Shown piece after piece: positions 1 through 34,176 of a stretch of 34,176 nucleotides of DNA. The first letter of the stretch is position 1. Every line of letters starts with the position of its first letter. This DNA is from Acidimicrobiaceae bacterium (GTDB taxonomy: Bacteria > Actinomycetota > Acidimicrobiia > Acidimicrobiales > Bog-793): positions 1-34,176 of the forward strand of contig PMVZ01000247.1 in assembly GCA_003166375.1 (NCBI GenBank), in the 5' to 3' direction. A model generated the notes under the pieces. The model did no database searches. It was not told the origin of the DNA and saw only the letters and a program-made list of their open reading frames with translations. The translations under genes were made by a program, and so were the position numbers.

Positions 1-812
1 GCATCGGTCTCCGATGCGTTCGGCAGCAGGATGGAGAACTCGTCGCCGCCAAGCCTCGCGATCGAGTCGCCCTTTCTCGTCGCCTTCGACAGCCGCCAGG
101 CCACCTCCCTCAGCACGTCGTCCCCGGCTGCGTGGCCAAGGGTGTCGTTGATCTCCTTGAACCGGTCGAGGTCGAGCATGAGAACTGCGAGCTCCTCGCT
201 TTCCCGCCGCGCCGCCACGAGTGCGTGCATGACCCGGTCATGAAAGAGCATGCGGTTCGGCAGGCCAGTGAGCCCGTCGTACAGGGCCTGGTGCCGGAGT
301 TGCTCCTCGGCTTGGTCGCGAGCCTGCTCAGCGGCCTTTTGCTCTGTGATGTCCCGAACCAGGAGGCAGAGCTTCCTCGAAGAGCTCTCGGACCCGGCGA
401 TCGGTGCGACCCTGCCCTGGAACCACCGGATGCCTGCCGGGACGGCGAGGCTGTAGTCCCAGAAATGCGGGCGATCCGTCTCGAGGACCTGGCTGATGAC
501 TTTGGCCAAGCTGCGGCCGATCTCCTCGCCGAGCGCCTCACGATGGGTCTTGCCGAGCAGTTCGGCCCGAGGCACCACAAGCAGGTCGTCATTGGCGGTC
601 CAGATCTCGAGGTAAGTGCCAGCCTCGTCGATCTCGAACACGAGATCGTCGATAGACGAGAGGAGCGCGTGCAGGCGAGCTTCGCTCTCTCGCAGAGCCT
701 CGGTCACTCCCCGGCGCTCGGTGGTCTCGGTCACGACACCCCGCCAGAGCCGGCGGGAGCCACCGCTCCCGCCCTGGAGGGCCGCACTGAACACGCTTGG
801 GTACTGGCGCAA
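1..812 (-). CDS. PAS-GGDEF diguanylate cyclase-type protein, C-terminus beyond window
   Basis: Read on the minus strand, this frame gives a PAS sensor segment followed by a GGDEF domain. The PAS segment starts near ALRESEARLHALLSSIDD and ends at VRDITEQK. The GGDEF domain shows DGLTGLPNR, then LDLDRFKEINDTLGHAAGD, then RLGGDEF, and the intact GGDEF active-site signature lies near positions 40-55. Such enzymes make cyclic di-GMP from two GTP under control of the PAS signal. The gene runs off the left edge, so any EAL domain further on cannot be seen. The 5' end is uncertain. An in-frame TAG lies at 843-845, and TTG (810-812), GTG (792-794) and GTG (732-734) are possible starts without a convincing ribosome site. 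The first residues (RRLWRGVVTETTERR) look like the tail of an earlier PAS/PAC domain, so the gene may be 5'-truncated. Confidence 0.75.
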   Translation of the reverse strand, partial: MRQYPSVFSAALQGGSGGSRRLWRGVVTETTERRGVTEALRESEARLHALLSSIDDLVFEIDEAGTYLEIWTANDDLLVVPRAELLGKTHREALGEEIGRSLAKVISQVLETDRPHFWDYSLAVPAGIRWFQGRVAPIAGSESSSRKLCLLVRDITEQKAAEQARDQAEEQLRHQALYDGLTGLPNRMLFHDRVMHALVAARRESEELAVLMLDLDRFKEINDTLGHAAGDDVLREVAWRLSKATRKGDSIARLGGDEFSILLPNASETD

Positions 813-1032
813 CTGAGTCCGGTCCGGTGCGCCAGGTTCACCCTATGGGTATCGGCTCGAAACCCAACCTGGTTGACCCTAAAGCTTGGCCCGGCCGCGT
901 GGGAGGTGCTTGTGACCGTGGCGTCCCCGAGGCCGTGGCGGTGATGGTCCCGGTGCTCCGCCGCAACTCAGATGCTTTCCTGGACTCCGGCCCACTGAGG
1001 CAAACCCCTCGCCGAGGTCCTCGACGGCGAAC

Positions 1033-1061
1033 TCGACACGCATGAGGCATGGTGTTATAAC
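1033..1061 (+). promoter_or_regulatory. sigma70-type promoter of the ABC transporter operon
   Basis: TCGACA at 1033-1038 (five of six matches to TTGACA) is followed after exactly 17 bases by TATAAC at 1056-1061 (five of six to TATAAT). Transcription would start near 1068, giving a leader of about 65 bases before the binding-protein gene. The rest of the gap 846-1132 shows no coding pattern that I can support. Confidence 0.65.
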
Positions 1062-1132
1062 TCGGGCAATCTTGCGCCGGGCTTTTTCGTGACAGTTGAG
1101 GACGACGCAATCGAGGCGGGGAGAAAGTGCAA

Positions 1133-2065
1133 ATGAGAATGGATCACGAGTCACCACACAATTACCGGAGATCCCGGGTCGCCGTCGTCGCTGTCGCGCT
1201 CTCAGGAGCCGCACTGCTGGTCCCCGGCACCGGGTCGGCGTTCGCCGCGCCGAGCGGCGCCCAACATGCGGCCGTCGCGATCCCGACCCCGCCGAAGGAC
1301 CCGGCCGTCGCGGCCCTGGTGCCGGCGAGCATCAGAGCGAAGGGATCGGTGTCGTCCGCGATGGACGCCACCTACCCGCCCGACGAGTTCGTCGCGGCCA
1401 ACGGCACCACCATCGTCGGCATGGACGCGGATTTCAGCGCTGCGCTCGGAGCTGTCATGGGAGTCAAGTGGGTCGATCTCGACGCGACCTTCGACACGAT
1501 CATTGCCGGGCTGCAAGCGGGCAAGTTCGACGTCGGCAACTCGTCGTTCACGGTCACGACGGCACGTGAGAAGCAGGTGAACTTCGTCACCTACTTCCAG
1601 GCCGGAGAGGGCTATTACGTCTCCAAGTCGAGCCCGCTCAAGCTGAGCGGCTCGCTCATGAGCTTGTGCGGCCGGACGGTCTCTGTCGAGACAGGCACGA
1701 CCGAGCAGACCGACGCCCAGAGCGCAGCCAACCTGTGCAAGAAGGCGAAGCAGAAGCCAGACACGGTGTATGCGTTCTCGACCCAGAACGAGGCCAACCT
1801 CGCCATCTCGAGCGGCCGCGCCCAGATCGGCTTCGCCGACTCCCAGGTCGCCGGCTACATCGTCCAGCAGTCCAAGGGCCAGTTCAAGCTGGACGGCCCG
1901 GCCTTCGGGGTCGCACCCTACGGCTTCGCCTTCGCGAAGTCCTCGAAGCTCGACAAAGCGACTCTTGCTGCGGTCAAGGTGCTCATCAAAGACGGCATAT
2001 ACGCGAAGATCCTTGACAAGTGGGGAGTGCAGGCCGGCGCCATGACCAAGCCGGCGATCGTTTGA
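1133..2065 (+). CDS. ABC transporter substrate-binding protein, polar amino-acid family
   Basis: A 310-residue exported binding protein of the family-3 (SBP_bac_3, amino-acid) type. It should capture an amino acid or related small solute outside the membrane and deliver it to the permease encoded next. The N-terminus has a basic stretch (NYRRSR), a hydrophobic core and an AFA-AP cleavage site. No lipobox cysteine is present, unlike most Gram-positive binding proteins. The body has family features: MDADFSAALGAVMGVK near the N-terminal lobe, DTIIAGLQAGKFDVG, and GRTVSVETGTTEQ in the second lobe. ATG 1133 is chosen because GGGGAG at 1118-1123 lies about nine bases upstream; GTG 1127 is in frame but too close. 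It is the first gene of a three-gene operon. The ligand cannot be told from sequence. Confidence 0.88.
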   Translation: MRMDHESPHNYRRSRVAVVAVALSGAALLVPGTGSAFAAPSGAQHAAVAIPTPPKDPAVAALVPASIRAKGSVSSAMDATYPPDEFVAANGTTIVGMDADFSAALGAVMGVKWVDLDATFDTIIAGLQAGKFDVGNSSFTVTTAREKQVNFVTYFQAGEGYYVSKSSPLKLSGSLMSLCGRTVSVETGTTEQTDAQSAANLCKKAKQKPDTVYAFSTQNEANLAISSGRAQIGFADSQVAGYIVQQSKGQFKLDGPAFGVAPYGFAFAKSSKLDKATLAAVKVLIKDGIYAKILDKWGVQAGAMTKPAIV

Positions 2066-2098
2066 ACGAACTGACGGCTCCCGACCGGAGGTGAGCCG

Positions 2099-3046
2099 GT
2101 GACGATCGACAGTGTTGAGGGGCACCGCCCGGAGGAGATCCGGGCGGTGCCCCTGCGTCATCCAGGACGGTGGGCCGCCACGGCGGTCCTGCTCGTGCTG
2201 GCGGCGATGCTCGTCCACGACATCGTCACGAATCCCCGCTTCGGCTGGGGCGTCGTCGGGAACTACTTCTTCGCCACGCCGGTCGTGGATGGGGTCGAGA
2301 AGACCCTCGAGCTCACATTCGTCGCCATGGCGATCGGAGTGGTGTTAGGCGTGCTATTCGCCGTGATGCGGCTGTCTCCAAACCCCATCCTCTCGGGCGC
2401 AGCATGGCTCTATATCTGGTTCTTCCGGGGAACTCCGGTCTACGTCCAGCTTCTCTTCTGGTACGTGATCGCAGTGCTCCAGCCGACGATAAGCATCGGC
2501 ATACCTTTCGGGCCGGAGTTCGTGCACATGAGCGCCAACACCATCGTCACCCCCTTTGTGGCGGCGCTCCTCGGGCTCGGACTCAACGAAGGCGCTTACT
2601 ACGCAGAGATCGTGCGAGCCGGGATCCTATCGGTCGACCACGGGCAGTTCGAGGCAGCGCAGTCGCTCGGCATGCGCCGCGCGCCGCTGATGCGACGGAT
2701 CGTGCTCCCCCAGGCAATGCGCGTCATCGTCCCGCCGACGGGCAACGAGACGATCTCCATGCTCAAGACCACCTCGCTCGCGGTCGTCGTCACCTATCCC
2801 GAGCTGCTCTACCAGACAGAGAACATCGCCGCGAGGACCTTCGAGACCATCCCTCTCTACATCATGGCGAGCTTCTGGTACCTGCTCATGACCACGGTGC
2901 TCACGATGGGCCAGTACTACGTGGAGCGCTATTACGCCCGTGGCACCTCCTACGCGCTCCCGCCCACGCCTATCCAGCGGATCCGTCGCAACCTCACGAC
3001 GCTGCGCCGCGTCCCGTTCTCTCCGACTGGGCTGGGCGGGCTCTAA
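2099..3046 (+). CDS. ABC transporter permease, polar amino-acid (HisM/GlnP) type
   Basis: A 315-residue integral membrane protein with hydrophobic segments starting around residues 25, 60, 100, 150 and 265. The cytoplasmic EAA loop that contacts the ATPase is clear (EAAQSLGMRRAPLMRRIVLPQAMR), followed by PPTGNETISMLKTTSLA, which is typical of the amino-acid branch. The first 24 residues are a hydrophilic extension that is common in this family. The start is GTG 2099, with GGAGG at 2087-2091 seven bases upstream. Only one permease is encoded, so it probably forms a homodimer. It sits 33 bases after the binding protein and abuts the ATPase gene directly (TAA then GTG). Confidence 0.9.
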   Translation: MTIDSVEGHRPEEIRAVPLRHPGRWAATAVLLVLAAMLVHDIVTNPRFGWGVVGNYFFATPVVDGVEKTLELTFVAMAIGVVLGVLFAVMRLSPNPILSGAAWLYIWFFRGTPVYVQLLFWYVIAVLQPTISIGIPFGPEFVHMSANTIVTPFVAALLGLGLNEGAYYAEIVRAGILSVDHGQFEAAQSLGMRRAPLMRRIVLPQAMRVIVPPTGNETISMLKTTSLAVVVTYPELLYQTENIAARTFETIPLYIMASFWYLLMTTVLTMGQYYVERYYARGTSYALPPTPIQRIRRNLTTLRRVPFSPTGLGGL

Positions 3047-3811
3047 GTGGCCGAGCCGATGATCCGCGCCGAGGCCGTCCACAAGCGCTACGGCCTGGCA
3101 GAGGTGCTGAAAGGGATCACCCTCGAGGTCGCGCCCCGCGAGGTGATGTGCCTTCTCGGACCGTCCGGCTCGGGCAAGTCCACTTTCCTGCGCTGCATCA
3201 ACCACCTCGAGAAGATCAATTCGGGTCGGTTGTACGTCGACGGGTCGCTCGTCGGCTACCAGGAACGCGGCGGGCGTCTCCACGAGCTGCGCGAGCGGGA
3301 GGTCTGCCGCCGGCGCACCGAGATCGGCATGGTCTTTCAACGTTTCAACCTCTTCCCTCACATGACCGCGCTCGAGAACGTCGTCATCGCGCCGGTGCTC
3401 GTGAAGAAGGAGGCCAAGACGGCCGCGGTCACTCGTGCTCGGGCGCTGTTGGACCGGGTCGGGCTGTCCAACAAGGTCGACGCCTACCCCAACCAGCTCT
3501 CCGGCGGCCAGCAGCAGCGGGTCGCGATCGCCCGGGCGCTCGCGATGCAGCCGAAGCTCATGCTCTTCGACGAGCCCACGAGCGCGCTCGATCCCGAGCT
3601 TGTCGGGGAGGTTCTCGATGTGATGCGCGCGCTCGCCGAGGAAGGGATGACGATGATCGTCGTCACCCACGAGATCGGCTTCGCCCGCGAGGTCGGAGAC
3701 ACCCTGGTGTTCATAGACGAGGGTGTCGTTGTCGAGGCGGGGGTGCCGCGGGAGGTCATCGCCAATCCTCAGCACGAGCGAACCAAGGCCTTCCTGTCCA
3801 AGGTGTTCTGA
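3047..3811 (+). CDS. ABC transporter ATPase, polar amino-acid (GlnQ/HisP) type
   Basis: A 254-residue nucleotide-binding subunit that powers uptake by the preceding permease. All motifs are intact: Walker [10 protein letters not shown] (38-46), Q-loop at Q98 ([13 protein letters not shown]), signature [15 protein letters not shown] (from 151), Walker [13 protein letters not shown] (171-182) and H-loop H208 (VVTHEIGFA). [14 protein letters not shown] is typical of amino-acid importers. The GTG start follows the permease stop codon with no gap, so translation is probably coupled. A short insertion after the Walker A strand (residues about 68-85, [15 protein letters not shown]) also occurs in other members of this subfamily. 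Confidence 0.93.
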
Positions 3812-3821
3812 ACCGGGAGGG

Positions 3822-3839
3822 CAGCCCCTTGTCGGGCTG
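3822..3839 (+). terminator. candidate hairpin after the ABC transporter operon
   Basis: CAGCCC (3822-3827) pairs with GGGCTG (3834-3839) across a six-base loop, eleven bases after the ATPase stop codon. No T-run follows, so it is at best a weak intrinsic terminator or an mRNA-end hairpin. Confidence 0.35.
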
Positions 3840-3880
3840 GGCCGCGCCGGTCTGAGACCCCATGCGATCTCTTCCTGCGA

Positions 3881-3957
3881 GCCGAGAGATCGGTCGAGGT
3901 TGGGTGCAGCGCGATCGCCGACTGAAGCGTTGTAGTTGACAGGGAGGTCTCATGGCG
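3881..3957 (+). promoter_or_regulatory. duplicated 77-bp leader, copy A (sigma factor gene)
   Basis: This block aligns without gaps to 15316-15392, with 62 of 77 bases identical by my count. The conserved parts are GCCGAGAGAT, GTTGGGTGCAGCGCGA, CGTTGTAGT and AGGGAGGTCTCATGGCG, which includes the ribosome site and start codon. The variable parts lie between them, as expected if the conserved blocks are promoter elements. A possible reading is GTTGGGTGC (3899-3907) as -35 and CGTTGTA (3928-3934) as -10 of an ECF-type promoter, with 20 bases between. This assignment is inference. Copy A drives the sigma factor gene, so autoregulation is plausible. Confidence 0.6.
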
Positions 3958-4455
3958 CTCGAGGGTGCTGACCAAGAGGAGTTCGAGCGGTGGTACCTAG
4001 CCTCTCGGAACGCCCTCACCGGTGCGGCATTTCTCTACGTCGGCAACGTGGACGAGGCTCTGGACCTGGCTCAGGAGACCTACGCCCGCGCTTGGCAGCA
4101 CTGGGACGTCGTCTCCAGGCACGTCAACCGTGACGCATGGAGCCGGCACGTGCTCCACAACCTTGCGGTCAGCCGTTGGCGACGTCTCGCTCTCGAAACT
4201 GCACGCGCCCCGTCCAGGACCGAGGCGTGCCAACCGCTGGATGCACACGATCTCGATCTCGCCCGACTCGTGGCACGGTTGCCCGCGAATCAAAGACGCG
4301 CTTTCGTCCTGCACGTCGTGTTCGATCTCAGCGTCGATGACGTTGCCCACGAGATGAAGGCGCCCGCCGGCACCGTGCGCTCCTGGGTCCACCGCGCCCG
4401 AACCGCGCTCGCATCCCAGATCGAGTGCGAAGCCCGTCTAGTGAGCCGGAGGTGA
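3952..4455 (+). CDS. SigE-family (ECF) RNA polymerase sigma factor
   Basis: A 167-residue protein with only the two core sigma domains, as in extracytoplasmic-function factors. Region 2 spans about residues 9-80 (EEFERWYLASRNALTGAAFLYVG, then DEALDLAQETYARAWQHW and WSRHVLHNLAVSRWRR). Region 4 spans about 103-157 (LARLVARLPANQRRAFVLHVV, then LSVDDVAHEMKAPAGTVRSWVHRAR, a helix-turn-helix that reads the -35 element). This pattern matches the actinobacterial SigE-like group, which often pairs with a membrane protein encoded next door. ATG 3952 has AGGGAGG at 3941-3947. The next gene starts five bases after the stop codon, and that gene's ribosome site GGAGGTGA contains this gene's TGA. The leader is duplicated at 15316-15392, suggesting both genes belong to its regulon. 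Confidence 0.88.
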   Translation: MALEGADQEEFERWYLASRNALTGAAFLYVGNVDEALDLAQETYARAWQHWDVVSRHVNRDAWSRHVLHNLAVSRWRRLALETARAPSRTEACQPLDAHDLDLARLVARLPANQRRAFVLHVVFDLSVDDVAHEMKAPAGTVRSWVHRARTALASQIECEARLVSRR

Positions 4456-4460
4456 CAACG

Positions 4461-5783
4461 ATGGACGAGAGCCCGAACGACCTTGATCAGCTCTTCAAAG
4501 AAGCGGCACAGAATGCCGCTGGGCTCGCGCACGTGCTCGACCCCACCACAGCGATCGAACGGGGCACCAGACGACGTAGGTTCGCCCGACGCCGGAGGGG
4601 TGCATTGTCCGGATTGGTGGTCCTCGTCGCTGTCGTCGTCTTCCTGGTGCCGCTGCCGCAACTACAACTGTTCGGCTCCAGCGGTTCGCACGGCGGGAAG
4701 GATCAACACCAGTCGACAACTTCGAGTCTGGCCTCGACGGCCTCCACTGCGACAACGTCGTCCGTGACTGGGATCGGCCCGCTCGGGGGCGTGATGCCGG
4801 CCGACTTCCAGCCGGGCTCGTTCACGGCGGTGAGCCTCGACGAGTGGTGGATGCTCGGCAGCGCTCGATGCCTCGCCGGTTCTGGGACTTGTGGTGCAAT
4901 CGTTCGCACTACCGACGGTGGTTCCAAGTTCGCCGGCATCCCGAGCCCACCGGTGAGCTCGAGCGAGGTGACGCAGCTGCGTTTCGCGAACGCTCTCGAC
5001 GGTTACGCCTTCGACCCGGAGCTGTGGCAAACGACAAACGGCGGAACAAGCTGGGTGAAAGTCGCCGCCCCGGGCCCGGTGACCGAGCTCGAGGCGGCCG
5101 ATGGGGAGGCGTATGCGCTCGGCTGCGACTCAGCGAACTGCACGTCGATGGAGCTTCGGCGTTCGCCGGTCGGATCGCTCACGTGGCAGAAGGTCTCGAC
5201 GCCCGTGCCGCTAAAGGATGGGCCGAGCCTCGCTGTGAGCGGCACGGACCTGTACGTCCTGGGCGGCGAGACTGGCGGGCAGCACCTTCGCGCGTTCCTC
5301 CTGTACTCCGACGACAAGGCGGCAAGTTTTGTCGAGCGGGTCGATCCCTGTACTGCCGTCCTCGGTGGCAGGGTGACAGCCGCCGCCGATGGGAGCTCGT
5401 CGATCTGGGCTGCGTGCCCCACCGGAACCGAGGCGGGGACGTGGTTGTCGAACAACGGCGGCACCAACTGGCTGCAGGAGCAAGGAGGCTTCCCGAACTC
5501 CGTCCAACTCGCCGCCGCCTCGTCATTGGTCGCGCTGGCCTCGTCCGCACAGGATCAGAACGGAATACCGCCGAACGCACTGGAACGAACGGCGAACGGG
5601 GGCAGGAGCTATTCACCCGTCCTGTCCGTCTCGAGCTTCTCGACCGTCTCTTGGGTGGGGTTCAGTGACCCGGATCGTGCCTACGCCCTGGTCGAGGAGG
5701 GTGACTCAGGCACCACAACGGCGCGCCTGTACGAGTCGAACGACGGGGGCGCGGCGTGGCACCGGGTCGCGACAAAGAGCTGA
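4461..5783 (+). CDS. single-pass membrane protein with extracellular Asp-box (BNR) domain; possible sigma partner
   Basis: A 440-residue protein in three parts. It has a 46-residue cytoplasmic N-terminus ending in arginine clusters (RGTRRRR, FARRRR), one membrane helix at about 49-68 and a Ser/Thr linker to about 102. A large outer domain follows with at least five Asp-box-like motifs: TTDGGSKF (150-157), TTNGGTSW (191-198), SNNGGTNW (330-337), TANGGRSY (377-384) and SNDGGAAW (426-433). Such motifs are typical of beta-propellers (BNR/sialidase-like, YCF48-like). Cysteines at 137/144 and 222/227 could form disulfides. ATG 4461 follows GGAGGTGA at 4448-4455. A short acidic then Arg-rich N-terminus plus one helix directly after a SigE-type factor recalls membrane anti-sigma or sensor partners, but no known anti-sigma domain is recognisable. 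Enzyme activity is not indicated. Confidence 0.75.
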   Translation: MDESPNDLDQLFKEAAQNAAGLAHVLDPTTAIERGTRRRRFARRRRGALSGLVVLVAVVVFLVPLPQLQLFGSSGSHGGKDQHQSTTSSLASTASTATTSSVTGIGPLGGVMPADFQPGSFTAVSLDEWWMLGSARCLAGSGTCGAIVRTTDGGSKFAGIPSPPVSSSEVTQLRFANALDGYAFDPELWQTTNGGTSWVKVAAPGPVTELEAADGEAYALGCDSANCTSMELRRSPVGSLTWQKVSTPVPLKDGPSLAVSGTDLYVLGGETGGQHLRAFLLYSDDKAASFVERVDPCTAVLGGRVTAAADGSSSIWAACPTGTEAGTWLSNNGGTNWLQEQGGFPNSVQLAAASSLVALASSAQDQNGIPPNALERTANGGRSYSPVLSVSSFSTVSWVGFSDPDRAYALVEEGDSGTTTARLYESNDGGAAWHRVATKS

Positions 5784-5802
5784 CCCGCACACAGCCAAGC
5801 AG

Positions 5803-5844
5803 CTCCGGCTCCGCCAGCACTGAACCATCTCCGTCAAGCCGGAG
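5803..5844. terminator. possible bidirectional terminator between convergent genes
   Basis: CTCCGGCT (5803-5810) and AGCCGGAG (5837-5844) are perfect inverted copies separated by 26 bases. They lie between the ends of the plus-strand propeller gene and the minus-strand dehydrogenase; the right arm is inside the last codons of the latter. The loop is long and there is no T-run, so this is weak evidence. Confidence 0.3.
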
Positions 5845-7324
5845 GTGACCCAGTGCGGTACTGGCCGTCCACGCGGCGTGGAAGATGAAGGCGGTTTGCG
5901 TCCCGCAAGGCGGCCGGCAGCAGGTGGTCGGGGACGCCTTGGTAGGCGACGGGCCGAAGGAAGCGGCCGATGGCGGCGGCCCCCACGGAGGTGTGCAACG
6001 GTGAGGTGGTGGCCGGGTACGGGCCGCCGTGCTGTATTGCCCAGGTCACGGCCAAGGCGGTCGGCCAGCCGTTCCAGATGATCCGGCCTGCCTTCTCCGC
6101 GAGCGTGTCGAGCAGCCCGGGAACGACCGCGTCGTCGAGCTCGCCGTGAATGGTCGCGGTGAGCTGGCCCTCGAGCATCTCGGCAACCTCGATCAGCTGA
6201 GCTTCCTCGTCATACTCGGCAATGAGCGAGACAGGCCCGAAGCACTCCGCCAAGAGGTGTTCGGAGTCTGAGACAAGTCCCCCGACACTCGTGCGAAGCA
6301 GCGTGGGCGTCCTCGCGCCGTCCGGCTGTCTGCTCCCCTCGGCGATGAGCTCAACGGTCGGACGGTGCCGTAGAGCCTCGAGCCCTTCCTGGTAGGTCCC
6401 GTCGATCCGGTCATTGAGAAGGTGGGTGGCCGGCTGCGCGCCGACCAGCGAGCGCATGCGGTCGCGGTCGAGCAGGCCTTCGGGCAGCAACAAGACGCCG
6501 GGCTGGGTGCAGAACTGCCCGGCCCCCAGGGTGAACGAGGCGACGTAACCGGAGAGGATCTCGTCCAAGCGCGCGGCGGCGGCCCGCATCGTCACGAACA
6601 CCGGGTTCACGCTTCCAAGCTCGCCGTAGAAGGGGATCGGCTTCGGCCGTCCGACGGCGATGTCGAACAGCATTCGTCCCACTTTCGCCGATCCGGTGAA
6701 GGCCACCGCGCTGATACCAGGATGGGTGATGAGGGCGCGGCCGGCTTCGTCGCCTTCGACCACGGTGAACGTGCCATCCGGAGCTCCGGCGTCGTGCAGC
6801 GCGCCACAGACGATCTCCCCGGAGCGGGCGGAAAGCTGGCGGTGACCGGGATGTGCTTTTAGGACCACCGGGCACCCAGCGGCCAGTGCGGAAGCCGAAT
6901 CGCCGCCGGCGACGCTGAACGCGAACGGGAAGTTGCTGGCAGCGAAGACGACAACCGGGCCGAGCGGCCTGAGAAACCGGCGCAGATCCGGCCGCGCTCC
7001 TGGAGGCCAGAGCTCGTCCGGTGTGTCCACGCACGCCTGGAGGTAGTCGCCTTCCTCGATGACGCCGGCGAGGAACCGCAGCTGGAAGGTCGTCCGGAAC
7101 AGCTCCCCACGCAAGCGGGTCTCGGTCAAATGGCTCTCGGTGATCGCCAAGGCGACCAGCTCATCGTCCGCGCCGTCCAACCGGTCGGCGACCGCACGAA
7201 GTATTCCGGCTCTCGTCACCGGATCGAGCATCCGCCACCGGGGGGCGGCGGCAACGGCTCTCTCGACGACATCGGACACCTCGAGAAACGAGGTCTCAGG
7301 AGGATCGGTGTCGGTGTCAGTCAC
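5834..7324 (-). CDS. 2-oxoglutarate-semialdehyde (2,5-dioxopentanoate) dehydrogenase
   Basis: A 496-residue aldehyde dehydrogenase, most like the group oxidising 2-oxoglutarate semialdehyde to 2-oxoglutarate with NAD(P)+. This is the last step of non-phosphorylative pentose and hexuronate breakdown. Visible motifs are ASNFPFAFSVAGGD (oxyanion Asn131), VVLKAHPGH (Lys156), AFTGSAKVG (208-216), FYGELGSVNP (general base Glu235) and GAGQFCTQPG (catalytic Cys272). PFYGELGSVNP and QFCTQPG are characteristic of this branch rather than betaine or succinate-semialdehyde enzymes. GTG 7324 is chosen because AAGGAG lies about eight bases upstream. It is the last gene of the operon, 84 bases after the SDR gene. 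The neighbouring dehydratases that generate its substrate support the assignment. Confidence 0.88.
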   Translation of the reverse strand: MTDTDTDPPETSFLEVSDVVERAVAAAPRWRMLDPVTRAGILRAVADRLDGADDELVALAITESHLTETRLRGELFRTTFQLRFLAGVIEEGDYLQACVDTPDELWPPGARPDLRRFLRPLGPVVVFAASNFPFAFSVAGGDSASALAAGCPVVLKAHPGHRQLSARSGEIVCGALHDAGAPDGTFTVVEGDEAGRALITHPGISAVAFTGSAKVGRMLFDIAVGRPKPIPFYGELGSVNPVFVTMRAAAARLDEILSGYVASFTLGAGQFCTQPGVLLLPEGLLDRDRMRSLVGAQPATHLLNDRIDGTYQEGLEALRHRPTVELIAEGSRQPDGARTPTLLRTSVGGLVSDSEHLLAECFGPVSLIAEYDEEAQLIEVAEMLEGQLTATIHGELDDAVVPGLLDTLAEKAGRIIWNGWPTALAVTWAIQHGGPYPATTSPLHTSVGAAAIGRFLRPVAYQGVPDHLLPAALRDANRLHLPRRVDGQYRTGSPPA

Positions 7325-7408
7325 GAGGACTCCTTGGGGGACTGTCTTGGATGTGCGGGCGTGTCGTGCCGTGTCAGGTGCTTGGCCTACAAGTCGCGGG
7401 CTCTGTCC

Positions 7409-8179
7409 CTAGATCGTTGCTCCCCCGACGTACTCGGGCTCGGGGGGTCTTCCGGGATACAGCTCGGCGAAGCGCTCGGCGTTGTCCTCCGGATGGAAGC
7501 CTATGGCCTCCCCGCCCGCAGCGGACCACCAGCGGCGCGCGTTCGCCGACACACCCCACACGAGCCGGAAGCCCGGGCGCGGTGTCGTCAGCGATGCGCT
7601 CGTCAGCCGCACGAAATCGGCCGGCGAGAGCCAGGTGGAAAGCATGCGGTGGTTCTGCGGAGCGTCGAAACAGGACCCGATGCGCAGACAGACGATGTCC
7701 ATCGAGAACTTGACGCTGTAGAACTGGCAAAGGGCTTCGCTTGCCGCCTTGCTGACGCCGTAGAGGCTGTCGGGCAGCGGTGCCACGTCGTCGGCGAGCG
7801 GCTGGGGTCCCCGGACGCGGAAGCCGACAGCGTGATTGCTGCTTGCCACCACGACCCGCTTCACATCGTTGCGTCGGGCCGCCTCCAGTACTTCGCTGGT
7901 CCCACCGACGTTGACCTCGGAGAGGTCCGGCCAGGGCCTATCGCCGGCGAAGCCTCCGAGGTGGACGACGGCATCCGCGCCGCGGCACACCGCGTCGAGC
8001 AAATCGGCATCGGTGACCGAACCCTGGTAGATCTCGACGGGTTCACCGGGCAGGGCCTCGGGCGGTGCGACGATGTCGACCAGGCGTGCCTTTGTTGCGA
8101 CCTCGTTCAGTGACGAACGCAGATAGGTCCCGAGCCGTCCGGCCGCTCCGGTGATTACGAGGGTTCGCGAGGCCGTCAC
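7409..8179 (-). CDS. udh: uronate dehydrogenase-like NAD-dependent SDR/epimerase-family enzyme
   Basis: A 256-residue extended-SDR protein with the Rossmann motif TGAAGRLG (10-17), HLGGFAG (73-79), the ASSNHAVGF segment (112-120) and the catalytic pair Tyr140/Lys144 (YGVSK). SSNHAVGF and the short length resemble bacterial uronate dehydrogenases, which oxidise D-glucuronate or D-galacturonate at C1 to the aldaro-lactone. The GTG start overlaps the preceding gene's TGA (GTGA at 8176-8179), so the two are translationally coupled. Because the neighbours fit both hexuronate and pentonate routes, the substrate could be another aldose. The symbol is a family-level assignment and no lactonase is visible nearby. 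Confidence 0.75.
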   Translation of the reverse strand: MTASRTLVITGAAGRLGTYLRSSLNEVATKARLVDIVAPPEALPGEPVEIYQGSVTDADLLDAVCRGADAVVHLGGFAGDRPWPDLSEVNVGGTSEVLEAARRNDVKRVVVASSNHAVGFRVRGPQPLADDVAPLPDSLYGVSKAASEALCQFYSVKFSMDIVCLRIGSCFDAPQNHRMLSTWLSPADFVRLTSASLTTPRPGFRLVWGVSANARRWWSAAGGEAIGFHPEDNAERFAELYPGRPPEPEYVGGATI

Positions 8180-9897
8180 CCTGCGTCCGGCTCCACTGTG
8201 GCTCCGCTGCGGGCGAGAAAGTCGAAGTCACACCCCTGGTCGGCTTGGCCGATGTGCTCGCTGTACAAGGCTCCGTAGCCGCGTTCGAAGATCTTCTCGG
8301 GAGGCGTCCACGCCTGCTTGCGCCGGCGAAGCTCCTCGTCGGTCACCTCGAGGTGCAGTCTTCGTTCGGCCACGTCGAGAGTGATCAGGTCACCGTCTTG
8401 CACCAGTGCCAGAGGTCCCCCGACGAAGGACTCGGGTGCCACGTGCAGGACACAGGTGCCGTAACTCGTTCCGCTCATCCTGGCGTCGGAGATGCGGACC
8501 ATGTCCCGGACACCTTCGCGGAGAAGCTTGTCCGGTATCGGGAGCATGCCGTACTCGGGCATGCCCGGGCCTCCTTGCGGGCCCGCGTGGCGGAGCACGA
8601 GAACGGAGTCGGCGCTGACGTCAAGCTCGGGATCGTTGACGCGACTTTGCATGTCCCTGTAGTCCTCGAAGACGACCGCGGGCCCCGTGTGGCGCAAGAG
8701 ATGCGGCGATGCGGCGAGATGCTTGATCACAGCCCCGTCCGGTGCCAGGTTTCCGCGCAGGATGGCGAGGCCACCGTGTTCCGACAGCGGGTTCCCCCGG
8801 GTCCGGATCACGCGCTCGTCGTGGATGGCGGCCTCCGCGACGTTCTCGCCGAGCGTCCGTCCGTTGACCGTCACCCGCTCGAGGTGGAGGAGATCCTTGA
8901 TCTGTGCCATGAGGGCAGGAAGACCGCCGGCGTAATAGAAGTCCTCCATCAGGTACTCGCCGTTGGGACGGATGTCGGCGAGCACGGGGGTGCACCGGGA
9001 CAGGTGGTCGAAGTCGTCCAGGCTCAGCTCCACGCCACAACGTCCCGCTATCGCAACCAGGTGGATGACGGCGTTGGTGGAGCCACCGAGGGCGAGCACC
9101 ACCGTGACGGCATCGAGGAACGCCCGCCTGTCGGCGATCTTCGACATCGTCAGGTCCTCGCGCACCATGTCCACGATGCGCGAGCCGCTCGCGGCCGCCA
9201 TCCTGGAGTGAGCCGAGTCCACTGCCGGGATGGACGACGCGCCCGGCAGGGTGAGCCCTAGCGACTCGGCCGCAGCGGTCATCGTCGAGGCGGTGCCCAT
9301 CGTCATGCACTGGCCGGGGGAGCGTGCCATCGCGGACTCGAGGGAGTCCCATTCGGCCTCGCTCATGGTCCCGGCGCGCTTTTCGTCCCAGAACCGCCAC
9401 ATGTCGGTGCCACTGCCCAATGTCTCCCCGTGCCAGTGTCCCGTGAGCATCGGGCCGGCCGGCACGTAGATGATCGGCCTGTCGGCACTCGCCGCACCCA
9501 TCAAGAGCGCCGGCGTGGACTTGTCGCAGCCGCCCATGAGGACCGCCCCGTCGAAGGGGTAGGAGCGGAGTATCTCCTCGGTGTCCATTGCGAGCAGGTT
9601 CCGGTACAGCATCGGCGTCGGCTTCTGGAAGGTTTCCGAGAGCGTGGCGACGGGCATCTCGACGGGGTACCCACCGGCTTCCCAGACGCCGCGCTTTACC
9701 GCCTGGGCACGCTCGCGCAGGTGCATGTGGCAGGGGTTGATGTCGCTCCAGGTGTTGAGGATCCCGATGACCGGCTTGCCGGCGAGCTCCTCGGCGCCAA
9801 TACCGAGTTGGCGGGCACGTGAGCGGTGGCTGAAAGCCCGCAGCCCCTCGCCCTCGAACCAGCGGCTGCTGCGAAGCACTTCGGGCTCGCCGGTCAC
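8176..9897 (-). CDS. IlvD/Edd-family sugar-acid dehydratase (arabinonate dehydratase-like)
   Basis: A 573-residue iron-sulfur dehydratase that removes water from a sugar acid to give a 2-keto-3-deoxy acid. Three cysteines expected to bind the cluster are visible in NTWSDINPCH, MGGCDKSTPALLMGA and SPGQCMTMGTAS. Other family hallmarks are LPGASSIPAVDSAH, ALGGSTNAVIHL and the C-terminal ARMSGTSYGTCVLHVAPES with its catalytic serine. The GYPVEMPVATLSETFQKPTP stretch and the length fit L-arabinonate/sugar-acid dehydratases better than the valine-pathway IlvD. GTG 9897 is chosen over longer reading (to 10005) because it overlaps the previous gene's stop as GTGA, has GGGAG upstream and begins just before the conserved LRSSRWF. 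A pentonate or an aldarate substrate are both possible. Confidence 0.85.
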   Translation of the reverse strand: MTGEPEVLRSSRWFEGEGLRAFSHRSRARQLGIGAEELAGKPVIGILNTWSDINPCHMHLRERAQAVKRGVWEAGGYPVEMPVATLSETFQKPTPMLYRNLLAMDTEEILRSYPFDGAVLMGGCDKSTPALLMGAASADRPIIYVPAGPMLTGHWHGETLGSGTDMWRFWDEKRAGTMSEAEWDSLESAMARSPGQCMTMGTASTMTAAAESLGLTLPGASSIPAVDSAHSRMAAASGSRIVDMVREDLTMSKIADRRAFLDAVTVVLALGGSTNAVIHLVAIAGRCGVELSLDDFDHLSRCTPVLADIRPNGEYLMEDFYYAGGLPALMAQIKDLLHLERVTVNGRTLGENVAEAAIHDERVIRTRGNPLSEHGGLAILRGNLAPDGAVIKHLAASPHLLRHTGPAVVFEDYRDMQSRVNDPELDVSADSVLVLRHAGPQGGPGMPEYGMLPIPDKLLREGVRDMVRISDARMSGTSYGTCVLHVAPESFVGGPLALVQDGDLITLDVAERRLHLEVTDEELRRRKQAWTPPEKIFERGYGALYSEHIGQADQGCDFDFLARSGATVEPDAG

Positions 9898-10802
9898 GCG
9901 AGCAGCTCCCAGAGCTCGAGGATCTCTCTGATCTTCGCCCGCAACTCGGTGGGCAGCAATGAGCTCGGCGGCCTTATGTCCCGGGCACATATCCCTAGCT
10001 GGCACAGGGCCTCTTTCACCACCGAGACGTTGTCCGCGCTGGCGTTGGCGGCGCGCAGCTCCTCGAAGGGTCGCACCCGGTGCCAGATGCCTGTCGCGAC
10101 GTCGTGGTCGCCGTGGGCCAGGGCATGCCAGAGGCGAAGTGACGTCGACGGATCGACGTTCGCCAGTCCGGAGGTGAATCCCGTGGCGCCGACGGCGAAG
10201 TATCCCGGGGCATGGAGTTCGGCCAGGCCGGCAACCCAGGTGAACCGCCCCGCCCCGGCGTCCGCGGCCACAGCTGCCAAACGCGCCGGGTTCGGCACGG
10301 CGTACTTCACCCCGATCACGTTGGGGCAGGACTCGCCGAGCCGGGCAAAGGCCGAGCCGGGGATCGCGTCGTTGCGCACATAGAGGACCACGGCGAGCTC
10401 GGGCACGTCGCTCGCAATGGCCCGGTGGTACTCGATCCAGCCGTCGACCGAGACATAGGGGTGGACGGGCTGGTGGACCATGACCATCGTTGCGCCTGCC
10501 GTCTGTGCGTCCCGGGCGGCCTCACGGGCGGAGGCGACATCGTGACCCACCCCGACCATGACCGTCGTGTCGGGGTCGGCCGCCTCCAGGCCGAGACGGG
10601 TGACAACCTTCGCCTCTGCGGGGGACAAGGCGTAGAACTCCCCGGTGTTGCCATTCGGGGTAACAGTACGAATGCCGCCTTCGACGAGACGACGGACGAC
10701 TCGTTGATAGCCCGCCTCGTCGATACCGCCGTCAGGCCCGAAGGGCGTTGTCGGAACGGCTACGACGCCGCTCAAGGACTCTTGTTGTTGCTGGAAGTTC
10801 AT
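9894..10802 (-). CDS. DHDPS/NAL-family keto-deoxy sugar-acid dehydratase or aldolase
   Basis: A 302-residue TIM-barrel lyase. The substrate loop GNTGEF (51-56), Tyr141 (VVLYVRND) and Schiff-base Lys166 (NVIGVKYAVP) are all present. In this operon it most likely converts a 2-keto-3-deoxy-pentonate, or 5-keto-4-deoxyglucarate, into 2-oxoglutarate semialdehyde for the dehydrogenase at 5834-7324. Lysine biosynthesis (DapA) is unlikely given the context. ATG 10802 has a GGAGCGGGA purine stretch upstream. The gene lies 54 bases after the regulator and overlaps the dehydratase by four bases. A retro-aldol activity cannot be excluded. Confidence 0.82.
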   Translation of the reverse strand: MNFQQQQESLSGVVAVPTTPFGPDGGIDEAGYQRVVRRLVEGGIRTVTPNGNTGEFYALSPAEAKVVTRLGLEAADPDTTVMVGVGHDVASAREAARDAQTAGATMVMVHQPVHPYVSVDGWIEYHRAIASDVPELAVVLYVRNDAIPGSAFARLGESCPNVIGVKYAVPNPARLAAVAADAGAGRFTWVAGLAELHAPGYFAVGATGFTSGLANVDPSTSLRLWHALAHGDHDVATGIWHRVRPFEELRAANASADNVSVVKEALCQLGICARDIRPPSSLLPTELRAKIREILELWELLA

Positions 10803-10856
10803 TCCCGCTCCGGTCTCTCTTCATGGCTTTCGCTGATCTGGTGCGGCACCGTCACC

Positions 10857-11501
10857 TCAGGGTGCGCCAAGGGCATCGACGACGCGTCGCTGGAACACCT
10901 CGACGTGCTGTCGCAGACGATCGGCGGCCGATTCTGCCCGTCCGGCCAGTGCGTCCTTGGCCATCTTGCGATGCTCGACTGCCTCGCCGGCCCAACCGCC
11001 GACGCGCCCCCACACAGTGACGCTGATCAAGGCATTGACGTCGGTCAGGTCGTCGAGCACCCTGACCAGGGCGGGGTTCCCGCATCCGGCGTAGAGCTGA
11101 CTGTGAAAGGCCCTGTTCGCCAGGCTTCGTTCGTACACGTCCTTGCCGTCCTCGGCGGCGAGCATGCGCTCGACCGCTGTCTCAAAAGCTGCGGCGTCGA
11201 GCCCGCGCAGGATTGTCCGCCGTACCGCTTCGGGCTCCAGGAGCAGTCTGAGGTCACAGACGGCAAATGCCATCGGGGCGTCCACGGTCCTGACCGACGT
11301 GCCTCGGTGGCTGCTAGAGGTCACGAGCCCCGTCCCGCTCAGAGCTTTGAGGGCATCGCGTACCGGCGTCTTCGACGTGCCGAGCTCCTCGGCGATCGCC
11401 TTCTCGGTCAGGGGACTCCCGGCCTCGTACCGACCCGAAAGGATCGCTCTTTTGATCTCGTTGGCGATCAGGTCGCCACGAGAGCCGAAGCGGGGCTGCA
11501 T
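10857..11501 (-). CDS. GntR-family (FadR/FCD type) transcriptional regulator of the sugar-acid operon
   Basis: A 214-residue regulator. The N-terminal winged helix-turn-helix covers about residues 8-72 (LIANEIKRAILSGRYEAGSPLTEKAIAEELG, then SKTPVRDALKALSGTGLV). The C-terminal FCD ligand domain covers about 80-205, with the LRLLLEPEAVRR and NRAFHSQLYAGCGNP metal/ligand segments. FCD regulators usually respond to sugar acids or other carboxylates. The operon that follows makes keto-deoxy acids, so the effector is probably a pathway intermediate. ATG 11501 is chosen because GAGG lies five bases upstream and it leaves a usual-length N-terminus. ATGs at 11528 and 11531 are also in frame but lack a ribosome site. 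It is the first gene of the operon and likely autoregulated. Confidence 0.82.
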   Translation of the reverse strand: MQPRFGSRGDLIANEIKRAILSGRYEAGSPLTEKAIAEELGTSKTPVRDALKALSGTGLVTSSSHRGTSVRTVDAPMAFAVCDLRLLLEPEAVRRTILRGLDAAAFETAVERMLAAEDGKDVYERSLANRAFHSQLYAGCGNPALVRVLDDLTDVNALISVTVWGRVGGWAGEAVEHRKMAKDALAGRAESAADRLRQHVEVFQRRVVDALGAP

Positions 11502-11531
11502 GCTTGCCTCGAGCCGGTCCTGTACCATCAT

Positions 11532-11602
11532 GTCGTACACAACACATAATATACTCTGTACTTTCATCGGGGTACTTTCATCGGGCTGCAGAGGGGGTAT
11601 TG
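11532..11602. promoter_or_regulatory. divergent promoter/operator region of the sugar-acid locus
   Basis: This AT-richer island separates the minus-strand regulator from the plus-strand gene at 11603. It has back-to-back -10-like boxes: TATACT on plus (11550-11555) and TATTAT on minus (11551-11546). The palindromic TGT-N5-ACA (TGTCGTACACA, 11531-11541) resembles FadR-type GntR operators. Two tandem 14-bp repeats lie at 11558-11585. Neither side has a clear TTGACA, so an activator or repressor bound at these repeats is plausible. Confidence 0.5.
11558..11585. repeat. perfect tandem direct repeat, two 14-bp units
   Basis: GTACTTTCATCGGG occurs twice head to tail (11558-11571 and 11572-11585) with no mismatch. 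It lies in the shared upstream region of the GntR operon and the divergent gene. A direct-repeat regulator site is possible; slippage duplication is the plain alternative. Confidence 0.85.
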
Positions 11603-12817
11603 ATGGGAAGCGGAGATGGCCCGGAGACTCCCCGGCGCGGCCTGACCATCGGGCCGCCGCAGGTCAGCGCCTACCTGTACCCATGGGATCTCCTCGGTGA
11701 CCCCCTCGTCGTCTCGCGGCTCGTCTCGGCCGGATTCGAGCACGTCAGCGTCGCCGCCACTTACCACAGCGTGCGGGCGGCGACACCCCAGCATCCACAG
11801 CACCGTTTCGTCGTCGCCGAGACCGCCGCGCTGTACCGCCCGGTTCGAAGTGCCGTGTGGGCCGGACATCGCCTCCGTCCGTTCAGCGCGCCGTGGACGG
11901 GCTCTGAGGATTCGTTCGAGCGGGCGGTCGAGGTTCTCGATGCGGGCGGGCTGCGGACCAGCGCGTGGGTGGTACTGACCCACAACAGCACGCTGGGCCG
12001 CAAGTCGCGGGACCTTGTCGTGAGCAACTGCTTCAGCGACAGCTATGAATGGGCCCTCTGCCCTGCGAATGCTGAGGTGCGCGAGTACGCTGCCGTGCTC
12101 GCTGCAGAGGCCGCACGCGAGCTTCCCCTGGAGGGGATATCGCTCGAGGCCTGCGGCCAGTTAGGAGCGGCACACGCCGGACACCACGAGAAGACGGTCG
12201 GGGCCTATACGCCGCTAGCGGAGCTGATCCTCTCGATCTGCTGCTGCGGCGCCTGCCAGCGAGGCTGGAAAGCCGAAGGCATGGATGGCGCGGCCACCAT
12301 GCGGACATTGCGGGAGGCGTTCGAAGCTGCCCAGCGCCAGACTGTCGGCGTCGATGCCACGCCGGAGGAGGTCCTAGGTGCACCGTTGGCTGCATTGCTC
12401 CTGAATTGTAGACAGCTTCACACCGACGCCCTCTTGGAAGGTGTGCTCGCTTCGCTGCGGAGCGTCGACCCCTCCCTGCGGATCACCTTGCACGCCCAGC
12501 CGAACCCGTGGGGCACGGGAGCCTCACCAGGGCTCACACCGACATCGGCGCGGCTGCCAGACGCCGTGCTGGTTCCTGTCGAAGCAGCGTCTCCGCACGG
12601 CGCGGACGTTATTGGGGCAGCCCGGCGCTCCGTGCCATCAGGCGTCGCTGTGGCGGCCTACGTCAATCTCCTGGCGCCGATCGAGCCCGTCGATTTCGAC
12701 GAGCACGCAGGACGACTCATGGGTGTGGGCGCCGACGAGCTTCATCTGTACCATTTCGGCCTTGCGAACTGGACACAGCTCTCGTTCTTCTCCCGCCTGG
12801 CGTCGTTGTCGTCCTGA
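11603..12817 (+). CDS. uncharacterised protein, glycosidase-like TIM-barrel features
   Basis: A 404-residue cytoplasmic protein with no signal peptide or membrane helix, and not confidently recognised. Some stretches resemble glycoside-hydrolase-type barrels: FEHVSVAATYHSVRAA early on, then LCPANAEVREYAAVLAAEAAREL followed by LEGISLEACGQ. A cysteine-rich ICCCGACQRGW segment at about 212-222 recalls the CxCxxC elements of some barrel hydrolases. No catalytic pair can be assigned. ATG 11603 has AGAGGGGG about six bases upstream; longer in-frame readings start inside the regulatory region. It is divergent from the GntR-led sugar-acid operon and shares its control region. A role in handling the same sugar or its glycoside is a reasonable guess only. 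Confidence 0.7.
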   Translation: MGSGDGPETPRRGLTIGPPQVSAYLYPWDLLGDPLVVSRLVSAGFEHVSVAATYHSVRAATPQHPQHRFVVAETAALYRPVRSAVWAGHRLRPFSAPWTGSEDSFERAVEVLDAGGLRTSAWVVLTHNSTLGRKSRDLVVSNCFSDSYEWALCPANAEVREYAAVLAAEAARELPLEGISLEACGQLGAAHAGHHEKTVGAYTPLAELILSICCCGACQRGWKAEGMDGAATMRTLREAFEAAQRQTVGVDATPEEVLGAPLAALLLNCRQLHTDALLEGVLASLRSVDPSLRITLHAQPNPWGTGASPGLTPTSARLPDAVLVPVEAASPHGADVIGAARRSVPSGVAVAAYVNLLAPIEPVDFDEHAGRLMGVGADELHLYHFGLANWTQLSFFSRLASLSS

Positions 12818-12874
12818 GCGCCCCGGCTTCGGCGGACGATCAACTCGTCGGAGTGATGGTCCTGCCTGGGCGGG

Positions 12875-13801
12875 CTACGAGGACGCCACCTCCAAGCGGC
12901 GTTTGGCCTCTTCGTAGAGGTCGGCGGGCAGTGGGCCCTTCTCCGCGATCGCCACGTTCGAGCAGAGGTGGTTGAGGTTGGACGTGCCGACGATTGTGCT
13001 CGACAGGGCTGGGTGGCTGAGTGTGAAACGCAGGACGAACTCGTGGCGGCTCATCTCGCCGAGAAGGTCCTCGACTCCGGACAGCTCCCAGCGGCGCTTG
13101 CCCTCACCCTCGGCCAGCCCGAGCGGCCCTTGACGCCAGTCCTTGTCCTCCGCCGGGGCGCCGCGGGCCACGCCGCCCCGGATGAGCGTGCCCGCCCCAG
13201 CCGCCACCGCCGCGGTGATGAGGTCCTCGTGCTCGCGCTGGATCGCCGAGTAGGGGATCTGGAAGACGTCGAAAACACCCATGGCGATGTGGTCGGGCAG
13301 GTAGGGAAGCGTTCCGGACATGCCGAGGAACCGGATCTTGCCTTCATCCCGAAGTGCCATGAGCGTCTCGATGGTCTGGTCAGCCTCCATCTGGGCGAGG
13401 CTCGGCGACATGTGGACCTGCAGGAGATCGAGCCGGTCGGTCTTGAGCCTGCGGAGGCTCTGCTCGAGCCCCGTCCGGATGTTGTCCGCGCCGTAATCGT
13501 GCGGCCACGGCGGGGTTGAACCCGCTGGCGGATCGCCGACAAGGCATCCGCACTTTGACGCGAGGAAGTACTCATGTCGGCGATTGACCAGATACTGCCC
13601 GATCAGTTCCTCGCTGCGCCCGTAGTCGATCGAGGTGTCGATCAAGTTGATGCCGCCGTCAAGCACCGAATTGAGGAGCCGGCCCGCGTCCTCGTCGAGG
13701 ATCGCCGGTCCCCACGGCTGGCCCCGTAACTCCATGGCGCCGTACCCGAGGATGGTCACGTCTGCTCTTGTGCGTCCGAGGACGCGTCTTTCGATCGTCA
13801 T
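12875..13801 (-). CDS. aldo/keto reductase
   Basis: A 308-residue AKR-superfamily oxidoreductase. The catalytic tetrad is visible as Asp55 and Tyr60 (LIDTSIDYG), Lys83 (FLASKCG) and His130 (LLQVHMS). The C-terminal STIVGTSNLNHL segment contacts the NADP phosphate in relatives. It would reduce or oxidise a sugar, aldehyde or ketone at C1, and could be an aldose dehydrogenase feeding the nearby sugar-acid pathway. It is convergent with the gene at 11603-12817 and not in the GntR operon, so the link is by proximity only. Confidence 0.85.
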   Translation of the reverse strand: MTIERRVLGRTRADVTILGYGAMELRGQPWGPAILDEDAGRLLNSVLDGGINLIDTSIDYGRSEELIGQYLVNRRHEYFLASKCGCLVGDPPAGSTPPWPHDYGADNIRTGLEQSLRRLKTDRLDLLQVHMSPSLAQMEADQTIETLMALRDEGKIRFLGMSGTLPYLPDHIAMGVFDVFQIPYSAIQREHEDLITAAVAAGAGTLIRGGVARGAPAEDKDWRQGPLGLAEGEGKRRWELSGVEDLLGEMSRHEFVLRFTLSHPALSSTIVGTSNLNHLCSNVAIAEKGPLPADLYEEAKRRLEVASS

Positions 13802-13923
13802 GCCGAAGACGCTAGCCAGAGAAACTTCCTGGGCATCTCGGCGCGGTCGTTGGTCGCGCCCGTTGTCGATGCTCTCAGTGACCCGTCGGGCGCGGAGCCT
13901 GCGGGATGAGAGGCTGGCGAGGA

Positions 13924-14397
13924 TCAGACGGAGCTCGCGAAGTCCTCGAGCGCAGATCCATCAAGGCGGTACCGGGTCCACTCGTCCGTCGCGACGGCAC
14001 CGATCGACCGGTAGAACGCGATCGCCGGCTCGTTCCAGTCGAGAACGGACCACTCCAGCCGACGGCAGCCCCCGTCGAGGGCGAGACGAGCCAACGACGC
14101 GAGCAATGCCGTTCCCACCCCGAGTCCGCGATGCGTGGGCCGGATGTAGAGATCCTCGAGATAGATGCCGGGTCGTCCCGTCCAGGTGGAGAAGCTCCGG
14201 TAGTACAAGGCCGTGCCGACGACGAGGTTGCCGGCAGTCGCGACCCGCGCAAAAACGCTCGGCTCCGGCCCGAACAGCGCGAGCTCGAGCATCGTGTCGT
14301 CGATCTCGACCCGGTCGCGTGCCCGCTCGTACTCAGCGAGCTCACCGATCAGCTCGACCAGGACGGGGATGTCGGCTCGAGTCGCTGCACGTATCAC
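13924..14397 (-). CDS. GNAT-family N-acetyltransferase, diamine acetyltransferase-like
   Basis: A 157-residue single-domain acetyltransferase. The segment FSTWTGRPGIYLEDLYIRP (about 88-106) and acetyl-CoA loop HRGLGVGTALL (about 108-118) resemble the spermidine/spermine acetyltransferase group. The later motif WNEPAIAFYRSIGA is also typical. It probably acetylates a primary amine such as a polyamine or small metabolite. The GTG start (14395-14397) lies behind a GAGAAG purine stretch. It follows the Nudix gene by 66 bases on the same strand, so the two may share a transcript. Confidence 0.82.
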   Translation of the reverse strand: MIRAATRADIPVLVELIGELAEYERARDRVEIDDTMLELALFGPEPSVFARVATAGNLVVGTALYYRSFSTWTGRPGIYLEDLYIRPTHRGLGVGTALLASLARLALDGGCRRLEWSVLDWNEPAIAFYRSIGAVATDEWTRYRLDGSALEDFASSV

Positions 14398-14463
14398 CTT
14401 CTCGACCGTATCCGAGGAGGCCCCCCTTTTGTCTCCGGCGGCTCTCCCTCTAGGTGACGGTTG

Positions 14464-15060
14464 TCAGGCGTCGGGCCCTGGCGCATCATGGAGTGCCTCG
14501 ACGATGATGTCGAAAAGGTCCGGGTCGGCGAGGACGAGACCGAAAACCTGCTCCTCCTCGAACCATGCGAGATCATCGTGCTCCTCAGGCGCCTGATTCT
14601 GCGGTTCTCCAGACCAGGAGTCGACGACGAAGACACGAGCGTCGAACTGAACTCCAGTCAACCGCGCGACAAGACGAGCGGCATCGGAAGCGACCACGAT
14701 TCCGAGCTCTTCGAGCAGCTCGCGGGCGAGGGCATCACGATCCGACTCGCCTTGCTCGATGTGACCACCCGGCGCGTCCCAGCAGTTCGGAGCCCACACC
14801 CGCGACGCGTTCCGGTGAACGAGCAGAATTCGCCCCGAGCTCAGCAGCAGGCCGCACACGACGTCGTTGAACCCGGAGGAAGCCTCGGTCATTCGGTCAG
14901 CTCGGACATCGGCCGGATCCTCGCCATCGAGATAAGGCGCCAATTCGTTTGTGAAGTACTCGTCGTTGTCGATCAGCTGCACGTCGACCCGGTGCCCTGA
15001 AGCCTCCTCGAACTCGCTGAGGTGCCGGGCGACGCTCGCGCAGAACGCGTCCTGTCGCAT
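14464..15060 (-). CDS. Nudix hydrolase with N-terminal extension
   Basis: A 198-residue Nudix protein. The complete Nudix box starts at G99 (GHIEQGE, then the RELLEELGI end at 113-121), so it should bind Mg2+ and hydrolyse a nucleoside-diphosphate-linked compound. The substrate is not predictable. About 60 residues precede the fold (ARHLSEFEEASGHRVDVQLIDNDEYFTNELAPYL), an acidic helical extension that I do not recognise. ATG 15060 is the farthest upstream good start. The gene is transcribed away from the long 15061-15435 regulatory gap. Confidence 0.82.
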   Translation of the reverse strand: MRQDAFCASVARHLSEFEEASGHRVDVQLIDNDEYFTNELAPYLDGEDPADVRADRMTEASSGFNDVVCGLLLSSGRILLVHRNASRVWAPNCWDAPGGHIEQGESDRDALARELLEELGIVVASDAARLVARLTGVQFDARVFVVDSWSGEPQNQAPEEHDDLAWFEEEQVFGLVLADPDLFDIIVEALHDAPGPDA

Positions 15061-15240
15061 CCGAGAAATCTGGTGTCAGTCATTGGCGAACAACCCCCTC
15101 TATCTCACGCACTGTTCAAGCTCGGCAGCAAGACAGTTACCGTGCCGGCTGAAGCGACCAGGTGCAGGCAATCGTCGGCGACTCTGTCATGGTGGCCAAG
15201 CTTCACGCGACGCTAGTGCTGTGGGGGCGTCCTGCAGCGG

Positions 15241-15273
15241 GAGCGTGACACGGGCGCCGTAGGTGTCACGCTC
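15241..15273. repeat. perfect 11-bp inverted repeat
   Basis: GAGCGTGACAC (15241-15251) and GTGTCACGCTC (15263-15273) are exact inverse copies with an 11-base spacer. It lies in the divergent gap between the Nudix and DUF4232 genes, 43 bases before the duplicated leader. There is no T-run directly after it, so a regulator operator or RNA hairpin is more likely than a terminator. The rest of 15061-15240 shows no supported feature. Confidence 0.75.
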
Positions 15274-15315
15274 GGCCGCGCCGGCTGGACTTTTCACCCG
15301 GCCTCTTGGTTGCCA

Positions 15316-15392
15316 GCCGAGAGATTCGACAATGTTGGGTGCAGCGCGACGCTCGGCTCAGGCGTTGTAGTAGGTAGGGAGGTCTCATGGCG
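15316..15392 (+). promoter_or_regulatory. duplicated 77-bp leader, copy B (DUF4232 gene)
   Basis: This copy aligns base for base with 3881-3957 in front of the sigma factor gene. Four conserved blocks are kept, including AGGGAGGTCTCATGGCG. Here the ATG (15387) is not the gene start; it opens a short ORF instead. The arrangement suggests the promoter and translation start of the sigma gene were copied, or both descend from one ancestral element. Confidence 0.6.
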
Positions 15393-15455
15393 GACCTGCG
15401 ATGCGTCGAGGAAGACCCACCAAGGAGGAACCATCATGAAACTGACGCTGCGTGA
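15387..15455 (+). CDS. possible 22-codon upstream ORF overlapping the DUF4232 gene
   Basis: ATG 15387 has AGGGAGG five to eleven bases upstream and reads MADLRCVEEDPPRRNHHETD-AA before TGA at 15453-15455. It ends 20 bases inside the next gene, in another frame. Its start codon and ribosome site are those conserved with the sigma factor gene. It may be translated as a leader that affects the DUF4232 start, or may be an accident of promoter duplication. Confidence 0.35.
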   Translation: MADLRCVEEDPPRRNHHETDAA

Positions 15456-16008
15456 TTGCCGGCGGCTCGCTGTCGGTGCCGCTCTGGCTTGCGGGGCGAT
15501 CCTGCTCCCGGCAGCCACCCTGGTCGCGTCGGCAACCTCGGGAGCGCGGGCCACGGTGGTGGGTTGCCGCGCTGCCAGCACTGAAGTCTGGGCGGCGGTT
15601 GAAGGCGCCGGCACCGCCGGCACCATCTACTACGAGTTGGAGTTCAGCAACGTCGGGCGCCAGACCTGCATATTGCACGGCTACCCGAGCGTGTGGGCCG
15701 TCAGCCTGACCGGTCTTCAGATAGGTGATCCCGCATCGCACAGGGGTGTCCCGAGCACGGTCACGCTCCAGCCCGGCGCGACGGCGCATGCGATCCTCGG
15801 AGTCGTGGATACTGGCGCCTTGTGTTCCGGCCCGGGCGTTGCGGCGGCAGGGTTGAGGGTCATCCCGCCCGGCCAGAACCTTCCCAAGCCGGCGGGTGAA
15901 GGCGACGAGGTGGAGAATTTCTCCGTGCATGTCTGTCCCCACCAGTCGTCCATGAACGTTCTCCCGGTCCACTCAGGAGTAGGGATCCCCAACTACACGT
16001 TTTCCTGA
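15436..16008 (+). CDS. secreted DUF4232-domain protein
   Basis: A 190-residue exported protein. It starts with a signal peptide (RDCRRLAVGAALACGAILLPAATLVASA), followed by one DUF4232 domain from about residue 42. Typical features are GCRAASTEVW, the NVGRQTC plus LHGYPSVWAVS stretch, LQPGATAHAIL and a late VCP. Paired cysteines (44, 78, 130, 167) probably make disulfides. The family is found in actinobacterial envelopes and its role is unknown. Cys19 lies within the hydrophobic core, but a standard lipobox is not evident. ATG 15436 follows AAGGAGG. The gene carries the duplicated sigma-gene leader, so it may be a target of that sigma factor. Confidence 0.82.
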   Translation: MKLTLRDCRRLAVGAALACGAILLPAATLVASATSGARATVVGCRAASTEVWAAVEGAGTAGTIYYELEFSNVGRQTCILHGYPSVWAVSLTGLQIGDPASHRGVPSTVTLQPGATAHAILGVVDTGALCSGPGVAAAGLRVIPPGQNLPKPAGEGDEVENFSVHVCPHQSSMNVLPVHSGVGIPNYTFS

Positions 16009-16052
16009 CGTACGGGCGTGTTGGGGCCGCAGACGCAGCGACCCATAACGCG

Positions 16053-16397
16053 TCATCCCCACCCCAGTTCTTCGAGTCGCTTGTCATCGATACCGAAGTG
16101 GTGCCCGACCTCGTGGATCACCACGCGGCGAACTACCTCGACAACTTCCTGCGCCGTCTGGCACGTCTGGCAGATCGTGGCCATGAAGATCGTGATGCGA
16201 TCCGGAGTGGTCGCCGAGTAGTGAGCCCCACGGCTCGTCAACGGGACTCCCTGGTAGAGGCCGAGCAGTCGTCCAGGCGGGCTGTGATCATCCACCATGA
16301 CAGCGACGTTCTCCATGGCCGCGCCAAGCTCGGCAGGTATTCCATCGAGAGCATTAGCCACGAGCTCTTCGAACTGCTCGACAGGCATGGCGACCAT
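16053..16397 (-). CDS. small zincin-like metallopeptidase family protein
   Basis: A 114-residue protein of the short bacterial zincin family (DUF1025 type). The zinc motif HEVGHHFG (HExxHxxG) sits near the C-terminus. The N-terminal MPVEQFEELVANALDGIP and the NVAVMVDD strand are typical. LLGLYQGVPLT and DRITIFMATI precede the active-site helix. ATG 16397 (MVAMPVEQF) is chosen because homologues start at about this point. ATG 16388 is also possible, and longer readings add unlike sequence. No substrate is known for the family. It shares strand with the DUF4177-like gene 85 bases upstream. Confidence 0.8.
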   Translation of the reverse strand: MVAMPVEQFEELVANALDGIPAELGAAMENVAVMVDDHSPPGRLLGLYQGVPLTSRGAHYSATTPDRITIFMATICQTCQTAQEVVEVVRRVVIHEVGHHFGIDDKRLEELGWG

Positions 16398-16482
16398 GCC
16401 CAAGATCATGCCAACACATCGACCGGAGAGTTGCCGATGGTGGCGCTGGAGTCCGGACCAGGGCGTTCTTCTCGAGTCGGTC

Positions 16483-16809
16483 CTACTCCCCGAGGCTACG
16501 GAACACGAACATACGCCCACCCTCATGAGGCATCGACTCCACGAACTCCCAACCCTTCTGCCCCATGTCGTTGAGAAGGTTCTCAACGGCCAATCTGCCG
16601 AACTGGCCGCCATGGTTGAACGGGTGGTTGAGAAGCTGGACGGTGTACTTGTAACGCCCGCGGACGTAAACCACAGGCTTGGCAAGCGGTTCAGTCGTCT
16701 GTTTCACGAGCTCCTCGGCCCACCGCTTCGTGATCTCCGCCTCGTTCGCGATCACCTGGGCTTGGTGTTTGGCGATCTCTTCGGCCTGCCGCGCGAAGCT
16801 CTCTGTCAT
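16483..16809 (-). CDS. small protein with helical N-terminus and DUF4177-like C-terminus
   Basis: A 108-residue protein. The first 45 residues are charged and helix-forming (ARQAEEIAKHQAQVIANEAE), possibly a coiled coil. The C-terminal half reads YKYTVQLL, then ENLLNDMGQKGWEFV and FVFRSLGE, which fits the small DUF4177-like fold (strand, helix, GWE-V, strand). ATG 16809 is chosen; upstream in-frame sequence is Arg/Cys/Pro-rich and unlike protein. No clear ribosome site is seen. The function is unknown. It may be co-transcribed with the zincin gene downstream. Confidence 0.6.
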   Translation of the reverse strand: MTESFARQAEEIAKHQAQVIANEAEITKRWAEELVKQTTEPLAKPVVYVRGRYKYTVQLLNHPFNHGGQFGRLAVENLLNDMGQKGWEFVESMPHEGGRMFVFRSLGE

Positions 16810-17197
16810 GACGACAGGATACCCGAGGACGGTTTTGTCAAATGTCCTCGTTTGCGAGCCGGAGGGACGTTCCGTGCCACCGCTCTTGGGCACCTGGAAC
16901 CGACCAGGGATGCAGTGCTCGCAAGGGCAGAACAGATGCGGAAGGCAATCCACCCTCAGAGGCGGAGGCCGAACGATGGTCGCTATCGCGCTCGACCCTC
17001 TGTCGGGTCCGCATCCATGGCGATCTCTCCTGACAACGAGTGCACCAGAGCAGGTGGCGAGCTTGTCTAGTAGCGTCGCCGACAAATGGGTTCTTCTCGA
17101 CCTTCTTAGCTGTGCGTTCGGTTTGTCCATGAGCACCGTCGTCGTGGGCAGCGCAGAGAAATAGACAGGCTCGGATCCGCAGGAGGCGAATCGTCCA
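16810..17197. other. intergenic stretch without recognised gene
   Basis: About 390 bases between a minus-strand small gene and pruA. Open frames exist on both strands but their translations are rich in Arg, Pro and Ser and resemble no family. It presumably holds divergent promoters. AGGAGG at about 17181-17186 is the likely pruA ribosome site. Confidence 0.5.
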
Positions 17198-18919
17198 ATG
17201 GACGCCATCACGTCAGTACCCGTTCCCTACAACGAGCCGGTGCGCGATTACCCGCCGGGCAGCGCCCACTGTGAATCGTTGCACCGCCGGATTGCCGAGC
17301 TCGAGAGCGATCGCCATGAGCTGATGTTGACTATTGGCGGCGAGCGACGGATGGCCGGCGGCGACCGATTCGGCGTGGTTCAACCGCACGACCACGGTCA
17401 CCTGTTGGGTGAATCGGCACAAGCCACCCACCAGGACGTGGCCGAAGCGGTGCGCGCGGCCAAGGAGTCGGCGCCTTGCTGGCGGGATCTCCCATTCGAC
17501 GAACGTGCGGCGATCTTCCTGCGCGCCGCTGACCTGCTGGCGGGGCCGTGGCGAGACACGCTGAACGCGGCGACGATGCTTGGCCAGTCAAAGTCGGTGC
17601 AGCAGGCCGAGATCGACTCGGCGTGCGAATTGATCGACTTCTGGCGGTTCAATGTGCACTTCGCCCGCAACATCCTTGCTGAGCAGCCCAATTCGGCCCC
17701 TGGCGAGTGGAACCGCACCGACCACAGACCACTAGATGGTTTCGTGACCGCGATCACGCCGTTCAACTTCACCGCGATCGCCGGCAACCTGCCCACCGCT
17801 CCGGCGCTGATGGGCAACACCGTGGTGTGGAAACCCGCTTCCACCCAGTTGCTGGCCGCGCAGTACATCATGTTGCTGTTGGAGGCGGCCGGTCTCCCCC
17901 CCGGTGTGATGAACCTCATTACCGGTGGCGCCGCTGCTATGAGCACGGTCGCGCTGACTGACCCCGACTTCGCCGGCTTGCACTTCACCGGATCCACCTC
18001 GACGTTCAACTCGATGTGGCGGATCATCGGTGAGAACCTGGATCGCTACCGCGCCTACCCGCGCGTCGTGGGTGAGACGGGTGGCAAGGATTTCGTGGTC
18101 GCACACCCATCCGCTGACCAGGCGTCCCTTGTCACTGCACTGGTCCGCGGCGCGTTCGAGTATCAAGGCCAGAAGTGCTCCGCTGCTTCGCGCGCCTATC
18201 TACCTCTCTCACTATGGGACAACGGGCTCCGCGAAGCACTGGTCGACACAACCAAGACTGTCACCTATGGCGATGTAACCGACTTCCGCTACTTCGGCGG
18301 CGCCGTAATCGACGCTCGCTCTCTCGCCGAACACAGCGACCTGTTCGAGCGTGTACGCCATGAGAAGTCAGTGGAGATCCTTGCAGGCGGCGTCACCGAT
18401 GATCGAGAGGGCTTCTTCGTCCAGCCGACCATTCTTCTCGGCTCCGATCCACACAATGAGATCTTTACGACCGAATTCTTTGGCCCCATTCTGGCCGTAT
18501 TCGTCTACCCCGATGACGACTACGCGAGGGTGCTCGACCTCATCGATACGACGACCCCGTACGCGCTTACTGGTTCCGTCTTCGCCACTTCAAGGACAGC
18601 GATCGATGAAGCGCAACGCGCGCTCCGGTTTGCCGCAGGCAACTTCTATATCAACGACAAACCAACTGGTGCTGTGGTCGGCCGCCAGCCCTTCGGCGGA
18701 TCCCGCGGTTCCGGCACCAACGACAAGGCCGGGTCGGAGCTGAACCTTCTCCGCTGGACGAGCCCGAGATCGATCAAAGAGACATTCAACCCGGCTAGGG
18801 CTCACGAGTACTCGCACATGAACAAGCCGGTCGGCATCTCGCCGCAGTCCGCTCCTGGAGCTCCCCCTTTGGCTCCGGGTACCGTCACACGACCTAGGTC
18901 GTCACCCGGACCTCACTGA
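17198..18919 (+). CDS. pruA: L-glutamate gamma-semialdehyde (P5C) dehydrogenase
   Basis: A 573-residue monofunctional P5C dehydrogenase that oxidises glutamate semialdehyde to glutamate with NAD+ in proline and arginine breakdown. Motifs are ITPFNFTAIAGNLPTAPALMGN (Asn190), VVWKPAST (Lys212), HFTGSTSTF, VGETGGKDF (Glu293), EYQGQKCSAASRAY (catalytic Cys327), TEFFGPILAV and the C-terminal QPFGGSRGSGTNDKAGS. This combination is specific for PruA. The conserved protein ends near residue 545 (EYSHM). The last 28 residues are a Pro/Ser/Gly-rich tail not expected for the family. AGGAGG lies 11 bases before ATG 17198. No proline dehydrogenase gene is adjacent. Confidence 0.93.
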   Translation: MDAITSVPVPYNEPVRDYPPGSAHCESLHRRIAELESDRHELMLTIGGERRMAGGDRFGVVQPHDHGHLLGESAQATHQDVAEAVRAAKESAPCWRDLPFDERAAIFLRAADLLAGPWRDTLNAATMLGQSKSVQQAEIDSACELIDFWRFNVHFARNILAEQPNSAPGEWNRTDHRPLDGFVTAITPFNFTAIAGNLPTAPALMGNTVVWKPASTQLLAAQYIMLLLEAAGLPPGVMNLITGGAAAMSTVALTDPDFAGLHFTGSTSTFNSMWRIIGENLDRYRAYPRVVGETGGKDFVVAHPSADQASLVTALVRGAFEYQGQKCSAASRAYLPLSLWDNGLREALVDTTKTVTYGDVTDFRYFGGAVIDARSLAEHSDLFERVRHEKSVEILAGGVTDDREGFFVQPTILLGSDPHNEIFTTEFFGPILAVFVYPDDDYARVLDLIDTTTPYALTGSVFATSRTAIDEAQRALRFAAGNFYINDKPTGAVVGRQPFGGSRGSGTNDKAGSELNLLRWTSPRSIKETFNPARAHEYSHMNKPVGISPQSAPGAPPLAPGTVTRPRSSPGPH

Positions 18920-18966
18920 ACCGGAGAATCGGTGCGAATCCCGCGGACGATCGATCGGAGGAACTG

Positions 18967-19377
18967 GTGCCATTCCCCAGGGCAGTCGCACGACTGAACC
19001 GGGTGGGGCTCAACCGGGTCACCCGGCACGTCGCTCCCTGGGCCCCAGGGTTGGGAGTAGTCGTGCACCAGGGTCGGCGTTCTGGGCGGGCCTACGAGAC
19101 CCCTGTCAACGTGTTCCCGACCTCAGACGGGGTGCGCATCGCTCTCACATACGGCGTGCACAGCGACTGGGTCAAGAACGTCCTTGCTGCCGACGGTTGC
19201 TGCTTGCGGACCCGGGGCCAGAAGCTGTCGCTGACGAACCCACAGGTGGTACACGACCCGATGCGCCACGGCACCCGCCCGGTCGAGCGGCAGATCCTCC
19301 GGCTATTGAGGGTCGCTGATTTCCTCGTGCTCGTCGAAAGACGTGCCGTTGGCGAGGAACCGACCTCACAGGGCTGA
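18967..19377 (+). CDS. deazaflavin (F420)-dependent nitroreductase-family protein
   Basis: A 136-residue member of the DUF385/DDN family of small split-barrel proteins that bind F420 or related deazaflavins or flavins. Typical segments are VTRHVAPWAPGLGVVVHQGRRSGR, ETPVNVFPT, RIALTYGVHSDWVKNVLAADG and the late FLVLVERR. Such proteins reduce quinones or other electrophiles, but the substrate is unknown. The GTG start follows GGAGGAACTG at about 18957-18966, a good ribosome site. It lies 47 bases after pruA and may be co-transcribed with it. Confidence 0.82.
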   Translation: MPFPRAVARLNRVGLNRVTRHVAPWAPGLGVVVHQGRRSGRAYETPVNVFPTSDGVRIALTYGVHSDWVKNVLAADGCCLRTRGQKLSLTNPQVVHDPMRHGTRPVERQILRLLRVADFLVLVERRAVGEEPTSQG

Positions 19378-19626
19378 GCACCCCCGGGTTGTGAGCGGCG
19401 CGGTACCTGGCCCACGACGCTGTCTCTGCCCCGAGCTAGCCTTCTGCCGACCTCACAACTCATCAGGGTCCCGGTAAGAGGGATGAAGTCTTGATCTTCT
19501 TCCCGAGTCGCGTCAGGTACACGTCGCAGTGCGCGAGAGGATGCTTCAAGCCGCCAGGGCAGTTTCTCTCACATACCGAGTCAAGGTCGTAGCACGTCCC
19601 GGTGTAATTACGACAACCCTCGAGCT
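19378..19626. other. stretch without recognised gene
   Basis: No convincing protein, RNA or promoter was seen. Together with the next 950 bases it forms a degraded-looking region between the deazaflavin gene and zwf. Confidence 0.4.
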
Positions 19627-19812
19627 TTACGGTGCAGACGAGCGTGGAACAATGATCTTCTCGGCCGTTGAGGTTATGTTGTCCTTCACGATGTCCGCGC
19701 TGAATTCGCTCTCCTCGCCGAGACTCATGAGCGACGCAGCGGTGTAGGTAGCACCCATTGTCGTCAGTGCCAGGTCGTTCTCGAATCCGCCGCCGATAGC
19801 GGCCGAGAGCAT
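19627..19812 (-). CDS. unidentified short reading frame (61 residues), possible gene remnant
   Basis: The frame from ATG 19812 reads MLSAAIGGGFENDLALTTMG, then SLMSLGEESEFSADIVKDN. It ends with TAA at 19627-19629. Amino-acid composition is balanced, unlike the Arg/Ser-rich antisense frames elsewhere. It continues upstream as ASITTIKLALPLVKG without a stop, so it may be the 3' end of a longer broken gene. I do not recognise a family. Confidence 0.3.
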   Translation of the reverse strand: MLSAAIGGGFENDLALTTMGATYTAASLMSLGEESEFSADIVKDNITSTAEKIIVPRSSAP

Positions 19813-19817
19813 GCCCT

Positions 19818-20291
19818 TCACCAGTGGAAGAGCCAGCTTGATCGTTGTGATCGAGGCTGCCTCTCCCGCGGCCGCAAGGGAGTGAGGACTCCTATCATGA
19901 GCGCCAAAGCAGCACTGCATACCTCCTCGCAGCTCGCGACCTCGGCACTGACGGCGGTCCTCTCCGGCTCTGGGGAGGCGTTGGACTTGAGTCGAAGTTC
20001 GTCGTATGCATGACCGGAGACGATGGCTGACTGCGCACCCGCGTCCACAGAGACTCCTCGCACCGCGGCACGACTCGGCAGCACGGGACTGACAGGTATG
20101 TCCATGGTGACTATCTGGCCGGCTGAGTTTGTCGCCACTACGGACGCGCTCACCGCCGGCCTGAGCCGAGGACTCAGCCGAAAAGTCTCGATCAGGAGAT
20201 CCGTGCTCTGTGGGCTCAGGAGCTTCCCGATCCCCGCCACGCCGTACACCACCGCCAGGCTGAGTCGAAGCACTACCTCGAACGTCGCCAC
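19818..20291 (-). pseudogene. remnant with MauE/DoxX-like N-terminus
   Basis: From GTG 20289-20291 the frame begins FEVVLRLSLAVVYGVAGIGK, then LLSPQSTDLLIETFRLSPRLRP. This matches the first membrane helix and following loop of MauE/DoxX-like membrane proteins. After about 50 residues the expected further membrane helices are missing. They are replaced by hydrophilic sequence (VATNSAGQIVTMDIPVSPV, then HAYDELRLKSNASPEPE), and the frame ends in an Arg/Ser-rich tail. An internal deletion or fusion of an old gene fits best; a real novel short protein is possible. Confidence 0.4.
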
Positions 20292-20572
20292 TTGTGCCCC
20301 CAAGGTCGATCCAAGCAGTTGTACTCGCGCTGCCCGTGTTTCCGACGGGCGCGTTGCGCGCTCTCGACGATGTGGCCGTCGTCAGCATCGGTCACCGTGG
20401 GGGTACCGCGTTGTGCCGGCTTATCTGGAGGAGGTCACGGAGCTTTCCGAACGGTCATCGTATGCCTGAACCGGCGGCGGCTCGTCGTGGGTCTGGGTGG
20501 TGGGGCACCGCTGGGCAGAACTGCGTGCAAGACTCGTGCCCGCAACGCGACGGGCATTGCTGGGGGGTAATC

Positions 20573-21991
20573 ATGGGCGATGGCGATGAGGGTCTGGCCG
20601 CGGCCGACGCGTTCGTGTTCTTCGGCGCCACGGGCGATCTCGCTCACAAGATGATCTTTCCTGCTCTCTACCAGATGGTGAGGCGCGGCATGCTCGATGT
20701 CCCTGTGATCGGGGTCGCGTCCTCGAACTGGGGTCTCCCGCAGCTTCGTGACTATGCGCGGGACAGCATTGCGCGGACCGACACAGGTGTCGACGACGTC
20801 GACGCCCTCGAGCGGCTGCTGTCGCTATTGGGCTACGTCGATGGCGATTACGGCGACCCCAGCACGTTCAACGCTCTCCGGCGGGCACTCGGCGGTTCGC
20901 GCCGCCCGGCACATTACCTCGCCATTCCGCCTTCACTGTTCGCGACGGTGATCCAGGGACTCAGTGGCGCAGGACTGACCCACGAAGCGCGCGCCATCGT
21001 CGAGAAGCCGTTCGGGCGCGATCTCGCCTCGGCGCGGGAACTCAACCGCATAGTGCGGTCAGCGTTCCCCGAGTCCGCGATCTTCCGCATCGATCACTTT
21101 CTCGGCAAAGAGGAGATCATGAACCTCCTCTACTTCCGTTTCGCCAACTCCTTCCTCGAACCGATCTGGAACCGGAACTACGTCGCCTGCGTGCAGATCA
21201 CCCTGGCCGAGCAGATCGGTGTGCAGGGTCGGGGCGCCTTCTACGAGACCGCCGGCTGCCTGCGGGACGTTGTTGAGAACCACCTGTTCCAGGTCGTCGC
21301 GCTGCTCGCGATGGAGCCACCGGCGTACCAGGGCATGGCCGCCGTGCAGTCCGAGAAGTTCAACGTGTTCAAGGCAATGCGACCGCTGAGCGCCGACGAC
21401 GTGGTCCGGGGTCAGTTCACTGGCTATCGCGATGAGCTGGGCGTGGCGAAGGACTCCGACGTGGAGACCTTCTGCGCCCTTCGACTGTTCATCGATTCGT
21501 GGCGCTGGGCGGGTGTCCCGTGGTACCTGCGGTCGGGGAAGTGCTTGGCCGAGACAGCCGCGGAGGTGCTAGTCGAGCTGAAGCAGCCGCCGCAGGCTTT
21601 GTTCACTGACTCCGTGCCCGCAGACGGTCGGGCCAACTACCTGCGCTTCCGGCTCGCGCCCAACCCGGTGATCGCGCTCGCGGCCCGGGTCAAGCATCCG
21701 GGCGAGGAGTTCGTCGGTGATCAGCGTGAGCTCTTGTTGCTCAACGCGCAGCCGAACGAGGAACAACCCTACGAGCGCCTCCTCGGCGACGCTATGGCGG
21801 GCGCCGGGGCGCTGTTCACCCGCGAGGACACAGTCGAGGCTGCTTGGGCGGTCGTCGACCCCGTTCTCGAAGTCCACGGCAGCGCCCACCCCTACCCGCC
21901 GGGCGGCTGGGGACCGAAACACGCGGACAGGCTCATCAGGCCCCACGGGCGCTGGCACAACCCCGTGCCCGACCCGACGCCACGGCACTGA
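20573..21991 (+). CDS. zwf: glucose-6-phosphate 1-dehydrogenase
   Basis: A 472-residue enzyme oxidising glucose 6-phosphate to 6-phosphogluconolactone with NAD(P)+, the entry step of the oxidative pentose phosphate route. The coenzyme motif GATGDLAHK is at 18-26, EKPFGRDL at 144-151 and the substrate motif RIDHFLGKE at 172-180 (Phe replaces the usual Tyr). The catalytic His237 is in RDVVENHLFQ, and YLRSGKCL lies near the C-terminal domain. ATG 20573 with GGGGGT upstream gives the usual N-terminus; in-frame sequence further upstream is unlike protein. No opcA, tal or gnd is next to it. Confidence 0.93.
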   Translation: MGDGDEGLAAADAFVFFGATGDLAHKMIFPALYQMVRRGMLDVPVIGVASSNWGLPQLRDYARDSIARTDTGVDDVDALERLLSLLGYVDGDYGDPSTFNALRRALGGSRRPAHYLAIPPSLFATVIQGLSGAGLTHEARAIVEKPFGRDLASARELNRIVRSAFPESAIFRIDHFLGKEEIMNLLYFRFANSFLEPIWNRNYVACVQITLAEQIGVQGRGAFYETAGCLRDVVENHLFQVVALLAMEPPAYQGMAAVQSEKFNVFKAMRPLSADDVVRGQFTGYRDELGVAKDSDVETFCALRLFIDSWRWAGVPWYLRSGKCLAETAAEVLVELKQPPQALFTDSVPADGRANYLRFRLAPNPVIALAARVKHPGEEFVGDQRELLLLNAQPNEEQPYERLLGDAMAGAGALFTREDTVEAAWAVVDPVLEVHGSAHPYPPGGWGPKHADRLIRPHGRWHNPVPDPTPRH

Positions 21992-22183
21992 CCTGACGTC
22001 ACGGCCTGGGCACTGGGGCTTTCAACCTCACAGTCGGCGGAGCTCACATACGCCGCCGACAGGTGACTCCTGGCCGGAGATGTGTGACACATCCCGTCGG
22101 TAGGGTGCGGTCCGAAGAGCTATCGAGCGCGCCACTCCTTGGGCGCTCCGCAGACAGACAGCCGCCCTGCCGGGAGCCCGCTC

Positions 22184-23758
22184 GTGATCGCCTCCATCCC
22201 ATCTGCCACACTGCTCGGCGTTCGGGGTCGTCCCGTACTCGTCGAGGTGCACGTGTCCAACGGCCTGCCCGGTTTCACCGTCGTGGGGCTGCCCGACGCG
22301 GCGTGCCGGGAGGCCCGTGACCGGGTCCGGGCCGCCCTGCTCTCGAGCGGGTTTCCGTGGCCGCTGCGGCGTGTAACTGTGAACCTGGCGCCGTCGGGTG
22401 TCCGAAAGACCGGCGCCGGTCTCGACCTGCCGATCGCCGTCGGGCTTCTCGTCGCGACCGGTGAGCTCGATGCGGCCGCGATCGCCGGCTGTGGGTTCGT
22501 AGGAGAGCTCGGCCTCGACGGCACGATCCGCTCGGTGCCGGGGGCCCTACCTCTGACCGATGCCCTCACTTCGTCAGCCGTCGTCATGCCGCCGGCGTGC
22601 GTTCCCGAGGCCTTGCTCGTCGGTAAGCCGGTCGTGCGCACGGCACGATCGCTCCGCGAGCTCGTCGATGCGCTGTCGGGACGGATCGCCTGGCCCGACT
22701 TGAGGACGGTCTCTCCGGCGGGCCCGGCACAGGCGCACAAGGTGCCAGGAGCTACAACCGCCGACCAAGCGTGCGGGCAGGGCCGTGCCGGGCCTCTCGA
22801 CCTCGCGGACGTGCGGGGCCAGCCGATGGGGCGCCTCGCGATCGAAGTTGCAGCCGCCGGTGGCCATCACCTCCTGCTGTCGGGGCCGCCAGGCTCGGGC
22901 AAGACCATGCTGGCCGAGCGACTACCGAGCGTTCTCCCTCCCCTTGACGAGGCTCAGCTCCTGGAGACCTATCGGGTCCATTCCGCAGCTGCGTTGCCGT
23001 TGCCGCCGGCGGGCGAGCGCCGTCCCCCTTTTCGGGCTCCGCACCACGGGATCTCGGCACCGGCGCTCGTAGGCGGCGGCTCGTCGTGGATGCGTCCGGG
23101 CGAGGTCAGCCTCGCCACCAACGGCGTGCTGTTCCTGGACGAGCTAGGGGAATTCCCTTCGCCGTTGCTCGACCTGCTCCGTCAGCCGCTCGAGGAGGGA
23201 GTCATCCGAGTCGCTCGTGCGAGGGCGACTGTCAGCTTTCCGGCGAGGTTCCTCTTGGTCGCGGCGATGAACCCCTGTCCGTGCGGCGAACGACGAGGCA
23301 TCGGCAGCTGTGTCTGCTCCGCCGCTCAGCTCGCCCGCTACTCGAGGAGACTCTCGGGACCGCTCTTGGACAGGTTCGATCTGCACGTCGCAGTCGGCAG
23401 GCCCAGTGTCCGTGAGCTCCTTGACTTGGTGCCGGCCGAGTCGAGCGCCTCTGTCGCCCAGCGTGTCGCCAAGGTGCGGGAGCTCGCACACCGGAGGGGT
23501 GTGACGGCGAACGCGGCCTTGTCCTCGGCGAGCCTGGATGTGCACGCCCCCCTCACCAAGGCCGCACGCGAGCTGTTCGAGCGGCAGCTGTGCTCGGGTG
23601 TGCTCTCGGCCCGCGGTCTCGATCGCGTGCGGCGGGTTGCTCTGACGCTTGCCGACCTCGATCCTTCGAAGACGGCCGTCGACGAGATCCACGTCGCGAT
23701 GGCGCTCGAGCTCCGAGCTGGCCGGGCTGCCTTGCTGGGCGGACCGGGGCAAGTGTGA
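22184..23758 (+). CDS. comM: YifB/ComM-family Mg-chelatase-like AAA+ ATPase
   Basis: A 524-residue ATPase related to ComM, a helicase promoting branch migration during natural transformation. The N-terminal lon-like (ChlI) domain shows NGLPGFTVVGLPDAACREARDR and GAGLDLPIAVG (about 26-90). The AAA+ core has Walker A GPPGSGKT (234-241), Walker B VLFLDE (315-320), the Cys-rich NPCPCGERRG with later CVC (363-378) and GPLLDRFDLHV. The C-terminal domain (about 440-520) is present. GTG 22184 has GGGAG upstream and places the conserved start correctly. Its TGA overlaps the dprA start, forming the common comM-dprA pair. Confidence 0.92.
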   Translation: MIASIPSATLLGVRGRPVLVEVHVSNGLPGFTVVGLPDAACREARDRVRAALLSSGFPWPLRRVTVNLAPSGVRKTGAGLDLPIAVGLLVATGELDAAAIAGCGFVGELGLDGTIRSVPGALPLTDALTSSAVVMPPACVPEALLVGKPVVRTARSLRELVDALSGRIAWPDLRTVSPAGPAQAHKVPGATTADQACGQGRAGPLDLADVRGQPMGRLAIEVAAAGGHHLLLSGPPGSGKTMLAERLPSVLPPLDEAQLLETYRVHSAAALPLPPAGERRPPFRAPHHGISAPALVGGGSSWMRPGEVSLATNGVLFLDELGEFPSPLLDLLRQPLEEGVIRVARARATVSFPARFLLVAAMNPCPCGERRGIGSCVCSAAQLARYSRRLSGPLLDRFDLHVAVGRPSVRELLDLVPAESSASVAQRVAKVRELAHRRGVTANAALSSASLDVHAPLTKAARELFERQLCSGVLSARGLDRVRRVALTLADLDPSKTAVDEIHVAMALELRAGRAALLGGPGQV

Positions 23759-24987
23759 GCAGCTCCGAGAGCCCTCTGCACGACGGAGACCACTTGCCTG
23801 ATATGGCGTACGCGGCAACGTTGGCAGGGCTCGATTCGATGACGCCGCAGCGTCTTCAGCGCTTGCTCCGCGGCCGCTCGGCAGAGGAGGTGTTCGCTGA
23901 TCTGCGCGCACCGAGAGCGCGTCTCGTCTCGCGCTTGATGCATGCCGAGGGGGCCCCGGACCAGCGCAACCCACGGACCGCGCAGATCGTCAATACCTGG
24001 CGGAGGGCATCGGTCGACACAGACCCCGCCTTTGTCTGGGAGCGATTGGTGGCATCGAACACGGTGGCCTACCGCCGGGGGTCGCCAGGATACCCGTCCC
24101 GCCTCGTTGATGACCGGGCTGCACCCGAGGTCGTGTTTGTTCGCGGGTCGATCGCTCAACTGGACCGGCCCTGTGTGGCTCTCGTGGGCACCAGGTCAGC
24201 GACGCACTACGGGTCTGGTGTCGCGGCCGAGCTCGGAGCGGACTTGTCGGATGCCGGTGTGGTCGTCGTTTCCGGCCTGGCTGCAGGCATCGACGCAGCG
24301 GCTCACGAGGGAGCGCTCGCGCCCGAGCGCCCTGCACCGCCCGTGGCCGTCGTCGGTGGGGGAGTCGACGTGGTCTACCCCGCCAGCAGCAACCGGCTCT
24401 GGGCTCGTTTGGAGCTCGCCGGGGGCATCCTCTCAGAAGCGGCACCGGGAGCGGCACCGGAAAGGTGGCGCTTCCCCCTTCGCAACAGGCTCATCGCGGC
24501 GCTCGCCCATGTCGTAGTTGTCGTCGAATCCCACAAGGGGGGCGGAGCGCTGCACACGGTGACGGCCGCGGACGAACGTGGGGTCACGGTGCTCGCGGTG
24601 CCGGGATCGGTGAGGAGTCCCGCGTCCGAAGGCACCAACTCCCTCATTGCAGACGGCTGCGGGGTGGCGCGAGACGCCGCCGATGTGCTTGCGGCGCTGG
24701 AGCTCGCCTGTGCCGGCAGCAACTACGCGCTTGGTCCGCGCACCGGGCCATGCGGACAGAGGGGCTTTGCTCGGAATTCCCCGCCAGCGGTCACCGCCCG
24801 TCTCTCACCGGACGAGCGTGCCGTGCTCGAGGCTCTCGAAGATGTTGCGACTCCGTTCGAGAGCGTGTGCGGGCGCTCCGGCCTGGGACTCGCCCTGACG
24901 GCGGTCACCCTCGAGCGTCTCGCGACGCTCGGTCTGGCTGCAAGATCGGGTTCCGGCTGGGAGCGCAGCGCCGCCGGGAGGCGATAG
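23755..24987 (+). CDS. dprA: DNA-processing protein DprA/Smf
   Basis: A 410-residue protein that loads RecA on incoming single-stranded DNA. The Rossmann-like core spans about 105-335: PGYPSRL, VALVGTRSATHYG, VVVSGLAAGIDAAAHEGAL, YPASSNRLW, FPLRNRLIAALAHVVVVVE and GTNSLIADG. A C-terminal winged-helix domain follows (LSPDERAVLEAL to the end). The extra N-terminal part is partly helical. GTG 23755 is chosen because it overlaps the comM stop (GTGA). ATG 23803 (MAYAATLAG) is an alternative. Together with comM this supports DNA uptake or repair capacity, though no uptake machinery is in view. Confidence 0.92.
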   Translation: MSSSESPLHDGDHLPDMAYAATLAGLDSMTPQRLQRLLRGRSAEEVFADLRAPRARLVSRLMHAEGAPDQRNPRTAQIVNTWRRASVDTDPAFVWERLVASNTVAYRRGSPGYPSRLVDDRAAPEVVFVRGSIAQLDRPCVALVGTRSATHYGSGVAAELGADLSDAGVVVVSGLAAGIDAAAHEGALAPERPAPPVAVVGGGVDVVYPASSNRLWARLELAGGILSEAAPGAAPERWRFPLRNRLIAALAHVVVVVESHKGGGALHTVTAADERGVTVLAVPGSVRSPASEGTNSLIADGCGVARDAADVLAALELACAGSNYALGPRTGPCGQRGFARNSPPAVTARLSPDERAVLEALEDVATPFESVCGRSGLGLALTAVTLERLATLGLAARSGSGWERSAAGRR

Positions 24988-25050
24988 AGCTGTCCCGTGG
25001 CGTCGGGGCCGCCAGGCAGGGTGTCCCCCCGTTGCTCTGGGCCGCGCGCC

Positions 25051-26163
25051 TCAGCCGGACAGCACGCTCAGAGGGTCGACCCAGTCGAGGTCGAGGGCCG
25101 ATGCCACAGCTGCGTTCGTGCAGCTGCCGCGCATTGTGTTGATACCGCCGCGGAGCACCGGGTCCGCCGCCGCCGCCGCCGCCACCCCTCGCTCGACGAG
25201 CTCGACGAGGTAGGGGAATGTGGCGTTGGTGAGCGCATATGTCGAGGTATGCGGCACCACGGCGGGCATGTTCCCGACTGCGTAATGGAGTACGTCATGC
25301 ACGAAGTAGGTGGGGTTCTCATGCGTCGTCTCATGTGTCGTCTCGATGCATCCACCTTGGTCAACGGCGACGTCGACGATGACCGCTCCCGCTCTCATGC
25401 CGGCGACCATCTCGTCGGTGATGACAACCGGCGCCCGCCCACCGGCGACCAGGACGGCGCCGATGACGAGATCAGCCTCGGAGATGGCGCGCTCGATCGA
25501 CCCGCGGTTCGATGCGAGGGTCATGATCCGGCCCTGGTGAATCTGGTCGACCCACCGCAGCCGGTCGATGTCCCGGTCGAGGAGCAGGACCTCGGCCTCC
25601 ATGCCTTGAGCGATCCACGCGGCGTTCCATCCCACGTGGCCGGCTCCGATGATCACCACGCGAGCCGGTCGTACGCCGGGGACGCCACCGAGCAAGATGC
25701 CTCGCGTTCCGTGTGGGGCCTCGAGGAAGTGCGCGCCGACCTGGGTCGCTATCCGACCGGCGACTTCGCTCATCGGAGCGAGAAGGGGCAGGTCGCCCGA
25801 GGGGAGCTGCACGGTCTCGTAGGCAACTCCGGTGGTCCCGGACTCGAGCAGAGCCTTGGCCACGCCCGGGTAGGCGGCGAGGTGGAGGTACGTGAACAAC
25901 ACGAGGTCAGGCCGCAGATACGAAAGCTCGGATTCCTGTGGTTCTTTCACTTTGCAGACAAGCTCCGCAGACCACGCAGTGTCCGCGTCGACCACGGTGG
26001 CTCCGGCGGCGGCGAAATCGGCATCGCTGAGGGACGATCCGGTGCCGGCCCCTGTCTCGACGAGCACCTTGTGGCCGAGCGACGTGAGTCCCCGGACGCC
26101 GTCAGGCGTGATGGCGACTCGGCCCTCCGCGACCTTCACCTCGGCAGGGACCCCGACGATCAT
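25051..26163 (-). CDS. ald: alanine dehydrogenase
   Basis: A 370-residue NAD-dependent enzyme interconverting L-alanine and pyruvate plus ammonia. Key features are the N-terminal GVPAEVKVAEGRVAITP, the pyruvate-binding lysine in CKVKEP (Lys73), TYLHLA (His94), APMSEVAGRIATQ, the NAD motif IIGAGHVG (about 170-177), VDVAVDQGGC and NPTYFVHDVLHYAVGNMPAVVPHTSTYAL split by conserved residues. The ATG start is unambiguous. A run of six alanines (RGVAAAAAAD) is coded by a GCC-rich tract near 25170. It is divergent from murD2, which needs a precursor bearing L-Ala, though Ald more often serves nitrogen metabolism. Confidence 0.94.
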   Translation of the reverse strand: MIVGVPAEVKVAEGRVAITPDGVRGLTSLGHKVLVETGAGTGSSLSDADFAAAGATVVDADTAWSAELVCKVKEPQESELSYLRPDLVLFTYLHLAAYPGVAKALLESGTTGVAYETVQLPSGDLPLLAPMSEVAGRIATQVGAHFLEAPHGTRGILLGGVPGVRPARVVIIGAGHVGWNAAWIAQGMEAEVLLLDRDIDRLRWVDQIHQGRIMTLASNRGSIERAISEADLVIGAVLVAGGRAPVVITDEMVAGMRAGAVIVDVAVDQGGCIETTHETTHENPTYFVHDVLHYAVGNMPAVVPHTSTYALTNATFPYLVELVERGVAAAAAADPVLRGGINTMRGSCTNAAVASALDLDWVDPLSVLSG

Positions 26164-26296
26164 GACAGGTCCGCCTGCTGCTGGCGCGGCGCAGCTACGG
26201 CTGCTTCAGTGATCATGGCTGCCACCTTCTGGTCCCCGACCGCTCGATTGTTCTGAACGCTGCAACGCTACCTTGGTGGCCGCCCGGCTCGCTCCA

Positions 26297-27721
26297 ATGG
26301 CTCGAACGCCTGTGTACCATCGCGGCGTGCCGCTGATAGGAGGTGTGGCGGCGCTCGCTGGTAGTCGCGTCGCGATATTCGGAGCAGGCATGGAAGGTCA
26401 GTCCTTCGCCCGGCGCGTCGGCCCGACCTGCGCCGAGCTTGTCGTCGTCGACGACATTGCGGGCGACGCCAGCGGACTTACGGGACCTCGCCAGGCGGTC
26501 GAGACCGAGTCGGCCGGGATCGATGTGCAGCCTCCGTCGGTCCTCGAAGATCGCCGTTTCGACTTCGTCGTCCACTCGCCGGGGATCTCGCGCTACGACG
26601 AACGCCTTGCAGCCGCGGCCCGGCTCGGGGCGGTGGTGACGACTCCGACCGCGCTGTTCATGGAGGACTTCCGGGACAGACGGGTAGTGGCCGTGACCGG
26701 TTCCAAAGGCAAGACGACCACTGCGATGCTCACAGCTGCTGCTCTCGGCGCCTACGGTCTCGACGTCGCTCTTGCCGGCAACATCGGCCGTCCCTTGACC
26801 GAGCTGTACGACGACCACGCCCATGACGTGTTCGTCCTCGAGATCTCGAGCTTTCAGGCTGCAGACGTGACGGTGTCGCCCTCGGTCGGCGTTCTCACGC
26901 TGCTGGCGCCGGACCACCTCGACTGGCATCGGAACCTCGAGAACTACTACGAGGACAAGCTCCGCCTGTTCTCGCATCGCGCCGATGTTCCCGTTGCGGT
27001 GAACGGATGCTGCGACGAGGCCGTCGCCCGGAGCTCCTCGCTGGCAGGCAGGGTCCTCTACGGCAACAGTGGTCCGGTGCGCCTCGACCGAGCCCAGGTC
27101 GTGGCGTCCGATCTCGGGCCCTTGGACCTAGGGGCGTTTCAACTGTTGGGCGAGCACAACCTCGTCAATGCCTGTGGTGCAATTACGGCCGCTCTCCTGG
27201 TCACCGGGGAGCTGCCCGATCAGAAACGGCTCGAACGCGAGCTCTCTCTCGTGACGGCGCCCCGTTCGAGGCTCGAGCCGATCGGCGACGTCGGCGGCGT
27301 CAGCTACATCGACGACGCGCTCGCGAGCAACCCGGAGGGGACGGTCGCAGCAGTGAAGGCTTTCGCCGGAACACGAGTGGCGTTGATCGTTGGAGGGCAC
27401 GACCGTGGCCTTGACTACGCACCGCTTGCCCGGGTGATCGATTCAAGCCTGCCGCAGCCGGTCGTATTCTGGATCGGGGACGCCGGCGCCGCGATCGCGA
27501 CGGCACTCGACGACATCTCGAGCCACGTCCAACGCCAACAAGTGCCGTCGCTCGAGGTTGCGGTCGACCTGGCGTCCTCCCGTCCGGACATCGCGGTCGT
27601 GCTGTTCTCGCCGGCATCGCCGACTCCCCGTGACGAAGGCTCCTACCTCGATCGCAGCCGGCGATTCAGGCAGGTCGCCGGCATCGGAGAAGGCCACTCG
27701 AGCCGCGTGGGGACCCTGTGA
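26297..27721 (+). CDS. murD2: MurD2-type UDP-MurNAc-L-Ala:L-glutamate ligase
   Basis: A 474-residue Mur ligase. The N-terminal Rossmann part has VAIFGAGMEGQSFARR. The ATPase has TGSKGKTTT (134-142), LEISSFQAAD (181-190) and APDHLDWH (204-211). The C-terminal domain has GGHDRGLDYAPLA. The usual MurD NDSKATNP is here DDALASNPEGT. Immediate coupling to MurL (GTGA overlap at 27718-27721) argues that it adds L-Glu, not D-Glu, to UDP-MurNAc-L-Ala, as in the MurD2/MurL pathway. Start choice is uncertain: ATG 26297 is preferred, while GTG 26327 is possible and GTG 26345 sits too close to its AGGAGG. Confidence 0.85.
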   Translation: MARTPVYHRGVPLIGGVAALAGSRVAIFGAGMEGQSFARRVGPTCAELVVVDDIAGDASGLTGPRQAVETESAGIDVQPPSVLEDRRFDFVVHSPGISRYDERLAAAARLGAVVTTPTALFMEDFRDRRVVAVTGSKGKTTTAMLTAAALGAYGLDVALAGNIGRPLTELYDDHAHDVFVLEISSFQAADVTVSPSVGVLTLLAPDHLDWHRNLENYYEDKLRLFSHRADVPVAVNGCCDEAVARSSSLAGRVLYGNSGPVRLDRAQVVASDLGPLDLGAFQLLGEHNLVNACGAITAALLVTGELPDQKRLERELSLVTAPRSRLEPIGDVGGVSYIDDALASNPEGTVAAVKAFAGTRVALIVGGHDRGLDYAPLARVIDSSLPQPVVFWIGDAGAAIATALDDISSHVQRQQVPSLEVAVDLASSRPDIAVVLFSPASPTPRDEGSYLDRSRRFRQVAGIGEGHSSRVGTL

Positions 27722-29142
27722 CGGCGCCTGAGTTGGCGACCGTCGAGACGTTCAGGATCGTCAGCTTCGACTTCGACGCTGCACGCAACATTGCCCGTTT
27801 CAACTACGCCTTCGACGGCACCCATAGCTTTCAGGAGGTCGTCGAGTTCGGTGGGTCTCCGCTCGGTTCGCGTGCAGGGCCCGGCATCGAGAGCGCGTTA
27901 CGGCTCCTGCATCTCGCTGCGGGCGTCAGTTACTACAAAGCGGCGGCGCCGGGAAGGATCGTCATCGAGACCGGCCCGCTCAGCAGCGGGGAGGCGGGGC
28001 TCGTCCACGACTTGTACGACAAGGGCCTGCGCGAGTTCGCGGTGACGAACGGCCTGGACGTGCCACTTCAGTTCGAGGTGGAGGCGGAACACGAGCCAGG
28101 ATCGGTGGCCCGGGCCGAGGCACTCGGCGAGGCCCCAGCGTCCCCGCCGGCTACAGGGCACTGTCATGACGCCCCCGGGGAGGGAGTCGCGGTGCCCATC
28201 GGCGGTGGGAAGGACTCGATCGTGCTGGTCGAGGCCCTGAAGGCAGCGAACCCGCCACCCGGGCTCGCGACCTGGCTGGTCGCGGTCAACTCGAAACCCG
28301 CCATGAAGCGCACCGCGGACGTTGCCGGCCTGCCGCTCGCCTCGATCACAAGGACCGTCTCGCCCCGGTTGATCGAGCTCAACTCGGCCGGGGCGCTCAA
28401 CGGCCACGTGCCGATCACAGCGATCGTGTCGCTGATCGTCGTGGCAGCGGGGTACGTCTACGGATATGACACGGCGCTCATGGCACTGGAACGCTCGGCC
28501 GACGAGGCCACCTCGTTCGTCGAGGACGCCGCGGTCAACCACCAGTGGAGCAAGAGCACAGAATGCGAGCTCGGGCTGCGGTCTGTGATCCGAGAATCGG
28601 TCTCCCGTGCGATCGAGTACTCCTCGCCATTGCGTTCGTGCGGTGAGATCGAGATCGCGAGGTGGTTCGCGGACCTGCCCGCCTACCACGCCGGGTTTCG
28701 AAGCTGCAATCAGGTGTATCGCTCCGACGCTCACTTCGATGCCTGGTGCGGGCGGTGCCCCAAGTGCCGGTTCGTGTTCCTGATGCTTGCCCCGTTTCTC
28801 GATCCCGATCGCCTCGCGGCGATCTTCGGTGAGAACCTCCTCGAGAACCTCCAGCAGGTCGAGGGATTCAGGGACTTGTTCGCCGCCGGGCGCAAGCCTT
28901 ACGAATGCGTCGGAGAGCAGCGCGAGTCGTTGCTTGCTTTCCTGCTCCTGCTCGAGAACCCCAAGTGGCGAGACGCCGCCGTTGTCGTGGCACTCCAGCC
29001 CGAGCTCGAGCAGAGCCGTCGGGGTGTCGTTGTGGATCTCGATGGCGATGTCCCTGTGATCGAGAGTGCAGAAGCAACCCGAGAGCGAGTCGTGAGGTTC
29101 GTCGCGCAGCTGCTGACGCGCGATCGAAGTCCGGAGCCGTGA
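27718..29142 (+). CDS. murL: MurL-type UDP-MurNAc-L-Ala-L-Glu epimerase
   Basis: A 474-residue protein matching the MurL family, which inverts the terminal L-Glu of UDP-MurNAc-L-Ala-L-Glu to D-Glu in an ATP-dependent reaction. Sequence landmarks are a PP-loop-like IGGGKDSIVLVEAL (GGGKDS at 162-167), AVNSKPAMKRTADVAGLP, LNGHVPITAIVSL (228-240), NHQWSKSTECE and a cysteine cluster WCGRCPKC (343-350). There is no membrane segment. The GTG start overlaps the murD2 stop. This pathway lets a cell make the D-Glu of peptidoglycan without glutamate racemase MurI. Confidence 0.88.
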   Translation: MTAPELATVETFRIVSFDFDAARNIARFNYAFDGTHSFQEVVEFGGSPLGSRAGPGIESALRLLHLAAGVSYYKAAAPGRIVIETGPLSSGEAGLVHDLYDKGLREFAVTNGLDVPLQFEVEAEHEPGSVARAEALGEAPASPPATGHCHDAPGEGVAVPIGGGKDSIVLVEALKAANPPPGLATWLVAVNSKPAMKRTADVAGLPLASITRTVSPRLIELNSAGALNGHVPITAIVSLIVVAAGYVYGYDTALMALERSADEATSFVEDAAVNHQWSKSTECELGLRSVIRESVSRAIEYSSPLRSCGEIEIARWFADLPAYHAGFRSCNQVYRSDAHFDAWCGRCPKCRFVFLMLAPFLDPDRLAAIFGENLLENLQQVEGFRDLFAAGRKPYECVGEQRESLLAFLLLLENPKWRDAAVVVALQPELEQSRRGVVVDLDGDVPVIESAEATRERVVRFVAQLLTRDRSPEP

Positions 29143-29281
29143 GCTCCAGGCACGCTGCCGCCGCGCACCAGGGTCCGTTCCGGCACTGCGGTGGGTCGGG
29201 CCTCGACACGTATGGACAGACCGACCGGGTGGTCAGCTTCACGCTGCGCCGGTCCGGTAGCCTGGACCTAGGCGCTCAGTC

Positions 29282-31309
29282 ATGATCCTCGACTCCATCC
29301 ACTCACCTTCCGATCTCAGGGCCCTCTCGCTCGTCGAGTGCGACCAGCTCGCGGCCGAGATCCGCGACTTCATCGTGGAGGCAGTGTCGCGTACCGGTGG
29401 GCACCTCGGTTCGAACCTCGGTGTTGTCGAGCTGACGCTTGCGCTGCACCGGGTCTTCAAGTCTCCCGAGGACATTCTCCTGTTCGACACCGGCCATCAG
29501 GCTTACGTCCACAAGCTCGTGACGGGGCGCCGCGAAGGCTTCGTCGGCCTCAAGCAGGAAGGTGGGCTCTCGGGCTACCCGTCGAGGGCGGAGTCCCCCC
29601 ATGACTGGGTCGAGAACTCCCATGCCTCGACAGCTCTCAGCTACGCGCACGGCATCGCCACGGCTCTTAGTCTGGAGGGCAAGAGCGATCCGGCAAGTGG
29701 AGGACGTCACGTCGTGGCGGTGGTCGGCGACGGCGCTCTCACCGGCGGGATGGCCTATGAGGCGCTCAACAACCTCGGCCATTCCAGCACCAGGGTGCTG
29801 GTCGTGCTCAATGACAACGGTCGAAGCTACGCACCGACGGTCTCGAGGCTGTCGGTCTCGCTGACCCAGTTACGGCTGGACCCGCGCTACTTGCAAGTAC
29901 GTGATCGGGTGCGCCATCTGGTGGAGGACCTTCCGGGCGGCGTCTCGTCGCTCGCGTTCACTTCGTTCCATGGGCTGAGTGCGGCCATCCGGGAGGTCGT
30001 CGAGCCGCGGATGTTCTTCGAGGCGCTCGGAATCCGCTACACGGGACCCATCGACGGCCACGACGTCGGCGCGCTCGAGCAGGCCCTGCGCCGAGCCGCG
30101 AGCTGGCAAGGCCCCATCGTCCTTCATGTCGTCACCACCAAGGGGAAGGGCTACGCGCCTGCAGAGGCTGACGAGATCGCCTGCCTCCACGACCTGAAGC
30201 CTGCGTCGCCGGCACCGGCGAGCCGGTCCGGCGGACACCCGTCGGCACGTCCGGGGTCTCAGCAGGTTGCCGGGTCTCAGGTGACGGGGTCGACCGACGA
30301 CGACGGGTTGCCCGGCCCCGTCGATGCCGGGGAGAGCTACGCCGAGATCTTCTCGACTGCGCTCGTGGATCTGGCCGCCTCCGACGAGCGCATAGTGGCG
30401 ATCACCGCAGCTATGCCCGGCCCGACTGGGCTTCTGGCGTTCCAGGATCGTTACCCGCATCGCTTCATGGACGTCGGCATCGCCGAGCAGCACGCGCTCA
30501 CAGCTGCGGCTGGGATGGCGATGAGCGGCCTGCGTCCGGTCGTCGCCGTGTACTCGACGTTCCTCGGCCGAGCGGTGGACCAGTGGAACCTCGACATCGG
30601 GCTTCACAAGCTGCCGGTCGTGATCTGCGCCGGCCGGGCGGGGGTCACCGGGGATGACGGGCCGAGCCATCACGGCATCTACGACCTTGTCCAAGCGCTG
30701 CAGATACCAGGTTGCACGATCTTCTGCCCAGCCGAGACCGCCGAGATCGCCCCGATGCTCGCCGAAGCACTCAAGCTCGACGGTCCCTCTTTGATCCGGT
30801 TCCCGAAGACGCCGTCGCCGGGTCCGCTCGCCACGCCGGGGACCGGGCTCAAGGCCCGCAAGCTCCGAAAGGGGACTGGCGAGGTTGTCCTCGTTGGCGT
30901 CGGCAAGATGACGCGTGCGGTTCTCGCAGCGGCGGAGGAGCTTTTCAACGACGGCATCGAGACAGACGTCTTCGACGTCAGGGTCGTCCGCCCGGCCGAC
31001 CCCGACCTGCTGGAGGCGATCGCACGCTCGAGACTCGTCGTCACCGCCGAGGACGGGCTCGCTCATGGTGGAGCCGGCTCTTATCTCGTCGGCGAGGCCG
31101 ATCGCGTCGCCGACGCAAGCGCGCTCGATGGACCGCGCCAGGTCGTGCTCGGCGTCCCGACGGAATTCTTGAGGCACGCCAAGCCTGACGTGATCCTTTC
31201 CCGGCTCGGGCTAGATGGCGCTGGAATCGCGGAGGTCACGCGTAGGGCGCTCGCGAGGCGCCGGCGGATCGAGCGAGCGCAGCAGGCCGAACCGCTCAAG
31301 CAGGGCTGA
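29282..31309 (+). CDS. dxs: 1-deoxy-D-xylulose-5-phosphate synthase
   Basis: A 675-residue thiamine-diphosphate enzyme joining pyruvate and glyceraldehyde 3-phosphate, the first step of the MEP isoprenoid pathway. Motifs are GGHLGSNLGVVELT (His41), DTGHQAYVHK, the ThDP/Mg motif GDGALTGGMAYEALNN (149-164) with NDNGRSYAPTVSRL, TTKGKGYAPAE and catalytic Glu402 in DVGIAEQHA. The Ala/Pro/Ser/Gly-rich segment at about 305-350, where the two halves join, is longer and less ordered than usual. ATG 29282 lacks a clear ribosome site. TAGCCT about 17 bases upstream may be a -10 box, which would give a very short leader. Confidence 0.95.
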   Translation: MILDSIHSPSDLRALSLVECDQLAAEIRDFIVEAVSRTGGHLGSNLGVVELTLALHRVFKSPEDILLFDTGHQAYVHKLVTGRREGFVGLKQEGGLSGYPSRAESPHDWVENSHASTALSYAHGIATALSLEGKSDPASGGRHVVAVVGDGALTGGMAYEALNNLGHSSTRVLVVLNDNGRSYAPTVSRLSVSLTQLRLDPRYLQVRDRVRHLVEDLPGGVSSLAFTSFHGLSAAIREVVEPRMFFEALGIRYTGPIDGHDVGALEQALRRAASWQGPIVLHVVTTKGKGYAPAEADEIACLHDLKPASPAPASRSGGHPSARPGSQQVAGSQVTGSTDDDGLPGPVDAGESYAEIFSTALVDLAASDERIVAITAAMPGPTGLLAFQDRYPHRFMDVGIAEQHALTAAAGMAMSGLRPVVAVYSTFLGRAVDQWNLDIGLHKLPVVICAGRAGVTGDDGPSHHGIYDLVQALQIPGCTIFCPAETAEIAPMLAEALKLDGPSLIRFPKTPSPGPLATPGTGLKARKLRKGTGEVVLVGVGKMTRAVLAAAEELFNDGIETDVFDVRVVRPADPDLLEAIARSRLVVTAEDGLAHGGAGSYLVGEADRVADASALDGPRQVVLGVPTEFLRHAKPDVILSRLGLDGAGIAEVTRRALARRRRIERAQQAEPLKQG

Positions 31310-31370
31310 CAGTCCGAGCGGGCTGAGAGCTCTGGTCGGGAGGACGGTGCCGGGCAACGCCGGCGGCCGG

Positions 31371-32132
31371 TCAGAACAGGCGGGCGTCACCGGGCTGTTC
31401 AGTTTCACCGGGCTCTTCCCCAGCGATGGGCTCTCCGAGATCGGGCCCTTCCTCACGTGCGTCGTTGAGCCTGGTCGACACGCGGAACGTCTCGAGTGCC
31501 CCCGGCGGCGCAGGACGGATGAACCGGCCGAGCTCGCCTGGCGGGAGTGGCTCGGGAGACAGCCACTCCTCGAGATCCTCTTCGGCGATCAGCACGGGCA
31601 TGCGGTCGTGGACGCGAGCCACGAGCTCGTTCGCGTCCGTGGTGAGGATCGTGCAGGTGTGAACAGGCGTCGCAGACTCGGCGTCTCGAGGTCGCCACTG
31701 CTCCCAGAGACCGCCGATGAGGAGCAGGCCGGAGCCTGCTGAAGCCCGGAAGCACCAGGGCTGCTTGCGTCGGGTCGGGTCCCCTCTGGCCGCCGGGGCC
31801 CACTCGTAGAAGGCGTCAGCGGGAACGATGCAGCGCTGCCGGTCGACTGCGCTGCGGAACATCGGCTTGTCCTTGACGGTCTCCGCCTTCGCGTTGAAAG
31901 CGCGGGCCCCGATCGACGGGTCCTTCGCCCACCACGGCACCAGGCCCCAACGAAAGGCGGAGAGGCGCCGGAGCCCGGGATCCGCCAGAGGCACTGTCAC
32001 CGCGAGCACCGTCGCCTGCGGTGCGACGTTCCAACGCGGGACCAGAAGCTCGGCAGGGACGTCCACCTTGTCCACCTCGAGCAAGCGGGCGATCTCCTCG
32101 ACAGGGCGGCTCGCGACGAAACGACCACACAT
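31371..32132 (-). CDS. SOS-response-associated (SRAP/HMCES-YedK) protein
   Basis: A 253-residue SRAP-domain protein that crosslinks to abasic sites in single-stranded DNA through its N-terminal cysteine. Cys2 follows the start Met directly. Other conserved residues are Asn35 (RWNVAPQ), WGLVPWWAKD, Asn80 (ARAFNAKAET), Glu110 (DAFYEW) and His175 (VHDRMPV). The last 30 residues are an acidic, Gly/Pro-rich tail (EEGPDLGEPIAGEEPGETEQ). It is convergent with dxs. Confidence 0.93.
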   Translation of the reverse strand: MCGRFVASRPVEEIARLLEVDKVDVPAELLVPRWNVAPQATVLAVTVPLADPGLRRLSAFRWGLVPWWAKDPSIGARAFNAKAETVKDKPMFRSAVDRQRCIVPADAFYEWAPAARGDPTRRKQPWCFRASAGSGLLLIGGLWEQWRPRDAESATPVHTCTILTTDANELVARVHDRMPVLIAEEDLEEWLSPEPLPPGELGRFIRPAPPGALETFRVSTRLNDAREEGPDLGEPIAGEEPGETEQPGDARLF

Positions 32133-32197
32133 CGCCTGGAACGCTACCGGTACGCGCGCGCCGGGAGCGCAGCGTCATTCTGGCGCCGTGGTGAGTC

Positions 32198-33100
32198 TCA
32201 TTCGACGGTGCGGTGGACCGTGTCGACTGCGCATGTGTCCACGATGTCCTCGGCGCAAGGCTCGCATTCCATCTCCAGGGTCGCGTGCGCAACATGGAAG
32301 CGGTTGTGGACCGAGGTCTTCACCCGTTCCCCGACGATCTGGGCCTCTTCGAGACTCGGGTGCCCGTCGAGCACGAGGTGGGCTGAGAGGGCCCTGACGT
32401 CGCTCGACAGGCTCCAGCAGTGGAGGTCGTGGACCGCCGTCACTCCTTCGATGGCGGAGATCGCCGAGGCGAGCGCGGCGACGTCGAGGTCGGGCGGGGT
32501 CGACTCGAGCAGGACATCCAGGCTCGCGCGTACGAGCCGCCAGGCCTCGGCCCCGATGAGCAGGGTGATCAGCAGTGCGACGGCCGGGTCGATCACCTCG
32601 AAACGCCCCGTCGCGAGGATCACGGCCCCTGCCACGATCACACCGAGCGCGGCGGCCGCGTCCCCGGTGAAATGCAGGGCCACGGCCTTGAAGTTCAGGT
32701 CCCTGGTGTGCTCGCGCAGCAACAGAGCAGCGACCGCGTTGCCCAGCAGGCCGGCCGCCGCGACGATCACCACGAGCGCGCCGTGCACGTGGGCGGGGTG
32801 GGCGAGCCGATAAGCGCCGAGCGTGAGCACGCCGAGGCCAACGACAACGATCGCGGTCGCGTTGGCGAGGGCAGCGAGGATGGTGGCCCTGTGGTACCCG
32901 AAGGATCTCGAGGCCGTCGCAGGCCTGAGCGCCAGCCTGGTGGCGACGAGGGCCAGACCGAGCGCCGCGGCGTCGGCCAAGTCGTGCCCGGCAGTCGCCA
33001 CCAGACCTGTCGAATGGGCGAACACCCCGCCAGCGGCTTCGGCCACGACAAGGATCAGGTCGACGATGAGAGCCAGCACCAGCCGGCGCGATCGCGTCAT
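32198..33100 (-). CDS. cation diffusion facilitator (CDF) family metal transporter
   Basis: A 300-residue transporter with six membrane helices, expected to export divalent metals such as Zn2+, Co2+ or Cd2+ against protons. The transport-site pairs are His39/Asp43 (GHDLAD) and His143/Asp147 (HFTGD), as in Zn-type CDFs. FGYHR follows the second helix. The cytoplasmic C-terminal domain (about 205-300) has AVHDLHCWSLSSD and ends in a Cys/His-bearing tail (ECEPCAEDIVDTCAV). ATG 33100 is used; a TTG 81 bases upstream would overlap the previous gene and add only Arg-rich sequence. It starts eight bases after the nucleotidyltransferase stop, so they are co-transcribed. Confidence 0.88.
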   Translation of the reverse strand: MTRSRRLVLALIVDLILVVAEAAGGVFAHSTGLVATAGHDLADAAALGLALVATRLALRPATASRSFGYHRATILAALANATAIVVVGLGVLTLGAYRLAHPAHVHGALVVIVAAAGLLGNAVAALLLREHTRDLNFKAVALHFTGDAAAALGVIVAGAVILATGRFEVIDPAVALLITLLIGAEAWRLVRASLDVLLESTPPDLDVAALASAISAIEGVTAVHDLHCWSLSSDVRALSAHLVLDGHPSLEEAQIVGERVKTSVHNRFHVAHATLEMECEPCAEDIVDTCAVDTVHRTVE

Positions 33101-33108
33101 CGGACGCC

Positions 33109-33951
33109 TCAGCCGGCTAGCCCCTCTACGACGAGCGAGCGGACGAGCGGCAGATCGTCGGGGTGCGTAAGCCCGATGCAACGGCTGTTCGACGGGACGA
33201 CTCGGAAGCGTGCCCGTCCTTCAGACACGATCTGACCGACGACGTCGGGCAGGAGGAGCTCGGGCGGCTTGGCTTGGTCGTGAGGGGCTGTTTCGGGGTC
33301 GAACGCGTCGAGCGCACTGTCGAGCTCATCGAGGATCGACTCCGCAAAGCCCCATAAGTTCATGCTCACTTGCTCCTCACCGCTCAGGCGCTGCAGACGT
33401 CCGGCGTCGGGTCCGGCGATGGGGGATCCCTCGAATGCCCCGTCGGAAAGGCGCTGCATCTTTTGCTCAACGATGCGGCCAAGAAAGTCGTCCGCATCGG
33501 TCTCACAAAGACCTCGGGTGACCGGGCTGTCGGTAATGACCGTGTCGCGGAGGTGGTAGCCGACGAGCACGTGGTCGCCCGGCGTGCCGTCGTGGAGATG
33601 ATCCGCGAGCTTCACCAGTGCCAGTGCGCCGTAGAGGTCGTCGGCATTGGCGACGCCGAAAGGTCCATCGATGAACGGTCGGGCCGACTCGACTGCCTGA
33701 GCGGTACCGGCGATCGCTCCCTGGACAACCGGCACGACTGGGAGATCCGCTGGCCAAAAGGACCCGATGTGGTCGAGCAGCTCGTTCTGGATCTCCTCTC
33801 GCACGATGAGGATGACACCGTCGAAACCGGCCGCGAGAGTGTCGCGAGCCGTGAAGTCCATGAGCGCCTCGCCTCTCGGCCCAACTGGAGCAAGCTGTTT
33901 CAGGCCTCCGAACCGACGGCCGTGACCGGCTGCAAGCAAGACGAGCTGCAT
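33109..33951 (-). CDS. NTP-transferase (sugar-nucleotidyltransferase-like) family protein
   Basis: A 280-residue GT-A fold protein. The N-terminal signature LLAAGHGRRFGGLKQL (5-20) binds the nucleotide. NADDLYG (102-108) supplies the metal-binding aspartates. QGAIAGTAQAV (77-87) resembles the base-recognition segment of sugar-phosphate nucleotidylyltransferases. SMNLWGF near residue 197 fits the same fold. It would transfer a nucleotide to a sugar phosphate or similar acceptor, but which one is unknown. ATG 33951 is clear. It is the first gene of a two-gene operon with the CDF transporter. Confidence 0.8.
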   Translation of the reverse strand: MQLVLLAAGHGRRFGGLKQLAPVGPRGEALMDFTARDTLAAGFDGVILIVREEIQNELLDHIGSFWPADLPVVPVVQGAIAGTAQAVESARPFIDGPFGVANADDLYGALALVKLADHLHDGTPGDHVLVGYHLRDTVITDSPVTRGLCETDADDFLGRIVEQKMQRLSDGAFEGSPIAGPDAGRLQRLSGEEQVSMNLWGFAESILDELDSALDAFDPETAPHDQAKPPELLLPDVVGQIVSEGRARFRVVPSNSRCIGLTHPDDLPLVRSLVVEGLAG

Positions 33952-34027
33952 GGTTGAAGCCTACGACCTCTTATCATCGAAGTGGGAAAGGCTCATCCAG
34001 ACGGCGCAAACGAGAGGAGGTCGGTTG

Positions 34028-34176
34028 ATGCAGGAAGACGCGGCGGAACCGGCTGCTCCAGCTGCGCCCGCGAGCTCAGCGGTGCCGGTCGTGGTCAACG
34101 TGGGAATCTCCGCGAGGTCCTATGGCGAACCGATCGACGCCACCGAGCGCGATCGACGCAAGGAAGCCCTTGATGA
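34028..34176 (+). CDS. unknown protein, N-terminal 49 codons only
   Basis: ATG 34028 has AGGAGG about eight bases upstream (34015-34020). The visible part reads MQEDAAEPAAPAAPASSAVP, then VVVNVGISARSYGEPI and charged sequence DATERDRRKEAL. It continues past the window. It begins with an Ala/Pro/Glu linker and then a beta strand. No family can be assigned from this fragment. It is divergent from the nucleotidyltransferase gene. Confidence 0.55.
   Translation, partial: MQEDAAEPAAPAAPASSAVPVVVNVGISARSYGEPIDATERDRRKEALD

Follow-up and report, generated by a model that had tools for sequence, protein, structure and literature searches.

The window, a contig of 34,176 nucleotides from the draft genome of an acidimicrobial soil bacterium, carries a real MurD2-MurL pair, which adds a lineage to those in which this pathway was known and shows a residue-level variant of it. 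On the evidence of gene content and sequence comparison, murD2 and murL are very probably the organism's only detectable route to the D-Glu of peptidoglycan. L-Glu would be ligated to the wall precursor by MurD2 and then inverted in place by MurL. These reactions were established in Xanthomonas, where L-Glu ligation, an ATP-dependent one-way epimerisation and AMP formation have been shown (PMC8788868, PMC5808125), and the Micromonospora and Salinispora orthologues of both proteins have been confirmed in vitro (PMC8788868). The initial annotation had proposed that L-Glu is added and then inverted on the precursor, replacing MurI and MurD. This proposal is supported by the lack of MurI and of a second MurD in the genome, by the mutual exclusion of MurL and MurI among relatives, and by the changed residues of the ligase. 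The MurI-free route to peptidoglycan D-Glu is thereby extended to the Acidimicrobiia, and the change in MurD specificity and the exchange of MurI for MurL are found to coincide within a single bacterial family. Also new here is the QueC/QatC-like fold predicted for MurL, which may serve as a mechanistic lead.

The murD2-murL Locus

The genes of a MurD-family ligase and a MurL-family epimerase lie on the same strand and overlap by four bases, GTGA (Table 1), an arrangement that suggests translational coupling. The initial annotation had described a Mur ligase overlapping a MurL-type epimerase, and both genes are indeed present there, with matches to TIGR01087 and NF041275, respectively. The full open reading frame of the ligase spans 26273..27721 (+) and offers three in-frame starts: TTG at 26273, ATG at 26297 and GTG at 26312. 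GTG appears the likelier start, because the open reading frame of the sister locus L047 begins at the matching codon; ATG and TTG are the alternatives. The epimerase aligns with nearly the whole of NF041275 (MurL_Xanthomonadales; 362.8 bits, E 1.9e-108, residues 8-430). It falls below the 700-bit cutoff of that profile, which is specific to the order Xanthomonadales and is reached by none of the class-sample genomes. The protein is about 38-44% identical to the MurL of Xanthomonadales and Micromonosporaceae.

Table 1. Features of the murD2-murL locus (positions in the window)
Feature	Position	Strand	Evidence
ald, alanine dehydrogenase, divergent upstream	25051..26163	-	TIGR00518, 489 bits
murD2 ligase	26312..27721	+	TIGR01087 246.7 bits (cutoff 211.95); Mur_ligase_M and Mur_ligase_C
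MurD2, Asp at E. coli Asp182 / X. oryzae Glu197 position	26912..26914	+	alignment
MurD2, DDALASNP motif, aligned with E. coli NDSKATN; Leu (27320-27322) at E. coli Lys319 position	27311..27334	+	alignment
MurD2, Arg at E. coli Lys348 / X. oryzae Arg358 position	27404..27406	+	alignment
GTGA stop/start overlap murD2/murL	27718..27721	+	sequence; also at L045 and L047 junctions
murL epimerase	27718..29142	+	GTG start; NF041275 match
MurL, GGGKDS, PP-loop pyrophosphate-binding motif (residues 162-167)	28201..28218	+	invariant in 49 MurLs; fold match
MurL, Cys330-x13-Cys344-x2-Cys347-x2-Cys350, predicted zinc site	28705..28767	+	four Cys invariant in both alignments
dxs, 1-deoxy-D-xylulose-5-phosphate synthase, downstream	29282..31309	+	TIGR00204, 551.6 bits

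Search for Other Sources of D-Glu in the Host Genome

The host genome is a draft of 3.67 Mb in 397 contigs, with 84% completeness and 0.85% contamination. MurI gave no match over the cutoff in this 84% complete genome, the best TIGR00067 match reaching 32.5 bits against a cutoff of 146.65. This match is a YgeA-like amino-acid racemase (PRK10200/TIGR00035) fused to a GNAT acetyltransferase in one open reading frame (L001 1483-2646, contig C342). It was considered as a MurI and ruled out on account of its PRK10200/TIGR00035 type and its low TIGR00067 score. D-Amino-acid transaminase (Dat) was not found above cutoff in any of the 35 family genomes, host included; the host genome, at its 84% completeness, shows neither MurI nor Dat above cutoff.

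The ligase in the window is the sole murD; no second one was found in the host genome. The dcw cluster on contig C59 reads ftsI-murE-mraY-ftsW-murG-murC-murB-ftsQ-ftsZ (gene names read by eye except murE and murC). At the usual place of murD, between mraY and ftsW, there is no gene, mraY being followed directly by ftsW with no run of N. Matches on C59 at 6249-7098, considered as a degenerate canonical murD, proved to be murC split by a 2-base N run. The initial annotation had called for a check of murI and of a canonical murD, and neither turned up. MurE is the L-Ala-D-Glu-type DAP ligase (436.9 bits, cutoff 373), and therefore the host still requires D-Glu. The dcw cluster (L025 2875-3842, contig C59) also lacks murF between murE and mraY, and a MurF-like Mur ligase is located on contig C344 (L027).

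These data bear on a different explanation, in which the ligase would be an ordinary MurD for D-Glu that is located outside the dcw cluster, D-Glu is supplied by the YgeA-like racemase or by a MurI in the unsampled part of the genome, and the MurL-like protein has another role. The presence of a TIGR00035/PRK10200 racemase and the incompleteness of the genome are in its favor. However, the racemase is not a MurI by its score, and the sister genomes G205 and G207 have no TIGR00067 match whatever. Since the host genome is 84% complete, the absence of MurI rests partly on the relatives.

Mutual Exclusion of MurL and MurI

Among 35 genomes of the family, MurL is present in 8. MurI exceeds the cutoff in 25 of the 27 others and in none of the 8 MurL genomes (Fisher p 1.9e-6). 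A class sample of 198 genomes contains MurL in 17 and MurI over cutoff in 113, with no overlap (p 2.1e-7); the genomes behind both p-values are related, so that independence is overstated. The same 17 genomes were recovered with a 49-sequence MurL profile. Fourteen of the 17 reach at least 90% completeness with no more than 5% contamination, and they too lack MurI. The exclusion argues further against an ordinary MurD supplied by a MurI that was not sampled.

The 8 MurL genomes of the family belong to the genus of the window (4), g112 (3) and g114 (1). In the MurL tree, the window's genus groups with other acidimicrobial bins, and the members of g112 and g114 group with family f5. This separate placement means that one family holds at least two MurL lineages.

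Several class genomes of 92-99% completeness lack MurL as well as MurI over cutoff; the class genomes without both are G145, G169, G181, G187, G005, G011, G017, G082, G144, G176, G189, G090 and G133. In 12 genomes of this kind the MurD could be read, and Lys319 and Lys348 were kept. No hidden divergent MurL was found in them with the 49-member profile. Proteins of about 422 residues with a PP-loop in two such genomes were considered as divergent MurLs but were read by eye as TilS adjoining a phosphoribosyltransferase gene.

Specificity Residues of the Ligase

The importance of three ligase positions is known from mutants and natural variants. The combined E197D/R358K exchange switches X. oryzae MurD2 to D-Glu, and E197D alters its stereospecificity. 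Conversely, E. coli MurD K319T gains acceptance of L-Glu, and S. mutans MurD, which has Arg at the Lys348 site, accepts L-Glu slightly (PMC8788868). According to our alignment, all 95 MurL-linked ligases have Ile, Leu or Phe in place of Lys319, and the 94 that could be read at Lys348 all have Arg there; the window ligase has Leu and Arg. In contrast, all 25 MurDs compared from MurL-free genomes of the family have Lys at both positions. The motif DDALASNP in place of NDSKATNP, pointed out in the initial annotation, is present and contains the change of Lys319 to Leu.

The Glu197 position is more variable, with Glu in 59, Asp in 34 and Cys in 2 of the 95 MurL-linked ligases. Glu is found in Proteobacteria, Micromonospora and others. 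Asp occurs in the window, in nearly all class members and in three further ligases; both MurL-MurD2 fusions have Cys. The window ligase thus has two of the three specificity changes, the loss of Lys319 and the exchange of Lys348 for Arg. The third, Glu at the Asp182 position, is a trait of the X. oryzae enzyme and need not define the family. Because Asp stands at the Glu197 position, leaving Arg alone of the two X. oryzae switch residues, we strongly infer, rather than regard as proven, that the ligase uses L-Glu.

An Asp182 of the canonical type would suit an ordinary D-Glu MurD. The loss of both Lys319 and Lys348 would not, nor would the score of the ligase (about 247 bits, where most MurDs from MurI genomes of the family reach about 335-400) or the adjacency of the pair across phyla. 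We therefore consider an ordinary MurD very improbable. A variant compatible with the MurD2-MurL route is that the mixed Asp and Arg site accepts both L- and D-Glu, a relaxed intermediate whose L product is converted by MurL. The Asp of almost every class member that was read (the two fusions have Cys), the effect of E197D in X. oryzae and the slight L-Glu acceptance of S. mutans MurD make such relaxation conceivable. However, the Leu that replaces Lys319 may compensate, and as no D-Glu source was found, only the L-Glu activity would matter in the cell. We regard this variant as rather unlikely, though less so than an ordinary MurD. Loss of Lys319 together with Arg at Lys348 provides a simple sequence rule by which MurDs that add L-Glu, at present scored as ordinary MurD, can be recognized.

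Insertion Site of the Pair

The same-genus relatives carry the NCBI label Acidimicrobiaceae (isolates fen_548, bog_808 and bog_560; class Acidimicrobiia, phylum Actinomycetota). The order ald-murD2-murL-dxs-HMCES is common to all four species of the genus, with 78-98% identity in the other three (G207, G206 and G205; loci L045, L046 and L047). The two proteins of fen_548 are about 91% identical to those of the window. As the pair and its neighbors are conserved in three other species, neither chance nor a binning error accounts for it. Thus, even for a draft assembly of 397 contigs, the idea that the contig was binned in error and that the pair comes from another organism is barely credible; the low contamination and the lack of another murD in the bin also speak against it.

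In the genus of the window, murD2-murL lies exactly between ald and dxs. Elsewhere, ald and dxs are direct divergent neighbors about 280-600 bases apart without the pair between them (L192 in G221, L193 in G213 and L195 in G220), and G220 has its own murL-murD2 on a different contig from its ald-dxs. None of 12 loci checked from other genera has ald beside the pair. The initial annotation had pointed out that the divergent neighbor ald interconverts L-Ala, the residue before Glu in the stem. Since the ald-dxs neighborhood exists in relatives without the pair, the link is positional and gives no evidence for the pathway, and ald was ruled out as a functional partner. The two genes are the flanks of the insertion site, and ald is outside the pathway. 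An ancestor of the genus would have acquired both genes together at the ald-dxs junction, and murD would have been lost from the dcw cluster.

Gene Order and Comparison with Known Pairs

Gene ARRANGEMENTS could be compared at the 91 loci where murL and murD2 were both readable: 84 have murL-murD2, 4 have murD2-murL, 1 has the genes on opposite strands (L105, Micromonospora) and 2 are fusions in a single open reading frame. The murD2-murL order comprises three loci of the window's own genus and L083, with the window as a further case. The fusions, of about 861-866 residues, are MurL-MurD2 proteins of two class relatives from one family (L029 in G166 and L032 in G009). A MurD that is adjacent, on the opposite strand or fused accompanies 91 of the 96 MurL loci read; the remaining five include several that are short or stop close to murL. 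The adjacency is kept across phyla. A genome scan yielded at least 580 confirmed MurL stretches in several phyla. Therefore, the earlier statement that the route is known in few groups holds in that the route is uncommon but understates its spread. Locus L083, from a record titled Candidatus Saccharibacteria bacterium, has Phe at the Lys319 position; it could be a mislabelled bin.

The X. oryzae pair (XOO_1320 / XOO_1319; PMC8788868, PMC5808125) resembles that of the window in the adjacency of a MurD-family ligase and MurL, in the absence of MurI and Dat, and in Arg at the Lys348 position. In the related loci read from Stenotrophomonas and other Xanthomonadales, Lys319 is likewise replaced, and MurL has the invariant motifs found in the window. 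X. oryzae differs in its murL-murD2 order and in having Glu rather than Asp at the Glu197 position, and the window's host is an acidimicrobial actinobacterium, a group absent from the review's list (PMC8788868). The assayed Micromonospora and Salinispora proteins (PMC8788868) are actinobacterial members of the same pair. Micromonospora L105, however, has Glu at the Glu197 position besides its opposite-strand arrangement, and its MurD2 is 33% identical to that of the window. We found no report of MurL in Acidimicrobiia in the openly accessible literature.

Predicted Fold and Possible Mechanism of MurL

MurL has been described as having no known domains and as consuming ATP to form AMP by an unclear mechanism (PMC8788868, a 2021 review; PMC5808125). 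We found no solved MurL structure in the PDB. GGGKDS and the four-cysteine motif are invariant in 49 MurLs. In divergent class MurLs the Lys of GGGKDS varies, and G162-G164, D166 and S167 are invariant. The motif aligns with SGGKDS of the PP-loop enzyme TtuA and corresponds to the SGGxDS loop with the first Ser replaced by Gly.

An AlphaFold2 model of the window MurL (pLDDT 90.9) was compared with PP-loop proteins by VIA-align. QatC gave Z 17.4 over 318 residues, N-terminal part included, followed by QueC (Z 13.3) and Cap9 (Z 13.2), whereas other PP-loop families gave Z 7-9. Plain Foldseek returned no match at E <= 0.001, Pfam no QueC (PF06508) match, and hhalign against QueC aligned the loop region alone (probability 3.6%, E 0.012), so these searches did not furnish sequence-level proof of QueC homology. 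Because hhalign is confined to the loop and Foldseek is not significant, MurL is best described as QueC-like in its predicted fold, with a PP-loop motif, and not as a proven member of PF06508. The spacing C-x13-CxxCxxC in MurL takes the place of C(x)8CxxCxxC in QueC (PMC13329287); beyond the loop, no sequence similarity to QueC, QatC or Cap9 is detectable. The reactions also differ, MurL catalyzing epimerisation and the others forming amides or nitriles or conjugating proteins.

The predicted fold suggests how ATP may drive the epimerisation. QueC acts with ATP on CDG, a carboxylate substrate (PMC13329287), which by analogy fits the biochemistry of MurL, and the step from ATP to AMP would take place at the PP-loop. 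We propose, as a reasonably probable but bolder reading, that a QueC-like PP-loop enzyme has been repurposed as MurL and activates the terminal carboxylate of L-Glu by adenylation, making the C-alpha acidic, with ATP driving the epimerisation one way. In the same proposal, acidimicrobial MurD2s would achieve selectivity for L-Glu in a second way, retaining Asp182 but having Leu for Lys319 and Arg for Lys348, and the MurL-MurD2 fusion of one sublineage would serve to channel the intermediate. The QueC-like fold offers a specific explanation, open to testing, of the coupling between ATP and epimerisation in MurL. In the openly accessible literature we found no link between MurL and QueC, and the words epimerase and peptidoglycan are absent from the 2026 QueC family paper (PMC13329287). 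MurL was also considered as a defence protein, but PADLOC gave no match. A separate QatC-like PP-loop protein (ALLSGGVDS ... CGVCVPC) is encoded in the relative G051 (L206 676-1974), where it possibly belongs to a qatABCD-type defence locus.
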